Assembly (NCBI GenBank): GCA_025055075.1
Contig: JANWYV010000013.1
Span: forward strand, 1-64,000
Direction: 5' to 3'
DNA from: Blastocatellia bacterium
Lineage (GTDB): Bacteria; Acidobacteriota; Blastocatellia; HR10
DNA: 64,000 nucleotides
In this document: positions 1-64,000 of the stretch, one piece after another
Numbering within the stretch: position 1 is the stretch's first letter
Layout: each line of letters begins with the position of its first letter
The notes under the pieces: model-generated
What the model was told of the DNA's origin: nothing
The model's input: the letters and a program-made list of their open reading frames with translations, nothing else
Databases searched by the model: none
Position numbers and translations under genes: made by a program

Positions 1-1
1 C

Positions 2-382
2 GAGGAGGAAAAAGTCTTTGAGTCGCTCTGCAATGGAGCGTCGGGGTATCTTTTGAAGAAGACGCCTCCGGCGCGCTTGCTCGAAGCCATTCGAGAAGTC
101 CACGAGGGCGGGGCTCCGATGTCGCCGGAGATCGCCCGCAAGGTTGTGCAGCTCTTCCAGAAGACGGGGCCGCCGGAGAAAGCCGAATACCGCCTGACGC
201 CGCACGAGATCCGACTCCTGGAGCTGCTAGCGCAGGGCGCGACCTATCAAGCCATCGCTGACCATTTCCAGATTCACATCGGCACAGTGCGCAAATACAT
301 CAGCAGCATCTACGGCAAGCTTCACGTCCACTCCAAAGCCGAAGCCGTCCGCAAAGCCCTTAAGGCCGGCCTGATCTCCTGA
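2..382 (+). CDS. NarL/FixJ-type response regulator, C-terminal part (gene starts before the window)
   Basis: The open frame runs from the left edge with no start, so the 5' end lies outside the window. The first residues fit the end of a receiver domain, with the G-Y-L-L-K-K segment that holds the conserved switch lysine, followed by a linker. Residues about 60-125 are a LuxR/GerE helix-turn-helix (LTPHEIRLLELLAQG, then IADHF and VRKYISSIYGKL). Proteins of this family are DNA-binding outputs of two-component systems. The cognate kinase and targets cannot be seen. The stop at 382 is followed by about 160 bases without a gene. Confidence 0.93.
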   Translation, partial: EEEKVFESLCNGASGYLLKKTPPARLLEAIREVHEGGAPMSPEIARKVVQLFQKTGPPEKAEYRLTPHEIRLLELLAQGATYQAIADHFQIHIGTVRKYISSIYGKLHVHSKAEAVRKALKAGLIS

Positions 383-541
383 CTCCGCTTCCCCAAGCGC
401 TCCGACGCTCAGAATCCTCACAGCCAAGGACCCGAACCGGCGGCGCACAAAGGCATATCTTTGTATGGTTCCCTGCGCCTGAAAGGCAAGGTACATTATG
501 CTCCCGATGGTGAGGTCAGCATTTTGGTGGAGGGAATGACG

Positions 542-3500
542 ATGAAGACGCTCCGGCTTTGCGCTCTTGTCCTCTTTCTACTGGTCCTAAGCAGCCTGGG
601 CGAGCGCGATTTGCCTCCGCTCGAAGGCGCGGCCGCTGCACCGACGACGATCAATTTCGACGATCGCCCAGCAGGGAGACGTATCGTTGACCAGTATGCG
701 GGCGTACGTTTCCCCGATGGCGCCTTCATCCGATCGGCATTACAGCTCGAATACCCGACGCAAAGCATGCCGAATTTCCTGGAAAGAGACTGCCATCCCG
801 AATTCGATACTGCCCCCTTGCGCATTCAATTCACCACAGGTCAGGGGTGGGTCGGCGTATACGTCGGCAATCCCTACAACTACGAGCAACCCGTCATCAT
901 GCGGGCCTACGATGCCATGACAGGAGGCCGATTGGTCGGGACGGCGGAAGCACGGCTTGGCCCGCGAGCTGGCATCACTACCTTGTTGCAGATTTGCCGG
1001 GCGGTTAATCGAGATATTCGCCGCGTCGAGATCTGGCTTGGCGGCGACTCGGGCACTGGGTGTGAGGTCATTGACGATCTCTCGTTCGACCCGGATCCGT
1101 TGGGAACGCTTGGCGGGGCAACCACTGTCAATTTTGACGACCGTGCCGAATCCACCCGCATCAGCACGCAGTATGCCGGATTGGAGTTTCCCGACCGACC
1201 GTGGATTCAACGAGCAGCTTCCTGGGGCACAACGACGATCAGCCCGCCGAATGCGTTAGAGCCATATTCGTATGCTTTGGAGTTTCATCCTGACCCACTC
1301 CGAGTCAATTTCACACGGCCGCAGGCTTGGGTGCGGGTGCATGTGGGAGCCATGTCGGGGCGCGTCTTCCTGCGGGCGTTCACCAGCGCGGGGAGAACTC
1401 CGGCGGCTGTCGTGCATGCGGATCTTCCCAATCGGGCGCCGATCACCACGCCACTAGAAATCTGCCGCTTCGTTGAGCGAGACATCACCCGCGTTGAAAT
1501 TCAAGACGGCGACGAACGTGGTCGGGGTGGTGTCCAATTTGAACGAATAGACGATTTCCAATTCGCCGGCACACGCGTAGCGCCTCCGCCGTCGGATACT
1601 CAGGCCCCTCGCGTTTTCATTGACAGTCCCCGGACGGGCGATTTCTTCTTCCCGCGCGGAGGGACTGCTAACATCGAGATACAGGGACGCATCACGGAGA
1701 ATCGCGGCCTGGAGCGCGTGGTGCTCATCCACGAGCAGGTGGATGGTCGGGAACGACGAGAGGATGCGACAATGCTTCGGCTGGTATCGGGGACGGCGCC
1801 TAACTTCACGTTTCGATTCTCGATCTCCCTCTTCCCCGGACGCAACCGCATTCGGCTGGAAGCGACCGATACGGCCGGCAATCGCGCCACCAACCCCGAG
1901 CGGGAGATCATTGTGACGCTGGCCCCGCCAATGGAGATCATTATTGATGCCCCGCGGCCTACTGCTCCTGGGCTTCCCACCATTGTCTTTCGGGAAACGC
2001 AAATCGAGCTCAGAGGGCGCGTGCGCAAACAATTCGGTACGCTCTCACCCGAACGCCTCCGGATGCGGATTCGAGCTCCTGAAATCCCTGAAAGCGATTA
2101 TGAAATCCCAGTGGAAACAGTCAGTGGCTCTGCTCCAGAGTTTATGTTTAGCACGCGGGCTTATTTTTCCCGATCTAATGCTGTAGTTACGATATACGAG
2201 ATCACGATTCAGGCAATCGCCGAGGATGGAGCCACTGCGCAAAATAGTATGCGTCTGTTATATGTAAGGCCCGATATTCGAATCCAAATCGAAAGGATCA
2301 CTCAAGGAGCGGGGACGGAGGACGGGCGCGCTGGGCTCTTAGTAGCGGATCGCAAAACAGTTTTGCAATACCGCATCTTTTTGGACTACACGGGAGTTAG
2401 TGACGTCTGGGGCCTTCCTCTTGATTCCAGTCTTGTTCGCCTTTCGGAAAACGATGCGTTCCTTCGCCTCTCTGCTAGTCGTGGCGGGCGTGAACTGGGA
2501 AGGATTTCCTTTGATATGCCAATCGCCCTAACGTCTAGGTGGAGTAATGTTCTCTCAATCCCGCTTCCTATGGAGTGGACCCGTCACGATAGAGACCCTC
2601 TGAGGCTTACCGTAGAGCTAGGGCTGTCTAGCGAAGGGAGATATATGGATTGCTGCCTGGGAAATAACCGTGACTCAATAGATATATCCTTCGCTCCCCC
2701 AAAGGTCTTGCGGGTTTTGCCCGTGAAGATCCGGTTGAGGGATGCCGAGCCCATCTCGGATGAGCAAATTGCCCCGTTATTTAGAGGGATCGAACGGATG
2801 TTCCCCGTCAGCCAACTGGAGATCCTTCCTCCCGCCACTTTGAATTCCTCAGTCTCAAGTGGAGATTTCCGCAGGGACTGGGGAGGAACTATGCGCCATG
2901 TCCTTGGCGAAGTTGGGGATAGTTTCACCTGTTATCGAGGGATTCGCGACGTTGGCTCCTTCTTTGGCTTTATCGGGGCATGGTTGTCGGATTGTTCATG
3001 GACTACTTATGTGGTTGGCCTCCTTCCCCCCTCCTTGGGCTGTGCCGGTGGCATAGCTTGGTTGAATAGCCCGGTCAGTGTTTCGTCAGGGGTCTCTCCT
3101 CGGACGGTGGCTCACGAAGTGGCACATTGTCTTGGACGGAAACATGCGGGGAACTCTCATGGCGAGGCCGGAGGAGGTGGCTTTGACGAGCGGTTTCCCT
3201 ATATTGGGGGAGGCATTGGGGTCTCCGGTTATGACACGACGGCGATGAGAGAGATCCCCGCTTTTGGTCCATATCCCTCGAGGTGGAGTCCTTTGAGAGA
3301 TCCTTGTCGTGTTCCAGAACATCCCCCGGATCGTGCGCATGATTTCTTGAGTTATGGTCCCGAACCATCTTGGATTTCGCCCTACACGTGGTCGGCGCTA
3401 TTCGATCATCCCTTCAGAGGCGGCATGCGAGGAGCTAGCCCTCGCTCGAGCGCTTCTGCTGTGACCCTGCAGTCCGATTCCGGAGTCTACTTGCACATCT

Positions 3501-4921
3501 CCGGGCATTTCACCGAGGAAGGTACTGTCGAGCTTCGTCCCTTTTACACGGGTCAATTGCCGGCGGGTGCCTCGGTCATTGCTGGCGAGGGTCGCTATTC
3601 CGTCGTACTTGAGCGAGCCGATGGACGCGTATTGTTCACCGGAAGATTTGATCCTCTTGAAATCCACGCTGACCAACCTGGACTGCGGCCTCCGCGCGCG
3701 TTCTCTGCGATTGTTCCGTTCCCTGCGGGTACGGCGCGGATCGTCATCAGGGACGGAGATCGAGTCCTGGCGACACGGACCGTCAGTACTCATGCTCCTC
3801 GGGTGACTATACTGTCGCCTCGTGCCGGAGATGTCTGGGGAGCCGAGGGAACATACACGGTCATGTGGACAGGCAGCGATGCGGATGGTGATATGGTGCA
3901 CTATGTGGCGCGATATACCCCTGATGGTGGGCGCACGTGGTTCGCCCTGGGCACCTGGAGCACTGAGACACGCGTTGAGGTGGATGCGTCCGGCTTGACC
4001 GGTAGCTCAGAGGCCCTCATAGAGGTGGTCGCCACCGATGGGGTGAATACCACTCGGGTGCTCTCGGCTCCGTTCCGAGTCTCGGCGAAAGGGCCTTTCG
4101 TCGCGATCTATGCTCCACCGGACGATTTCATCTTCAGACCGGATCAACTCATTCGACTCCAAGGCATGGCCAACGATCGGGAGGATGGGGAGCTGCCCGA
4201 GAATGCATTGGAGTGGACGTCGGACAGAGACGGACCGCTCGGACGAGGCCGGAATGTAGAGCTTCGACGGCTTTCGCCCGGAGTGCACAAGATCACACTC
4301 ACGGCCACTGACCGAGATGGACAGAAGGGGCAAGCCAGCATCATCGTGCGCGTGGCCGAGCAACGGACGCTGACGGCTGTATCGGGATTGAGCGGATCGG
4401 TGGACAACGCAGGCGGCGTAGACGTCAAAAGCCTCACCGTCGGCAATGGTCCGAGGATCGGTCAACCGCCTCGCGAGCGAGTCGTCCGCGCATTCCTCAG
4501 TTTCGACCTCACCGGGCTCCCCCAGGATGTGGAGATCCTGGAGGCGCATCTGGCGCTCGAGCAGAGAGAGATCCGCGGCAATCCGTATCTCAATAACAGG
4601 TTGGGAGGGGTCGTCGTGGATTTGGTGGACTACGGAGCGAGTTTAGGTGGGGATGATTTCGGGGCTTCCGTCATCGAGAACGTGGGGACCCTCTCGGAAG
4701 ACGGGCTTGCGGGAGTCAAGCAGCTCGATGTCACCAAAGTCATTCGATGGGCGCGGGAGAAGGGACTCTCGCGGGTGCAGTTCCGTCTGCGCTTCAGCCG
4801 AGAGACCGACGAGGACGGCTTCACCGATACCGCTGTCTTCGACTTGGCGCCGACGACTCAGCTCCTCAGACTGCAAGTGGTCGCAGGAGGAGGAAGTAGG
4901 AGCACCGCTTCAGAGAGATGA
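542..4921 (+). CDS. Large exported multidomain metzincin-like metalloprotease
   Basis: This 1459-residue protein starts at the ATG at 542, seven bases after GGAGGG; the frame is open back to 461 but without a ribosome site. A signal peptide (KTLRLCALVLFLLVLSS) leads two related modules (about 33-215 and 220-370, each opening with a T-x-NFDDR segment), then Ig-like domains. Near residue 858 is HEVAHCLGRKH, the metzincin zinc motif HExxHxxGxxH. About 70 residues later D-F-L-S-Y-G sits where a Met-turn is expected, with Leu replacing Met. Further Ig/PKD-like domains follow, and the C-terminus (about 1290-1459) resembles DNRLRE/CBM-type beta modules. It probably acts outside the cell; the substrate is unknown. 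The central third, from about 2.1 to 3.4 kb, is visibly richer in A+T than its flanks. Confidence 0.85.
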   Translation: MKTLRLCALVLFLLVLSSLGERDLPPLEGAAAAPTTINFDDRPAGRRIVDQYAGVRFPDGAFIRSALQLEYPTQSMPNFLERDCHPEFDTAPLRIQFTTGQGWVGVYVGNPYNYEQPVIMRAYDAMTGGRLVGTAEARLGPRAGITTLLQICRAVNRDIRRVEIWLGGDSGTGCEVIDDLSFDPDPLGTLGGATTVNFDDRAESTRISTQYAGLEFPDRPWIQRAASWGTTTISPPNALEPYSYALEFHPDPLRVNFTRPQAWVRVHVGAMSGRVFLRAFTSAGRTPAAVVHADLPNRAPITTPLEICRFVERDITRVEIQDGDERGRGGVQFERIDDFQFAGTRVAPPPSDTQAPRVFIDSPRTGDFFFPRGGTANIEIQGRITENRGLERVVLIHEQVDGRERREDATMLRLVSGTAPNFTFRFSISLFPGRNRIRLEATDTAGNRATNPEREIIVTLAPPMEIIIDAPRPTAPGLPTIVFRETQIELRGRVRKQFGTLSPERLRMRIRAPEIPESDYEIPVETVSGSAPEFMFSTRAYFSRSNAVVTIYEITIQAIAEDGATAQNSMRLLYVRPDIRIQIERITQGAGTEDGRAGLLVADRKTVLQYRIFLDYTGVSDVWGLPLDSSLVRLSENDAFLRLSASRGGRELGRISFDMPIALTSRWSNVLSIPLPMEWTRHDRDPLRLTVELGLSSEGRYMDCCLGNNRDSIDISFAPPKVLRVLPVKIRLRDAEPISDEQIAPLFRGIERMFPVSQLEILPPATLNSSVSSGDFRRDWGGTMRHVLGEVGDSFTCYRGIRDVGSFFGFIGAWLSDCSWTTYVVGLLPPSLGCAGGIAWLNSPVSVSSGVSPRTVAHEVAHCLGRKHAGNSHGEAGGGGFDERFPYIGGGIGVSGYDTTAMREIPAFGPYPSRWSPLRDPCRVPEHPPDRAHDFLSYGPEPSWISPYTWSALFDHPFRGGMRGASPRSSASAVTLQSDSGVYLHISGHFTEEGTVELRPFYTGQLPAGASVIAGEGRYSVVLERADGRVLFTGRFDPLEIHADQPGLRPPRAFSAIVPFPAGTARIVIRDGDRVLATRTVSTHAPRVTILSPRAGDVWGAEGTYTVMWTGSDADGDMVHYVARYTPDGGRTWFALGTWSTETRVEVDASGLTGSSEALIEVVATDGVNTTRVLSAPFRVSAKGPFVAIYAPPDDFIFRPDQLIRLQGMANDREDGELPENALEWTSDRDGPLGRGRNVELRRLSPGVHKITLTATDRDGQKGQASIIVRVAEQRTLTAVSGLSGSVDNAGGVDVKSLTVGNGPRIGQPPRERVVRAFLSFDLTGLPQDVEILEAHLALEQREIRGNPYLNNRLGGVVVDLVDYGASLGGDDFGASVIENVGTLSEDGLAGVKQLDVTKVIRWAREKGLSRVQFRLRFSRETDEDGFTDTAVFDLAPTTQLLRLQVVAGGGSRSTASER

Positions 4922-5056
4922 GATTGTGATCGCGAGCGCGTCCGGCCTATTCTCGCAAACGCACGTGGGGCGCGTGCGCGCCTTCTCGGAAAACGTCGAG
5001 CGAACGGAAACTGAGCGACGCTTCGCTTGAGCTGAAATATCGTGAGGGCATCATGC

Positions 5057-5094
5057 GATCGCTCCCTTCAGATGTTGGGAGCGATCACTGTTTT
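5057..5094 (+). terminator. Rho-independent terminator after the metzincin gene
   Basis: A perfect 10-bp stem (GATCGCTCCC / GGGAGCGATC, 5057-5066 and 5077-5086) with a 10-base loop is followed by a short T run at 5091-5094. It lies 135 bases beyond the protease stop codon. Confidence 0.7.
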
Positions 5095-5288
5095 CGGCAC
5101 GCTCTCCTCCCGGATCAGCGAGCACGAGGGTCTCAAAACGGCGCCCTTCTCCGCATCAGGCTCGCGCGAGCGAGCCTCCTCAGCTCAAGATCCCCCGCCT
5201 ACGTTTTGACGGGCTGAGCGTTTTAGCTTCGGCTGGCTTGAGCGGACTGAGTCTTCCACATGTGGATAGAGGGGAGCAAGAGCGAGCA

Positions 5289-5317
5289 TTGTTCGCCCGA
5301 TGGGAGTGCGGTATACT
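5289..5317 (+). promoter_or_regulatory. Sigma70-like promoter for the regulatory-like repeat protein
   Basis: TTGTTC (5289-5294) and TATACT (5312-5317) are separated by exactly 17 bases. They lie about 40 bases upstream of the start codon at 5355. Confidence 0.6.
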
Positions 5318-5354
5318 CTCGACCGACGGAAACATCACTTGGGAGGACCTCGCG

Positions 5355-7004
5355 ATGCGGCGATGGATGAGTGTTCCTATCGGGTTGTGGCTCGTGAGCG
5401 AAGGGCTTGTTTTCAGCTCCCCGCAGGCCGTCTCTGAATCTCCGCGCGCTCGGATTTCCGGGCGCGTCCTCTCGACGGAGGGAAAGCCGCTGTCGCGCGC
5501 TGTGGTGACCGCCCAACGGCGCGGGGGAGTGGCCACGTTTCAGGCGAAGACGGATCGAAGCGGTCGCTATACGTTAGAGGTCGAGCCGGGCACGTATTTC
5601 ATCCGCGCGGAAAAGGGGGGATATGTGGCCACTGCGTATAGCGTGGAAGGGACCGCATCGGATCCTACACCAATCACGGTTGAGGCGGGGAAGAGCGTGA
5701 CGATAGACTTGCGGCTCGCGCGTGGCGGGGTCATCACCGGACGCATTTTGGATGAAGATGGAGAGCCGCTCGTCGGCGCGATTGTGACGGCTGAGCGCAA
5801 GAGAGAGGAATCATTAGGGGGGGCCGTTAGCGAGATGGCGAGGACCGATGATCGAGGCGTCTATCGCATTTACGGGCTCGCGTCCGGGCGCTATTATGTG
5901 AGCGCGCGCGTGCCGGAGCAGCAACTTGTCCGGATCTCGACAGGAGCTATCCCCCTGCTTCAAGAAGGAGCGGTGACGTATTATCCCGGCGTCAGCTCTC
6001 GCCAGCAAGCGGCCGAGGTCGAAGTCGTCGAAGGGGCAGAGACGACCGGCATAGATTTCAAGATCGTCGCCGAGAAGGAACGTGCGCTGGTCTTCGGCGT
6101 GGTGAGGAAGCAAGAGAGCGGAGAACCATTGCCGGGCGCTCTCGTCTATGCTTATTCCCTGGGATCTCCTTCCACCGGTGCTCGGGCGACGACCGATGAG
6201 CAAGGCCGATATGAACTGAGGGGGCTCATGCCGGGAACCTACAACATTCAGGTTTTACCAACCCTCCTCCCCTACGAGGATTATGCGCCACCGCTCCCTC
6301 AAATCGTAACCGTTGAACAGGAACCGCTCGAGGTGAATTTCGAGCTGGGGCGCGCGGCGGAGATCTCCGGTCGCATTCTCACCGAGGAAGGACGCGTGCC
6401 CGAGAACGTCGTGCGTTTCACGCCGCTCTTGCGGGTGAAGGGAGCGGAGCGCCACATTATCGCGGCAGCTATGCCGCGCGTGGACCCGCAAGGGAATTTC
6501 ACGCTCACGCGGGTACCTGGCGGCACGTTCCTGTTCGATGTCGCTCTCGCCGATTCGCCATATTTCCTGCGGGCCGTCCTGCACGAGAATCGGGACATCG
6601 CCCAAGAGGGGATCAGCGTGTCCCCAGGCGCGCGCGTGACCGATGTGATGATCGTGCTCTCGGATGCCGGAGCGACTGTGCGCGGGCGCGTTCTGGCTGG
6701 CGAATCGGAGACGCCATTGCCCAACGCCGTGGTTCTGCTCGTTCCGACCGATTTCGTCAGGCGCTTCGCCGAGAAGCGCTCGTTTGATTCGCGCTCAGTC
6801 GTCTCGGACCAGCACGGGGGGTATGAGCTGAAGGGGATTCCACCGGGGAGATACTATTTGGTCGTGTTCCCGAAGCGTCCGACGTTTCAGCGGCCAGAGG
6901 AGCAACTCGAATTTCTGACGGCACGTGCTGCGCAACTGCCGGTTCTCGATCTCAAAGCCCGCGAGATCAAGCGATTGGATGTGCGTCCGACGGTGAAAGA
7001 ATGA
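5355..7004 (+). CDS. Exported protein of repeated carboxypeptidase-regulatory-like domains
   Basis: The ATG at 5355 lies eight bases after GGAGG and opens a hydrophobic leader (WMSVPIGLWLVSEGLVFS), giving 549 residues. About five copies of a beta-sandwich repeat follow, each marked by a G-R-(V/I)-L...G-x-P-L-x-x-A-x-V pattern (near residues 30, 120, 250, 345 and 440) and by D-x-x-G-x-Y-x-L-x-G-L-x-P-G-x-Y turns. No enzyme motif is visible. These modules are known as adhesive or structural domains of surface proteins and are abundant in Acidobacteriota. The gene is a single unit between its own promoter and a strong terminator. Confidence 0.85.
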   Translation: MRRWMSVPIGLWLVSEGLVFSSPQAVSESPRARISGRVLSTEGKPLSRAVVTAQRRGGVATFQAKTDRSGRYTLEVEPGTYFIRAEKGGYVATAYSVEGTASDPTPITVEAGKSVTIDLRLARGGVITGRILDEDGEPLVGAIVTAERKREESLGGAVSEMARTDDRGVYRIYGLASGRYYVSARVPEQQLVRISTGAIPLLQEGAVTYYPGVSSRQQAAEVEVVEGAETTGIDFKIVAEKERALVFGVVRKQESGEPLPGALVYAYSLGSPSTGARATTDEQGRYELRGLMPGTYNIQVLPTLLPYEDYAPPLPQIVTVEQEPLEVNFELGRAAEISGRILTEEGRVPENVVRFTPLLRVKGAERHIIAAAMPRVDPQGNFTLTRVPGGTFLFDVALADSPYFLRAVLHENRDIAQEGISVSPGARVTDVMIVLSDAGATVRGRVLAGESETPLPNAVVLLVPTDFVRRFAEKRSFDSRSVVSDQHGGYELKGIPPGRYYLVVFPKRPTFQRPEEQLEFLTARAAQLPVLDLKAREIKRLDVRPTVKE

Positions 7005-7010
7005 ACGACC

Positions 7011-7037
7011 GTGGGCGCCTCGTCTTGAGGCGCCCAC
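7011..7037. terminator. Bidirectional hairpin terminator between convergent genes
   Basis: A perfect 11-bp stem (GTGGGCGCCTC / GAGGCGCCCAC) with a 5-base loop sits in the 38-base gap between the stops of two convergent genes. It lacks a long T run but can fold in either direction. Confidence 0.65.
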
Positions 7038-7042
7038 CCCGT

Positions 7043-10000
7043 TCATGAGCGCGGACGCTCGATGGGCCGACCCGGAAGGACGGTCGGGACATCGAATCGG
7101 CGCAACGTCTCGTTGAGCTTCGGCATCGCCTCGCTCAAGAATTGATTCACGCGCCCGATCTTCTGCTCGAACTCCTGCTGAAGCTCGGCGAGATACTCCC
7201 GTTGTGCGGGCGTGGGAGCGGCATTCGGGCCGTCTATGGCGAAGAAGAGCCCGCCCAAGCGCTCCACAAGCCGCGGACCTGTCATATACGTCGGCACGTT
7301 CTGCGGTCGCGCGAGTTCATTCTGCAGCGCCTCCACTTGCTTGAGGTGATCCGCGATAGCGCGGCTGAGTTCAGCCGGCACCTCTCCGAGGCGATCGCGA
7401 GCCGTGCGCTCGATCTGCTGCAGTTGATCCCGGAGGCTATCGAGCGCGCGCAAGGCCTCGTTAGTGGCCGAGATCATGTCGCGCAGATGAAGCCCCGCCT
7501 CCAACTGCGCGCGGAGGTCGGCCTCGGGAACGGCGATCGTTGGGTCGAGTCGCACCTCGACGGGCTTCTCCAGCGTCTTCTCGCCGACGATCAAGCGCAC
7601 GCGATATGTCCCGGGCAGCACGTGAGGCCCGCGCGGACCGCCGGTGAATTCCACTTCCTCGGGGCTCGGTGGTCGCCGCAACTTCGGCCCTTCATAGCGG
7701 AGATCCCACGCTGTGCGATTCAATCCCTTCTCCCGCGGAATCTGCGTCAGCTCGCGAATGACCTTGCCGGCGCTGTCGAGGATTTGAATTTTCACCGTCG
7801 TCTTGTCGTCCGGCTTCTCCCGCAAATAGTACGTGATGAGCGCCCCATAGGGAGGATTCGGCCCAGTGAAGACCTTATTCCCAATGCCATAACGCGCGAA
7901 TCGCATGGTGAAGCGCAGAGCGGGACGAATGTCGAACAGATGCGCATCGCTCATCACGATCTCCGGGCTCATCTGCTGGATCGGCGTCGCATCGTCGAAG
8001 ATCCAGATGCTGCGCCCATGTGTCCCCAGGATGAGATCGTTCTCCCGCGGATGGATGAGGATGTCGTGCACGGCGACAGTCGGAAGGTTCTTCATCCGAA
8101 GCGGAATCCAGTTCGTCCCTCCCGTGTAAGAGACGTAGAGCCCGAGTTCCGTGCCCGCGTAGAGGAGATTCGGATTCTTCGGATCTTCGCGCACGACCCA
8201 AACGTAGGCGTTCTCCGGGAGGTTCCCCGTGATATTCGTCCACGTGCGTCCGCCATCGGTCGTCTTGAAGATGTAGGGGCGATAGTCATCGAGCATGTGG
8301 CGATCGAAAGAGACGTATGCGACATCGGGACTGGTGCGCGACGGCTCAACGTGGGAGACCGGAGAGAACGGTGGCAGCCCGGGGATGTTCTTGATGACGT
8401 TGGTCCAAGTCTTGCCGCCATCGCGCGTGACCTGAAGATTGCCGTCATCGGTGCCGGCCCAAATCACGCCCGCGCGCACTGGAGATTCGGCCAGGCTGAT
8501 GATCGTGCAGTGATATTCGGCCGTCGTGTTCTCGGTCCAGACGGGGCCGCCTGCATCCTTCTGCTTCTCCGGATCGTTGGTCGTCAAATCGGGGCTGATG
8601 ACCTGCCACGTCTTGCCGAAGTCGGTGGATTTGAAGACGACGTTCCCACCGTAGTAGACTGTGTTCTTGTCATGCGGCGAGAGCACGATGGGCGCATTCC
8701 AGTTGAAGCGATATTTCAGTTCACCCACGGGACCACCGTCGTTGCGACGCGCCTGCGGGCTGACATTCTGTTGCTCCCGCGTGCGCAGATCGGTGCGGAA
8801 GAGATTGCCGCCTTGCGACTCCGAGAGGAAGAGATTCGGATCGTCCGGATGCGTGACGACGTGGAAGCCATCGCCGAAGCTCACCATGGTCCAATCGTCG
8901 TTGAGGATTCCGGCTGGCTCGCGCGTACGGCTCGGCCCCACCCACGTCCCGTTGTCCTGCAAGCCACCGCTCACCCAATAGAAGGGCAGGCGATTGTCGG
9001 CGTGAATCTGATAGAACTGCCCGAGCGGGATGTTGTTGACGTACTCCCACGTCTCCCCGCGATCGTAGGAGACGGCGATCCCGCCGTCCTGCCCTTGCCA
9101 CATGCGGTAGGGATTGGTCGGATCAATCCAGAGCGCGTGATAATCGACATGCGTGCGCGCAGAGATGCGCCGGAAGGTGCGTCCCCCATCAATCGAGACG
9201 AAGAGGTTGGTCGCGAGGGCATAGATGCGATTCTCGTCCCAAGGATCCACGCGCAGATCGGAGTAATAGAATCCGCGCGAGACGATGCGCACATCGCGGG
9301 AGACTTCGCGGAAGGTCTCGCCCCGATCCTCTGAACGGAAGAGCGTGCCTTCTTTGGATTCGGCGATGACGTAGACGACCTGCGGATTGCTCGGTGCCAC
9401 CTTCACGCCGATGCGACCCAGCAGTTTGGGCAACCCGCGCTCCAGCTTCTTCCACGTCCGCCCGCCATCTACGGATTTGAAGACGCCGCCCTTCTCGCTC
9501 CCGCTGCGATGTGTCCAGGGCTTTCGCTCGAAATGCCACATCGCCGCGTAGAGGATGTTCGGGTTGCGGGGGTCTATGTCCATGTCCGAGACGCCGTGTT
9601 GAGCATCAATGTAGAGCACCTTTTGCCAGGTCCGCCCGCCATCGGTCGTCATGAAGACCCCACGCTCCTCATTCGGACCGAAAGCATGGCCCACAGCACC
9701 GACGTAGACGATGTCCGGATTCTGTGGATGGATCAGGACGCGCGAGATGTGTCGCGTGTCTCGGAGGCCAAGATGCTGCCACGTCTTTCCCCCATCGGTA
9801 GATTTGTAGACCCCATCGCCGAAGGAGACGCTGTTGCGCGTGTTGGACTCACCCGTTCCCACCCAAATGACGTCGGGATTTTGGGGATCAATGGCGATGT
9901 CGCCGATGGAAATCGTACTTTGCCGATCGAAGATGGGCGTCCAGGTGATGCCGCCGTTGGTCGTCTTCCACAGTCCGCCAGAGGCCGTGGCGACGTAGAC

Positions 10001-10282
10001 GATGTTCGGATTTCCGGGCACGCCCTCGATGTCGGTCACGCGTCCACCCATGATCGCTGGGCCAATGCTCCGCCACTCGAGGTTCTCAAAAAGCGAGGGC
10101 TCGATCCGCGGTCGTGCCTGGTCCGACGTCGGTCGCGATTGGTGCGCAGTCTCGCCGAAGACGCGCGAGGCCGGTGAGAGGATCACGCCGAGGCTCATCA
10201 AGAGGATGATGCCGCGAGCGAAAAATCGTCGTCTCACGGCGAAGCGCGCACACCGAGCGCGTGCGAGGTCCCGTTGGCGCAT
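7043..10282 (-). CDS. Exported VPS10/sortilin-like Asp-box (BNR) beta-propeller protein
   Basis: This is a 1079-residue protein. The ATG at 10282 is eight bases after AGGAGG; a GTG three codons upstream lies inside that ribosome site. A signal peptide (FFARGIILLMSLGVILSPAS) is followed by at least ten Asp-box turns of the S-x-D-x-G-x-T-W type between residues about 90 and 720 (for example STDGGKTW, TTDGGRTW, SVDGGRTW), which build one or two beta-propellers. The last 250 residues hold a beta domain and a predicted coiled coil. Family members are annotated as glycosyl hydrolases or VPS10-like proteins, but no catalytic residues can be assigned. Such long copies are typical of Acidobacteriota. 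A consensus promoter lies upstream. Confidence 0.88.
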   Translation of the reverse strand: MRQRDLARARCARFAVRRRFFARGIILLMSLGVILSPASRVFGETAHQSRPTSDQARPRIEPSLFENLEWRSIGPAIMGGRVTDIEGVPGNPNIVYVATASGGLWKTTNGGITWTPIFDRQSTISIGDIAIDPQNPDVIWVGTGESNTRNSVSFGDGVYKSTDGGKTWQHLGLRDTRHISRVLIHPQNPDIVYVGAVGHAFGPNEERGVFMTTDGGRTWQKVLYIDAQHGVSDMDIDPRNPNILYAAMWHFERKPWTHRSGSEKGGVFKSVDGGRTWKKLERGLPKLLGRIGVKVAPSNPQVVYVIAESKEGTLFRSEDRGETFREVSRDVRIVSRGFYYSDLRVDPWDENRIYALATNLFVSIDGGRTFRRISARTHVDYHALWIDPTNPYRMWQGQDGGIAVSYDRGETWEYVNNIPLGQFYQIHADNRLPFYWVSGGLQDNGTWVGPSRTREPAGILNDDWTMVSFGDGFHVVTHPDDPNLFLSESQGGNLFRTDLRTREQQNVSPQARRNDGGPVGELKYRFNWNAPIVLSPHDKNTVYYGGNVVFKSTDFGKTWQVISPDLTTNDPEKQKDAGGPVWTENTTAEYHCTIISLAESPVRAGVIWAGTDDGNLQVTRDGGKTWTNVIKNIPGLPPFSPVSHVEPSRTSPDVAYVSFDRHMLDDYRPYIFKTTDGGRTWTNITGNLPENAYVWVVREDPKNPNLLYAGTELGLYVSYTGGTNWIPLRMKNLPTVAVHDILIHPRENDLILGTHGRSIWIFDDATPIQQMSPEIVMSDAHLFDIRPALRFTMRFARYGIGNKVFTGPNPPYGALITYYLREKPDDKTTVKIQILDSAGKVIRELTQIPREKGLNRTAWDLRYEGPKLRRPPSPEEVEFTGGPRGPHVLPGTYRVRLIVGEKTLEKPVEVRLDPTIAVPEADLRAQLEAGLHLRDMISATNEALRALDSLRDQLQQIERTARDRLGEVPAELSRAIADHLKQVEALQNELARPQNVPTYMTGPRLVERLGGLFFAIDGPNAAPTPAQREYLAELQQEFEQKIGRVNQFLSEAMPKLNETLRRFDVPTVLPGRPIERPRS

Positions 10283-10329
10283 ATTCTTCACCTCCTGTCC
10301 GAAAAATTCTCCACTCCCGGGTCGAGCAA

Positions 10330-10358
10330 ATTCTAGGAGTCCCTTCTCCCCGCGTCAA
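10330..10358 (-). promoter_or_regulatory. Sigma70-like promoter for the Asp-box protein
   Basis: On the minus strand TTGACG (10353-10358) and TAGAAT (10330-10335) are 17 bases apart, about 45 bases upstream of the start codon at 10282. Confidence 0.7.
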
Positions 10359-10401
10359 GACACCGTCGTTGTCTCCGCAGCGCGGAGAAGCTCACCGCGG
10401 A

Positions 10402-12057
10402 TCAAAATGAAGGAGCGGCGGCGAAGAGGCGAAACGTTCGCGCGAGTTCGTCCCGATAGGCGACGGTCTCCTCTTGCACGCGAGATTCATCCCAACCGAG
10501 ATACGCTCCCATGAGACGGGCAGCCGTCGAAGCGCACGCGAGGCCCAGACAAGGGCCCCATCCGATGGCCGTGCGGCGCAAGAAGATGTCCGCTAGGCGA
10601 ACGGCGTATTCGCGTTCCCACGCATAGAGGAGCTGCGCCGCGATGTCGGGATGATGCCGACAGAAACGTTGGCCGAGCGCCCGATCGCGTTCGACCAACG
10701 CGAGCACTTCTTCGCTCAAACTCCCATACAGCTCCATGAGGTGCGCGGTGGAGTCCGACGTCACGCCGAGAGCGGCAGCCTTCTCCTCGATCTCGCGCGA
10801 TTGGAGGGGAGCGCCTCCGGGCAGGGGCTCGAAACGCCCTTCTGCGCGAGCGCTCCGCACAAGGCGAAGCTTTCGACACACGAGCGCCACGACCTCCTCG
10901 GCCAGGTGGCGATAGGGCGTGATCTTCCCCCCGATGATGGAGATGAATCCGGCGAGCCCATCTTCGCGCTCGTGATCGCGAATGATGTGGCGGCGCGTGA
11001 TCGCCCCTTCGGGCACGCCTGGACAATACGGGAGCGGGCGCACGCCAGAATATGCGTAAAGCAGATCTTCGCGTCGGAGGTCAGGGCCGAGCAGCTGGCG
11101 CGCTTCCTCGAGCAGATAGGTGACCTCTTCATCGTCAGCTTGCGCGTCGTCGGCATCGCCCTCGTATCGGATGTCCGTGGTTCCGATGAGCAGGCATTCT
11201 CTCCACGGCACGATGAAGAAAGGTCGCCCATCCGCGTGGGCGACAGCATAAAGGGCGTGGCGCAATCCCCATCGGTTCGGGACAACGAGATGGCTGCCCT
11301 TGGTCCCACCGATCTGACGAGGGATCGCGCGCGGCAGCAATCGGCAGAGGGCATCCACCCAAGGACCGGCCGCATTGATCACCATGCGCGCGCGGATCAC
11401 CTCCTCTTCCCCGCTCACGCGATCTCGCACGCGCGCTCCGCGGACCGCCCCCGCTTCGATCACAAGCTCGATCACCTCGGCATAGTTGAGGACATCGGCC
11501 CCACGCGCCTCGGCAGCGCGCACGTTCTCCAAGACCAATCGTTCGGGATATGTCACCTGAGCGTCGAAGTAGAGGAAGGCCGCGCTCATCCCCTCCGCGA
11601 CGAGCGTCGGTTCGCGCTCGCGCACTTCGGCGAGCGACAGCATCCGATGTGAAGGCAGGCTTTTTCCGAGCGAGAGCAGATCGTAAAGGGTCAATCCGAG
11701 TCGGACGCGGAAGGGGCGATATGGGCCGTCGCGATGAAGGATGATGAGGAAGGGAAGAGGGCGAACCAGATGCGGGGCCAAACGCAAGAGGGCCTCGCGT
11801 TCCCGAAGCGATTCGAAGACCAGACCGAACTCGCCGTGCTCCAGGTATCGCAGGCCACCGTGAATGAGTTTGGTCGAACGGCTCGTCGTCCCTCCGCCGA
11901 AATCCCGACGTTCAAGAAGCACTGTCTTGAGCCCGCGTCTGGTGGCCTCGAGGGCTACTCCCGCGCCATTGATCCCTCCGCCAATGATGAGGAGATCGTA
12001 CGATCTCTCCGCTATGGTGCGCAGCGAGCGTCGCATCCTTGCTCTTCCCTCAATCAT
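10402..12057 (-). CDS. glpD: Aerobic glycerol-3-phosphate dehydrogenase
   Basis: GlpD is an FAD enzyme that oxidises sn-glycerol-3-phosphate to dihydroxyacetone phosphate and passes electrons to quinone at the inner membrane. The 551-residue product has the FAD-binding motif [13 protein letters not shown] near residue 20, then the family segments [17 protein letters not shown] and [17 protein letters not shown], and the C-terminal helical domain. The ATG at 12057 overlaps the glpK stop as ATGA, implying translational coupling; a second ATG at 12036 is also possible. It completes a kinase-dehydrogenase route for glycerol. No glpF transporter is seen. Confidence 0.95.
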
Positions 12058-13556
12058 CCGGCCTCCGGCTCCGCCCACAGGCGCGCGCGTTCGACCGCGC
12101 GCTTCCATCCCCGATAGAGCGCCTCGCGCGCATCGGTCGTTACCTGGGGCGCGAAGCGCCGTTCCACTTGCCATTGCCGAGCGATCTCATCCGTATTCTT
12201 CCACACGCCGACGGCTAATCCGGCCAAATAGGCGGCACCGAGGGCCGTCGTCTCCGTGATCGCCGGTCGCACGACAGGCCGGCCGAGCACATCGGCTTGA
12301 ATCTGCAGCAGCAAATCGTTGCGCGCAGCACCACCATCAACGCGCAGCTCTTCGAGCGTGATTCCGGAAGCCGCTTCCATCGCCTCGATGACATCGCGCA
12401 CTTGAAAGGCGATGGCTTCAAGCGTAGCGCGCGCCAGATGCGCACCCGTCGTGCTCCGCGTGATCCCGATGATCATACCTCGCGCGTACATGTCCCAGTA
12501 TGGCGCGCCGAGTCCCACGAAAGCCGGGACGATATACACGCCTTCGCTCGACGACACCTGGCGCGCCAGCTCCTCCACCTCCTCGGTCGAGCGAATGATT
12601 CCCAGCCCATCGCGCAGCCATTGCACGGCAGCTCCAGCGATGAAGACGCTCCCTTCAAGCGCGTAGCGCACGCCGTCGCGCAATCCGACGGCGATCGTCG
12701 TGAGCACGCCGTTTCGCGGCGGAGCTGGCGCCGTCCCCGTATTCAGGAGCACGAAGCATCCCGTCCCGTAGGTATTCTTCGCCATGCCGGGATGAAAGCA
12801 GGCTTGCCCGAAGAGCGCTGCCTGCTGATCCCCGGCATCTCCTGCGATCGGGATCGGGATGCCGAAGATCGCGCGCTCCGTTTCACCGTAGACCTCGCTC
12901 GAAGCGCGCACTTCCGGCAATAGCTCACGCGGGATGTCCAACCGCCGGAGGATCTCCTCGTCCCACGCGCGCGCATGGATGTTGTAGAGCATCGTGCGCG
13001 AGGCGTTCGAGGGATCGGTCGCGTGCACGCGCCCGCCGGTGAGCTTCCAGATCAACCACGTATCCACTGTTCCGAAACACAACTGACCGCGTCGCGCGCG
13101 CTCCCGCGCTCCGGGAACGTGCTCAAGAAGCCATTGGATTTTCGTCCCCGAGAAATACGCATCGAGCACAAGACCCGTGCGCTCCAGGATGACGCGATCG
13201 AAGCCCTCGGCGCGCAGCGCTTCGCAGAGCGGCGCCGTACGCCGACATTGCCAGACGATGGCATGGTGAATCGGCTGACCCGTCGCTCGATCCCAAAGGA
13301 TCGTCGTCTCCCGCTGGTTCGTGATCCCAATGGCCGCGATCTCTCCGGGAGCGATCCTCGATTCGCGAAGGGCTTGGAGCGCAGCGTCCCGTTGCGTCTC
13401 CCAAATCTCCTCGGGGTCGTGCTCGACCCATCCCGGCTGCGGATAGATCTGACGGAACTCGCGCTGCGCGAACCCGCGCACTCGGCCTTCCGCATCGAAG
13501 ACGAGCGCGCGCGAACTCGACGTCCCCTGATCCAACGCGAGGATGTAGCGGCCCAT
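12054..13556 (-). CDS. glpK: Glycerol kinase
   Basis: GlpK phosphorylates glycerol to sn-glycerol-3-phosphate with ATP in the cytoplasm. At 500 residues it has the normal family length. The N-terminal ATPase motif [14 protein letters not shown], the [10 protein letters not shown] segment and the second phosphate-binding motif VDGGAARND are intact. The gene lies 31 bases after glmM and overlaps glpD by four bases, so it belongs to the cdaA-cdaR-glmM-glpK-glpD run. Its product can feed both glycolysis and phospholipid synthesis. Confidence 0.97.
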
Positions 13557-13587
13557 CGCGTCCCCCTTCGACGCGCGCTTCGGCGAT

Positions 13588-14961
13588 TCAACTCACTCCG
13601 AGATGACGATGGATGACCTCGGCCAATGCCGCCGCGATCTCGCGCACCAAGTCCTCGGCATCAGCTTCGACCATCACGCGCGCGACGGGCTCCGTCCCCG
13701 AATAGCGCACGAGCACGCGCCCGCGGTCCCGAAGTCGTTCCTGCGCTTCAGCCATCGCGCGAAGCAGCTCGGGGATCGTCTCCAGAGGCGGTTTCTCCCG
13801 AACGCGCACATTGAGCACGTGCTGCGGATAGCGAAGGAACCCTGCGCGCAGCTCCGTGACATCGCGCCCAGTCTCCCGCATCACATTCAAGAGCAGAAGC
13901 GCCGTCAGCAGTCCATCCCCCGTCGGGCTCAGCTCCGGCACGATGACGTGTCCGGAGGGCTCTCCCCCGAGCGAAGCCCCGTGTCTCAGAAGCTGCTCCA
14001 ACACATACCGATCGCCCACCTTCGCTCGCACCAACGCGATCCCGCGCTGAGCAAGGGCTTGTTCGAGTCCGTAGTTGGTCATCTCCGTCCCGACGACCAC
14101 GTTCCCCCGCAGTTGGCCTCGCTCGTGCCGATAGGTCGCCAGGATGTAGAGCACATCATCCCCATCGAGCACCTCTCCGGTCCGCGCGATGAAGATGGCG
14201 CGATCGGCGTCGCCATCCACGGCAATGCCGAGGTCGCAATTGTGTTCCCGGACGACACGCTGCAGCGCCTCGGGATGGAGCGATCCGCATTCGTGATTGA
14301 TGTTGCGTCCGTCAGGGGCAGCACCGATGACGCGCACATGCGCTCCCAACCCTTCGAGGAGCTGCGGGCCGAGCCGATAGGCCGCTCCGTGCGCCCCATC
14401 GAAGCCCAATCGCCAGCCTGCAAGCGGGCGTTCCCCACTTGAAGCGCCCATGCCGCGTTCGCGCAAGAATCGGAGATATTCGGCGGCGAAGCGCTCTTCC
14501 GCGAATTCCCCTGACGCGCTCTCCAGGTGATCTCGCGCCTCAAATTCCAACTCGCGCGCAAGCGCCTCGATCTCTCGCTCGATGGCCGCTTCTTGCGCGT
14601 CATCAAGCTTCATCCCCTCGGCGGAGAAGATCTTGATCCCATTGTCGCGGTAGGGATTGTGCGAGGCCGAGATGACGACGCCCGCGTCCAATTCTGCATG
14701 CGCGCGCACCAGATACGCGATGCCCGGCGTCGTGAAGACGCCCGCGCTCACGACCTCGCCGCCCGCCGCGCGTACCCCTGCGGCGAAGAGGCGTTCGATC
14801 CAGGGACCGGATTCCCGCGTATCTCGCCCAAGGAGCACTCGTAGCGGCGAGCCGAGCACGCGCACGAGCGCGCTCCCACATGCGAAGATCGTGCGAGCAT
14901 CGAGAGGATATTCGCCAGCAATCCCCCGAATCCCATCTGTGCCGAAAAGTCGCGCCTTCAT
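13588..14961 (-). CDS. glmM: Phosphoglucosamine mutase
   Basis: GlmM converts glucosamine-6-phosphate to glucosamine-1-phosphate, the precursor of UDP-GlcNAc for peptidoglycan and lipid A. The 457-residue protein starts with the family signature FGTDGIRG. It has the phosphoserine loop S-A-S-H-N-P, the metal loop D-G-D-A-D-R, the sugar-binding G-G-E-x-S-G-H and the C-terminal phosphate-binding segment [11 protein letters not shown]. In Firmicutes GlmM also binds and restrains CdaA. Its place right after cdaA and cdaR suggests the same control here, which is an inference. Confidence 0.97.
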
Positions 14962-14987
14962 CCTCTTCCCCTTTCCCCTGGAGGCGA

Positions 14988-15953
14988 CTATCTCAACGAA
15001 CGAAGCCTCACGCGCTCGGGCTCACAGCGGGCTTCGGTCGCGCGCAGGCCCGCCGGTAATTGGACGACCAGGGCGACCTCCCGATCCTCCCCGCGCTTGG
15101 GAAGAGGCGCCGCCTCCGAGAGCGTCACGCGGATCTCCTGCTCGCGCAGCGCCTGGAGCATCGAGCGCGGCCCTCTCACGATGACATCCACGACCGGGGG
15201 GATCACCTCCACGCCTCTCGCTCCGATGACGATCGAACGTTTGGGGAATCGCCGCTCCACCACTTCCTCGACATGGATCGTGATGGTCGCTTCCTGCGGC
15301 ATGACGCGCGCAGATTCGAGCCCCGTCAGATCCAGTGGTGCCGTGACCGTGAGCGAAGAGTTCACTCCAGCCAGGGAGATAGGGCGCGTCGAGAGAGCCT
15401 CGAGTCGGCTCACCACCCGCTCCGGCCCAGTGACTTGCGCTCGTTCGGGTTGCACCTCATACCCCAATACCACATAGTTCGCCGCCAGCGAGTGCTCCTG
15501 GAAGCGAGGACGAATGGGCACATGGTGCGTGATCACGCGCTGCAGTTCGATGGGCAGCGTCGGCGGATCAATGCGCAGAACTTCGATCCCCTCCGGTCGC
15601 CGCACGAAGCTCGCATCGAGCGTCAGCAAATGCTGGCCCGAGGCGAGCGAGCTCGCATCCACCCAGACCACGACGTCCTCCGGCTTGAGCCGGGCGATCC
15701 GGTTGGCCGGTCCTCGCACGCGCACGTCCACGACGCGATAAGCCACGCCCGTCACCACGATGTCCGATCGCGCCGTCCACACGCGCACCGGCACATTATA
15801 GAGCGTCACGTCTCGCTGCGCATGCTCGGATGAGACGACGAACCAGAGCGCGAGCGCCAAGCCGAACGAGGCGAGCTTCAACCAGAAATTGGTGAGGATC
15901 GCGCGACGAAGCGCATCCAGAAGGCGACGTTCGACGTGTCGCTCCTCTCCCAT
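14988..15953 (-). CDS. cdaR: CdaR-like protein with YbbR domains, membrane-anchored
   Basis: This 321-residue protein has one N-terminal membrane helix (WLKLASFGLALALWFVVSS) and a beta-rich outside portion with about three YbbR-type repeats (motifs such as VRVRGP, ERAQVTGPE and VIVRGPRS). The ATG at 15953 follows GGGAG by six bases. The longer frame reaches into cdaA and is rejected. CdaR modulates the diadenylate cyclase CdaA. The gene lies 17 bases after cdaA and 26 before glmM, the classic cdaA-cdaR-glmM order. Confidence 0.85.
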   Translation of the reverse strand: MGEERHVERRLLDALRRAILTNFWLKLASFGLALALWFVVSSEHAQRDVTLYNVPVRVWTARSDIVVTGVAYRVVDVRVRGPANRIARLKPEDVVVWVDASSLASGQHLLTLDASFVRRPEGIEVLRIDPPTLPIELQRVITHHVPIRPRFQEHSLAANYVVLGYEVQPERAQVTGPERVVSRLEALSTRPISLAGVNSSLTVTAPLDLTGLESARVMPQEATITIHVEEVVERRFPKRSIVIGARGVEVIPPVVDVIVRGPRSMLQALREQEIRVTLSEAAPLPKRGEDREVALVVQLPAGLRATEARCEPERVRLRSLR

Positions 15954-15970
15954 GCCGAACTCCCACGAGC

Positions 15971-16798
15971 CTACGTCGAGCCCATGTGGGATAGCGCCCG
16001 CGAAGCCCGCGGCGGCTCCGAAAGCCACACGCGCAGGAAATGGCGCAGCCGCGTCGCATCCAAATGGCGAGTGATCTGCCCTTCGGCGACGAAGGAGATG
16101 ATGCCCGTCTCCTCGGAGACGACAATGGCTACAGCATCCGTGTCCTCGGTGATCCCAATGGCCGCGCGATGGCGCGTTCCCAGTTCCTTGGAGAGCTGCG
16201 GATTCAACGTGAGGGGGAGGAAACAACTGGCCGCCACGATCCGATCCCCGCGAATGATGACCGCCCCATCGTGCAACGGAACGCGCGGATTGAAGATGGA
16301 GACCAACAGATCATACGAGACGCGGGCATCCAATCGCACGCCCGTCTCGATGAAGTTCTGCAAGCCCACGGCGCGCTCGAAGACGATCAAGGCCCCAATC
16401 CGCTCGGCCGCCAATGTCGTCACAGCCAGGATCACTTCCTCGAAGAGCTGCTCGTATTCGTGGCGTCGCAATCCGCGCCCGCCAAATGGGCGGGGCAGAT
16501 ACCGACCGAATTGAACGAGCGCCGAACGAATCTCGTTCTGAAAGATGACGATGACGGCGATGCCGATATAGAGCATGGCATTGCGCAAGACGAATTCCAG
16601 CGTGGAGAGCCGCGCCCACGTCGCCAACAGATAGAGCGCGCCTAACACAAGCAGCCCATAGACCATTTGGACGGCGCGCGTGTCCTTGATCAACTTCAGG
16701 ATGCCGTAGATGAGGAACGCCACCAGCGCGATGTCCACTACCTCGCGCCCCGTTAAGTGCACCAAGGCATCCCAGAAGGCTTTCAACTCCGCGCTCAT
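15971..16798 (-). CDS. cdaA: Diadenylate cyclase (c-di-AMP synthase)
   Basis: CdaA joins two ATP into cyclic di-AMP, a second messenger that governs potassium and osmolyte balance. The 275-residue protein has three N-terminal membrane helices (residues about 20-85). The DAC domain that follows keeps both active motifs, D-G-A (in PLHDGAVII) and R-H-R (in GTRHRAAIGI). A segment rich in arginine (PFGGRGLRRHE) links them. It is the first gene of the cdaA-cdaR-glmM-glpK-glpD run. No c-di-AMP riboswitch or phosphodiesterase is visible in the window. Confidence 0.95.
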   Translation of the reverse strand: MSAELKAFWDALVHLTGREVVDIALVAFLIYGILKLIKDTRAVQMVYGLLVLGALYLLATWARLSTLEFVLRNAMLYIGIAVIVIFQNEIRSALVQFGRYLPRPFGGRGLRRHEYEQLFEEVILAVTTLAAERIGALIVFERAVGLQNFIETGVRLDARVSYDLLVSIFNPRVPLHDGAVIIRGDRIVAASCFLPLTLNPQLSKELGTRHRAAIGITEDTDAVAIVVSEETGIISFVAEGQITRHLDATRLRHFLRVWLSEPPRASRALSHMGST

Positions 16799-16912
16799 CT
16801 CCTTCGCCCGTTGTTCCCTCGAGAGATCCCCGTGCGTGGGTCACCTCGACAGGAAGGAGGATGCTCGCTCTTCGCGGCTCCCCGCGATCTCCGCGACGAT
16901 GCGGGAGGCCAT

Positions 16913-17350
16913 TCATGCGTCTTCGATGACCTCAATGGTCACCGCCTCGACCTTTCCGGAGATGATCCGGTAGGCTCGAAGGTCCAGCACCGGCTGGAGC
17001 GAAATTATAAAATAGACGGCCTCCGGATAGTAAGCCCGCTCGATGTCCGTGGCCGAGGGGTAAGCGGCCGATGCCGGATGCGAGTGATAAATGCCGAGCA
17101 ATTCTTCCCCGCGCGCCCGCATGGTGCGAAACGCCTCCAGTACATCGCGCACATCGGCGAAATACTCGACCGTCGGCCGCGCCGCGACATTCCGTAGGGG
17201 ATAGATGATCTCGCCGATACCTCGACGTCCGGCCAAAAATCCGCAGCACTCTCGCGGAGCGGCCCTGCGCGCCTCGTCCTCCATCTGCGCCACGACCGTC
17301 CGCGTCACACGAAAGCGCGGAGCATCAAAGGAAGAGCACACCGTGCGCAC
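16913..17350 (-). CDS. JAB/MPN (JAMM) metallopeptidase, M67-like
   Basis: The 145-residue protein carries a full JAMM zinc site: an upstream Glu (in PRECCGFLAG) and H-S-H-P-x-x-x-x-x-P-S-x-x-D (about residues 90-103). Bacterial relatives remove C-terminal extensions from ubiquitin-like sulfur carriers such as CysO, or act as small isopeptidases. No ThiS/MoaD-type carrier is next to it. The GTG start at 17350 sits a few bases after GGAG and makes the gene overlap the 3' end of bshC by 26 bases, implying co-expression. A later start at an internal codon is possible. Confidence 0.85.
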   Translation of the reverse strand: MRTVCSSFDAPRFRVTRTVVAQMEDEARRAAPRECCGFLAGRRGIGEIIYPLRNVAARPTVEYFADVRDVLEAFRTMRARGEELLGIYHSHPASAAYPSATDIERAYYPEAVYFIISLQPVLDLRAYRIISGKVEAVTIEVIEDA

Positions 17351-18968
17351 GAGTCTCCAGATCTTGCTCCTCGCGGATCATGCGAAACAGGCGCGCGCCA
17401 TATCGCGCCAGGAAATAGAAGGCGTTCATGGCGCGCTCCTGCAACATCCCATGCGGCGCGAGCGCGAGCACCAAGCGCCGCGCTTGTCGAGAGAGCACCT
17501 CATCCCGGCGCGCGCGCGCTTGAAGATAGTGTTGGCGGAGTGTCTCGATCTGACGTCGCATCGCCTCCTTGGTGCGCTCTAGTGGTCGCTCGAGCGTCGG
17601 CTCCGCATCTCGCAAAAGCGGACGCAGTCGCTCCACGGCCTCGGTCACGGCGCGATGCGCTTCCTCAAAGCGGCGCACATCATCGAGCGTTCGCTCTAAG
17701 AGTCGCTGTTGTACGACCTCGATCCCGGCGAAGAGGTCCGTCAGCGCAAGACCGTAGCGCGCGAGCAATTCAGCCAGGCGGGGCTCGACAAGCGTCAGCG
17801 AGAGGCGCGGGCAAAGGAGCGGCTGCGGCAGATCGAATGCCGCGTAAAGCGGTCCAAGCTGCGCGAAATACGCGATCTCGCTCGGCCCCCCGACGTAGGC
17901 GAGCGTGGGCAACACGGCATCTTGCCCCAAGGGACGGAGCGCCACGTTCGGACTGAATCGCGCTGGCCTCCGAGCGATCTCCTCGAGCAGCTCCTCCGCG
18001 CCGATAGCCTTCTCACCGCCGCGAAGGACAAAGCGCTCTCCATCCCACGCGAGTGGACGCCGACGTCCGGCCTCCAGGACGAAGAGGAACGCGCTCCCCC
18101 GCTCGGGATGAATCTGCGGGCGATATCCCCGCGCTCTCACGCGCTCGCTCTCGGCCCGCAACGCCTCGCTCAAGTGCGGCCATTTGCGAACAGCACCTGA
18201 GAGAATGGGCGCCATCAGGCGTTTGATCCGATCGTCCGACGGGTCCAGCAGAATCAGCTCCACATCCGCATGGAGGCGCGCCATCGTGCGCGCGAACGCT
18301 TCGACGAGCGAGACGCCCGGCGCATAGGCCTCCTGCAGAAGAGCGGCGATCTCCGGCAAAAATTCCGAATCCGGGAGCGCGCGAAGGAGCATTTGGCGCA
18401 CCCCTTCGATCCGTTCCTCAAGCACGAGCGCGCTCGCCGGCTTCCCCTCGTCGTCCGCCGATGTGGGGTACTGGATCTGCACCCACTCGCCTCCGCGTCC
18501 GAGAAGACCGCAACCGGTCACTTCCGCGAGATCGTGATCCTCGCTGTGAATCCAAAAGATCGGGACGGCTCGGATACCTAGCGCACGCAGGCGGCGCGCG
18601 ACGGCGATGGCCGTCCACGCCTTGTAGAGTGTGAAGAGCGGTCCAGTGAAGAGCCCCGCTTGCTGGCCGGTGACGATAGCGACCGTCTCCGGCTCGGCCA
18701 ACTCCTGAATGGCGGCGAGCGTCGCACTGCTGCTTCTCCACCGCGCATTCTGCTCTCGGAGGATTCGACAGAGCGCCTCTCGATCCAAGGCCCGCGCGGC
18801 CGCCTGACGCGCGCGCTCGCGAAGCGTTTCCACTTCGCCCTCTGAGAGAGGCCACAGCAGCCGTCCCCCCCGATAGAAGTCGGCGACCTTCTCGAAGTCG
18901 GCGAGGAAATCGAGGAAGAGAGGAGGAACCCCAGGAATACGCGCGAAGGCGAGCGCTTCTCTCTTCAT
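17325..18968 (-). CDS. bshC: Bacillithiol synthase (cysteine-adding enzyme)
   Basis: BshC adds cysteine to glucosaminyl-malate in the last step of bacillithiol synthesis. The start at 18968 gives 547 residues, the family length. The N-terminal IPGVPPLFLDFLADF, the segments VTGQQAGLFTGPLFTLYKAWTA (first part) and IFWIHSEDHDLAEV, and a C-terminal coiled coil (about 430-500) are typical. The longer frame to 19019 adds 17 residues without family similarity. BshA and BshB are not in the window. The JAMM peptidase gene overlaps its end. Confidence 0.93.
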   Translation of the reverse strand: MKREALAFARIPGVPPLFLDFLADFEKVADFYRGGRLLWPLSEGEVETLRERARQAAARALDREALCRILREQNARWRSSSATLAAIQELAEPETVAIVTGQQAGLFTGPLFTLYKAWTAIAVARRLRALGIRAVPIFWIHSEDHDLAEVTGCGLLGRGGEWVQIQYPTSADDEGKPASALVLEERIEGVRQMLLRALPDSEFLPEIAALLQEAYAPGVSLVEAFARTMARLHADVELILLDPSDDRIKRLMAPILSGAVRKWPHLSEALRAESERVRARGYRPQIHPERGSAFLFVLEAGRRRPLAWDGERFVLRGGEKAIGAEELLEEIARRPARFSPNVALRPLGQDAVLPTLAYVGGPSEIAYFAQLGPLYAAFDLPQPLLCPRLSLTLVEPRLAELLARYGLALTDLFAGIEVVQQRLLERTLDDVRRFEEAHRAVTEAVERLRPLLRDAEPTLERPLERTKEAMRRQIETLRQHYLQARARRDEVLSRQARRLVLALAPHGMLQERAMNAFYFLARYGARLFRMIREEQDLETRAHGVLFL

Positions 18969-19067
18969 CGCTCGACTCGCGCGAACCCGCGCGTCCACAC
19001 CCGCTGAGGCATCGCCCACGTCATGGGATTATATCGGCGCGCGTCGGCGCGGGCAAACCAAACGGCT

Positions 19068-19856
19068 TCACAGGCGATACCACGTCGGACGGCGATCAGC
19101 GAAGAGATCATTGAGCGCCGTGACCCGCTTATCGCACGCGCGCATAGGGTCTATCTCGACCAAGCCCACGCGTTCTTCCTGAGACGTCGCCTGGACGAGG
19201 AGCGTCCCGTCGGGGGCGATGATCTGACTCTCTCCGGTGAAGGTCAAGCTTTGCGAGCCACGCGTCTCCGTGCCAATGCGGTTAGCCAAGATCCAGAAGA
19301 CGCGATTCTCCAGCGCACGAACGCGCGTCGTGAGCTGTCCCAATCCCGGCAAGATCAAATTCGAGGGATGACAAATCACTTGTGCACCTTGCAGAGCCAG
19401 CGTCCGGGCCGCTTCCGGGAAGAAATGATCGAAGCACACGAGCAAGCCGACTTTCACCCCGTTCACGTTGAAGATCGGGAAGCCGAGATCGCCCGGATGG
19501 AAGAGCTCCTTCTCCTCGTGAAACAAATGCATCTTGCGGTAGATCCCGATGACGCCCTGCGGCCCGATCAAGACGGCGCTATTGTAGCAGCGATTGTTGA
19601 CGCGTTCGGCGATCCCAATCACGATGTGGGTGCCGCGTCGCTGGGCGCACGCTTGAAGCTGGTCCGTCGTCGGACCAGGGACGGGTTCCGCCTGATGATA
19701 CAGCTCTTCTCGGCTCGCGAAGAGATACCCCGTTGTCGCCAGCTCGGGCAAGACGACGAGATCAGCTTCCAGTCCTTCGAGAACGGCCGCCAGACGCTCT
19801 CGATTCTTCTCCACGGCTCCCTGCTCTGGGGCGAATTGATAAAAGGCGACGCGCAT
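19068..19856 (-). CDS. Carbon-nitrogen hydrolase (nitrilase superfamily)
   Basis: This 262-residue protein starts at an ATG with a strong AAGGAGGGG site. The catalytic triad of the superfamily is visible: Glu in L-P-E-L-A-T-T-G-Y, Lys in Y-R-K-M-H-L-F and Cys in L-L-V-C-F-D-H-F-F-P-E-A-A-R. Relatives hydrolyse amides such as N-carbamoylputrescine, omega-amidase substrates or deaminated glutathione; the exact substrate cannot be told. It acts in the cytoplasm. It is 18 bases downstream of a serine hydrolase gene on the same strand. Confidence 0.9.
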   Translation of the reverse strand: MRVAFYQFAPEQGAVEKNRERLAAVLEGLEADLVVLPELATTGYLFASREELYHQAEPVPGPTTDQLQACAQRRGTHIVIGIAERVNNRCYNSAVLIGPQGVIGIYRKMHLFHEEKELFHPGDLGFPIFNVNGVKVGLLVCFDHFFPEAARTLALQGAQVICHPSNLILPGLGQLTTRVRALENRVFWILANRIGTETRGSQSLTFTGESQIIAPDGTLLVQATSQEERVGLVEIDPMRACDKRVTALNDLFADRRPTWYRL

Positions 19857-19874
19857 ATCCCCTCCTTTCTGCGA

Positions 19875-20978
19875 CTACGGCTGTGCGAGATCGGCGATCC
19901 GTCGCGCCAGATCAACGAGCCGCGCGCCTTCGAGATTCGACATGAGGACGACGGCCAATCGCTCCTCCGGCCGCATGTACAACACAGTGCTCACCCGTGG
20001 CTGTCCGCCCGTGTGGAAGACTTCGCGCTGTCCGCGATATTCGGACAAGCTCCACCCCAAACCGTATGAGGTCTCCCGCCCATCGCGCGTCTTCTGGCGC
20101 GTCCACATTTGCTCGAGTGTCTCGCGACGCACCAGTTTCCCCTGTTGCAGCGCGATGGCGAAGCGCGCCAGATCGAGCACGGTTGCGCACAGGCCTCCGC
20201 CCGGGATCTTATTGCTCGTGTCGGCCAGAGGCGAATTCTGCAACTCGCCACTTGGCGTCCGCCGATACCCCTGCGCCCGATGCGGGATGAGGGCGAATAC
20301 ATTGTCATCGCGAGCGCGCTCCATCCCCGCCGGTTTGAAGACGTTCTCCCGCACGTAGTCGAGGTAGCTCATGCCCGACGCGCCTTCGATCACGCAGCCG
20401 AGCACATTGTAGCCGTAGGTCGTGTAGGTGAAACGCGCGCCCGGCTCATGCTCCAACGGATCGTCCTTGAAGATCTCCAGCGTATCCACGATGCGCGTGT
20501 AATGACGCGTGCTCGTGATCTCTTCCGGACGCTTGTAGTGACGGATGCCGCTCAAATGTCCCAATAGCTGCCGCGTCGTGATCGGCCATGGCTTCTCCGG
20601 AAAGGCCGGACAGTACCGCTGAATGGGCGCATCCAGATCGAGCCTTCCGCGCTCGGCCAATTGCATCGCGGCGACGGCTGTGATCGTCTTCGAGATGGAC
20701 GCCAGGCGATAGACGGTTTGCTCGGTCGCTGGGACCGAATTCTCCAGGTCGGCGTAACCAAATCCCTTCGTCCACTGGAGCCGATGTTCAGTCACAAGGG
20801 CGACCGAAAGGCCGGGAATTTGCTGCCGCTCCATCTCAGCGCGAATCACTCGTTCGATCTCAGCCAGCCGCGCTGACGGGAGCTGTCCGAACCGCAGAGC
20901 GTTCGTGGTGGAAGGTCGTTGCCCCCCCCACAGCATGGTGAGGGCGATGATCAAGAGCACGCGGGATCGTCGCGTCAT
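19875..20978 (-). CDS. Exported serine hydrolase of the beta-lactamase/PBP4 family
   Basis: The 367-residue product has a signal peptide (VLLIIALTMLWGG) and a class C beta-lactamase-type fold. The S-x-x-K nucleophile motif is S-I-S-K in YRLASISKTI, a Y-x-N motif lies in TTYGYNVLG, and H-T-G-G stands for the KTG box. Family members are D-alanyl-peptidases, esterases or broad serine hydrolases; resistance to beta-lactams should not be assumed. The start follows AGGAG by eight bases. Its neighbour downstream is the nitrilase-family gene. Confidence 0.9.
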   Translation of the reverse strand: MTRRSRVLLIIALTMLWGGQRPSTTNALRFGQLPSARLAEIERVIRAEMERQQIPGLSVALVTEHRLQWTKGFGYADLENSVPATEQTVYRLASISKTITAVAAMQLAERGRLDLDAPIQRYCPAFPEKPWPITTRQLLGHLSGIRHYKRPEEITSTRHYTRIVDTLEIFKDDPLEHEPGARFTYTTYGYNVLGCVIEGASGMSYLDYVRENVFKPAGMERARDDNVFALIPHRAQGYRRTPSGELQNSPLADTSNKIPGGGLCATVLDLARFAIALQQGKLVRRETLEQMWTRQKTRDGRETSYGLGWSLSEYRGQREVFHTGGQPRVSTVLYMRPEERLAVVLMSNLEGARLVDLARRIADLAQP

Positions 20979-21023
20979 GTCATCTGCTCCTGTGCGTCTC
21001 GAAAGCCTACGCCGCGCGCGATC

Positions 21024-21713
21024 TCACACGAGAAAGGGGATGAAGCGCTTCGTGCGCGCAGCGTATTCGAGATAGGCCGCGCCGAACTCCTCCACGGCCT
21101 GCTGCTCCTCCTGCCGCGCGAGCCACACGTATGCCGCTACCAAGAACGGCCAAAGGGCAAGCGTCACCAACGAGGGCCAGTGCACGAGCCATCCGAGCGT
21201 GAAGAGCAAAATGCCCGTATACTGCGGATGCCGCATGTAGCGATAAAGGCCCGTCGTCACCAGCCCGTTCGCGCGGTGGATCTGTCGCCAGCCGACAGCG
21301 ATCAGCAGCAGGCCGAGCAGACTGAGGGCCGTCCCCACGGCCTCGGGATGCCACGCGCCGAACGCCCGCCGATATTCGCGCGCTACGACCGGAATCTCCA
21401 CAAGCGGCGACAGCAGGAAGATGACCAAGGGCCAGCCGAACATCTCCGTCATGAGCGCGATGACGAAGGCGATGAACGTCCCGCGCGATTTCCACACGTG
21501 TTTGGTCGGCCGCCGATAGGGCAGGAGCGCCAGGAATGCCAACACGATGACGATGTTGAGCAAGATGAGCCCCCACGTCCCGAACGTCTGTCGAACCCAC
21601 CGCACCGTGACCGGCGGCCCATGATGGACAAGCTCGATCCCATAGAGCGCGACGAACAATGCGATAGCCAATCCGCCGACAACGGCTCTCACCGAAAGGC
21701 CTCGCGAACGCAT
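21024..21713 (-). CDS. Isoprenylcysteine carboxyl methyltransferase-like membrane protein
   Basis: This 229-residue protein has five to six membrane helices. Its C-terminal signature is of the ICMT/PEMT family: GLYRYMRHPQYTGILLF, then a cytoplasmic E-E...F-G-x-x-Y-x-x-Y segment. Such enzymes methylate small molecules or lipids with S-adenosylmethionine; the substrate is unknown. Of three clustered ATGs, the one at 21713 has the best ribosome site (GGAG, six bases away) and lies just after the doxX-like stop, suggesting coupling. Confidence 0.8.
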   Translation of the reverse strand: MRSRGLSVRAVVGGLAIALFVALYGIELVHHGPPVTVRWVRQTFGTWGLILLNIVIVLAFLALLPYRRPTKHVWKSRGTFIAFVIALMTEMFGWPLVIFLLSPLVEIPVVAREYRRAFGAWHPEAVGTALSLLGLLLIAVGWRQIHRANGLVTTGLYRYMRHPQYTGILLFTLGWLVHWPSLVTLALWPFLVAAYVWLARQEEQQAVEEFGAAYLEYAARTKRFIPFLV

Positions 21714-21715
21714 CG

Positions 21716-22129
21716 TCATCTCCATCGGAGCCGCAAGCGCGTATCAAGCGCCCATCGGCCCGGATCGCCGAAGAGGAAAAGAAGTGCGATCACCAGATAG
21801 AGCGCTGCCAGCTCGAACCGCCAATCCGTCGTCAGATGCCGATAGACGGCTACGAGCATCGTGATCGCGATCAAGCCCGCTGCCCATCGGGTCAAGAATC
21901 CAACAGCGAGCAAGAGGCCACCGAAGAATTCCGCGATGGCGGCCGCCATGGCGAAGAACATCGGGAACGGAAAGCCCAAGCTGGCGACCGTTTGCACGAA
22001 GCGCCACTCCTGGTCATGAAGAAGCAGCGCGTAGGCCGATTTCACCTTCCCCCAACCGTGAAAGGCCGCCATCATGCCCCCTGCACTGACGCGAACGAGA
22101 AGAAGCCCGAGATCGCTTCGATAGGCCAT
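21716..22129 (-). CDS. DoxX family membrane protein
   Basis: A 137-residue protein with four hydrophobic segments and the DoxX N-terminal pattern (LLLVRVSAGGMMAAFHGWGK, then FAAMAAAIAEFFGGLLLAVG, split here for length). DoxX-type proteins are small inner-membrane proteins sometimes linked to redox or thiol stress, but their biochemical role is not settled. The gene is followed within two bases by the methyltransferase-like gene and probably shares its message. Confidence 0.82.
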   Translation of the reverse strand: MAYRSDLGLLLVRVSAGGMMAAFHGWGKVKSAYALLLHDQEWRFVQTVASLGFPFPMFFAMAAAIAEFFGGLLLAVGFLTRWAAGLIAITMLVAVYRHLTTDWRFELAALYLVIALLFLFGDPGRWALDTRLRLRWR

Positions 22130-22170
22130 CGTTTAATCCCCCCCTGAGTGACTGTGCCTGGTCGCGGCGC

Positions 22171-22734
22171 TTAATTCGACCGAGGCTCCAGCTCTAACTC
22201 CAAGCCCCGACCCGTCCGCTCCGAATGTTGCTTATGCCGCCGGATCTGCTCCAGCGGGATGCAGACGAGATGCGGAGCATCATCCTGCCGATCGGGGAAC
22301 AGGCGAATCGTCGCCGTCCCCGTCGGTCGCCGCATCCGTTCTGCATCTTCGGACGAGACGTATCCGATGAGCACGGGAGAGCCATCGCGCAGCTTGTGCA
22401 TCTCATAGCTCAGGAAGATCTTCTTCCGAAAGAGCGGAGCATCCCACTGCCCGACGGCGCTGGTGAATCCGTACACCCCTTCCGGCAGTTGATCAATCCC
22501 CGTGCCCTCTTCTTCTTCCGTGAGCGGTCGGACACCATGTTCCTCTCGCAGCGCAAGACGTTCTGGCTCCTCGATCACAATGCCTCCATCAAAAGAGCGA
22601 TTCAGAGTGGCTGAGGTCTCCTCCCGCCGTCGCCGGAACCAGGAGAAGAGTCCCGCCATTACACTGCTCCCCACCAGTAGCAACAAATCGTTGCTCAAAA
22701 GCGCAGGCATGAGAGTCGAAATCGGGATCGCCAT
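22171..22734 (-). CDS. Hypothetical single-pass membrane protein
   Basis: I do not recognise this 187-residue protein. The ATG at 22734 is eight bases after GGAGG and is preferred over an in-frame ATG two codons upstream. One N-terminal membrane helix (NDLLLLVGSSVMAGLFSWF) is followed by a basic stop-transfer R-R-R-R-E, an acidic linker and a globular part rich in charged residues. It stands between doxX and the lipid genes on the same strand. No enzymatic motif is seen. Confidence 0.7.
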   Translation of the reverse strand: MAIPISTLMPALLSNDLLLLVGSSVMAGLFSWFRRRREETSATLNRSFDGGIVIEEPERLALREEHGVRPLTEEEEGTGIDQLPEGVYGFTSAVGQWDAPLFRKKIFLSYEMHKLRDGSPVLIGYVSSEDAERMRRPTGTATIRLFPDRQDDAPHLVCIPLEQIRRHKQHSERTGRGLELELEPRSN

Positions 22735-22872
22735 GGCCATTCCCTCCTTCGCGAAGAACGTCATGCGATCGGATGGCATGCTCCATTGGATTCCGCTTCG
22801 CTCTCATCGGCGAACGCCGTGCCAATTTCGGCCTACAGAGTGTAGCGAGCCACTTTGGAGAGGACAAGCGCA

Positions 22873-23754
22873 TCAGTGCCTCCTTGAGGCGGCGGCGCTC
22901 CACGATGCCCTCGACATCTCCAACGTGCCCTCGCGTTGAGCGAGAGCGCGCTCGACCGGCTCAGCGACGATCCGATGCACGCGCTCCATGAGCGCATCAA
23001 TGTCCTCCTTGCGCATCCCCTTGGTCTCGATCGTGTCGTGGATGTAGACGGTGATCGTCGAGGGATAGAGCATCCAGCTCCCCGTCCGATGGAATTCATA
23101 GGAGCCGACGATGCTCATGGGAACGATGGGATAGCCCGTGTACTGCGCCAGGACGAATGCCCCGCGCTGAAAGGGGCCGACGCGACCGGTGCGCGTCCGC
23201 GTCCCTTCGGCGAAGATGATCAAGCTGATGCCGTCATCGAGCGCCTGCTTGGCGCGCCGCAGCAAACGGCGAAAGGCCGCGGGATTATTCGAATCCTTCG
23301 GCACCGGGATGTTGCCGAAGCGCTTCATCATCCACCCGTAGGCCGGAATCTTGAAATGCGTCTCCAGCTCCAGCCCCCGCACGAACTGCGGGATAGCCGA
23401 ATAGATGACGAACGCATCGAAGATGTTCACATGATTGCACACGAAGATGCTCGTGCGCGTGGGATCGAATCCCGGCGCGTAGCGAACTTGGAAGCGGACG
23501 CCGGCCAGCCGCAGGACATTGCGGAAGAACCAGCGCTGCGGGCGATCGTTCTTGCGCGGGTCTACGAACATCCCCAGCAGGACGAGGAATGTGCACACCG
23601 GGAAGAAATGCAGGATGCTCACCGTCCAGAGGAACGCGCTACGGAGCACCAGATAGAGCTGGCGCAGTCGGCTCGTGCGCCGGAACTCGCGTTGCGGCCT
23701 CACCAGTGCGAATGCCTTCAGTCGTTCGATCCTCACGGCCCTCCTCCTGCTCAA
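22873..23754 (-). CDS. 1-acyl-sn-glycerol-3-phosphate acyltransferase (PlsC-like)
   Basis: PlsC enzymes acylate lysophosphatidate to phosphatidate at the inner membrane. The 293-residue protein has an N-terminal membrane segment (about 35-65), the catalytic H-x4-D as N-H-V-N-I-F-D and the substrate motif F-A-E-G-T-R. The gene overlaps the upstream lipid kinase by ATGA and is the last of four coupled genes (acyl carrier protein, acyl ligase, lipid kinase, PlsC). The context suggests a dedicated lipid route rather than the housekeeping PlsC, which is an inference. Confidence 0.9.
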
Positions 23755-24704
23755 ATCATCACCTCAATGGCGGCGGGCAGCACATCTAAGCGTTGGCACT
23801 GCACGTGCAGCACTTCACCGTCCACCATCACCGGCACTGGGCCTTCCAGCGAGAATTCGATCCGCCGCACGGCTCGCCGTTCGCACAAGGGATGCGCAAT
23901 ATGCGAGCCGTCGAAGAGTCCGGGCAACTGACGCAATAGGCCGATTCGACCGATCGGTCCCCATCGCACGTACTCGATCAAGCCATCGCACGGATCCGCA
24001 TGGGGAGCGATCAACATCCGCCCGCCCGTGAACTTGCTGTTCGAGAAGGTGAGGAATAGACATCGGCGGGCGTCCATCTCCGGCGCGTCCTCCACGCGCA
24101 CGGGAAAAGCGCGTCGCTTCAAGCGCACCAGGCACGCGAAGACCCCAAGGAGGTATCCCGCTTCGCCAAGTGGTTTGAACCATCGGTTCGTCACCGCCGC
24201 GACATCGGCCGGGAATCCCACGCTGAGGAGATTGAGGAAATACAGGACGCCTTCGCGATGCACGAGCCGGAGCACATCGCAGGCCCGCGCGCGGCCTTGA
24301 CGCAAGGCCTCTCGAACGCGCTGCAGCGCCGCTTCCGCATCTCCCGAAGGAGTGCCAGACGCCACCTCCTCCACGAGGAAATCGCGCAAGAAGGAGTTGC
24401 CCGTTCCCAACGGGAGCAGCGCAAGGCGCGGACGCTCGGGTTCGCCCTCGGCCTCAGGGAACACCCCATTGAGGACCTCGAACGTCGTCCCATCTCCACC
24501 GACGATGAGGAACGAGCGATACCCCTCGCGGTACGCAGCGCGCGCGCGGAGCGTGGCTTCGCCCGGTCGGCGCGTCCAGACGACGTCCATCGGCAAACCG
24601 CTCGCTCGCAACTCGGCCAGCACGGGCTTGGCCCGTTTCCCACAGCGTCCTCCGCCCGCGGCCGGATTGATGATGGCGAGGAAGCGTTCCCGATCTCGGC
24701 TCAT
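23751..24704 (-). CDS. Diacylglycerol/lipid kinase of the DagK/YegS family
   Basis: This 317-residue protein has the DagK catalytic start ([15 protein letters not shown]), the nucleotide loop V-G-G-D-G-T and the L-P-L-G-T-G-N-S segment of YegS/DgkB proteins. The family phosphorylates diacylglycerol or related lipids with ATP. It overlaps both neighbours by four bases (ATGA). Its product could be used by PlsC downstream or recycled to phosphatidate. The exact lipid, ester or ether, cannot be read from the sequence. Confidence 0.9.
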
Positions 24705-26413
24705 AGTTCCCGAACGTCAGCGCGGCTCCGGTGCTGGCGAATCTCCTCGGCCAAAACCGTCCGCTTGATCTTCAGCGATGCCGTCCGCGGGAAATCACGA
24801 TCCCAGACGAGGTATCCGTGCACGCGCTTATACTCGGGCAGCCGCCGATTGCGCTCGCGAATCTGCTGGCACACAGCCTCCGTCAGCTCCTCCCCGGGCG
24901 ATGGGTGGATGACGAGGATGAGCTGTTCCTGACCGAGCCGCCGCTCCGGCCACAAATAATTGGCCGCGAAGATGCAGAACTCCTTCACGGGCAGGCCTTC
25001 GAAGAAGGTCTCCACGTCCTCGGGGTAGATGTTCTTCCCCCCTTCGGTCACGATCATGTTCTTCTTCCGCCCGACCAGTTGCAGATGGCCCGTCTCATCT
25101 ATGCGACCGAGATCGCCAGTGAGTAACCATCCGTCCACGATGGTCTCGGCCGTCAGCTCCGGATCATCCAGATAGTGCGACATCACGTTCTTACCGCGAA
25201 CGGCGACTTCGCCGATCCCCTCGGCGTCGGGATCGAGGATCTTCACCTCCACGCCCGGCAATGGCTTGCCCACCGTGTCGGCGCGAAACGGCTTGAGATC
25301 ATTCACCGTCACCGCCGTGCACGCTTCCGTGAGCCCATAGCCGTTGGCGACCGGAATCCCGAGATCGTAGAAGAACTGCAGCGTGGAGGGTTCGGTGAAC
25401 GCGCCGCCGACGATGAGCATCTCCAAATGCCCGCCGAAGGCGCGATGGACGGCCGGGAAAAGACGACGGCTGAGCCGCACGTTCGGCTGTCGGCGCGTGA
25501 GCCACCGATTCAATCGCATGAGCGCCTGCAGCAGTGCGCGCTTGGGCCAAGGCAGGCTCGCGAACCGTTCCCGCAACCCCCGCTCCAGGTTCTTGAGGAT
25601 CATCGGCACGACGGTCATGTGGGTGATCTTGTAGCGCACGAAGGCCTCGCGGATGTATTCCGGGCGAAGCGTGCGCAAATGCACGACCGTGGCGCCGCAG
25701 ACGAAGGGGCCGATGAACCCCACCATGAAATCAATAGCGTGGTTTGTCGGCAAGATGCTCAAGTAGCGGACCTCGGGCGAGAAGGGATAAATGGCCGTGA
25801 GCGAACGGCACTGTTCGAGGTAATTCTCATGGGTGAGGACGCAGCCTTTGGGACGCCCGCCCGTGCCCGAAGAATAGACGATGCACGCGACATCCTGACG
25901 TCGGCGCGGGATGAATTGGGGATCGCCATCGCCGCGAAACTCTTCCCACCGTCGCGAGTCTTCCAAATCCGCCTCCGGCGGTGCCTCCGTCACCAGGACC
26001 AATCGCAACGGTAGCTCCCGCCACCCGACTTCTTGCCGCAGCGATCTCCAGAACGGAAATTCCGTAATGAGCACCGAAGCGCGCGCATGCCGCAGCAGCT
26101 CGATCTGTTCGCGCGGACTCAGCTTGTAATCGAGAGGGACGAGCACGCCGCCCGCATAGAAGATGGCATAGGCGGAGATCAGCCACTTCGACTGATTGGT
26201 CATGATGATGGCCGCGCGCTCATCGGGCGCGAACCCATGTTGTTGCAGGGCGCTCACCAGTGGCAGGGCGCGCTCCTTGAATTGCCGATACGTCAACCGA
26301 CAATTCTCGCGCTCGCGATCAGCTTCGATCAGACAGGTATAGTCGGCCCATCGCTCTAAGGCATCGCGAAGCGCTTCCCCGAGCGACTGATACCGTTCCA
26401 AATCCAGCATCAT
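24701..26413 (-). CDS. Acyl-CoA/acyl-ACP synthetase (AMP-binding), lipid locus
   Basis: A 570-residue adenylate-forming enzyme. The motifs are in order: [11 protein letters not shown] (about 190), N-G-Y-G-L-T-E-A (about 370), [11 protein letters not shown] (about 430), [14 protein letters not shown] (about 450) and a C-terminal Lys in S-L-K-I-K-R. It activates a fatty acid as acyl-AMP. Because its start overlaps the stop of an acyl carrier protein gene, it may load that carrier instead of CoA, which is an inference. It is coupled downstream to the lipid kinase. Confidence 0.9.
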
Positions 26414-26652
26414 AACCTCGCGTGAATTCGTTCGGCCAAAGCCCGGAAGCTCGTCACGCCTTGCAGCTCGTAATCCGGCAGCTCGATCTGAAAATGCTGC
26501 TCCAAGCGTCCGAGCAGCTCCAGGGCCTGCAGGCTATCAATCCGCAGCTTCTCGAAGAGATCATCATCTGGCGAGAGCTGCTCCCGCGGCAGGCGAAAAT
26601 AGCTCGCTGCCAGATCGAGCAGCTCTTCGATCGTCTGTTCCAACGTGCGCAT
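26410..26652 (-). CDS. Acyl carrier protein
   Basis: This 80-residue acidic helical protein has the phosphopantetheine site I-D-S-L-Q-A-L-E (Ser near residue 39) of the carrier-protein family. The ATG at 26652 lies nine bases after AGGAGG; an upstream in-frame TTG lies before that site and is not used. It opens the four-gene minus arm of the lipid locus and overlaps the acyl ligase by ATGA. It is probably a specialised carrier rather than the fatty acid synthase AcpP, because no fab genes adjoin. Confidence 0.9.
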
Positions 26653-26666
26653 CTTCCCGCACCTCC

Positions 26667-26895
26667 TCAATTCCCGTCAAAGGAGAGTCCGATGGCGACG
26701 CGAGCCCCTCCCGGCCACCGCCGGGGCGTCAGGTCGCTTCCAGCGCGCACTCGGCGAGCGATCTCCAAGACACGGCTCTCCAGCCATCGTTGCGGCAGGT
26801 CCTGGCGCACCGGATCGGTCGAGCGCGCCACTCCCCAGGAGGCCCATGACCGCTACGACTCCGAGGCATCCCAACAGAAGGATGCGCTTCCTCAT
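26667..26895 (-). pseudogene. Small exported protein interrupted by an apparent frameshift
   Basis: An ATG at 26895 follows GGGG by six bases and encodes a leader (RKRILLLGCLGVVAVMGLLGSG). In that frame the rest, up to the stop at 26677, has poor codon use. In the +1 frame, from about 26830 on, the codons match the genome's G/C third-base habit and read STDPVRQDLPQRWLESRV and further, ending at 26667 just before the acyl carrier gene's ribosome site. Upstream the +1 frame is blocked by TAG. This looks like one gene of about 75 codons broken by a one-base indel, real or from assembly. The function is unknown. Confidence 0.5.
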
Positions 26896-26960
26896 CTTCG
26901 TCCCCTTTTGAGGGGACGCCTCTGGTGAAGGCGTCCTCGAATTCAGACGTTTGTGGGACA

Positions 26961-27974
26961 TCAGGGTGTCCCGGTCAGTTCCATCGAACGCTGCTGCCGC
27001 CACCTTCGCAGGAAGCGTCCGATGACGCCGTTCCACGGCGGGATCACGATCGAGACGGCGCCGAAGGCGCGCGCCTGACAGGCCAGACGAATGATGGGTT
27101 TCGGTTCGTCGGTTTCAAGGTATCCGAACTCCCACAGCCGACGTCGCTCGTACTCCTCCATCTCCGAGAGCTTCTCCGCCCCTCCGAGCACGCCCACCCA
27201 ACACGATCCGCATGATCCAGACCGACACTGAACGGGGATCGGCCCTTCATTGGGCACGCACCGCGGATCGCGAAGGTGATGCGGGCGCTTGTCCTGAGCC
27301 GCCGCCGTCGTCAGGTGCTGGCGATTGATCAATCGGAACGTCGCCTCGGGATCATTCTCGTCGAAAGTGATCGTCCACACCTTGTCCGGATATTTCCACC
27401 AGTAGAAGATGCTCTGCCGATCATCGCGCGCTCGGCGAGCGAGCACTTCCTCGGGCGTGCGCGCAGCGATCCGAGGATCAAGGGCGATCGTGCCCGAGGC
27501 GGCCTCGAAGGCCGTCCATCCCACTTGCTGCAACGTCATGAAGGCGACGGCTGTGATCCCGACGACGAGCGAAGGCTCGACGCGCCTCCATTCGGCCACT
27601 TGAGCCGCGACCGCGCGAATGTGCTCGGTCAGGTCCAACGTTTGCAACGCGCGCGGCGATTGCGCGTACTCGAGGACAGCGCGCTTCACCTCCGGCCAAT
27701 AGCGGTGGCCGTACAGGAACCGGTGCGAGGAATCAATCTGGTCCGCGAGCCGATACGTCCCCTCGAGGAATAGCTCGCGCGCCAATGCCTTCGGATCCTC
27801 CGCCTCTCGTAATGCCTGCGCCAGCGAGAGCGGGAAGAAGTGGAACCAAATGCGCGTGGCCACTCGGTCTACTTCGTGAATATGCCGTTCGAGCTGCTTC
27901 ACGATGCGCCACCACGCGTCCTCATCGTGCCGAGCCAAGAAGGCCTCGAAGAGTCGTCCATCACCTCCGCTCAT
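26961..27974 (-). CDS. 2Fe-2S ferredoxin-domain protein with a helical N-terminal region
   Basis: This 337-residue protein is helical over residues 1-210 without a family I can name. It ends in a plant-type 2Fe-2S ferredoxin domain with C-R-S-G-S-C-G-S-C (about 256-264) and a distant fourth Cys in RLACQAR. It should be an electron-transfer protein. The N-terminal half may bind a partner. It lies upstream of the broken exported gene and the lipid genes on the same strand, so it could supply electrons to lipid modification, which is speculation. The start at 27974 has only a weak ribosome site. Confidence 0.75.
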   Translation of the reverse strand: MSGGDGRLFEAFLARHDEDAWWRIVKQLERHIHEVDRVATRIWFHFFPLSLAQALREAEDPKALARELFLEGTYRLADQIDSSHRFLYGHRYWPEVKRAVLEYAQSPRALQTLDLTEHIRAVAAQVAEWRRVEPSLVVGITAVAFMTLQQVGWTAFEAASGTIALDPRIAARTPEEVLARRARDDRQSIFYWWKYPDKVWTITFDENDPEATFRLINRQHLTTAAAQDKRPHHLRDPRCVPNEGPIPVQCRSGSCGSCWVGVLGGAEKLSEMEEYERRRLWEFGYLETDEPKPIIRLACQARAFGAVSIVIPPWNGVIGRFLRRWRQQRSMELTGTP

Positions 27975-28085
27975 AATCCCATTGCCCGAAACGCACGGAT
28001 TGACGTTCCTGCCCCTCTTGTTGGAGAGGGCTATTTTAGCAAGAGGGCCCCGTTGACTCAAAATTTCCCCGTCGCCGATCTCCGT

Positions 28086-28304
28086 TCACCGCATGCCGAG
28101 CAGATCGCGAGCGTCGTAATCGCAGATGAGCCCTTCCGGATCTCGATCCTCATACGCTTGACGATCCACCCAGACTTGAATGCGTCCCCTCTCAGCGACG
28201 CAGACGATCCGATCCCGGTGGACATATCGGCCCGTGAGCTGCCCATATTCGTTGAAGATCCACCCCGGAATCAAATGCGCGACCGCGCGAAAATCAATGA
28301 TCAT
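28086..28304 (-). CDS. Small hypothetical protein
   Basis: An ATG at 28304 lies six bases after GGAGGGG and opens a 72-residue frame (MIIDFRAVAHLIPGWIF at the N-terminus). The composition is that of a soluble, mixed-charge small protein with a hydrophobic start. I recognise no family. The longer frame to 28394 has no ribosome site. It sits 111 bases upstream of the ferredoxin-domain gene on the same strand. Confidence 0.55.
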   Translation of the reverse strand: MIIDFRAVAHLIPGWIFNEYGQLTGRYVHRDRIVCVAERGRIQVWVDRQAYEDRDPEGLICDYDARDLLGMR

Positions 28305-28661
28305 CCTCGACCCCTCCGCTCCAAGCTCCCCAATGCCGACAGCGACCAATTGTAGACGTCGAACGGGAATCCCGGCCAGACCCAAAAGCAGCATTAGCCA
28401 AAGGTTCTGCGCCCAAAGACGCTCCGCGCGCCCATCTGGGTCACGTGGAAGGAGGATCGGGAGGACGCCGGTCCGGAGTGGGGATTATCCCGGCTTTTAT
28501 TCTCTGTCAAACTTTGCTATACTGTGGGCCGCTTTCACGGGGCATGAGTGGGGCATCGAAACGAAGAGACGGCGTCGAGTGGCGATATGTCTGATGGGTG
28601 CCGACCGCACAATCCGAACGTTCCGGTCCGGTGGATCTTCTGGCGCGTGGAGGGGAGTCTA
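28305..28661. other. Divergent intergenic region of the lipid locus
   Basis: These 357 bases separate the minus-strand genes from the plus-strand reductase operon. They contain the 28518-28523 TATACT element on the plus strand and, on the minus strand, a TACAAT-like element (28349-28354) without a good -35. No gene is convincing. A 16-codon frame from the ATG at 28544 is probably chance. Confidence 0.5.
28495..28523 (+). promoter_or_regulatory. Candidate promoter of the reductase operon
   Basis: TATACT at 28518-28523 is an excellent -10 element, identical to those of other promoters in the window. The -35 region 17 bases upstream (TTTTAT, 28495-28500) is poor, so an activator may be needed. 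It is about 140 bases upstream of the chosen start. Confidence 0.4.
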
Positions 28662-30926
28662 TTGAACCTGAGCGCCGTGCGCCCCATCGCGTTCTTCACA
28701 TGGAACGCGCAGAGCTTCGCCGAACGATGGATGCGGCGCATGAGCTTGGCGCTCTCGGCGTTGATCCGTCCCGTCCTCTACTTAACCGATCGCGTCCTCG
28801 CCACGCGCTTGTTGCATGCCCTCTTGCGGGGCATCAGTCGGGATCGCCTCGACCTCTTGGGGGAGGAGTACTTCCATTACGTCCTCAAGCCGCGCTTGAA
28901 TCCAGAAGCGGTCGCGCGCCTGCAGCACCTCGTCGCCCGAGGGGAACCGGTCGTCCTCGTGAGCCAAGCATTGGATCACGTCCTGCGTCCTCTGGCGCAG
29001 CATCTCGGCGTCCCGTATATTCTCTCCAATCGGCTCGAGTTCCGAGAGGGACTGGCGACGGGGCGACTGCTCGATCCGGTGATCCGTCCGCGCGGCGCTC
29101 TGGCGCGCGTGCGAGGCCTCTCAGCCGATGGTCGTCGCTCATTGGAACAGTTGGCGCGCGATCTCGATCTTCCGCCTGATGTCCTTTGGAGTGCGATCAC
29201 ACGTGCTAGCCGAGAGCGGAGTCTCCCTTCGGTCTCTTCTCGCTTAGTGCTCTTCCGAAAACCGAAGCCGATCGAGCGCCTCTCCGTGCGGGAGGCGCTC
29301 GCGGGCAAACACATCTTGCTCATTGGCGGCACGGGATTCATCGGGAAAGTGTGGCTGGCCAAGGTCCTGAAGGACCTGCCCGAGATCGGGCGCATTTATC
29401 TGCTGATCCGCCCGCATCGCTCGACTTCAGCCGAACGCCGTTTCGAGACGCTCGTGGCCGGATCCCCGGTCTTCGAGCCGCTGCGCGAGCGTTATGGGGA
29501 AGAGTGGAGGCGATACCTGAGCGAGCGGGTCGAAGTCATCGCGGGAGACATCACCCAACCCAATCTGGGCATTGATCCGGAGACGCGCGCGCGCTTGCAT
29601 AAGACGCTCGATCTTGTGGTCAACAGTTCGGGATTGACCGATTTCAATCCCGATCTCCGCGATGCGCTGGCCATCAACGTCGAGGGGACGCTGCATGTGC
29701 TCGACTTCGTGCGGCAGTGCGAGCGGGCGGCGCTCTTGCATCTCTCGACCTGCTATGTCGTCGGGTATCGAGATGGCTACATTCCGGAGGTTCCCATCCC
29801 GAACTATACACCTCGCGGAGCACCTGATTTCGACACCGAGCGCGAGCGCCAAGCGCTGCACGCGCTTGTGCGCGAGATCTGCGCGCGCGCCGAGAGTGCG
29901 GAGGTCACTGAAGAGCTACGCCGACAAGCATGGGAGAAAGCTCGCGAGGCGCACGACACCAGCTCCGCTGGGTTGGAGACGCGGTTGCGCCGGTATCGGC
30001 TGCGTTGGATGCGCAACCAGTTCGTGGAAGCTGGAATGCGTCGGGCGCAGGAATGGGGATGGCCAAACACCTATACGTTCACCAAGAGTTTGGGCGAATC
30101 GCTGCTCTTCACTCGCGGGGCGGACTTGCCCATCGCCGTGGTGCGCCCCTCCATTGTGGAAAGCTCCATCGCGGAGCCGTTCCGAGGATGGAACGAGGGG
30201 GTGAACACGTCAGCGCCGATCTCCTACTTGCTGGGGACTTACTTCCGGCAGCTTCCCTCGAATCAATGGAAGCGCTTGGACGTCATCCCGGTGGATCTTG
30301 TCGCGCGGGGCATGGTACTCATCGCGGCAGCGCTCTGTCTGCGTCGCCATGAGCGCGTGTACCATCTGGCGACCTCCATGCGCAACCCTTGTCCCATGCG
30401 TCGCTCGATCGAGCTGACGGGACTCGCCCATCGCAAGTTCTACCGCGCTCAAAAGGAGCTGGAATATCGGCTGCGCGCCCTCTTCGATCCGATCCCCGTC
30501 TCCAAAGAGCGATACGAACGGCTCTCAGTGCCGAGTCAGAAAGCACTCATCCAAGCACTGCAGCGATTCAGCGCGCCATTGCCCTTCGTCTATCCATCGC
30601 TCGTGCGAAAGGAGCGCGATCTGGATCGCGTGGAGAAACTCATCGAGCTGTACGAGCCCTTCATCCTCCACAACGAACATATCTTCGAGGCGACGCACAT
30701 CGAGTGGCTGCACGCGGCGCTCGTGCCCGAAGAGCGCGAGACCTTTGGCTACGACGTCACGAACATTGATTGGTGGGAGTATTGGATCAACATCCATATC
30801 CCGGCCCTTCGCCGATGGTCATATCCGCTGATCGAGGGACGTCCGATTGAAGAACCGCTGCAGCGCGTCTCGGACGCCCTGACGCCTTCGAGCATGGGAG
30901 CGGCGGCGAGGTCGTCGGGAGATTGA
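28662..30926 (+). CDS. Fatty acyl-CoA/ACP reductase with an N-terminal degenerate HAD domain
   Basis: The TTG at 28662 lies six bases after GGAGGGG and gives 754 residues; the frame is open to 28548 but lacks a ribosome site. Residues about 10-165 resemble HAD-IB phosphatases ([20 protein letters not shown] is motif II). The motif I aspartates are replaced (F-F-T-W-N-A-Q), and the late acidic motif is missing. From about 210 comes an NAD(P)-binding reductase domain ([10 protein letters not shown], later Y-T-F-T-K as Y-x-x-x-K) followed by a 'sterile'-type C-terminal domain. Such enzymes reduce acyl thioesters to aldehydes or alcohols. It heads the four-gene plus arm of the lipid locus. Confidence 0.85.
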
Positions 30927-30937
30927 GCTGTCCGACA

Positions 30938-32116
30938 ATGGCCATCACGCTCACGGGAGCAACGGGGTACATCGGAGCTCACGTGGCGGTACTGCTGCTG
31001 GAGCGCCACGCGGACTCTCTGAACGTGCTCGTGCGCGCGAAAGGGCCGGAGGAGGCTGCTCGCCGCCTCTGGCAAGCGTTCCAGTTGCACGTGGATTTCC
31101 CGACTTTCTACGAATATCTGCAAACGCGCCTGACGCTCTACGTGGGCGATCTGACGGAGCCGCGCTTCGGGCTCTCGGAAGCCGAGTACCGACGGCTCGT
31201 GCACACGACGGATTCGATCATCCACTGCGCGGCGTCCCTCAACCGACGGTCCGAACGGAGCTGCTTGAACGTCAATCTCCGCGGCACGCTCGAAGTCCTC
31301 AAGCTCGCCCTGGCGGCTCGCGATCATCACGGCCTGCGTCGCTTCAGTCATGTGAGCACGGTGGCCGTCGCCGGTCACCGGAAGGATGAGGTCGTGCGCG
31401 AGGATGAAGCCATTGATTGGAATCGCTCGGATTACGATCCCTATGCGCGGACGAAGAAGTTCTGCGAGCATATGATCCGAGAGTTGCTGCCGGATGTCCC
31501 GCGCACGATCTTTCGCCCGAGCATCGTGCTCGGCGACAGCCGCTACGGCGCGACGACGCAATTCGACATGGTGCGCGCGTTCGTCTTCTTGGCGAATCTG
31601 CCCGTGCTGCCATTTCACCCAGACGCTCGTCTGGATATCGTCCCCGTGGACTTCGTCGCCGAATCCATCGTCGCGCTTCATCAGAAAGAGCGACCGCGAT
31701 ACGACACCTACCATCTCTCGGCCGGCGTGGGATCACAAACCTTCCGCCAACTGACCGATGCCTTGGCGCGGGCTCGGAAGACCCCTCGTCCTCTGTACCT
31801 GCCCTGGTTGGAGCGCCCGTTCACGGCGACGGTGAGCTGGCTCGCCGAACGCCGCCGAACGACGATCGGCTACGTGGCGTCATTGCTCAAGGTCTTCATG
31901 CCGTATCTGGTGTGGAATACGGTCTTCGACAACACGCGCGTGGTGGAGGAACTCGGACGCACGCCTCCGCCGTTCTCCGAATATTGTTACCCCCTCTACG
32001 TCTTCAGCACGACGCATCGCTTCACCTATCCCTATCAAGCATGGCCGGAGGACGTCGGGGCACTCCCGTCGCGCGCTCTAGCTTCACATCTCCGCGAATC
32101 GGAGAGAGCGAGATGA
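30938..32116 (+). CDS. NAD(P)-dependent SDR, thioester-reductase-like
   Basis: This 392-residue extended short-chain dehydrogenase has an N-terminal nucleotide loop (T-G-A-T-G-Y-I-G) and an active Y-A-R-T-K. Features of the NAD_binding_4 group, which reduces acyl thioesters, are present ([33 protein letters not shown]). The start at 30938 is just after the stop of the first reductase and has only a weak ribosome site, so translational coupling is likely. It could carry out the second step from aldehyde to alcohol or act on a different lipid thioester. It overlaps the next gene as ATGA. Confidence 0.85.
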
Positions 32117-33564
32117 TGGACGTGATCCTCGAGCTTTGGGTGGGGGCGACGATCGAATGGTTCAAGCTCCAATGGATCCTCGGCTTCGGCGACCGATGGC
32201 GGCCGGGGGAGAAGTTGAAACTCCTCTTCGCCGGATACAATGGGGCGCGCAATACGGGAGCCGATGTGCGCGTCGAAGAGATGGTGCGACAGATCCGACA
32301 CATTCTCGGAGATGAGCACGTGCACCTGAGCGTCATGACGCAGAATTTCGAGCTGACGCGCGGATATTTCCGCGGGGCGCAGCAGATCAAGCTCCCCGAT
32401 GTCTTTCCCCCGATGCTCGCGCGCGAAGTCCCCAAATACGACGGCGTCATCGCCTGCGAGGGCTCCATGTTCAAGAGCAAATTCGCCAACGCCCTCACGA
32501 CGATGATGGTCGGCGCGCTCGGCATCGCCTCGGCTCGTAATCGTCTCTCGATCGGCTACGGCGCGGAAGCGGGCGAGATGGACCCGTTTCTCGCGCGTTT
32601 GGTCAGCCGCTATTGCCGCCATTCGCTCATCATCACTCGAAACGAGGAATCGCGCGTCATCTTGAATCGGCTGGGGATCCCGACCGAACTCGGCACGGAT
32701 ACGGCCTGGACGTTCGAGCCGCTCGGTCCGGAATACGGACGCGCCGTCCTGCGCGAAGCCGGATGGGATGAGCGCCGTCCCGTTCTCATCGTCTGTCCGA
32801 TCAATCCCTACTGGTGGCCTGTACGGCCTTCGCTCTGGAAATATGCGTGGCATGCCCTCACGGGCGCGTATCGCGAGAGTCATTACCGCACGATCTACTT
32901 CCACCGATGGGGACCGGATGTCGTCGCCCGCTATGAGCGCTATCTGACGGCTTTGGCACACGCCATTCGCGCATTCCAAGAGCGCAGCGGGGTCTTCCCC
33001 GTCTTAGTCGCTATGGAGATGCTCGACCGCGACGCCTGCCGTCGCCTTTCCGAACGCTTGGGTGGCGTCCCCATCTTCGCCTCCGATCGGTACGACATGT
33101 ATCAGTTGGTGAGCATCCTGCGATGCGGGCATTTCATGGTCTCCTCGCGCTATCACGGCATCGTATGCAGCATGCCGGCCGGCGTCGTCTCGGCCGGCGT
33201 CACCATGGATGAGCGAATTCGCAATCTCATGCACGAGCGCGGCCATGCGCACCTTCTCCTTGAGGTGGACGATCCGGATCTGGGGGAGAAGCTGCTGCAA
33301 GTCCTCATGACGTTGCAAGAAGAACAGGAGGCCATCCGCGAGGACATCGGGCGAACGGTGGTTCGGAACCTCAAGCTCATGGCTCGCATGGGCGTCCACT
33401 TCGAGGAATATCTGCACCGCTGTTATCCGGAATTCCCCATCCGCCGGGGGATCCTCTCGTGGGAGGAGTATCTCCCCCCGCTCAGTCCCACGCTGCGCCG
33501 ATTGCTTGAAGCCTATGATGTCGAGGAATCCACGACGACTGGAGAATCTTCATCCCGCGCGTGA
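32113..33564 (+). CDS. Polysaccharide pyruvyl transferase family protein
   Basis: The ATG at 32113 overlaps the previous stop and lies six bases after GGAGAG, giving 483 residues. The fold is that of the PF04230 family: an N-terminal [10 protein letters not shown] loop, a middle G-x-x-A-E-A-G-E segment, and the C-terminal S-S-R-Y-H-G-I-V motif. Known members add pyruvyl ketals to sugars, but many homologues have unknown roles. Its place among acyl reductase and acyl ligase genes is unusual and suggests modification of a lipid head group or a glycolipid. The long upstream frame from 31417 is an artefact. Confidence 0.82.
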
Positions 33565-33638
33565 TGGCGGCCTGCGCGCGAGAAAGTCCTTTGCGGCATT
33601 CCCGGACACTGCGTTCTCTCGGGGAGGGAAGACGCAAA

Positions 33639-35285
33639 ATGAACTTCCTTGAGACCATCTTCCGTCAGTTGCAGGAATCCGCCCACCATCCCGTCCTTCA
33701 GGAAGTGCGAGAGGGACGAATCCTCTCGGTGACGGGCGCGGAGCTTCTCGCCTTGGTTCGCACGGCACGCGCGTACTTGCGCCGCCAGGGAGTGCGCTCG
33801 GGCGATCGTTGCGCCGTGCTCGCTCCCAACAGCATCCGATGGGTTGCGCTCGACCTCGCCCTCATGGCCGAGGGAATCATCGTCGTCCCTCTCTACACGC
33901 GCCAAGCACTCGCGGAGTTGGTCTACATTTTGAAAGATTGCTCGCCCGCGCTCCTTTGCGTGGAGGAGGCGGCGCTGCGCGAACGAATACGCACCTTGTG
34001 GTCGGAAGCACCACCGATGCCATTGCTGGAAGAGATCTTCGCGCCGAGCGCGGAGGATGCGGCGATTCCCGACGCCCCGATCCCACGCGCTGACTCGGAG
34101 CCGGTGACGATCATCTACACGTCAGGGACATCGGGTGAGCCCAAAGGCGTTGTCCTCACCATCGGGAACGTCACCTTCATGCTCCCGCACACGCACGAAC
34201 GGCTCAACCGGCTCATGGGTCCACGACGTCATCGGGAGCGCGTCTTCCATTACCTGCCTTTCTGTTTCGCAGGCTCATGGATTCTGCTCCTGACGTGCTT
34301 GTCGCGACCGAGCACGCTGACGCTCTCGACCGATCTCACGCGCCTGAGCGAGGAGATGCAACTGGCTCGCCCCCACTATTTTCTGAATGTCCCGCTTCTT
34401 CTGGAGCGAATGCGCGCGAGCATCGAAGATCAGATGCGACAAAAGGGCCGGATCGTCCGTGCGCTCTTCGAGCGGGGCCAAGCCGCTTGGTTTCATCACT
34501 TCGACGGCGCAGCCTCGGCTCGCGATCGGCTGTGGCTCGCGCTCTGCCGTCCTCTCTTCCACGCGATTCGGAGACGACTCGGATCCGATCTTGTAGCGCT
34601 CATCTGCGGATCAGCTCCGCTTCGCCGCGAGACCCAGCTCTTTTTCATGATGCTTGGGATTCCCGTGCTTCAGGTCTATGGCCTCACCGAGACAACGGCC
34701 ATCTGTACGATGGACGATCCGCTGGACTTCGTGCCCGGATATGTAGGCCGCGCCATCTCGGGCATCGAGATGAAACTCGCCGATAATGGGGAAATCATCG
34801 TTCGGGGTCCCAACGTCTTCCCCGGCTATTGGAATCGCCCGGAAGCCACGGCTCAGGCCTTCCGCGATGGCTGGTTCTGCACCGGGGATCATGGCGAAGT
34901 GGATGCGAAGGGAAATTGGAGGATCCTCGGACGGGTCAAGCACCTCATCGTCCTCAGCTCAGGCCACAACGTCCCGCCAGAACCGCTCGAGGACCTGCTC
35001 CTTCGCGCCCTTCCTGATGCTCAACACGCCGTCGTCATTGGACATGGACGTCCGCACCTTGTGGCATTGATCACGGGATCCGTCACTCCAGCGCAGGTTG
35101 AAACCGCCTTGGAATCACTCAACGCGCAGCTCCCCCACTACAAGCGCATTCGAGCGTACGCGATCCTTCCCGAATCCTTCACGATCGAGAATGGGTTGCT
35201 CACGGCTAACGGGAAGCTCCGGCGGGAGGCCATCCTCGCTCGCTTTCATTCGGAGATCGAACGCCTTTATGCGACAGTGAAATGA
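33639..35285 (+). CDS. Long-chain acyl-CoA synthetase (AMP-binding), plus arm of lipid locus
   Basis: The start at 33639 follows GGAGGG by ten bases and matches the usual N-terminus (NFLETIFRQLQESA), giving 548 residues; the frame is open to the previous stop at 33564. The motifs are Y-T-S-G-T-S-G-E-P-K-G (about 170), Q-V-Y-G-L-T-E-T-T (about 345), W-F-C-T-G-D-H-G-E-V-D (about 400) and a C-terminal catalytic Lys in N-G-K-L-R-R. It resembles FadD15-type acyl-CoA synthetases and likely supplies the acyl thioester for the reductases encoded upstream. Confidence 0.9.
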   Translation: MNFLETIFRQLQESAHHPVLQEVREGRILSVTGAELLALVRTARAYLRRQGVRSGDRCAVLAPNSIRWVALDLALMAEGIIVVPLYTRQALAELVYILKDCSPALLCVEEAALRERIRTLWSEAPPMPLLEEIFAPSAEDAAIPDAPIPRADSEPVTIIYTSGTSGEPKGVVLTIGNVTFMLPHTHERLNRLMGPRRHRERVFHYLPFCFAGSWILLLTCLSRPSTLTLSTDLTRLSEEMQLARPHYFLNVPLLLERMRASIEDQMRQKGRIVRALFERGQAAWFHHFDGAASARDRLWLALCRPLFHAIRRRLGSDLVALICGSAPLRRETQLFFMMLGIPVLQVYGLTETTAICTMDDPLDFVPGYVGRAISGIEMKLADNGEIIVRGPNVFPGYWNRPEATAQAFRDGWFCTGDHGEVDAKGNWRILGRVKHLIVLSSGHNVPPEPLEDLLLRALPDAQHAVVIGHGRPHLVALITGSVTPAQVETALESLNAQLPHYKRIRAYAILPESFTIENGLLTANGKLRREAILARFHSEIERLYATVK

Positions 35286-35384
35286 GGCGGGAACTTCAAA
35301 GGGCACCTCTTGATGAAAAACAAGGCACGCGCCGCCGATGCACTGCGGTCGCTCGCCTAGAGGCCACACTCCGCAAACCGTCGT

Positions 35385-35594
35385 TCAGGACGAGGATGGT
35401 CCCTCTTGAGGGCTGCCCGCTTTATCTTCCAACTTCTTCACTTCGGCCGTCCCCTCCTTGAACGCACGGATGCTCTGGCCCAAGCTTCGCGCCAGCTCCG
35501 GCAACCGCTTGGCTCCAAAGAGCAGGACGAGGATGAAGAGGATGATGAGCAGTTCCGGCAGCCCCAGATTTCCGAAGACGAAGGCCGGTCTCAT
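35385..35594 (-). CDS. tatA: Twin-arginine translocase subunit TatA
   Basis: TatA forms the pore of the Tat pathway for folded proteins. The 69-residue protein has a single N-terminal helix (GLPELLIILFILVLLFGAK) followed by the amphipathic segment K-R-L-P-E-L-A-R-S-L-G and a charged tail, which is the full TatA/E pattern. The ATG at 35594 lies seven bases after GGGGAG; an ATG two codons upstream is too close to that site. TatC is not in the window. It converges with the acyl-CoA synthetase gene. Confidence 0.93.
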   Translation of the reverse strand: MRPAFVFGNLGLPELLIILFILVLLFGAKRLPELARSLGQSIRAFKEGTAEVKKLEDKAGSPQEGPSSS

Positions 35595-35690
35595 GATCAT
35601 TCTCCCCTCATGCTTTGCACCGGTATCTTACACGCCAAGAGGGTGAGCCGTCAATCGGCGCGGGTCATTTCGGGAGAGCGCGCTTGCCCC

Positions 35691-35719
35691 TTGACAATGG
35701 AAAATGATTCTTATTTAAT
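35691..35719 (+). promoter_or_regulatory. Consensus promoter of the rubrerythrin operon
   Basis: A perfect TTGACA (35691-35696) and TTTAAT (35714-35719) are 17 bases apart. This is the best promoter in the window. It sits about 45 bases before the rubrerythrin start, inside a markedly A+T-rich patch. Confidence 0.8.
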
Positions 35720-35721
35720 AA
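35702..35721. promoter_or_regulatory. Fur/PerR-like operator over the promoter
   Basis: AAATGAT-T-CTTATTT (35702-35716) is a 7-1-7 dyad with five of seven pairs and resembles Fur boxes. It is overlapped by the perfect 5-1-5 palindrome TTATT-T-AATAA (35711-35721), which resembles PerR boxes. Both overlap the spacer and -10 of the promoter, where a metal or peroxide-sensing repressor would block RNA polymerase. The regulator itself is not in the window. Confidence 0.5.
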
Positions 35722-35761
35722 TCGTCTTGCATCGCGAAACTCACGTAAGGAGGAGGGAACT

Positions 35762-36211
35762 ATGGCGAAGTCGTTGCAGGGAACGAAGAGCTTGGAGAAC
35801 CTCAAGCATGCGTTCGCCGGGGAAGCCCAGGCGAATCGCCGTTATCTCTATTTCGCCCGCATCGCGGATATCGAAGGGTATCCGGAGATCGGCGGGCTCT
35901 TCCGGGATACGGCTGAAGCCGAAACCGGTCATGCTTTCGGGCACCTGGACTTCCTGAAGGAAGTCGGCGATCCGGTGACGGGTACGCCCTTCGGCACGAC
36001 CGAGCAGAACTTGAAGTCGGCCATCGAGGGCGAGACCTACGAGTACACGGAGATGTATCCGGGATTCGCGCGCACGGCGCGCGAGGAGGGCTTCGACGAG
36101 CTCGCCGAGTGGTTCGAGACGCTCGCGCGCGCGGAGAAGTCACACGCGGCCCGCTTCACCAAGGGGCTGCAGCAAATTGCGGGCAAGGAGCCAGCTGAAT
36201 CGCTCACGTGA
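35762..36211 (+). CDS. Rubrerythrin-family di-iron peroxidase
   Basis: A 149-residue protein of the ferritin-like rubrerythrin family. It has two E-x-x-H di-iron half-sites ([13 protein letters not shown] with E-A-E-T-G-H, and IEGETYEY with R-A-E-K-S-H), but no rubredoxin tail, so electrons must come from another protein. Such enzymes reduce hydrogen peroxide in the cytoplasm of anaerobes and microaerophiles. A strong AAGGAGG site lies just upstream. It is the first gene of a run with an Fe-S protein, a DUF3501 protein and Dps. Confidence 0.92.
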
Positions 36212-36227
36212 GCGATGGGAGCACCTC

Positions 36228-36319
36228 CTGGTCACGAGGTGATCGGTCGGGAGGTGCTGTGCGAGCAGCCTCGATGCCTTTCTCTCTCGATCTCCGGGTG
36301 GCCTCGGCGCCACCCGGAG
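36228..36319 (+). repeat. Two tandem hairpins between rubrerythrin and the Fe-S protein gene
   Basis: The first pairs AGCACCTCC with GGAGGTGCT across a 20-odd-base loop near 36232-36260. The second is a perfect 11-bp stem, CTCCGGGTGGC (36292-36302) with GCCACCCGGAG (36309-36319), and a six-base loop. Neither has a T run. They may stabilise the rubrerythrin message or reduce read-through into the next genes. Confidence 0.55.
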
Positions 36320-36359
36320 GCCTACTCTCCCTGTGGGGGATTTCCAGAGGGGATGGACT

Positions 36360-37640
36360 ATGGCGTTTGATCTGAAGTCGCCGGACTTTTGGAATCGCGA
36401 GGCGCTCGATCGAGAGCTACGCCGGGTCTTCGATATTTGTCACGGCTGTCGGCGGTGTTTCAATCTCTGCCCATCCTTCAACGTCCTCTTCGAGCTGATC
36501 GATGCTAAGGGAGAGGATGTGGAGAATCTCACTCGAGCCGACATCACGCGGATCGTAGATCTCTGCTACCAATGTAAGCTCTGCTTCAACCATTGTCCCT
36601 ATACGCCGCCGCACCGATGGGACATTGATTTTCCGCGGCTCATGCTGCGAGCCAAGGCCGTCCAAGCTCGGGAACATGGGATCTCGCGACAGGATCGCAT
36701 CCTGGGGCGTACCGAGACCTTGGGGCGAATCGGGAGCCGATGGGCGCCGCTGGTGAATTTCGCCAATCGTCTTCGGCCCGTCCGCGTGCTCATGGAGAAG
36801 ATCATCGGCATTCATCGGGATCGGAATCTGCCCGAATATCATCGGGAGACGTTCGTGGATTGGTTCCGCGCATATGAGCGGAGGCGCGCTCAAACGCGCT
36901 CGGGGAACGGGAAGGTGGCGCTCTTTTACACGTGCTACGTCAATCACCACGATCCGGCCGTGGGGCGAGCCGCCGTGCGCGTCCTCGAACACAACGAGTT
37001 GGAAGTCATCGTCCCTGCGCAGCGCTGCTGTGGAATGCCCTTTTTGGATGGCGGAGATATTGAGTCGGCGCTCGCTCACGCTCGCGAGAATGTGCGGGTG
37101 CTCGGCGAGTTAGTCGAGAAAGGCTACGATGTTGTGATCCCCGGCCCGACGTGCAGTTACATGCTCAAGCATGAGTATCCGGTCCTTCTGGGCGAGGAGA
37201 AGGCGCGTCGTCTTGCGGAACGGAGCTTCGATCTCTGCGAATATCTCATGAGGCTCCATGACGCGGGACGATTGAAGACGGACCTCAAGCCGATCGCGCA
37301 ACGCATCGCCTATCAACTCCCCTGCCATCTGCGCGCTCAGAACATTGGATACAAATCGCGGGACCTGATGCAATTGATTCCTGGGACGAAAGTGCATATG
37401 ATCGAACGGTGCGCGGGAGTGGACGGGACGTGGGGCCTCAAGCGAGAGTATCATGCCCTCTCGCTCACAGTCGCCGAGAAGCTCTTTCGCGAGATCGAGC
37501 GAGAACAGCCCGATCTCGTCGTCTCCGATTGTCCGTTGGCGGGACTGCAGATTCGACAAGGGACGGAGAGGCGCTCCGTTCATCCCATTCAGGTCCTGGC
37601 GCGAGCCTACGGATTAGAGGAAGAAGGAGGACGACTATGA
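36360..37640 (+). CDS. HdrD/GlpC-like iron-sulfur oxidoreductase
   Basis: This 426-residue protein has two complete [4Fe-4S] ferredoxin motifs, C-H-G-C-R-R-C-F-N-L-C-P and C-Y-Q-C-K-L-C-F-N-H-C-P, within the first 90 residues. The C-terminal half has cysteine-rich CCG-type domains (QRCCGMPFLDGGD, ERCAGVDGTWG). The ATG at 36360 lies seven bases after GAGGGG. Relatives (GlpC, HdrD) carry electrons between soluble donors and other partners. The fixed neighbourhood of rubrerythrin and DUF3501 suggests that it feeds the peroxidase, which is an inference. Confidence 0.88.
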   Translation: MAFDLKSPDFWNREALDRELRRVFDICHGCRRCFNLCPSFNVLFELIDAKGEDVENLTRADITRIVDLCYQCKLCFNHCPYTPPHRWDIDFPRLMLRAKAVQAREHGISRQDRILGRTETLGRIGSRWAPLVNFANRLRPVRVLMEKIIGIHRDRNLPEYHRETFVDWFRAYERRRAQTRSGNGKVALFYTCYVNHHDPAVGRAAVRVLEHNELEVIVPAQRCCGMPFLDGGDIESALAHARENVRVLGELVEKGYDVVIPGPTCSYMLKHEYPVLLGEEKARRLAERSFDLCEYLMRLHDAGRLKTDLKPIAQRIAYQLPCHLRAQNIGYKSRDLMQLIPGTKVHMIERCAGVDGTWGLKREYHALSLTVAEKLFREIEREQPDLVVSDCPLAGLQIRQGTERRSVHPIQVLARAYGLEEEGGRL

Positions 37641-38236
37641 GGAAGATCACGCTCGCGGATATCCGCAATATCGCGGAGTACGAGAAGATCCGCGATGAAT
37701 TTCGCCGCGCGATCATCGAGTTGAAGAAGAGGCGTCGCGTTCAAGTGGGGGACATCGTGACCTTCGTCTTCGAGAATCGCGAGACCGTCCTCTTCCAAAT
37801 CCAGGAGATGATGCGTGCCGAACGCCTGGTTCATGAGGAGGAGATTCAGCGAGAGATCGACATCTATAACGAGCTGATCCCTGGGGACAACGAGCTGAGC
37901 GCGACCATGCTCATCGAGATCGACGATCTCGACGTGTTGCGCCAATGGTTGCCGAAGCTCGTCGGAATCGAGGAGCAGATTTGGCTGCGGATCGGCGATC
38001 AGCCAGCGATCCGCGCCCTGTATGAGCCCGGACGCAGCAAGGAGGACAAGACGAGCACGGTCCACTATGTGCGCTTTCGCTTGAGTCCGGAGGAGATTCG
38101 CGCCTTCAGGGACGAATCGCTTCCGGCCGTGCTCGCCATCACGCACGAGAATTATCGCGCCGAAGCGACGATCCCCATCGCGGTGCGGCGCAGTCTGATG
38201 GAGGATTTGGCGTTCCCGGAAGCCTCCGGGTCGTAA
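37637..38236 (+). CDS. DUF3501 family protein
   Basis: A 199-residue soluble protein that I place in DUF3501 by its N-terminus (KITLADIRNIAEYEKIRDEFR), its V-x-F-E-N-R-x-T-V-L-F-Q-I-Q-E-M-M-R segment and its company. Its start overlaps the stop of the Fe-S protein gene (ATGA) after a GGAGG site, so the two are translationally coupled. The family's function is unknown. The recurring rubrerythrin, Fe-S protein and DUF3501 grouping points to peroxide or iron-sulfur stress. Confidence 0.85.
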   Translation: MRKITLADIRNIAEYEKIRDEFRRAIIELKKRRRVQVGDIVTFVFENRETVLFQIQEMMRAERLVHEEEIQREIDIYNELIPGDNELSATMLIEIDDLDVLRQWLPKLVGIEEQIWLRIGDQPAIRALYEPGRSKEDKTSTVHYVRFRLSPEEIRAFRDESLPAVLAITHENYRAEATIPIAVRRSLMEDLAFPEASGS

Positions 38237-38249
38237 GGAGGGTTGGCGT

Positions 38250-38735
38250 ATGAAGATGAACATCGGACTCACGGAGCGACAGCGCGAGGGCGTCGTGGAA
38301 ATCCTCAACACGCTCTTGGCCGACGAATTCGTCCTCTACGCGAAGACGCGGAACTACCACTGGAATGTCACGGGGCCGCAATTTCACGAGCTGCATCAGT
38401 TCTTCGAGGAGCAGTACGAGGCCTTGAGCGATATCGTGGATGAGGTCGCCGAGCGCGCTCGCGCGCTGGGCGGTCCCGCTATCGGGACGTTGACGGAGTT
38501 CCTCAAGCGGACGCGTCTGAAGGAACATCCGGGGAAGTATCCCTCCGCTCGCGCGATGCTTGTGAATTTGCTTGAGGACCATGAGATGATCATTCGGCAT
38601 TTGCGGACCGACTCGGAGACGTGCGCTGAGAAGTATCGCGACATGGGGACGAACGATTTCCTGATCGAGCTGATGCAGCGGCACGAGAAGATGGCGTGGA
38701 TGTTGCGCGCGTTCCTCGAAGGAGAATCCGTCTAG
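38250..38735 (+). CDS. dps: Dps/ferritin-like DNA-protection protein
   Basis: Dps proteins form a 12-subunit shell that oxidises ferrous iron with peroxide and stores it, protecting DNA. The 161-residue product has the family helices with N-Y-H-W-N-V-T-G-P-x-F-H-x-L-H and D-E-V-A-E-R-A-R-A-L-G-G, which hold the interface iron ligands. An AAGGAGG site lies nine bases before the start. It is 13 bases after the DUF3501 gene and so belongs to the oxidative-stress operon. Confidence 0.92.
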   Translation: MKMNIGLTERQREGVVEILNTLLADEFVLYAKTRNYHWNVTGPQFHELHQFFEEQYEALSDIVDEVAERARALGGPAIGTLTEFLKRTRLKEHPGKYPSARAMLVNLLEDHEMIIRHLRTDSETCAEKYRDMGTNDFLIELMQRHEKMAWMLRAFLEGESV

Positions 38736-38778
38736 GCCGCGGTTGGCTGAACTTCCCTGAACCTTCTCCGGTGAGTTG

Positions 38779-39498
38779 ATGCTTGGGTCGGTCCTTCTCC
38801 GAACGCGCGGTGCAGGGGTCGGTCTTTTGCTGGTGTATGGTCTCGGTCTGTCCGCTGTCGCGTGGGGACAGTCGGCGGCCTCGTTTCGCGCGCTTTCGGG
38901 GTACGTTGTGGACGAACGGTTCTCGGCCTTGCGTCGCGAGCCCCGGTTGAATGGGCGTCTCATCGCGCGGCTGCGTGTGGGGCGATTTGTCGCTGTGTTG
39001 AACGAACGACGAGAGGCCGATGGGACGGTCTTCCACCGGGTGGCGACGACGCGACGCACGCGCGGATGGTTGCATGAGCGAGCTTTCGTCATGCCGGCGC
39101 GTCGCGGGGACGATCAGCGCTTGCTGGAACTGATAGAGCAAGCCGAGGGCTTTCGTCGTCTGCAACTCGCCCGCATCCTCGTCGCGCATTTTGAGCGCTC
39201 GCCGCTGCGCCCGCGAGCGCTCCTGATTCTGGCCGAGGAAGCGGAGCGGGCTGCTCAAGAATTGACCGCGCGCTTGAGGAGACAATGGGGAGCTCCAGAT
39301 CCAGCATCAGCGACGCTCCGCCGTCAATGGTTTCTCAACGATGTGAGCCTCGATCGGTATAATCGCTTGGGGATCACCTTCGTCTATGACGAAGGTGCTG
39401 ATCGCCTTCGATATGACGGATGGGCGTATCGCGAGCTTCTCGCCCGGTATCCGCAAAGCGCGGAGTCGACTGTGGCGCGCGAGCGCTTGCGGCCGTAG
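38779..39498 (+). CDS. Exported protein with an SH3-like domain
   Basis: This 239-residue protein has a signal peptide (GVGLLLVYGLGLSAVAWG). A bacterial SH3-type beta domain (about residues 40-100, LRREPRLNGRLIARLRVG) is followed by a helical segment that looks like a half tetratricopeptide repeat. The ATG at 38779 is preferred over the TTG just before it. I do not recognise an enzymatic function. It follows dps by 43 bases but its cell-envelope nature suggests a separate task. Confidence 0.75.
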   Translation: MLGSVLLRTRGAGVGLLLVYGLGLSAVAWGQSAASFRALSGYVVDERFSALRREPRLNGRLIARLRVGRFVAVLNERREADGTVFHRVATTRRTRGWLHERAFVMPARRGDDQRLLELIEQAEGFRRLQLARILVAHFERSPLRPRALLILAEEAERAAQELTARLRRQWGAPDPASATLRRQWFLNDVSLDRYNRLGITFVYDEGADRLRYDGWAYRELLARYPQSAESTVARERLRP

Positions 39499-39506
39499 GT
39501 CGCGGA

Positions 39507-39535
39507 TTGCTCCGCGTGGAGATTCTTGCTATCTT
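39507..39535 (+). promoter_or_regulatory. Promoter for the LysW-like gene
   Basis: TTGCTC (39507-39512) and TATCTT (39530-39535) are 17 bases apart, with an extended -10 TGC just before. The start codon lies 45 bases downstream. Confidence 0.6.
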
Positions 39536-39579
39536 TCGCCAGGCGCGATGCCGAATGACGTCAAAAGAGGAGGCTAGCT

Positions 39580-39768
39580 ATGCCATCGGGAATCTGCCCG
39601 GAATGCGATGGGGAGGTACATGTCTCGCCGGACGTCGAGATCGGGGATTTCGTGACCTGCCCCGAGTGTGATGCCGAGCTGGAGGTCATCGAGGTGGACC
39701 CGCTGGAGTTCGAGGTCGCTTCGGAGCTGGAGGAAGACTTTTCGGAAGAGGACGAGGAAGAGTGGTGA
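39580..39768 (+). CDS. LysW-like zinc protein lacking the terminal glutamate
   Basis: The 62-residue acidic protein has two C-x-x-C zinc pairs (CPECDGEV, CPECDAELEV) and the D-P-L-E-x-E segment seen in LysW, the amino-group carrier of lysine and arginine synthesis. LysW carries its intermediate on a C-terminal Glu (E-D-W-G-E end). Here the chain ends in ...E-E-E-W, so that residue is absent. No lysX, lysZ or argX gene is nearby. It may be a zinc-ribbon paralogue with another role. Its stop is only four bases from that of the convergent VWFA gene. Confidence 0.75.
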   Translation: MPSGICPECDGEVHVSPDVEIGDFVTCPECDAELEVIEVDPLEFEVASELEEDFSEEDEEEW

Positions 39769-39772
39769 GGGC

Positions 39773-40720
39773 TCATCCTCGAGGAGCGAGATATCCCTGA
39801 CGGCTCTGTCGCACGATGAGTCCTGGGCGACGGACGGTCACCGTGATCTCGTGGAACCGTCCATCTCGCCGATGCTCCAAGGGAGGGTAGTAGGCGAGGG
39901 TATAGCTAGCGCGAATTTCCTCCGCGATGGCCTTGAAGATCGGCGTGAAATCTCGCTCTTCGGCCGAGAAGTCCCGTCCACCCGTCTGTCGTACGATCCC
40001 CGACGCGTCGAGCAACGTGGGAACGCGCCTCCGACCGGTGACCGAGAGGACGTACGAAGGAAGTGTGATGGAATAGATGGTGACCTCGGCAGCATTGGCT
40101 CGTCGAATCACCTCAGCGTGATGGATGGTGCTTGTGTAATCGAAGCCGTCGGTGATCACGATCACCACGCGGCGGACGAGCCGTCCATCGCGTCGTCGCG
40201 GAGCTTCGCGGCTCAGGAGCGTGATGGCCCGATCCAGGGCGTCGTAGAGGCGCGTCCGTCCTCCAACCTCTCGCGCGCGTTCAAACGCGCGTTCAATACG
40301 GGCGGGATCATTGGTGAATTTCTGGAAGAGGCGAATCCGATCGTTGAACCCAATGACGGCGTAGACCGATCCCGGATGAATCAGGTTGAGGAACTGCCGC
40401 GCGGCATGTTGTTGCTCGGCGATTTGCGGTCCGACGCTGCCCGAAGTATCCAGGGCGAAGACGACGGCCAAGGGACGCGTCAGCTCCGGTTGAATCTGCG
40501 TCTCGAAGAAAGCGATCGGCTGCGGGACACCATCGTGCCGCAGCTCGAAGTCATCTTTTTGGAGGTCGGTCACATAATTCCCCTTGGCATCGAAGACGGT
40601 GACATCCACAGTCACCAGATCGCTCCGCAACGAGATCTGCGCCGGTGCCGGCTTGATCCCTTCGCCCAGAAGCAGCGTCAGCAGCAACCCTCCGATCTTC
40701 CGCCTCATTTCGCCCAGCAT
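39773..40720 (-). CDS. Exported VWFA-domain protein of the acidobacterial type
   Basis: The start chosen at 40720 gives 315 residues and a leader (IGGLLLTLLLGEG); a second ATG at 40708 is as likely, and the frame open to 40924 has no signal sequence. A short beta segment (ISLRSDLVTVDVTVFDAKGN) precedes a von Willebrand A domain with the MIDAS motif D-T-S-G-S and a later T-D-G-F-D. This layout matches the VWFA-related family that is expanded in Acidobacteriota. It is probably an adhesion or assembly factor in the periplasm or on the surface. Confidence 0.85.
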   Translation of the reverse strand: MLGEMRRKIGGLLLTLLLGEGIKPAPAQISLRSDLVTVDVTVFDAKGNYVTDLQKDDFELRHDGVPQPIAFFETQIQPELTRPLAVVFALDTSGSVGPQIAEQQHAARQFLNLIHPGSVYAVIGFNDRIRLFQKFTNDPARIERAFERAREVGGRTRLYDALDRAITLLSREAPRRRDGRLVRRVVIVITDGFDYTSTIHHAEVIRRANAAEVTIYSITLPSYVLSVTGRRRVPTLLDASGIVRQTGGRDFSAEERDFTPIFKAIAEEIRASYTLAYYPPLEHRRDGRFHEITVTVRRPGLIVRQSRQGYLAPRG

Positions 40721-40804
40721 CGAGGAACATCTTAGCAAAGTCCCGTGATTCTCATGAAGGCCTCGCTCCTTGGTCGGCGAGCCGAACGCCCCTTGCGATA
40801 GCGC

Positions 40805-40833
40805 TTTGCGCCCCACATGTCGTGTGCTATGCT
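40805..40833 (+). promoter_or_regulatory. Promoter of the regulatory-like/HTH/sulfur-relay run
   Basis: TATGCT (40828-40833) has an extended -10 TGC immediately upstream and a weak -35 TTTGCG (40805-40810) 17 bases away. The start codon of the first gene is at 40858. Confidence 0.5.
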
Positions 40834-40857
40834 TTCCCAGCACGCGAGGAGGGAGCC

Positions 40858-41499
40858 ATGGGGCGATTGGGAGTGATCCTCTTTCTGTTTGGTCTCGTGC
40901 TCTCGGTCGAGAGAGCAATCCCACAAACCTCTTCGTCAGGGAGGATCACCGGAGAGGTCAAGGATGAGCGCGGACAACCGGTGGCTCGCGCGAAAGTCCG
41001 CGCCATTGAGGGACGGACGAATCGCACGCTCGCTGAAGCCATGACGGGAGAGGATGGACGATTCGTGCTGTCGGACCTCATTCCGGGTCGGTATGCCCTG
41101 TTGATCTCCTCACCCGATCATGAACCGGCGGTCGTGCGTTCGGTCGACGTCAAGGCCGGGCGAGAGACGTCGCTCAAATCACCCATTCGGCTTCGTCGTG
41201 CCGAGGCCTACGCTGTGATCAGCGGGGCGACGTTTGATCCGAACGGCTTCCTTCTGCCGGGCGTTCGCGTGGTGCTCGAGCGTCTTCCCATCGACGAGGA
41301 GAAAGTCCCGCCGCTCAAACTCGAGCAAGTCTCCAACTCCAGCGGGGAATTCGCCTTTCGCGTCCCGGGCGAACGAGGGCGATATCGGCTCACGGCGACC
41401 GCGAGTGGATACGAGCCGGAGGTGCAGATCGTCGAGGTGGGAGGATTGGAGCGCCGTCGCGTCGCCCTGCGATTGAAAGCGCGCGCCAAAGGGAGGTGA
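40858..41499 (+). CDS. Exported protein with two carboxypeptidase-regulatory-like domains
   Basis: The ATG at 40858 follows a GAGGAGG site and encodes a signal peptide (GVILFLFGLVLSVERAI). The 213 residues contain two beta-sandwich modules beginning G-R-I-T-G-E-V-K-D-E-R-G-Q-P-V-A-R-A-K-V (about 28) and A-V-I-S-G-A-T-F-D-P-N-G-F-L-L-P-G-V (about 115). No active site is seen. It is followed after four bases by the HTH gene, an odd pairing that may simply share a promoter. Confidence 0.8.
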   Translation: MGRLGVILFLFGLVLSVERAIPQTSSSGRITGEVKDERGQPVARAKVRAIEGRTNRTLAEAMTGEDGRFVLSDLIPGRYALLISSPDHEPAVVRSVDVKAGRETSLKSPIRLRRAEAYAVISGATFDPNGFLLPGVRVVLERLPIDEEKVPPLKLEQVSNSSGEFAFRVPGERGRYRLTATASGYEPEVQIVEVGGLERRRVALRLKARAKGR

Positions 41500-41503
41500 G
41501 ACG

Positions 41504-41770
41504 ATGGAGCGACGGACGGAGTTCCTCACGGCCAAGCAATTAGCTGACCTGCTGCAAGTCAGCGAGGCGACGATTCATCGCTTGCGTCGTCGCGGACGAA
41601 TCCCGGCCATCGTGCTCACCAAGCGCTTGATTCGATTCCATCTGCGCGATGTCAAGGCGGCCCTCGGCTGCGGGCGCTCGCGCTCGACGGAAGAGGAGGA
41701 GCCATCGGCCGAGCAGCTCTCGTTCGCGGACTTGTTCGCCGAGTTCGAGATTAAGAAACATTTTCGTTGA
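41504..41770 (+). CDS. MerR/excisionase-type helix-turn-helix protein
   Basis: This 88-residue protein has the winged HTH of the excisionase/BldC type (F-L-T-A-K-Q-L-A-D-L-L-Q-V-S-E-A-T-I-H-R, then RGRIPAIVLTKRLIRF), followed by an acidic tail. No integrase or attachment site is near, so a regulator is more likely than a phage excisionase. An AAAGGGAGG site lies upstream. It may control the membrane protein and DsrE/TusA-like genes that follow. Confidence 0.85.
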   Translation: MERRTEFLTAKQLADLLQVSEATIHRLRRRGRIPAIVLTKRLIRFHLRDVKAALGCGRSRSTEEEEPSAEQLSFADLFAEFEIKKHFR

Positions 41771-41925
41771 CAAACTCTCCGATGGCCTCTATCATCTCTT
41801 GGCGCGAGGCTGGTATGGCCGGCGGGGGCCTGATGGGGACCTTCGGCCGGCCAGGGCATGTGGGAGAGCCACCGTGGGCCTACGCTGAGGAAGATGGGAG
41901 GCGATCGAGAGGGAAAGGAGGAGCT

Positions 41926-42738
41926 ATGGCGACACTGGGGCTCGTGGGAGGCATGATGTTGATGTGGATGCTTCTCGAACCGGAGGTGGGACGTAGTACC
42001 TTTCACGCTCCGGATGCGACCTCGACCTTCAAGATCTTCCTGCGATGGGCTCACTTCGTCGCAGGGATCACTTGGATCGGGCTTCTCTATTTCTTCAACC
42101 TGGTGAACGTCCCATTCATGCAGCGGCTTGACGCGCAAACGCGTGGTAAGGTCGTCCCGATCCTCATGCCGCGCGCTCTTTGGTTCTTCCGGTGGGGAGC
42201 AGTCGTGACGGTCCTGGTCGGGCTGACCTACTACGCCATGTATATCCTCCATACGGAGGCCCAGAATGCGGGGATCGGCACCTGGAGCACCCTCTTCAAA
42301 TGGTTGGCTGTCGTAGTGGTGACGTGGGCGATCATCTATGCGCTGCTGCAGCCGGTCTCGGGCGCCCTCAATAAGGGATCAGTGCTGGCCGTCATCGTCA
42401 TCGCACTGATCCTGGTCATGTCATGGGTGTTGATTCGGATACTCGGCGCGCCAGGGCCGACAGGCGAGACGCTCGGGAATAAGTCGCTCTCCATCGCCTT
42501 GGGCGGCGGATACGGGATCATCATGTTCTTGAACGTGTGGGGGATCATCTGGCGCGCGCAGAAGCGGGTCATCGCCTGGACGAAGGAGAGCGCGGAACAA
42601 GGCACGCCGATGCCGCCCGAATCGGCCAAGCTCGCGCGACGCGCCTTCTTGGCCTCGCGCCTGAACGCGTGGCTCTCGCTCCCCATGCTCTTCTTCATGG
42701 GAACGTCTCACGGCGATTACATCTGGTTCGCGAAGTAA
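41926..42738 (+). CDS. Membrane protein with a urate-oxidase-N (PuuD-like) domain
   Basis: The ATG at 41926 follows AAGGAGGAG, giving 270 residues with about six membrane helices. The segment F-L-R-W-A-H-F-V-A-G-I-T-W-I-G-L-L-Y-F-F-N (about 35-55) and W-F-F-R-W-G-A-V-V-T are typical of the UO_N family, which includes the membrane part of PuuD. The cytochrome c domain of PuuD is missing (no C-x-x-C-H). Conserved histidines in helices could bind haem. The genes that follow are sulfur-relay-like, so a urate role is doubtful. Confidence 0.75.
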   Translation: MATLGLVGGMMLMWMLLEPEVGRSTFHAPDATSTFKIFLRWAHFVAGITWIGLLYFFNLVNVPFMQRLDAQTRGKVVPILMPRALWFFRWGAVVTVLVGLTYYAMYILHTEAQNAGIGTWSTLFKWLAVVVVTWAIIYALLQPVSGALNKGSVLAVIVIALILVMSWVLIRILGAPGPTGETLGNKSLSIALGGGYGIIMFLNVWGIIWRAQKRVIAWTKESAEQGTPMPPESAKLARRAFLASRLNAWLSLPMLFFMGTSHGDYIWFAK

Positions 42739-42858
42739 TCGCGAGCCGCGCGCGATGAGCGTTTCCGACATCCAGCCGGCCTCGCGCGGACGAGGTGATC
42801 GGCAAGGGCGGAGTTTTGACATGAGTTTCAGTGGAGATTCTTCGAAAGGAGGGAGGCG

Positions 42859-43185
42859 ATGAGCCGATATTTGATCGTCACCAGCCGCGATCTCTACGAG
42901 TACGCGGGCAGCGCCCACGTGTTGGAGCTGGCGGGATCGTTGAAGAATCGCGGGCATGAGGTCACGCTCTATTTGATCGAGAACGGCGTCCTCGCCGCGC
43001 GCAAGGGAGGGCAACTGGCCGCTCGCTTGAGCGACTTGAGCCGAGCGGGTGTGACTGTGCTCGCTGAAGATGTCTCGGCGAAGGCGCGCGGCATCGAGCA
43101 GGTGGCCGAGGGCGTGCGCCTCTCGAACATGGATGAATTGGCCGATCTCATCGTGGATGGCTGCGATAAGGTCATCTGGTATTGA
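42859..43185 (+). CDS. DsrE-fold protein 1
   Basis: A 108-residue protein with the DsrE/DsrF-like alpha/beta fold (Y-L-I-V-T-S-R-D-L-Y-E-Y, then H-E-V-T-L-Y-L-I-E-N-G-V). It has a single Cys in the last ten residues (DGCDKVIWY). DsrE-like proteins accept sulfane sulfur on such a Cys. A GGAGGG site precedes the ATG. It is the first of three DsrE-fold genes in a row and is separated from the membrane protein by 120 bases without a gene. Confidence 0.82.
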   Translation: MSRYLIVTSRDLYEYAGSAHVLELAGSLKNRGHEVTLYLIENGVLAARKGGQLAARLSDLSRAGVTVLAEDVSAKARGIEQVAEGVRLSNMDELADLIVDGCDKVIWY

Positions 43186-43230
43186 CGCGCCCCGCGCGAT
43201 CGGGGACAGCTTCGGATCAGGAGGAGGATT

Positions 43231-43656
43231 ATGACTCGAGGCAACAGTGCGAAGAGTGTCGCCATCGTCTTGGCGACCGGCTCTTACGAACGCGAAGCGC
43301 CGACGACCGTCCTCCGCTTGGCGGAGAAACTGCTGCAGCGGGGGGTCAACGTCAACGTATGGGCGTTCGAGGAGGCCGTCACGCTGACGAACAAGGACCA
43401 AATAGACCACAGCGAACCCGGCGCCCTGCAGGGCGTCTTGGGCGAGAAACACTCGCACGTGAGCAAATACATCGACATGTTGCTGCGTGCGGGTTTGCAC
43501 GGAGCCAAGCTCGATTGGGTCTCTTGCATCCTCTGCGTGCAGGAGCGCGGCGTCGAGAAGCACCAGATGAACTCGGTGACCATTGGGACGCTCGGCGATC
43601 TGTGGAAGTTCGTTCGGGCGGCGGATCGCGTCATCACGATTCCGTCATACCGATGA
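43231..43656 (+). CDS. DsrE-fold protein 2
   Basis: The 141-residue product has the DsrE core (VAIVLATGSYEREAPTTVLR) and an internal pair of Cys residues in WVSCILCVQERG (about 108-114), close to where the active Cys of DsrE lies. It is likely to bind persulfide or act with its neighbours as a hetero-oligomer, as DsrE and DsrF do. An AGGAGGA site precedes the start, 45 bases after DsrE-fold protein 1. Confidence 0.82.
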   Translation: MTRGNSAKSVAIVLATGSYEREAPTTVLRLAEKLLQRGVNVNVWAFEEAVTLTNKDQIDHSEPGALQGVLGEKHSHVSKYIDMLLRAGLHGAKLDWVSCILCVQERGVEKHQMNSVTIGTLGDLWKFVRAADRVITIPSYR

Positions 43657-43672
43657 GGCGGGAGGAGAGGCT

Positions 43673-44062
43673 ATGGCGGAGAAGACGTTAGTGATCTTCG
43701 AGAAGCCGATCTACCTTTGCATGGAGCCGGTGGATCCGCATCTGTTCGCGACGGCCTTCGGCGTCGTGGAGACTCCGGTCGAGGTGAACGTCCTGCTGCG
43801 CGACTCGGCCGTCACCTATGCCGTCGAGCGCCAGGACATGAAAGGCGCGAAGGTCCTCGGCGTGGACGTGCAGGAGTTCGATACGAATCCGGCTCGCGTC
43901 GTGAAGTTCATGCTGGAGCACGGAGGTCGGGTCTATGCAGTGCGGGAAGACGCCGAAGCGCGAGGGATCGCACCGAGTGATCTCGTCCCCGGCGTGCAGC
44001 TCATCTCCCGCGAGGAGGCGATCGGTTTGATCGAGACCCATGATGCCGTGATGGTGTGGTGA
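43673..44062 (+). CDS. DsrE-fold protein 3
   Basis: This 129-residue protein starts at an ATG after GAGGAGAGG. Its fold is again DsrE-like (LVIFEKPIYLCMEPVDPHLFA, split, then VEVNVLLRDSAVTYAVE). It has one Cys near the N-terminus instead of a late one. Its stop overlaps the start of the TusA-like gene (TGATG), so the two proteins are made together. With proteins 1 and 2 it could form a three-part complex. Confidence 0.75.
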   Translation: MAEKTLVIFEKPIYLCMEPVDPHLFATAFGVVETPVEVNVLLRDSAVTYAVERQDMKGAKVLGVDVQEFDTNPARVVKFMLEHGGRVYAVREDAEARGIAPSDLVPGVQLISREEAIGLIETHDAVMVW

Positions 44063-44322
44063 TGATCGAGGCCCGTTCGGGAGCGTTCCACGTGGAGAAG
44101 ACCCTGGACGTCCGAGGCCTCTTCAATCCCATTGATTGTCGAAGCCTCGGCGTCATCAAACTCGCCTTGCAAGATCTGCGACCGGGTCAGGTCCTCGAAG
44201 TCTTGGCGAATCGGTTCCAGCAGCGCGAGATTCAGGCGTGGGTCAAGAAGTTCTCTCATCGCCTCCTGCGCGAAGTGGACGAACAGGGGCTGGTGCGCAT
44301 TTACATCGAGAAAGGGCGCTGA
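44062..44322 (+). CDS. TusA-like sulfur-carrier protein with displaced cysteine
   Basis: The ATG at 44062 overlaps the previous stop; the frame can start two codons earlier at GTG. The 86-residue protein has the TusA/SirA start L-D-V-R-G-L and the two-layer fold. Normal TusA has C-P-x-P right after this motif. Here the sequence is F-N-P-I-D-C, with Asn in place of the active Cys and a Cys three residues later. It may still carry sulfur in a shifted geometry, or bind a partner only. Confidence 0.78.
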   Translation: MIEARSGAFHVEKTLDVRGLFNPIDCRSLGVIKLALQDLRPGQVLEVLANRFQQREIQAWVKKFSHRLLREVDEQGLVRIYIEKGR

Positions 44323-44430
44323 CGTGGACGACGTCTGTTGTCGCGACCGGCGAAGAACGCGCAAATGTTACTGCTCTTTTTTCTGCTGAGGAGCGTCAGG
44401 GTGAATTTCCTCGTGCGATGAGAGGCTCGC

Positions 44431-45849
44431 TCAATCTTCCCAATGCTCTTCCCCATCGTAGTGGAGGACGAGGGTCTCGCCATCCACGACGGTCTCCAGA
44501 TGAACGTCGCGCCCCCAGAGCTTGTAGACATACTCCAGCGTCTTCTTCGCGTATTCGATATCGAGTTCGATGCCCTCGTAGCGGTGGCGCAGATAGAGTT
44601 CTCGGTTCCAGTTGTAATCCCCATCCAGCACCTCGATGACGGGGAAGCCGAAATTCGTCATATCGGCGACCATCTGATCCCGCACGCGCTCCCACGTCTT
44701 GTCCGTGATCACCCACTCCTCTTCGTCCCTCAGTTCGAAGATATAGAGGTCGAGGTCTTCGACGAGCTGCCGGGTCAGGTAATTTCGAATGAACGAGATG
44801 TCGTTCTCCAGTTGCCGAACCTCGAAGATCTTCTCGCGGCCTTTTCCGGGCTCGCGACCGTACCTCTCGACCTCCTCGGGCGTCGGGTGATCCCACCGTC
44901 GCTCGATGTCCTCGAAGATCTTGAACCCGACATAATAGGGATTGAGACTCCCCTTGCGCGGAGAGACGACGGCGGCATGCAATTGCGCGAACTCGAGGAA
45001 TTCTTCATCGGTCAGATCCAACTCTCGCAAGATGCGGGTGTGCCAATAACTGGCCCATCCCTCGTTCATGATCTTGGTCTGAAGCTGGGGGACGAAGTAC
45101 TCCATCTCTTCGTGAATCATCGCCATGATGTCTCGCTGCCAGGGCTCCAGGATGGGCGAATGGGTCATGATGAAGCGCACCAAATCCTTCTCCGGTTTCG
45201 GTGGGAAGCGACGCTCGGTCTCTTCCTCTTTCGTCTCCGGCGACGTCTCCCGCTTCAGTTCATCGAGGGCGAATAGATCGTCATACATCCCTGGTTTGGA
45301 GGGCGACGGCTTCGGCTTCTCCCGCTCCTCATCGCGCGCCTCGCGGATGAAGAGATCGGGATTGATGTGTTCCTGGATCGAGAGGACGGCATCGAGGAAT
45401 TCCTCGACCTTCTTCCGCCCGTATGTGAACTCGTACTCGCGGATCCGCTCAGCGTGCGTCACGGCTTCGTCCACCATCCGACGGTTGGTGCGGGAGAAGT
45501 AGATGTTGTTCTTGAAGAAGTCGACGTGGGCGATCACATGGGCGATGATCATCTTGTTCTGGATGAGGGAATTTCCCTCCAGCAGGAAGGCATAAGCCGG
45601 ATTCGTGTTGATCACGACCTCGTAGAGCTTCGACAGCCCCAGGTCGTACATGAGCTTCATCTTGTGATAGGCCTTGCCGAAGCTCCAGTGCGAATAGCGT
45701 CCCGGGAGCGCGTAGGATCCGATCTCGTAGATCACCGTCGCGGGGACGATCTCGAAATGAATGGGGAACGGATCGAGGCCCATCTCGCAGGCCTTGTCCC
45801 AGATCTCTTCGATCGCCTTCTCCAAGGCTTTGATCTCCGCATCGCTCAT
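44431..45849 (-). CDS. spoVR: SpoVR family protein
   Basis: This 472-residue protein matches SpoVR/YcgB over its length. Segments such as [35 protein letters not shown] and [14 protein letters not shown] are family signatures. Its role is unclear: B. subtilis SpoVR affects the spore cortex, and in Gram-negatives it goes with PrkA and YeaH in stress responses. The start overlaps the YeaH stop by four bases (ATGA), completing the trio. Confidence 0.95.
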
Positions 45850-47006
45850 ACGATCTCCCCTCGCCGACCGAAGAAGGCCTTCAGGGCTGGATAGACATCC
45901 TCCTTCCGATCAATCCGAACGCCCACGAAGCGGTCTTTGTTCTTGAGGCGCTCGTTGAAGATGGAGAGCAGCGCGCCGCTGGATCGCCGATAGCCGGCGT
46001 ACTCTTCCTCTCCGATCTCGCCATAGCCGAAGAGATTGCACGTGGCGATCAGCTCATCGGCCAGGCGAACGGCCTCGTCGTTGTCCGAATAGTAGTTATC
46101 CCCATCCGAGAAGTGGAAGGGATAGATGTTCCAATCCTTGGGATTGAATCGCTGGCGAATGATCTCCAGGGCGAGGCGATAGGCCGAACTGACGACCGTT
46201 CCGCCCGATTCCCCTTGTGTGAAGAATTGCTCCTCGGTCACCTCCTTCGCCTCAGTGTGATGCGTGATGAAGACGACCTTCACGTTGTCGTACTTCGTCC
46301 GCAGGAAGCGGACCATCCAGAAGTAGAACGAGCGCGCGATATACTTCTTGAACTCGCCCATGGAACCGGAGACGTCCATCATGGCGATGACGACAGCGTT
46401 GGTCTCGTAGCGGATCTCCTCATCCCAACTCTTGAAGCGTAGGTCCTCTTTGCGCAAGGGACCGATTTGCGCGCGGCCTGTCTCCTTGGCTATGCGCTTC
46501 ATGTTCTCCAGCAGCGTCCGCCGCTTATCGAGGTGGGGGAGAATACCCGTTTTGCGGACTTCGCCGAAGCGCAGCTGGCGCGAGTGAACGGCTTGTTTGC
46601 TCTTCTCCTCCAGGTAAGGAAGCTCGAGGTCCTCGAAGATGAGCTTGGCGATCTCATCAATTTCGACCTCGGCCTCGTAATAATCCACGCCCGGTTGATC
46701 GCCGGCTCCGGGACCGCGTCCGGGTCCCCATCCCTCCCCTTCGCGCCCGATCACGTCGCCGACGCGAGAATCGCCCGCGCCTTGCCCCACGTGCTTCTTC
46801 TTCCGGTAGTCGTAGCGGAACTTGTACTCTTCGAGGGAGCGAATAGGGATGCGGATGGTCTTCTTGCCGTCCGAGAGGATGATGGATTCGTTGGCGACGA
46901 TGGAGCCGAGATTCTTTCGGATCGCTTCGCGGACACGCTCCTTATGACGCTCTTGATCGAGATAGCCCTTCCGTTGCAACGACCAATCATGACGATGGAC
47001 ACGCAT
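45846..47006 (-). CDS. YeaH/YhbH family VWA-like protein (DUF444)
   Basis: The 386-residue protein shows the DUF444 pattern: an N-terminal [18 protein letters not shown], a basic-glycine middle region and a von Willebrand-like motif D-V-S-G-S-M-G (about 205). In Gram-negatives YeaH is paired with the PrkA kinase YeaG in starvation and nitrogen stress. In Bacillus YhbH is a sporulation protein. It lies 50 bases after prkA and overlaps spoVR. Confidence 0.93.
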
Positions 47007-47056
47007 AGGCCCTCCTCCGGCGGCCGCCGGGACCGCGCGCGGATCCTCCCACGCCC

Positions 47057-48991
47057 TCAGGCGCGGGAGAGCAAGGAGCCGACGTAATTGAGCAACTCAT
47101 TGGCGCAGACGGAGCAATACCCATGCTCTCGGATCAACCGATCGATCACCTCGTTGAGGCGTCGAAGCTGATCCGGATCAGCCGTCTTGCTCGTCGTCGT
47201 GATGCGCACGACGTCCTTCAAATCGGCGAAGATCTTCTTCTCAATCGCTTCGCGCAGGCGCTCGTGCGACTTGTAGTCGAATGTCCGCCCTTTGCGCGCG
47301 TAACTGGAGATGCGAATGAGGATCTCCTGCCGGAAAGCGTTCTTCGCGTTCTCGGAGATACCGATTTGTTCCTCGATCGAGCGCATCAACTTCTCGTCGG
47401 GATCAACCTCCTCCTCAGTGATCGGATCCTTGAGCTTCTCCTTATTGCAATAGGCCTCGACGTTATCGAGATATTTGTCGCAGAGGGTGCGGGCCATCTC
47501 CTCGAACGAATAGACGAAGGCGCGCTGGACTTCGTTCTTGGCGATCTCGTCGTATTCCTTCCGAACCATGGCGATGAGGTTCATGTAGCGCTCCCGATCC
47601 TCGGCGGAGATGCCCGTATGCTGATCGAACCCATCGCGGATGGCGCGCAGCGCGTCAATGGGGGTCAGACATGTGATCCCATCGCGCACCAAGGCGCTGG
47701 AGAGCCGATTGATGATGTAGCGCGGCGAGATGCCCTCCATCCCCTCGCGTTCGGCTTCCTCGCGCAGCTCCTTCACGTCCTTGGCCTTGAAATCGTCCAC
47801 GTCCTGGCCATCGTAGAGCTTCATCTTCTTGATGAGGTCAATGTTCTGGCGCTTGGAGGGGTGCAGGCGCGTGAGCACAGCGAACATCGCAGCCACGCGC
47901 AGCGTGTACGGCGCGATGTGCACGTGCTTGGGAGCTTCGCTCTGATCGAGGAGCTTCTTGTAGATCCGCTCCTCATCGGACACGCGCAAGTTATAGGGCA
48001 CCCGGATCACGATGATGCGATCTTGCAGCGCCTCGTTCTTCTTATTCGCGACGAAGGCATTGTACTCGTTCTCGTTCGTGTGCGAGACGATGACCTCATC
48101 GGCGTAGATCATGGCGAAGCGCCCGGTCTTGATGGACTGCTCTTGCGAGAGGGTGAGCAAACTATAGAGGAACTTCTCGTCGCACTTGAGCATTTCGATG
48201 AACTCCATGATGCCCCGGTTGGCGATGTTCAACTCGCCATCGAAGCGGTAGGCGCGGGGATCGGATTCCACGCCGACCTCGCCGATGACGGCCAGGTCCA
48301 CCGACCCCGTCAGCTCCGTGATGTCCTGGCTCTTCGGGTCCGACGGGGAGAAGGTCCCGATGCCGATGCGCTCCTTCTCGGAGAAGACAATACGCTCGAC
48401 CAGGACATCCTCGTGTCGGCCATGGTATACGTGTTCGAGATTGTACTGGCACCGCGGGCAGAGGTCGCCCTCGATGTAAATACCGTAGTGGCGCTCGATC
48501 TCCGGGCGCAAATCGTGGGGGATCAAGTGCAGCGGCTCCTCGTGCATGGGGCAGCCCTTGATCCCGTAGAGGGCGCCCTCATCGGTGCGAGTGTACTGCT
48601 CCAACCCGCGCTTGAGCAAGGTGACGATGGTGGACTTACCGCCGCCCACCGGCCCCATCAGCAGCAGGATGCGCTTGCGGACTTCCAGACGCTGCGCCGC
48701 TGATTTGAAGTACTCGACGATCTTCTCGATGGCCTCATCAATGCCGAACAGCTCCTTGGAGAAGAACTTGTAGCGCGTGATCTCGTTGGGCTGGCCCTCG
48801 TTGATCTTCTCCACGCCAGCGGCCAGGATCATATCGCAGATGCGCGCGTGCGCCAGGCGAGCGATCTTGGGATTCTGCGTCACCAGCTCGAAATACTCCC
48901 GGAAGGTGCCCTCCCATCGGAGCTTCTCGCGCTCCTGACGATGCCGTTCCAGAAGCTCGGCGATGTCCAGCTTCTTGTTCCTCTCCTCCAT
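47057..48991 (-). CDS. prkA: PrkA family serine protein kinase / AAA+ ATPase
   Basis: PrkA proteins are AAA+ ATPases with a C-terminal kinase-like or protease-like region that respond to stress. The 644-residue protein has Walker A G-P-V-G-G-G-K-S-T (about 115), the segment D-K-R-I-L-L-L-M before it in altered form (VRKRILLLM), a zinc-ribbon-like C-P-R-C-Q-Y and the family segments EFIEMLKCDEKFLYSLL and GITCLTPIDALRAIRDG. It is the first gene of the trio with YeaH and SpoVR, and a promoter is visible upstream. Confidence 0.95.
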   Translation of the reverse strand: MEERNKKLDIAELLERHRQEREKLRWEGTFREYFELVTQNPKIARLAHARICDMILAAGVEKINEGQPNEITRYKFFSKELFGIDEAIEKIVEYFKSAAQRLEVRKRILLLMGPVGGGKSTIVTLLKRGLEQYTRTDEGALYGIKGCPMHEEPLHLIPHDLRPEIERHYGIYIEGDLCPRCQYNLEHVYHGRHEDVLVERIVFSEKERIGIGTFSPSDPKSQDITELTGSVDLAVIGEVGVESDPRAYRFDGELNIANRGIMEFIEMLKCDEKFLYSLLTLSQEQSIKTGRFAMIYADEVIVSHTNENEYNAFVANKKNEALQDRIIVIRVPYNLRVSDEERIYKKLLDQSEAPKHVHIAPYTLRVAAMFAVLTRLHPSKRQNIDLIKKMKLYDGQDVDDFKAKDVKELREEAEREGMEGISPRYIINRLSSALVRDGITCLTPIDALRAIRDGFDQHTGISAEDRERYMNLIAMVRKEYDEIAKNEVQRAFVYSFEEMARTLCDKYLDNVEAYCNKEKLKDPITEEEVDPDEKLMRSIEEQIGISENAKNAFRQEILIRISSYARKGRTFDYKSHERLREAIEKKIFADLKDVVRITTTSKTADPDQLRRLNEVIDRLIREHGYCSVCANELLNYVGSLLSRA

Positions 48992-49175
48992 ACGCCTCTC
49001 CTCCCCGCCCGTCTCCGCTCATGGGGAGCGGATGGACGTCTCCCGAGGAAAAAAATCTCCGGATCTCAAAAGAGCGAGTGGTTTGGTCCCAAAGATCAGC
49101 GTGAGAATCCCGCTGCGACGTCGTCAATCAACGTTTGGCGTGCTCAGGCCCGACGCGCGAGCCTGATCGGCAGTT

Positions 49176-49204
49176 AGTATACATGAAGCCGCTTCACGGC
49201 TCAA
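49176..49204 (-). promoter_or_regulatory. Promoter of the prkA-yeaH-spoVR operon
   Basis: On the minus strand TTGAGC (49199-49204) and TATACT (49176-49181) are 17 bases apart. The -35 lies in the last codons of truB. A message started here would have a leader of about 180 bases before prkA. Confidence 0.65.
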
Positions 49205-50114
49205 GCACCACGCGCGGTTGGATCCGGCCACGTTCGGGCTCGCTCTCACCGACGGCCACCAACCGCCCCCATGCGTCCAGAAGTCGGACATACGTTCGAT
49301 GCTGGAACCCGCGTCCTGGGATGGCATGGCCGTGGAGCACGCGGCGCACATCCAACTCCGAGAGCCGCAGTGCGGGCATCTCCGGCAGAGCCTCCGAAAG
49401 CGGAATGAGGGCTTCGGCCGCCCGCCCCTCTCGGGCGAGCGCCTCGAAGGTCTCGAGCGAGAGCGCCTGCGCGAGCGTGAACTCGCCCACGGCCGTTCGC
49501 ACCAATCCGTGCAGATGGGCGCCGCAGCCTAAGCGCTGCCCAATGTCATGGGCCAGCGTGCGCACGTAGGTTCCGGCCGAACAGCGCACGCGCATCGTGA
49601 ATTCTGCCGTTCCGTCCTCAAAGCGACGAATCTTAGCCCCGTCCTCCTCCACCAACTCCAACTCTTCAATTCGCACGCGAATGGGCGCGCGCTCCACCGA
49701 CTGGCCACGTCGCGCCAATTTGTAAAGGCGAACGCCCCCTTTCTTCTTGGCCGAGTACATGGGCGGAATCTGCTCGTACTCTCCCCGAAATTCGGCGAGC
49801 ACGCGCTCGATGTCCGCTTCCGTGATGGACGCGGTCTCGCGCAACGGGGTCGTCGGTTTCCCCGTCGCGTCATGCGTCTCTGTAGCGAATCCCAGACGCA
49901 CGCGCGCGCGATACTCCTTGTCGCGCGCCGTGAGGAAGCGCTGCAGCCGCGCGGCCTTCCCCACGCAGAGCACGAGCACGCCGGTCGCGATCGGATCGAG
50001 CGTCCCCGTGTGCCCGATCCGTCTCATCCGCAGCGCGCGTCGCACCCGCTGCACGACATCGTGCGAAGTCAGCCCCGCTGGCTTATCAATGACCAGAATG
50101 CCATGCAGTTCCAT
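49194..50114 (-). CDS. truB: tRNA pseudouridine-55 synthase
   Basis: TruB makes pseudouridine at position 55 in the T loop of nearly all tRNAs. The 306-residue protein has the catalytic motif G-H-T-G-T-L-D-P-I-A-T-G (Asp near residue 41), the K-P-x-G-x-T-S-H-D-V-V segment and a C-terminal PUA-like region. The ATG at 50114 overlaps the upstream stop (TGATG); the longer frame to 50162 runs into the nuclease-like gene. No infB or rbfA is beside it, unlike in many genomes. Confidence 0.96.
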   Translation of the reverse strand: MELHGILVIDKPAGLTSHDVVQRVRRALRMRRIGHTGTLDPIATGVLVLCVGKAARLQRFLTARDKEYRARVRLGFATETHDATGKPTTPLRETASITEADIERVLAEFRGEYEQIPPMYSAKKKGGVRLYKLARRGQSVERAPIRVRIEELELVEEDGAKIRRFEDGTAEFTMRVRCSAGTYVRTLAHDIGQRLGCGAHLHGLVRTAVGEFTLAQALSLETFEALAREGRAAEALIPLSEALPEMPALRLSELDVRRVLHGHAIPGRGFQHRTYVRLLDAWGRLVAVGESEPERGRIQPRVVLEP

Positions 50115-51604
50115 CACGCGTTCGCTCGCTCCCGATAGACAACCCGCACGCCCTTTCGCCACTCCTCCGCAATCCCAATTTTATAGACGGGGACGCGGGG
50201 GTCAATCCAGCGCACCACTCGATCGAACATCGGATGGAAGCGCAAAAACGGCGCGACAATGAGCACGAGCGTCGGCCGATCGGCGATCTTCAGGCCCGGG
50301 AAATAGCCGCGTCGCGTGATCTCCCCGCGGCGCCGATGCCATTCGACTCGCAACCAGTACTCCGCGGCCTGCATCGGCGCTTCCACATCCTCTTCGGTCT
50401 TCAGCTCGAGGAGCGCGAGTTGTCCATCGTCGGTGATCCCCAACAGGTCTACAAGGCCATATCGCTCCGTCTCGGAGACCGGAATTTGCGGATAGAGAAA
50501 ACGCGGATCCAGTCGCGGATCCACGCGACGCACATCCTCGCGGATCACCTCTTCCAACCACCGTTCGGCTTGAAGGCGATAAGCGGGATGCGTTTTCTCC
50601 TGGCTCTCCGGATGACGGATGCGGGCGATCTCGTGAACGAAGCGCTCAAACTCCTCCCAGTTGTCGCGGAGAGGGCGCTTGTTGGCACCGAGGCCGAAGA
50701 AGAGCCGATCGCGCGAGAGGCGAGCGATCTCCAATCCGCGAAGGCGCAGAGATTCTACGGCGGAGCCCGGACGCCGAGCGACGCGCAAGAGTCCGGGGAC
50801 GAGCGCCATCGCGCGATCGCGCAGAGGATGCGGGGGAAGCTCAGTGATAGGACGTGGCAAGCGCATCTGGCGCGGATCGAACAACGCTCCTTGGTCGAAA
50901 GGGGTCACCGCCGTGAGTGTGCCCTGCTGCTCATCCACTTCGTAGAGGTCCAAGCGCGGTCCATCTGACCGCAGCACCGTCAAGCGTCGCGCCACCGTCG
51001 TCGCTCTTCCTTTGGGCGCGAAGAATACGAGCCGTCGCGCCTCAGCGCCTGATGCGGAACTCGCGGCCTGTTCCCACCAGATGAGGCCAGCCGTCACCAA
51101 ACCCTCGATGCGCGTCGGCGGCTCGCCCAAATTCACTGCAATGGCGATCGCCCGTTCCCCCCTCCGTGTGAAGATCAAGCGCGTGTAGGCCCCCGAGAGG
51201 TGATGCGCGTCGTCGCGATGCGTCGCCACGTACTCGATGCGCGCGCCCAACTCGCGCTCGATCAGCCGACCCAGCACGTTGGCGAAGGTGCGCCGTCGTT
51301 CCTCAATCGCCTCCCCGCCGGCGCTCTCAGCCGATGCGATCTCCAACGTCGCCGTTCGTCCCGGCCTCCGTTCGAGTCGCAGGAGGAGGCGCTCGCCCCG
51401 AATCTCATACGCCTCGACGCGCCAGCATTCGGAGAACTCCTCGCCCCAGAGGAAGAGGATCAGTCTCCCGAATTCGAACGAGACCGAGATCTGCTCATCT
51501 CGCACCCGCTTCGGCGGCCCACCATCGAGCCGGCATACCCATTCCGACCGACGCGCCAGGAACGCCGAGATGTCATAGCGCGCATGCGCGGGATCGAAGA
51601 GCAT
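50114..51604 (-). CDS. Large protein with a C-terminal PD-(D/E)XK-like nuclease domain
   Basis: I do not recognise this 496-residue protein as a whole. Near residue 405 it reads Y-G-L-V-D-L-L-G-I-T-D-D-G, and then L-A-L-L-E-L-K-T-E-E-D, followed by Q-A-A-E-Y-W: the D...E-x-K layout of PD-(D/E)XK nucleases such as NucS/RecB-like families. Residues 1-380 are charged with mixed alpha/beta character. It is translationally coupled to truB and lies 57 bases after topA. It might act in DNA repair or in RNA handling. Confidence 0.7.
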   Translation of the reverse strand: MLFDPAHARYDISAFLARRSEWVCRLDGGPPKRVRDEQISVSFEFGRLILFLWGEEFSECWRVEAYEIRGERLLLRLERRPGRTATLEIASAESAGGEAIEERRRTFANVLGRLIERELGARIEYVATHRDDAHHLSGAYTRLIFTRRGERAIAIAVNLGEPPTRIEGLVTAGLIWWEQAASSASGAEARRLVFFAPKGRATTVARRLTVLRSDGPRLDLYEVDEQQGTLTAVTPFDQGALFDPRQMRLPRPITELPPHPLRDRAMALVPGLLRVARRPGSAVESLRLRGLEIARLSRDRLFFGLGANKRPLRDNWEEFERFVHEIARIRHPESQEKTHPAYRLQAERWLEEVIREDVRRVDPRLDPRFLYPQIPVSETERYGLVDLLGITDDGQLALLELKTEEDVEAPMQAAEYWLRVEWHRRRGEITRRGYFPGLKIADRPTLVLIVAPFLRFHPMFDRVVRWIDPRVPVYKIGIAEEWRKGVRVVYRERANA

Positions 51605-51661
51605 GATGCGTTCCAGATCAGGAGAGAATGCACCGTATCGGAGCTCACCTCTTTGAGGCCC

Positions 51662-54133
51662 TCACGATCGAACCAGAGTGGAGGGGACGGTCTCTTCTTC
51701 CACAACGGCTTCGCGGTAGGAGCATTCCGACCGATGGCAGTACTGAATGCGCTCTTTTCGCCGCGTCACTTTCTCCAGCAAGAAGGATGCTCCGCATTGT
51801 GGGCACGCACGGTTCACTGGACGATCCCACACGGTGAAGGAACATTGAGGATACGCGCTGCAGCCATAGAAAATCCGACCTCGACGGGAACGTCGGACGA
51901 CCAATTCCCCTTGGCAATCGGGCCTCGGACAAGGAATGCCCAGCGTCTCAAGCTTGACATAAGGGCAAGCCGGGCGCCGACTACAGGCGATGTATTCACC
52001 ATACGGTCCCTGCCGCGCTACGAGCGGAGCCCCACATTCCGGGCACGGCTCGTCTAAAGTCCGATCGGGAGCCGCCAATTGTCCATCTCGCTGAATGCGT
52101 CGGGTATTCGTGCACTCGGGATATCCCGTGCAGGCGAGGAACGGCCCGAATCGGCTCTGTCGGAGCACCATCTTGCGGCCACACTTCTCGCACGTGATCT
52201 CCTCGAAGCCTCCTCCCTCTTCCTCCGGTGAAGAGAGCTTTTGCGTCGTCCCACAAGAGGGACAAGCCAGAAACGGCCCATAGCGCCCGATCTTCTTCAC
52301 CATAGATGTCCCGCAGGCGGGGCATTGCTCATCAGTCTCAACGCCCTTGCGCACATCCTCCATCTCGCGCTCGGCACGCGCCAGATCGGCCGCGAATTTC
52401 TTGTAGAAGTCCCTGAGGACCTTCACCCAACTGACGCGCCCTTCCTCGACCTTATCCAGCTCCGCCTCCATCTCCGCCGTGTACTCGACGTCGAAGATGT
52501 CCGTGAAATGCTCCACGAGCAGATCGCATACGAGCCGTCCCAGCGCCGTCGGTTTGAATCGTCCGTTCACCTTCTGAACGTAGGCGCGGTCCTGGATGAT
52601 GCTCAGGATTTGCGCATAAGTGGAGGGACGTCCGATGCCGTTCTCCTCAAGTGCCTTGACGAGCGAGGCCTCAGTATAGCGAGGCGGCGGTTGCGTGAAA
52701 TGTTGCTCGGGCAGCAGCTCAAGGAGCGTCAACTTCTCCCCAACTTCCACCTTGGGCAAAACCGCAGTGGCCTCCTCTTCTTCCTCGTTCTCCTTCTCCT
52801 CCTTCGCCTCCTCGTAGACGGTCAAAAAGCCAGAGAACCGAAGGACAGATCCCGTCGCGCGGAAGGTGAATGTCCCCGCGCGGATCTCGAGGACCGTTTG
52901 ATCGAAGAGGGCAGGCTTCATTTGCGAAGCGACGAACCGCTGCCAGATGAGTTTGTAGAGCGCCAACTCGTCGCGGCTGAGATACGGTGCGACCTGCTCA
53001 GGGGTGCGGAAGACCGACGTCGGACGAATCGCTTCATGCGCGTCTTGCGCGTCTTTCTTCGTGCGATAGATGTGAGGTTCCTCAGGGAGCAACTCCTCGC
53101 CATAGCGTTCGGCGATGAAGCGGCGCACTTCGGCCAGAGCCGTCTCCGAGACCCGCGTCGAATCCGTCCGCATGTAGGTGATGAGTCCCACGCTCCCCTC
53201 GGGACCGAGATCCACGCCCTCGTACAGCTTCTGCGCCAGGCTCATCGTTTTCTTCACCGAGAAGCGCAGCCGACGAGCAGCTTCCTGCTGCAATTTGCTG
53301 GTCGTGAACGGGGGGACAGGATGGCGCTTCTTCTCCTTCCTCTCCACCGATGCGACGACGAACTCGCTCTCGGAGAGCTGGCGCACCAGCTCTTGGGCTT
53401 CCTCCTCCGTTCGAATGTGCCGCTCGGTCGGGCGAACGCCCTGCTCGAACTCGCTCGTCTTGAGGGCCTGCTCCCCGATGCGGACCAGTCGCGCCACGAA
53501 GGGAGGCGGCTCAGCCGCCGAGAGGCGCGCGCCCAGTGTCCAATATTCGGTCGGGACGAACCGTTCGATCTCGCGCTCGCGCTCGACGATCAACCGCAAG
53601 GCGACCGATTGCACGCGTCCGGCTGAAAGCCCACGCCGCACTTTCTTCCATAACAGCGGACTCACCAGATAGCCGACGAGCCGATCCAAAATGCGCCGCG
53701 CTTGCTGCGCTTCGACCTTGTGACGATCAATCGTCCCAGGATGTTGAAACGCCTCGCGCACGGCATGCGGCGTGATCTCATGAAACAGGACTCGGTAGAC
53801 CGGCTTCTCCTCGCGCGGACCGACCAACTCCTCCTTCAGGTGTTGACAAATGGCTTCTCCCTCACGATCGGGATCGGCCGCCAGATAGATCGCCTCGGCC
53901 TCGCGCGCCGCCCGCTTCAACTCGGCCAAGATCTTCTGATTGTTCTTCTTGACCTCATCGGGGATGATGACGTAGGTCGGGCGGAAGTCATTCTCGATGT
54001 CGACGCCTAATTCCTTCTCGGGCAGGTCCTTGATGTGCCCGACCGAGGCCATGACGGTGAATTCTCGACCGAGATACTTGTTGATCGTCCTGGCCTTGGC
54101 GGGCGATTCGACGATGACGAGTTTCTTCGCCAT
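51662..54133 (-). CDS. topA: DNA topoisomerase I (type IA)
   Basis: TopA relaxes negative supercoils by a transient single-strand break. The 823-residue protein has the TOPRIM start (KKLVIVESPAKARTINKYLG), the D-P-D-R-E-G-E metal motif and the active tyrosine in G-L-I-T-Y-M-R-T-D-S-T-R. The C-terminus, from about residue 610, carries five Cys4-type zinc-binding modules, more than the three of E. coli. It is one base after dprA, a widespread dprA-topA order. Confidence 0.97.
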   Translation of the reverse strand: MAKKLVIVESPAKARTINKYLGREFTVMASVGHIKDLPEKELGVDIENDFRPTYVIIPDEVKKNNQKILAELKRAAREAEAIYLAADPDREGEAICQHLKEELVGPREEKPVYRVLFHEITPHAVREAFQHPGTIDRHKVEAQQARRILDRLVGYLVSPLLWKKVRRGLSAGRVQSVALRLIVEREREIERFVPTEYWTLGARLSAAEPPPFVARLVRIGEQALKTSEFEQGVRPTERHIRTEEEAQELVRQLSESEFVVASVERKEKKRHPVPPFTTSKLQQEAARRLRFSVKKTMSLAQKLYEGVDLGPEGSVGLITYMRTDSTRVSETALAEVRRFIAERYGEELLPEEPHIYRTKKDAQDAHEAIRPTSVFRTPEQVAPYLSRDELALYKLIWQRFVASQMKPALFDQTVLEIRAGTFTFRATGSVLRFSGFLTVYEEAKEEKENEEEEEATAVLPKVEVGEKLTLLELLPEQHFTQPPPRYTEASLVKALEENGIGRPSTYAQILSIIQDRAYVQKVNGRFKPTALGRLVCDLLVEHFTDIFDVEYTAEMEAELDKVEEGRVSWVKVLRDFYKKFAADLARAEREMEDVRKGVETDEQCPACGTSMVKKIGRYGPFLACPSCGTTQKLSSPEEEGGGFEEITCEKCGRKMVLRQSRFGPFLACTGYPECTNTRRIQRDGQLAAPDRTLDEPCPECGAPLVARQGPYGEYIACSRRPACPYVKLETLGIPCPRPDCQGELVVRRSRRGRIFYGCSAYPQCSFTVWDRPVNRACPQCGASFLLEKVTRRKERIQYCHRSECSYREAVVEEETVPSTLVRS

Positions 54134-54134
54134 G

Positions 54135-55253
54135 TCACAACTTCTTCACGAACTGCTTTCCCGGCAACTGTCTGATTCTATCTTTCACTTCGAGCTCGAG
54201 CAAGATGCGCATCAGCTCGGGCACGGCCAGACCACTGCGCTGCAGCAGCTCATCAATGTGCGTCGGCACGTCAAAGTGCAGCAGCTCCAAGACGCGCTGC
54301 TCGTGCTCATCCAGCGGCAGGTGCGGTTGCGTCGGAGCGGCCGGCGCTACCTCGGATTCGCGACGCAAGATCTCTTTCCGGACATCCAGCGGCAGCTCCT
54401 CGACGACATCGCGCCAATACTGCACGAGCTTCGCTCCGCATTTGATCAAGTAGTTGGGGCCGTAGCTCCGAGGCGAGGTGATCGGCCCGGGAACGGCAAA
54501 GACCTCGCGATCTTGCTCGAGCGCCAGACGAGCCGTGATGAGCGAGCCGCTATGCTCAGCGGCTTCCACGACGACCACGCCCAAGCTCATCCCGCTGATG
54601 ATCCGATTCCGAAACGGGAAATTCTGCGGTAGCGGCGAGACGCCCGTCGGGAATTCCGACACCAACACACCGTGTTGACGAACCTCCTCGGCCAACGCCC
54701 GATGCTCGCGTGGATACACGATGTCCAATCCCGTGCCGAAGACGGCGACCGTGCGACCTTTCGCCTCGAGCGCTCCGCGATGCGCCGCCGCATCAATGCC
54801 ACGCGCGAACCCGGAGACGATCACCAAGCCGCGCCCCGCCAGATCGCGCGCTAGCTCCGTCGCCACGTTCACCCCATAGGGAGATGGACGACGCGTCCCC
54901 ACGATCGCGAGTGCTGGCGCCGCGAGCGCGTCCACCTGTCCGAGCGCGTAGAGCACGATCGGCGGATCGTAGATGCGCCGCAGCAGCGGCGGATAGCGCG
55001 GATCTTCGAGCGTGAGCACCTCGGCGCCGAGCTTCTCCAGCTTCGCTAGTTCTTCCTCCGCCCGCCGTCGTGGCTCTTCCGAACGAATCCGATCGATCAC
55101 CTCGTCCTCTAACCCGAACGCCTGCAGCTCCGATCGCGAAGCGGCGAAGACATTCGTCGGCGAGCCGAAGCGCTCCAGTAAGCGCCCGGCCGTGCGCGAT
55201 CCGATGCCAGTCACCAAGCTCAACGCCACCCAATCTCGCACTTCCGCGCCCAT
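54135..55253 (-). CDS. dprA: DNA-processing protein A
   Basis: DprA binds incoming single-stranded DNA during transformation and loads RecA. The 372-residue protein has a helical N-terminal domain (ALSLVTGIGSRTAGRLLERFG), the Rossmann-like core with V-G-T-R-R-P-S-x-Y-G, V-S-G-F-A-R-G-I-D-A-A-A-H and F-G-T-G-L-D-x-x-Y-P, and a C-terminal winged helix. The start at 55253 is chosen for family fit, as the longer frame to 55355 has an unrelated N-terminus. It precedes topA by one base. Confidence 0.95.
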   Translation of the reverse strand: MGAEVRDWVALSLVTGIGSRTAGRLLERFGSPTNVFAASRSELQAFGLEDEVIDRIRSEEPRRRAEEELAKLEKLGAEVLTLEDPRYPPLLRRIYDPPIVLYALGQVDALAAPALAIVGTRRPSPYGVNVATELARDLAGRGLVIVSGFARGIDAAAHRGALEAKGRTVAVFGTGLDIVYPREHRALAEEVRQHGVLVSEFPTGVSPLPQNFPFRNRIISGMSLGVVVVEAAEHSGSLITARLALEQDREVFAVPGPITSPRSYGPNYLIKCGAKLVQYWRDVVEELPLDVRKEILRRESEVAPAAPTQPHLPLDEHEQRVLELLHFDVPTHIDELLQRSGLAVPELMRILLELEVKDRIRQLPGKQFVKKL

Positions 55254-55364
55254 GGCGTTTTGCCTACGGGAGAAAGCGTTCTCGCCCCTCGCCTTTCCCC
55301 ACGCGCGCGAGACATCTGGGAATTTACCAGAGGACGCGAAGGAACACAATGGCACGTCCTCTCG

Positions 55365-55955
55365 CTACAGCGTCCCCAGGAGCCAATCCCAAAGCGGCGT
55401 CGTCACGCCAAAGCGCGTGCGCTCCCCTTCCTGATGATGGCGCTGATGATGACGTCGCATGGCGCGCATCCAAGGGGTTCGGGGATTCCCGAAATGCGCG
55501 ACATAGTGCGTGAATTCGTAGAACAGATATCCCCCCCACAGGCCGAGCAGAAGCGTCACCGCCTTCGGCCAGGAGCCCAGGATGCCTAGAAAAAGCAGGA
55601 AGAAGAACGCGCTCACCGATGCGCTCGCTGAAAAGCGAATGAAGTTCGAGCCCACGACGTGCGACGCCTCGTGATGAACGCCGTGGGCGAGATAGAGGAA
55701 AGCGCGCATTCGCGCCGAGCGCGCGCGAATGTGCAGCCCCCGATGGATGACATATTCCAAGAGGGACCAAAGCAAGAGGCCCACGATGGCGAGCCCAAGC
55801 AGGGATGGCCATGCCGATGGCGCCTGTCCCACGGCCGCCGCGCCGAGAACGATTCCCCCACCGGCGTAGAAGAAAAAGGGCCGGAAGTGAGCGCGACACG
55901 CGCGAAACCATCCTAGCGCATGATCGTCGCGATTCTGCCTCATGAGCTTCGTCAT
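55365..55955 (-). CDS. Fatty acid hydroxylase / sterol desaturase family membrane protein
   Basis: The 196-residue protein has four membrane segments and the histidine boxes of the di-iron hydroxylase superfamily: H-R-G-L-H, H-G-V-H-H, H-Y-V-A-H and H-H-Q-R-H-H. Such enzymes hydroxylate fatty acyl chains, sterols or hopanoids with O2. The substrate is unknown. The start is not firm, as a second ATG lies four codons later at 55943. The gene begins 24 bases after the tRNA-Sec CCA end and may be read from the same transcript. Confidence 0.85.
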   Translation of the reverse strand: MTKLMRQNRDDHALGWFRACRAHFRPFFFYAGGGIVLGAAAVGQAPSAWPSLLGLAIVGLLLWSLLEYVIHRGLHIRARSARMRAFLYLAHGVHHEASHVVGSNFIRFSASASVSAFFFLLFLGILGSWPKAVTLLLGLWGGYLFYEFTHYVAHFGNPRTPWMRAMRRHHQRHHQEGERTRFGVTTPLWDWLLGTL

Positions 55956-55979
55956 CGTGCAGCGGGCTCACAATCTGTC

Positions 55980-56077
55980 TGGCGGAGGCGCGTGGGAATC
56001 GAACCCACCGGCGTCGGCTCTCGCCGTCGCCCACCGGGTTTGAAGCCCGGGGAAGTCACCAGACCCCATTCGCCTCC
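55980..56077 (-). tRNA. selC: tRNA-Sec (UCA anticodon)
   Basis: On the minus strand the gene folds into a tRNA with acceptor strands GGAGGCG / CGCCTCC, discriminator G and an encoded CCA. It has the anticodon loop CTTCAAA (anticodon TCA) on a CCGGG/CCCGG stem, a long variable arm (GGCGACGGC-GAGA-GCCGACGCC) and a T arm GTGGG-TTCGATT-CCCAC. The UCA anticodon and long extra arm are diagnostic for selenocysteine tRNA. SelA, SelB and SelD genes are not in the window. Confidence 0.93.
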
Positions 56078-56463
56078 GCCCACGCAATCACGCGCACGAT
56101 CTTCTCGCGCTGCTCGCTCTTCCGCCGTCACCTCCCGCCGCACTATCTGCTCGCCCTTCCATGGTCACAATGGTAGAAGTCGGACTACAGGCTCGTCAAA
56201 CGCTCCGGCGCGTGAGCGAACCCTCTACGGAACGAATTGGGAGCGAGGGCGACTTCGCTTCGACGTCAGGCCGATGAACATCGCCCCCCAATTAAAATCC
56301 TCCTCTCGAAGCGTCGCTGCTTCCTCGCAGAAGGGTCGTGCACAATGGACGCTCGATCCGAAATCGTCCGCGAGGAGCTCTCGCTCGTCGCGATCCCATG
56401 TCCTCTCGACGCGAAATGCCCGATGAGCCTCCTGGCGCGGAGGCCCGATCCGGGCGCTCACGC
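56078..56463. other. Gene-poor stretch between tRNA-Sec and lpxI
   Basis: No gene can be supported in these 386 bases. On the minus strand there is a possible promoter for the tRNA (TTGTGA, 17 bases, GATAGT) that would give a leader of about 90 bases. Short frames on both strands have no ribosome sites or credible composition. Confidence 0.5.
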
Positions 56464-57288
56464 TCACGGGACCGCGAGCACGGCGATGCGATGGCGATTG
56501 GCGAGCGCGATGAGTTCGTCACGATCCAAGAGCAATGTCTTGTGCGCCGTGATGGCCAAGGCCGTCGCATGGCATTCGATCATCGTCTCGATCGTGGGAA
56601 CGCCAATGACGGGGACATCGAAGCGCATGTCCTGATTCGGGCGCGCGACTTTGACGACGACGAACGGACGTCCACCAAGCAGCGAAGCGGCGCGACGGAT
56701 CGTCGCATCGGTCCCTTCCATCGCTTCAATGGCGACGATCGCGCGATCTTTCACGGCAATCGTCTGCCCCAGGTCCAGGCGAGCGATCTCGCGAGCGATC
56801 TCCAATCCGTATTGGAGATCATCTCGCTCCGATCGCGAAGGCGCACGCGCCGTGAGCACTCCTTCGGGCGCCAGTAGTTCGGCGACGAAGAGCGTCGAAT
56901 CCACGACCTGGATGCCCTCGCGCTCCAATTCGGCGACCACAGCGCCGATCAAGCTGTTCGTGTTCTTGTGAGGCAGGCGCAGGAGGAGCTTCACCATGCG
57001 CCAATCGGGAAGAGCGGGGCCAAAGATCTGCACGTGCTTGACCTGCCCCGCCAATACGGCATGCGTGACCCCATGTTCGCGGAAGAATTCGATCAGATGG
57101 CCGAGTTGTCCGACGCCCAGCCAGCGCACCAGACGCGCCTGGCGCTCGATCTCCGGGGACGTCTCCTCCCGAATCGCGGCGACAACCATTTCGATCCCCC
57201 GCCGCCGCGCCCCCTCAAGCACAAGGAATGGGAACCTCCCGTTGCCGGCGATCAAGCCGTAGCGCCGTTCATGCTCGGACTGGGTCAC
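56464..57288 (-). CDS. lpxI: UDP-2,3-diacylglucosamine pyrophosphatase LpxI
   Basis: LpxI hydrolyses UDP-2,3-diacylglucosamine to lipid X and UMP, the fourth step of lipid A synthesis, replacing LpxH in many non-gamma-proteobacterial diderms. The 274-residue protein has the family start Y-G-L-I-A-G-N-G-R-F-P, the G-V-G-Q-L-G segment and the C-terminal R-P-N-Q-D-M-R-F-D-V-P-V-I-G-x-x-T motif with catalytic acidic residues. The start overlaps the lpxA stop by four bases. lpxB does not follow. Confidence 0.93.
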   Translation of the reverse strand: MTQSEHERRYGLIAGNGRFPFLVLEGARRRGIEMVVAAIREETSPEIERQARLVRWLGVGQLGHLIEFFREHGVTHAVLAGQVKHVQIFGPALPDWRMVKLLLRLPHKNTNSLIGAVVAELEREGIQVVDSTLFVAELLAPEGVLTARAPSRSERDDLQYGLEIAREIARLDLGQTIAVKDRAIVAIEAMEGTDATIRRAASLLGGRPFVVVKVARPNQDMRFDVPVIGVPTIETMIECHATALAITAHKTLLLDRDELIALANRHRIAVLAVP

Positions 57289-58064
57289 TTCACGACGCCC
57301 CGTTGCGAGGTCTCGATGAAGGCGATGAGGTCTTGAATTTCGGGGATATGGCCGAGTTCTCGCCGCATGGCCTCGAGCGCTTGTGTCGTGTTGAGCTTGG
57401 AAGAGAGCAGCAGATGGAACGCCCGATCAATGGCGCGCCGCTGCTCGGGCGTGAACCCCTTGCGACGGAGTCCGACAGTATTCGGCCCATAACAACGGGC
57501 ATGATTCCCCGCACAGAGGGAATAGGGCATCACGTCCTTCACCACGACGGCGTAGGCGCCCACGAACGCATATTTCCCGACGCGGCAGAATTGGTGCACG
57601 CCCACATAGGCGCCGAGCGTCGCATGATCCTCAACGAGAACATGACCAGCTAAGGACGCGCCATTGGCCATGATGACGTGATTGCCCACGCGACAATCGT
57701 GCGCCACATGCGCTTGCACCATGAGCAAATTGTCGTCCCCGATGATCGTGAGCCCGCCGCCGCCTTCCGTCCCGCGGTGGATCGTCACGTATTCGCGAAT
57801 GCGATTGCGCCGACCGATGACGACGCGGCTGCGCTCGCCCTTGTACTTCAGGTCCTGGGGGATCTGCCCGATCGAAGCGAAGGGGAAGATGACGGTCTCT
57901 TCCCCGATCTCGGTCGGCCCTTCGATGACACAATGCGCGGACACGCGCACGCGGTCGTGGAGGATCACGTCATCGCCGATGATGGCATAAGGACCGATGT
58001 GAACGTCCTCGCCCAATTCCGCGCGCGGACTCACAATGGCCGTGGGATGGATGGTGACGCTCAT
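57285..58064 (-). CDS. lpxA: UDP-N-acetylglucosamine acyltransferase
   Basis: LpxA adds the first 3-hydroxyacyl chain to UDP-GlcNAc in lipid A synthesis. The 259-residue protein is a left-handed beta-helix of hexapeptide repeats from residue 5 to about 185, with the catalytic-site segment A-H-V-A-H-D-C (about 118-124), followed by a helical C-terminus. It overlaps fabZ and lpxI by four bases each (ATGA), so the three are made from one coupled message. Confidence 0.96.
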   Translation of the reverse strand: MSVTIHPTAIVSPRAELGEDVHIGPYAIIGDDVILHDRVRVSAHCVIEGPTEIGEETVIFPFASIGQIPQDLKYKGERSRVVIGRRNRIREYVTIHRGTEGGGGLTIIGDDNLLMVQAHVAHDCRVGNHVIMANGASLAGHVLVEDHATLGAYVGVHQFCRVGKYAFVGAYAVVVKDVMPYSLCAGNHARCYGPNTVGLRRKGFTPEQRRAIDRAFHLLLSSKLNTTQALEAMRRELGHIPEIQDLIAFIETSQRGVVK

Positions 58065-58594
58065 GCGTCCTCCCCCGACGTATCGTCCACACGGGACGAG
58101 GCGTCCGCCTGAAACGCGGGGACTTGAAGTGCGGCAGCGTTCTTGCGGACGGCGTTGATGTCGACCAGCGACGAGGTGATCTCAGCTTCCGCCACCAACT
58201 GCCCATCCACATACGCTTCTCCCCGCAACCGAATGTAGCGGGATTTCAGCTTGAGGACCGTCAGCTCCAAGCGCAAGGTATCGCCCGGCACGACGGGTCG
58301 TCGGAACTTGGCCTTGTCAATGCCCGTGAAGAAGACGAGCTTATTGCTCGCATCGGCCACTTCATGGTACATGAGCACGCCGGCCGTCTGCGCCATCGCT
58401 TCGATCACCAAGACGCCGGGCATGACCGGAGCCCCCGGGAAGTGGCCTTGGAAGAAGAACTCATTGAGGGTCACGTTCTTGATGCCGACGATCCGCTTCC
58501 GCGGTTCGAACTCGATGATGCGATCCACCAGCAGGAAGGGATACCGATGCGGAAGGAACTGCTGAATCTGCACGGCATCGAATACGGTCTCCAT
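58061..58594 (-). CDS. fabZ: 3-hydroxyacyl-ACP dehydratase FabZ
   Basis: FabZ dehydrates 3-hydroxyacyl-ACP and so balances chain elongation against lipid A synthesis by LpxA. The 177-residue protein has the hot-dog signature L-P-H-R-Y-P-F-L-L-V-D-R, the catalytic His in F-Q-G-H-F-P-G-A-P-V-M-P-G and the Glu in V-L-V-I-E-A-M-A-Q. The start at 58594 follows GGGAG; the longer frame adds five residues. A C-terminal extension of about 25 residues goes beyond the usual length. Confidence 0.96.
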   Translation of the reverse strand: METVFDAVQIQQFLPHRYPFLLVDRIIEFEPRKRIVGIKNVTLNEFFFQGHFPGAPVMPGVLVIEAMAQTAGVLMYHEVADASNKLVFFTGIDKAKFRRPVVPGDTLRLELTVLKLKSRYIRLRGEAYVDGQLVAEAEITSSLVDINAVRKNAAALQVPAFQADASSRVDDTSGEDA

Positions 58595-58672
58595 AGGTCT
58601 CCCACGCACTGTGCGGACGACGCGGCGATTGTCCTCAACGAGAAGCTCCTCCGCGCTCGCGAACGTTCGCCC

Positions 58673-59380
58673 TCACGGTCTTCGCGGAGGGGTCCTTTGA
58701 GAGGCCGGACTCGATCGAGCTCCGGAAGCCGGGCGCTCGACGCTCGAAGAGGCCGGCGCCGCCGATGAAGGCGCAGAGGACGTCGTCACCGGATTGGCCT
58801 TGTTGTACTCATTGATGAAATCGCGCGTGATGTCGGCCGCCGGATCCACGTAGACGAGCCCCCCCGCCTGCACGAGATTGGCGACCTCTAAGACGATGGT
58901 GATCCCTCGACTCTTGGCGTACGTCTCCAGGAAAGCCCCAATCCGTTCGCGCACCGGCCCGATGGCATCCCGAAGAGCCCGTTGATACGCGCGCTCGGCA
59001 TCCTCTTTCTTCCGCTGGTATTCGCGTTCTAGCTGCTCGAGCGTTTCCTGCTTATCGGCGCGCGCTTGTGGGGTCAGGTTCGGCCCCTGTGTCTCCAACT
59101 CTCGACGCAAACTCTCCACGCGCTGCTCGAGGGCCTTCAACTCCGCCTCCTTATCCTTGAACATGTCGTTGACCCGCCGCGCTTGCTGAAGGAGCTGCTG
59201 AATGCCATCATCGGCGAAGAACGCGTTCGTGTTGATCACGGCGATGCGTCCGACGGGAACGGGCGCCGGCGTCGCTCCTTGCGATTGCGGCGGCGATTGC
59301 GTCGGGGTCTGTCCTTGCGCCCAGACCGAAGCCCATCCCCCAAGGCTCAGCAGGGCGATCATGAGACCAATCGTTCTCAT
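58673..59380 (-). CDS. OmpH/Skp-family periplasmic chaperone
   Basis: Skp holds unfolded outer-membrane proteins in the periplasm. The 235-residue protein has a signal peptide (GLMIALLSLGGWASVWAQ), a Pro/Gln-rich linker and the OmpH core: V-G-R-I-A-V-I-N-T, a long coiled coil (about 65-150), then the G-I-T-I-V-L-E-V-A segment that closes the body. A low-complexity Ser/Pro tail of about 40 residues is unusual. It is first in the run with fabZ, lpxA and lpxI; lpxD, often next to it, is absent. Confidence 0.88.
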   Translation of the reverse strand: MRTIGLMIALLSLGGWASVWAQGQTPTQSPPQSQGATPAPVPVGRIAVINTNAFFADDGIQQLLQQARRVNDMFKDKEAELKALEQRVESLRRELETQGPNLTPQARADKQETLEQLEREYQRKKEDAERAYQRALRDAIGPVRERIGAFLETYAKSRGITIVLEVANLVQAGGLVYVDPAADITRDFINEYNKANPVTTSSAPSSAAPASSSVERPASGARSSPASQRTPPRRP

Positions 59381-59447
59381 ACCTTTCCCCCTGGATGGTT
59401 TCGCAAAGTGGGATTGTACTTCGTCCCGTCGAAGGAGGCAAGATAGC

Positions 59448-60251
59448 TCACCGCGCTGCCTCCGACAGCGTGCTCCCGTCCGTCACCATCACGCGCGCGA
59501 TGTGCGTGGCGCGATAGCTCGTCTCGTCGATCTCGATGAGGGCGCCGCAGAGGCGCACGTCGCCGGAAGCGACCTCGAACCGCTGCGGCATACCATGCAG
59601 GAACCGTTCTAGAATCTGCTCCCGTTTGATGCCAATGACTCCATCATACGGTCCCGTCATGCCGAGATCGGTGATATACGCCGTGCCCCTGGGCAAGATC
59701 CTTTCGTCAGCCGTCGGCACATGCGTGTGCGAACCAAAGACGACGCTCACCCGCCCATCTAAGTACCACCCCATGGCGATCTTCTCCGACGTCGCTTCGG
59801 CATGCATGTCCACGATGATGATCCGTGGCTCGCGAATCTCGGCCAAGAGAGCGTCAACGGTCCGAAACGGACAATCGCTCGGGGACATGAAGACGCGCCC
59901 TTGCAGATTGATCACCGTGATCGGATGCCCGCGCGCAGAGCGACCGGACCAAACGCCACGCCCGGGCACGCCCGGCGCGTAATTGGCCGGACGCAAGAGC
60001 CGAGGCTCAGTCTCGATGATCTGAAAGACCTCCTTCTTGTCGAAGATATGGTTGCCCGACGTCATCACGTCAATGCCCGCGGCCAATAGCTCCTGCGCCA
60101 CCTCGGGCGTGACGCCGAAGCCACCGGCGGCATTCTCCACATTGGCGACAACGAATTCGATCTCCAGTTGCCGCCTCAACTCCGGAAGCTTCTCCCGAAC
60201 GATGTGACGTCCCGGGCGCCCGACGATGTCCCCGATCACGAGCACGCGCAT
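59448..60251 (-). CDS. ymdB: YmdB-family metallophosphoesterase
   Basis: YmdB-type enzymes are di-metal phosphodiesterases that in Bacillus act on 2',3'-cyclic nucleotides and affect biofilm and motility decisions. The 267-residue protein starts [12 protein letters not shown], with metal motifs N-x-E-N-A-A-G-G-F-G, [21 protein letters not shown] and [10 protein letters not shown]. The ATG at 60251 follows GAGGGG. It lies directly downstream of the 6S RNA candidate. Confidence 0.94.
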
Positions 60252-60274
60252 ACCGATCCCCTCTTGAAGCAAAA

Positions 60275-60472
60275 AATCTTCGGGGCTTCCGCTGGGCCGT
60301 GTGGTGGCGACAGTTGAACCTGGATTTCTCCAGGTGGGCGGCCTAGCCCTTATCGTCGGTTTCCCCGCTTCTCCGGCGGGGCCTACCTTGATAAGGTCCC
60401 TCGCATCGGCCTCCCAAACGTTCTCGTGTTGGCTCTAACTTCGCCCACCATCACCAACTTTGCAGAAGCCCC
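60275..60472 (-). ncRNA. ssrS: 6S RNA candidate
   Basis: About 195 bases transcribed leftwards fold into one long rod. The ends close with an 11-base stem (GGGGCTTCTGC with GCGGAAGCCCC; 60462-60472 and 60282-60292) followed by six Ts. Inside, GGTGGGCGA pairs with TCGCCACC, and then comes an open central region whose 3' side contains a small hairpin (ACCTGGAGAAATCCAGGT). The apical part has CCTTATC/GATAAGG and a CCCCGC/GCGGGG hairpin. This is the 6S plan, and a place before ymdB is familiar for it. It has no frame of its own. Confidence 0.72.
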
Positions 60473-60484
60473 GTTGCATGGCAG

Positions 60485-60513
60485 AGTATACCCCTTTCCG
60501 CCCTGAGGGTCAA
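60485..60513 (-). promoter_or_regulatory. Promoter of the 6S RNA candidate
   Basis: On the minus strand TTGACC (60508-60513) and TATACT (60485-60490) are 17 bases apart. Transcription should start about 7 to 12 bases on, at or just before the closing stem of the RNA. Confidence 0.75.
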
Positions 60514-60602
60514 GCTGACCGCGCTTTGCTCGCCTTCACGGCTTCCCCCTACAGCCGTTCCGCCTCGGACCAAACCCTCCCTACGCCCGCTCAGACTCGA
60601 AG

Positions 60603-62342
60603 TCATAGTCGGCGACGCCGCTGCCGCCCATCTTTCAAATGGGCCAGGAACTCCTCGCACGGGAGCGTGTTCAGGATGTCCTCGCGCTGCGCCCAGCCGC
60701 GCCGCGCTTGCGCAATGCCATAAGCCAAGACCCGAAAATGGCCGACATGATGCGCGTCCGAGTCGATGACGAGCTTCACCCCCGCTTCGACGGCCTTGCG
60801 AATGTGCTCGTCTTTCAAATCGAGGCGTTCGGGATAGGCATCAATCTCCAAGATCGTCCCCGTCTCCCGGGCCACCCGGATGATCTCGTCCATGTCCACA
60901 TCGTACGGCTCGCGCTTGAGCAGGATGCGCCCGGTCGGATGAAAGAGAATATCCGCATGCGGATTTCGCATGGCGCGCACGATGCGCTCCGTCATCTCCT
61001 GGCGCGACAGATTGAAATGCGAATGCACGGCGATGCCAACGACGTCCAATTGCGCGAGCACATCGTCGCGGATGTCGAGCGTCCCATCCTTGCGGATGTT
61101 GACCTCGGCGCCAGTGAGGACTCGAATCCCCCTGAGCTTGCGGTTCAAGCGGCGAATCTCCGCGATCTGCTCGAGGAGTTTGGCTTCGTCCGAACCGCGC
61201 GTCATGGCCAAGCTGCGCGTATGATCGGTGATGGCGATGTACTCGAGGCCGAGCCGTCGGGCTTCGAGCGCCATCTCCTCGATCGAATTCGCGCCATCGG
61301 TCCAGTTGGTTTGTACCTGCAAATCGCCGCGCAGATCCCCGTATTCGATCAAGCGCGGCAATCGTCCCTCACGCGCCGCCTCGATCTCGCCTCGATCTTC
61401 GCGCAGCTCCGGCGGGATGTAACGCAGCCCCAGCGCTTCGTAGATCTCTTCCTCGGTTCGCCCGGCGATGCGACGTTCCCCGCGAAACAGCCCATATTCG
61501 TTCAGCTTCAGCCCCATTCGCTCGGCGATCCGTCGCAACGCGATGTTGTGCTCCTTGCTCCCGGTGAAATATTGGAGCGCCGCGCCGAAACTCTCCCGAG
61601 GGACGACCCGGAGGTCCACGTCCAGCCCGTTCCGAAATTTCACTCGGCTGCGCGTCTCCCCTTTCTCGTGGACATGCTCCACCTCGGGCAGAGAGACGAA
61701 GGCCTCCATCACCCGTTCGGGACGCCGCGAGATAACCAAGAGATCGGCATCACCAACGGTCTCCTTCCGACGCCGCAAGGACCCCGCGATCTCCACGCGT
61801 TCGACCTCCGGCAAGGCGGCCAGCCGCGCGCACACGTCTTCCATGAGCGGCAGGATCTCGCCGAGGAGGAACCGGCCTCCGCGTCGGCGCAGGAACTCGA
61901 TGCCCCGTAAGATGGCCGCTTCCGTCTTCTCGCCAAAGCGCGGGAGTTGTCGGATGCGTCCCTGTCGTGCTGCTTGCTCCAACTCGTCGAGATTGGTGAT
62001 CCCCAAGGCCTCGTAGAGAGCGCGGATCGTCTTCGGCCCCACGCCTTCGATCCCCATGAGCGAGACGAGGTCAATCGGATATTTCCGCCGCAGTTCCTCA
62101 TAATACGCCATCCGCCCCGTCACGAGCAGCTCCTCGATCTTCTGCGCGATGCTTTTGCCGACCCCAGGGATCTCCTCTAGGGCCTTTATCCCCCCCCGCG
62201 CGTACAGCTCCGCGATCGGTTCCTCCAGCGCTTCCACGGCATAGGCGGCCTTCTCATACGCGCGCGGCTTGAATTCCACGCCCTCCATGTCGAGGAGGAA
62301 AGCGATGTGTCGCAGGATCTCCGCGACGTCACGATTGGTCAT
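60603..62342 (-). CDS. polX: PolX: family X DNA polymerase with PHP domain
   Basis: Bacterial PolX fills short gaps in base-excision repair. The 579-residue protein has two helix-hairpin-helix segments (GVGKSIAQKIEEL, GVGPKTIRALYEAL), the nucleotidyltransferase core with metal aspartates in V-G-D-A-D-L-L-V and D-V-D-L-R-V, and a C-terminal PHP domain from about 335. In PHP domains the first metal motif is H-x-H. Here it is D-L-Q-V-Q-T, with both His replaced by Gln (about residues 342 and 344). The later T-D-H, E, H-P and D-A-H motifs remain, so 3'-5' exonuclease activity may be weak or lost. Confidence 0.93.
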   Translation of the reverse strand: MTNRDVAEILRHIAFLLDMEGVEFKPRAYEKAAYAVEALEEPIAELYARGGIKALEEIPGVGKSIAQKIEELLVTGRMAYYEELRRKYPIDLVSLMGIEGVGPKTIRALYEALGITNLDELEQAARQGRIRQLPRFGEKTEAAILRGIEFLRRRGGRFLLGEILPLMEDVCARLAALPEVERVEIAGSLRRRKETVGDADLLVISRRPERVMEAFVSLPEVEHVHEKGETRSRVKFRNGLDVDLRVVPRESFGAALQYFTGSKEHNIALRRIAERMGLKLNEYGLFRGERRIAGRTEEEIYEALGLRYIPPELREDRGEIEAAREGRLPRLIEYGDLRGDLQVQTNWTDGANSIEEMALEARRLGLEYIAITDHTRSLAMTRGSDEAKLLEQIAEIRRLNRKLRGIRVLTGAEVNIRKDGTLDIRDDVLAQLDVVGIAVHSHFNLSRQEMTERIVRAMRNPHADILFHPTGRILLKREPYDVDMDEIIRVARETGTILEIDAYPERLDLKDEHIRKAVEAGVKLVIDSDAHHVGHFRVLAYGIAQARRGWAQREDILNTLPCEEFLAHLKDGRQRRRRL

Positions 62343-63895
62343 GCCGATCCCCCTCGCTCTCGCTCGATGAGCACGCGGCGCAGGATCTTCCCTGACGCTG
62401 AGCGCGGGATTTGCTCTACGAACTCCACGCGACGAATCTTCTTGTACGGCGCCACGCGCTCGGCCACGTAGGCCATCAGCTCCTCCGCCGAAGCCTCAGC
62501 CTTCAGCACAATGAAGGCCTTCGGCACTTCTCCGGCTTCTTCGTCAGGGCTGGGAATGACAGCGGCATCAGCGACCGCCGGATGCGAGAGCAATACCGCC
62601 TCAAGCTCGGCTGGTGCGATCTGCAAGCCCTTATACTTGATCAGCTCCTTGATCCGGTCCACGACGTAGAAATACCCGTCCTCATCCACGTAGCCGATGT
62701 CGCCGGTGCGCAGCCACCCGTCCGCCGTGATCGTACGCGCCGTCTCTTCCGGGCGCTTCCAATAGCCCTTCATCACCTGTGGGCCTCGAATCCACAACTC
62801 CCCCAATTGACCGACGCCTAACGGCGTTCCCGTCTCCGGATCCACGATCTGACATTCCGTGTTGGGAATGGGTGGACCAATCGAAGCCAATTTGACCCGC
62901 GCCGGATCCTCGGGATTGGCATGGGTCACCGGGCTCGCCTCTGTCAACCCATAGCCTTGCAGCACGAGACATCCCAATCGCTCCGCACATGCTCGCGCGA
63001 CGGATTCGCCCAAGGGCGCGGCCCCCGACATGATGACCCGCAGCTTCGAGAGATCGTACCGATCCACCACCGGGTGCTTGGCCAACGCCAGAATGATCGG
63101 CGGCACCAAATAAGCGCGCGTCACCCCATAATCCTGGAGCGTTTGCAAGAACACTTCCAGCTCGAACCGCGGCATCGTCACGATCGTCGTCCCCTTGCAG
63201 AGCATGAAGTTCATGAGGACCAGCAGGCCGTAGCTGTGAAAGAAGGGAAGCACGCCGATGATGACATCCTCCTCTCGCACTTCCCGAAAGGCGACGTCCA
63301 CCTGACGGATATTGGCGACCAAGTTGTAGTGCGTGAGCATGACGCCTTTGGGCAAGCCCGTCGTCCCACTGGAGGCGGGCAAGGCCACGACGTCTTCGCG
63401 AGGGGAGATCGAGACCTCTGGCACGCGATCAGCATCCCCGAACAGATCGCGCCACGAGTCCTCACCGATGACGAAAACGTCTTCAACACCTGCCTGACGG
63501 GCCGCTTCCTGCGCTTTCTCCACAAGCGGCGGGACGGTCAGCAAGTACTTCGCCCCCGCATCTCGAAGTTGCGTCGCCACCTCCTCCGTCGTGTAAAGCG
63601 GATTCACCGTCGCGTTGATCCCGCCGATTAACGCGACGGCGTGAAACGCGATGGCGTATTCGGGGAGATTTGGGCTGTAGATGGCCAACACATCACCTTT
63701 GCGGAAGCCGCGCGCCCATAAGCCGGCAGCCACGCGCCGCACCGACTCGGCCAACTCGCGATAGCTCACCGCGCGTCCGGTCGGTCCGTCAATGAGCGCT
63801 GGCTTCTCCCCCCGCCGCTCCGCTTGCTCGAGCACAAACGACGTGAGTGGCACTTCGGGAATCGTGATCTCCGGATATGGCCCTCGTACGATCAT
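62339..63895 (-). CDS. Acyl-CoA ligase of the 4-coumarate-CoA ligase type
   Basis: The 518-residue adenylate-forming enzyme has all core motifs: S-S-G-T-T-G-L-P-K-G (about 175), Q-G-Y-G-L-T-E-A-S (about 310), W-L-R-T-G-D-I-G-Y-V-D (about 390), the hinge D-R-I-K-E-L-I-K-Y-K-G and the catalytic Lys in S-A-S-G-K-I-L-R-R. It activates a carboxylic acid, fatty or aromatic, to its CoA ester. GGGGAGGG precedes the start. Its stop overlaps the PolX start by four bases although the functions seem unrelated. Confidence 0.92.
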   Translation of the reverse strand: MIVRGPYPEITIPEVPLTSFVLEQAERRGEKPALIDGPTGRAVSYRELAESVRRVAAGLWARGFRKGDVLAIYSPNLPEYAIAFHAVALIGGINATVNPLYTTEEVATQLRDAGAKYLLTVPPLVEKAQEAARQAGVEDVFVIGEDSWRDLFGDADRVPEVSISPREDVVALPASSGTTGLPKGVMLTHYNLVANIRQVDVAFREVREEDVIIGVLPFFHSYGLLVLMNFMLCKGTTIVTMPRFELEVFLQTLQDYGVTRAYLVPPIILALAKHPVVDRYDLSKLRVIMSGAAPLGESVARACAERLGCLVLQGYGLTEASPVTHANPEDPARVKLASIGPPIPNTECQIVDPETGTPLGVGQLGELWIRGPQVMKGYWKRPEETARTITADGWLRTGDIGYVDEDGYFYVVDRIKELIKYKGLQIAPAELEAVLLSHPAVADAAVIPSPDEEAGEVPKAFIVLKAEASAEELMAYVAERVAPYKKIRRVEFVEQIPRSASGKILRRVLIERERGGSA

Positions 63896-63927
63896 ACGAC
63901 CCTCCCCTTTCGGCGAATTTCGGCGAA

Positions 63928-63956
63928 AGTCTATCCCGCCCGCGCCATCAAGGCAA
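63928..63956 (-). promoter_or_regulatory. Promoter of the acyl-CoA ligase-polX pair
   Basis: On the minus strand TTGCCT (63951-63956) and TAGACT (63928-63933) are 17 bases apart, about 35 bases before the start codon at 63895. Confidence 0.6.
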
Positions 63957-64000
63957 TCTTCGACGTCCCGACATGAGCGTAGGAATAAACGCTTGGGTAA

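Follow-up and report, generated by a model that had tools for sequence, protein, structure and literature searches.

We describe a set of nine genes, common to many uncultured members of the Acidobacteriota, that appears to convert fatty acids to fatty alcohols and to carry these into membrane lipids, probably ether lipids. Its route appears to be the myxobacterial Elb pathway in rearranged form, with a PEP-type transferase included. Published accounts still call ether lipid synthesis in the Acidobacteriota unclear, also for the brGDGTs that serve as climate proxies; elb explains some subdivision-4 genomes only, and Ger/Mss others (PMC11868695, PMC10087280, PMC13274423). The present locus supplies a concrete, testable gene set for lineages in which no fused elb was seen, namely Terriglobia, Acidiferrales and hot-spring Blastocatellia. 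Here each activity of ElbD resides in a protein that can be expressed on its own, an arrangement that could help to locate the ether-forming step, and a PEP-binding-type transferase would act midway along a lipid pathway. Searches of the literature returned no match to this gene set.

Gene content and organization of the locus

The window, by which we mean the whole 64,000-nucleotide stretch of DNA that was analysed (positions 1 to 64,000 of contig JANWYV010000013.1, assembly GCA_025055075.1), belongs to a Blastocatellia genome of 3.0 Mb that is 98.8% complete and falls in one genus with HRbin10 and further Blastocatellia MAGs. Between positions 22873 and 35285 we read nine protein-coding genes, whose families were assigned with Pfam:

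22873-23754, minus strand: PlsC-type acyltransferase (PF01553); N-H-x4-D and E-G-T-R motifs intact and kept in orthologs
23751-24704, minus strand: YegS/DagK-family lipid kinase (DagK); GGDGT motif intact
24701-26413, minus strand: AMP-ligase A, acyl-ACP/CoA synthetase type; very strongly conserved, with 193 near-invariant columns
26410-26670, minus strand: acyl carrier protein (ACP); phosphopantetheine serine conserved within I-D-S-L
26961-28061, minus strand: 2Fe-2S ferredoxin-domain protein, sitting between the two arms
28548-30926, plus strand: HAD-FAR fusion, with an N-terminal HAD-IB domain followed by NAD_binding_4 (FAR) and Sterile domains
30923-32116, plus strand: NAD_binding_4 SDR (P0007); YxxxK intact
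32113-33564, plus strand: PS_pyruv_trans protein, GT-B (PSpyr, P0008); R177, R347, H349 and R369 invariant
about 33639-35285, plus strand: AMP-ligase B, FadD/CAR-adenylation type (Pfam and family scores)

An earlier, sequence-only reading of this DNA had described a divergent locus of eight lipid genes, and all eight are present where it placed them and belong to the families it named. It overlooked the 2Fe-2S gene between the arms as well as a ninth conserved member, a crotonase (enoyl-CoA hydratase, ECH). What it took for a plain fatty acyl reductase does contain a FAR, but as one part of the HAD-IB, FAR and Sterile fusion. Of the three ATGA overlaps that it reported in the minus arm, those between ACP and ligase A and between ligase A and DagK are ATGA, whereas that between DagK and PlsC is TTGA; the overlaps in the plus arm are TTGA and ATGA. 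The start of ligase B is probably the ATG at 33639 rather than the GTG at 33561, and the frames called in its relatives also begin later. The HAD-FAR start at 28548 is approximate, with similarity beginning at about residue 30. The catalytic motifs are intact in all parts of the locus except the HAD domain.

Conservation and synteny of the cluster

Relatives were searched with the reductase, and the window proteins were then aligned to the loci fetched. In a scan of named genomes, the best 80 matching loci, which were of the split type, came nearly all from Acidobacteriota MAGs, comprising Blastocatellia, Terriglobia (gp1 and gp2) and Ca. Acidiferrales. Of these best 80 matches, 50 extend 9.8 kb or more beyond the reductase on its downstream side and were regarded as well covered. 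Conservation of the neighbourhood, on which the sequence-only reading had staked its proposal, was borne out in 45 of these 50 loci, where HAD-FAR, SDR, PSpyr, ligase B, ECH, ACP, ligase A and DagK are clustered; in 43 of the 45 clusters all genes lie on one strand, with the arms head-to-tail. Ligase B is present in every well-covered locus and DagK in 48, while a PlsC homologue is found at the same cluster end in 29 and is absent from the cluster in ~40%. Both the set of genes and their order are found again in two acidobacterial classes, the proteins being about 50-70% identical. The arms do diverge in the window, as had been described, but because 43 of the 50 well-covered loci are one-stranded this layout is a rearrangement peculiar to the genus of the window.

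In 50 of the 53 loci that hold both ligase B and ACP, ECH is placed between the two; two of the three exceptions belong to the window's genus, and the other has an inverted layout in which ECH is still beside ACP. In the window's genome ECH has moved out of the window to another contig, the ortholog (C23, positions 90366-91166) showing 65% identity and the next paralog 36%. Both catalytic glutamates of ECH are conserved. The 2Fe-2S protein is an associate only in the window's gene order, adjoining ACP, ACS_A or ECH (genomes G005, G006 and G008). FabH and two small ORFs also occur in the clusters of family f8, and are confined to that family.

We considered whether two unrelated operons, a phospholipid arm (ACP, ligase, DagK and PlsC) and a reductase arm, might have come to lie back to back by accident. 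The arms diverge around the 2Fe-2S gene in the window's genus, they are ~28 kb apart on one contig in genome G008, and in genome G005 a contig carries the minus arm alone while PSpyr, ECH and Fer2 are found on further small contigs, all of which would suit such an accident. The head-to-tail, single-strand arrangement of the 43 loci argues against it, as does a phylum draw of 297 genomes in which all nine genomes with a PSpyr ortholog (at least 61% identity) also carry HAD-FAR. We therefore find an accidental juxtaposition hardly credible, and consider it ruled out by synteny: the association of these genes is not chance, and they form one conserved system. The carriers identified are, with few exceptions, MAGs of uncultured organisms.

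Relationship to the elb ether lipid system

In M. xanthus, ElbD consists of FAR, ACS, ACP and acyltransferase domains, is needed for ether lipids, and is flanked by genes for a HAD protein (ElbB), ElbC and an SDR (ElbE) (PMC9131029). The elb genes are already known from several subdivision-4 genomes (PMC10087280), and Pontiella carries elbD homologues, with ether lipids not detected (PMC11868695), so that a homologue of ElbD is not always a sign of ether lipids. For our comparisons, fused acidobacterial proteins together with the literature description stood in for M. xanthus ElbD. Within the window's class, fused elb operons (ElbB-ElbC-ElbD-ElbE) were identified in families f5 and f9, where ElbD is a protein of 1475 aa with all four domains and ElbC is a Lar_N protein, and split loci in families f1-f4 and f8. 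No genome among the relatives searched carries both the fused and the split form, a pattern that runs along family boundaries and in part reflects phylogeny.

One link between the two systems is the reductase. The FAR domain is 32-37% identical to elb FARs over the whole ~520-residue domain, and in a maximum-likelihood tree, which was midpoint-rooted and does not set the direction of change between fused and split forms, the split FARs form one clade (97/99 support) that is sister to a group of fused and FAR-only elb FARs. A second group of ElbD FARs is more distant, so that the split clade is flanked by fused ElbD FARs on either side. By tree and identity alike, the window FAR is nested inside the elb reductase family, as the comparison with ElbD proposed by the sequence-only reading had anticipated. 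The nearest solved fold to the FAR is that of rice DPW (TM 0.80 to target), a fatty acyl-ACP reductase.

The other half of the fusion aligns with ElbB, with which it has in common ElbB-specific blocks such as NRLEF..ATGRLL.PV. Among 81 aligned sequences, HAD motif I, DxDGT, has become FFTWN(A/S)Q in nearly all and AHYASN in a few, and none keeps DxD; in the window it reads FFTWNAQ, and motifs III and IV are lost. An active ElbB-like phosphatase was rejected on the loss of all these key motifs, and HAD-FAR looks like a fusion of an ElbB whose phosphatase is dead to a FAR. The kinase provides a further tie. In three other families, a DagK homologue closes the FAR-only elb loci (ElbB-ElbC-FAR-ElbE-DagK), and this ties the kinase to Elb-type chemistry; a DagK homologue also lies beside several elb operons.

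The remaining members are less clearly related to elb. The best score of ligase A is with ElbD, but FAR-less ligase-ACP-acyltransferase proteins score about as high, and in a tree with long branches ligase A groups with neither ElbD nor the FAR-less fusions; ACP and PlsC are likewise no closer to ElbD than to the FAR-less proteins. ElbC (Lar_N) had no match anywhere in the window's genome, and the elb loci examined contained nothing equivalent to PSpyr, ligase B or ECH. The SDR P0007 is closest to the R domains of thioester/carboxylate reductases (MxaA and CAR) and is not an ElbE-type ortholog, its match to the elb-side SDR being weak (about 26%, 1e-9). P0007 and ligase B resemble, respectively, the reductase domain of CAR and NRPS proteins and the adenylation part of CAR, but here they are stand-alone, unfused proteins in a lipid context.

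Taken as a whole, the split locus shares with elbA-E a FAR of the same family, an ElbB-homologous HAD domain and a set of activities (ligase, ACP, acyltransferase and SDR). It differs from elbA-E in encoding the domains of ElbD as separate genes, in fusing ElbB to FAR, in the addition of PSpyr, ligase B and crotonase, in a genome without ElbC, and in an SDR that is thioester-reductase-like and not ElbE-like. The earlier suggestion of an unfused relative of ElbD holds for the FAR and, through its match to ElbB, the HAD domain; it is less clear for ligase A, ACP and PlsC, which are as close to FAR-less proteins as to ElbD, and ElbC is missing. A plain cut-up ElbD is too simple a description, given the loose tie of ligase A, the absence of ElbC and the three extra genes. 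We regard the Elb link as real but partial, and the chemistry of the split locus need not match that of Elb.

PSpyr retains the PEP site of ketal-pyruvyltransferases

The AlphaFold model of PSpyr (pLDDT 85.5) has a GT-B fold, and Foldseek with this model returned the general GT-B fold only; single and profile searches of PSpyr against PDB sequences found no match up to E = 1. Against the curated CsaB family TIGR03609 it scored 60.2 bits, the cut-off being 213.1. Mutagenesis of CsaB showed R148, H308 and K328 to be critical to PEP binding, with R306 added by docking, and a K328R variant stays active (PMC10435577). In a profile alignment with CsaB-family proteins, these positions (R148, R306, H308 and K328) correspond to R177, R347, H349 and R369 of PSpyr, R347 and H349 making up an R-x-H motif and R369 replacing K328. 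All four residues are invariant in 24 PSpyr orthologs (alignment A2). Thus, PSpyr is like CsaB and Pvg1p in its GT-B fold and in retaining the PEP-site positions, with K328 changed to arginine. It is unlike them in its length of about 480 residues with extra ends, in falling far under the CsaB family cut-off, and in its place within a lipid operon whose conserved neighbours include no recognised glycosyltransferase. PSpyr is probably a PEP-dependent transferase tied to FAR.

A proposed pathway and its alternatives

Judging from gene content, synteny, homology and motifs, we give slightly better than even chances to an Elb-lineage locus rebuilt from separate genes, the products of which would be fatty-alcohol-derived glycerolipids, most likely alkyl-ether phospholipids. 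Ligase A would load a fatty acid onto ACP, and from the acyl-ACP a fatty alcohol or aldehyde would be produced by FAR, whose dead HAD partner domain might serve in docking or regulation. The alcohol would then be taken on to an alkylglycerol by PSpyr, ligase B, crotonase and the thioester-reductase-like SDR; DagK would phosphorylate the alkylglycerol and PlsC would acylate its remaining hydroxyl, yielding an alkyl-acyl phosphatidate that could enter phospholipid synthesis. For the ether-forming step we favour, as a guess, a PSpyr reaction in which the fatty alcohol attacks PEP.

This guess can be extended to a new glycerol-ether route, which in its full form we hold to be distinctly unlikely, in which the glycerol carbons would come from PEP and the products would be 2-O-alkylglycerol lipids. 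Crotonases hydrate methacrylyl-CoA. In the route, PSpyr would add the fatty alcohol made by FAR to PEP, giving a 2-alkoxyacrylate; ligase B would convert this to its CoA thioester; crotonase would hydrate the alkoxyacrylyl thioester in analogy to methacrylyl-CoA; and the SDR would reduce the resulting 3-hydroxy-2-alkoxypropionyl-CoA to 2-O-alkylglycerol, for DagK to phosphorylate and PlsC to acylate. Each step has a candidate enzyme with intact motifs, and in our view such a route accounts best for the middle genes. Were the route correct, 2-O-alkyl and not 1-O-alkyl glycerol ethers would be expected; 2-O-monoalkyl glycerols occur in other bacteria, where the ether-forming mechanism has been called unknown (PMC5552659).

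The fatty alcohols or aldehydes may instead serve something other than glycerol ethers, such as wax-type neutral lipids, aldehyde-derived lipids or a long-chain alcohol ester of the outer envelope. FAR and the ligase/ACP pair by themselves require fatty alcohol output only, and the cluster lacks a dedicated ether synthase of known type (AGPS). A crude check of the genome for AGPS, using a domain that is not AGPS-specific, gave one strong FAD-oxidase_C protein (482 aa) and a weak adjacent match, which we read as a GlcD/GlcE-like pair. We nevertheless think a non-ether product rather unlikely: the conserved cluster includes a glycerolipid-type kinase (DagK) and acyltransferase (PlsC), a DagK homologue accompanies elb loci too, and no wax synthase or similar enzyme was recognised among the conserved members. 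The absence from those members of any recognised glycosyltransferase or sugar-nucleotide gene weighs against another reading, quite improbable in our view, in which PSpyr would pyruvylate a glycolipid head group as a pyruvate ketal and the other genes would make the lipid anchor of an envelope glycolipid, ether formation being secondary. PSpyr does match the CsaB-type ketal-pyruvyltransferases with its PEP site kept, and its known relatives act on sugars, but the nearby ligase B, crotonase and thioester reductase would be left unexplained.

Alkyl (or alkenyl) ethers also arise by the glycerol ester reductase (Ger/PlsA) route (PMC11868695, PMC13274423). Its alkyl-ether output is like that proposed for the window but its proteins are unrelated, and no large fused activase/reductase gene of this kind is found within the locus. 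Elsewhere in the genome, contig C45 (locus L086) carries an unfused Ger/PlsA-like set, comprising a 514-aa protein without a Pfam match, a protein with a double BcrAD_BadFG domain and a DUF2229 protein. This set is reminiscent of parts of Ger/PlsA and could be an independent source of any ether bonds.

Variant architectures

FAR-only elb operons, in which the fatty acyl reductase (FAR) takes its place in the order ElbB-ElbC-FAR-ElbE-DagK, were identified in three other acidobacterial families (loci L227, L228 and L229) and constitute a third architecture, intermediate between the fused and split forms. Within one family of the window's class that carries a split-type cluster (f8; loci L039, L040, L041 and L082), the cluster gains a FabH-like ketoacyl synthase gene between those for the enoyl-CoA hydratase (ECH) and the acyl carrier protein (ACP), which suggests a dedicated fatty-acid starter. 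HAD-FAR, SDR and the pyruvyl-transferase-like protein also occur, at 61-71% identity, in a MAG labelled Bacillota (L129), reflecting either transfer or a mislabelled bin.

Other features of the window

Several further features lie within the window:

22171-22779, minus strand: small protein without a Pfam match
25166-25234, plus strand: tRNA-Gly(acc) call (ARAGORN), antisense within ligase A
26671-26960, minus strand: polysaccharide deacetylase gene remnant
28086-28394, minus strand: small protein without a Pfam match
55980-56077, minus strand: predicted tRNA-SeC

Within the window's genus, both small proteins are conserved next to the cluster; in G008, a relative of the same order, they lie close to the ECH and 2Fe-2S protein genes. 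Sister genomes encode an intact polysaccharide deacetylase between the 2Fe-2S gene and ACP, compared with which the window's copy has lost ~770 bases.

Other loci and tRNA calls

On C45, another contig of the window's genome, three neighbouring plus-strand genes (L086:3068-7997, corresponding to G000:C45, about 116067-120996) are possibly an unfused relative of Ger/PlsA:

first gene, plus strand: 514 aa, without a Pfam match
second gene, plus strand: 726 aa, two BcrAD_BadFG domains
third gene, plus strand: 406 aa, DUF2229

Of the 10 genomes searched from the window's order, 9 have DUF2229, and it is absent from all 48 remaining genomes searched from its class. The tRNA-Gly(acc) call is probably a false positive. 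Given the predicted tRNA-SeC, the window's genome may use selenocysteine.
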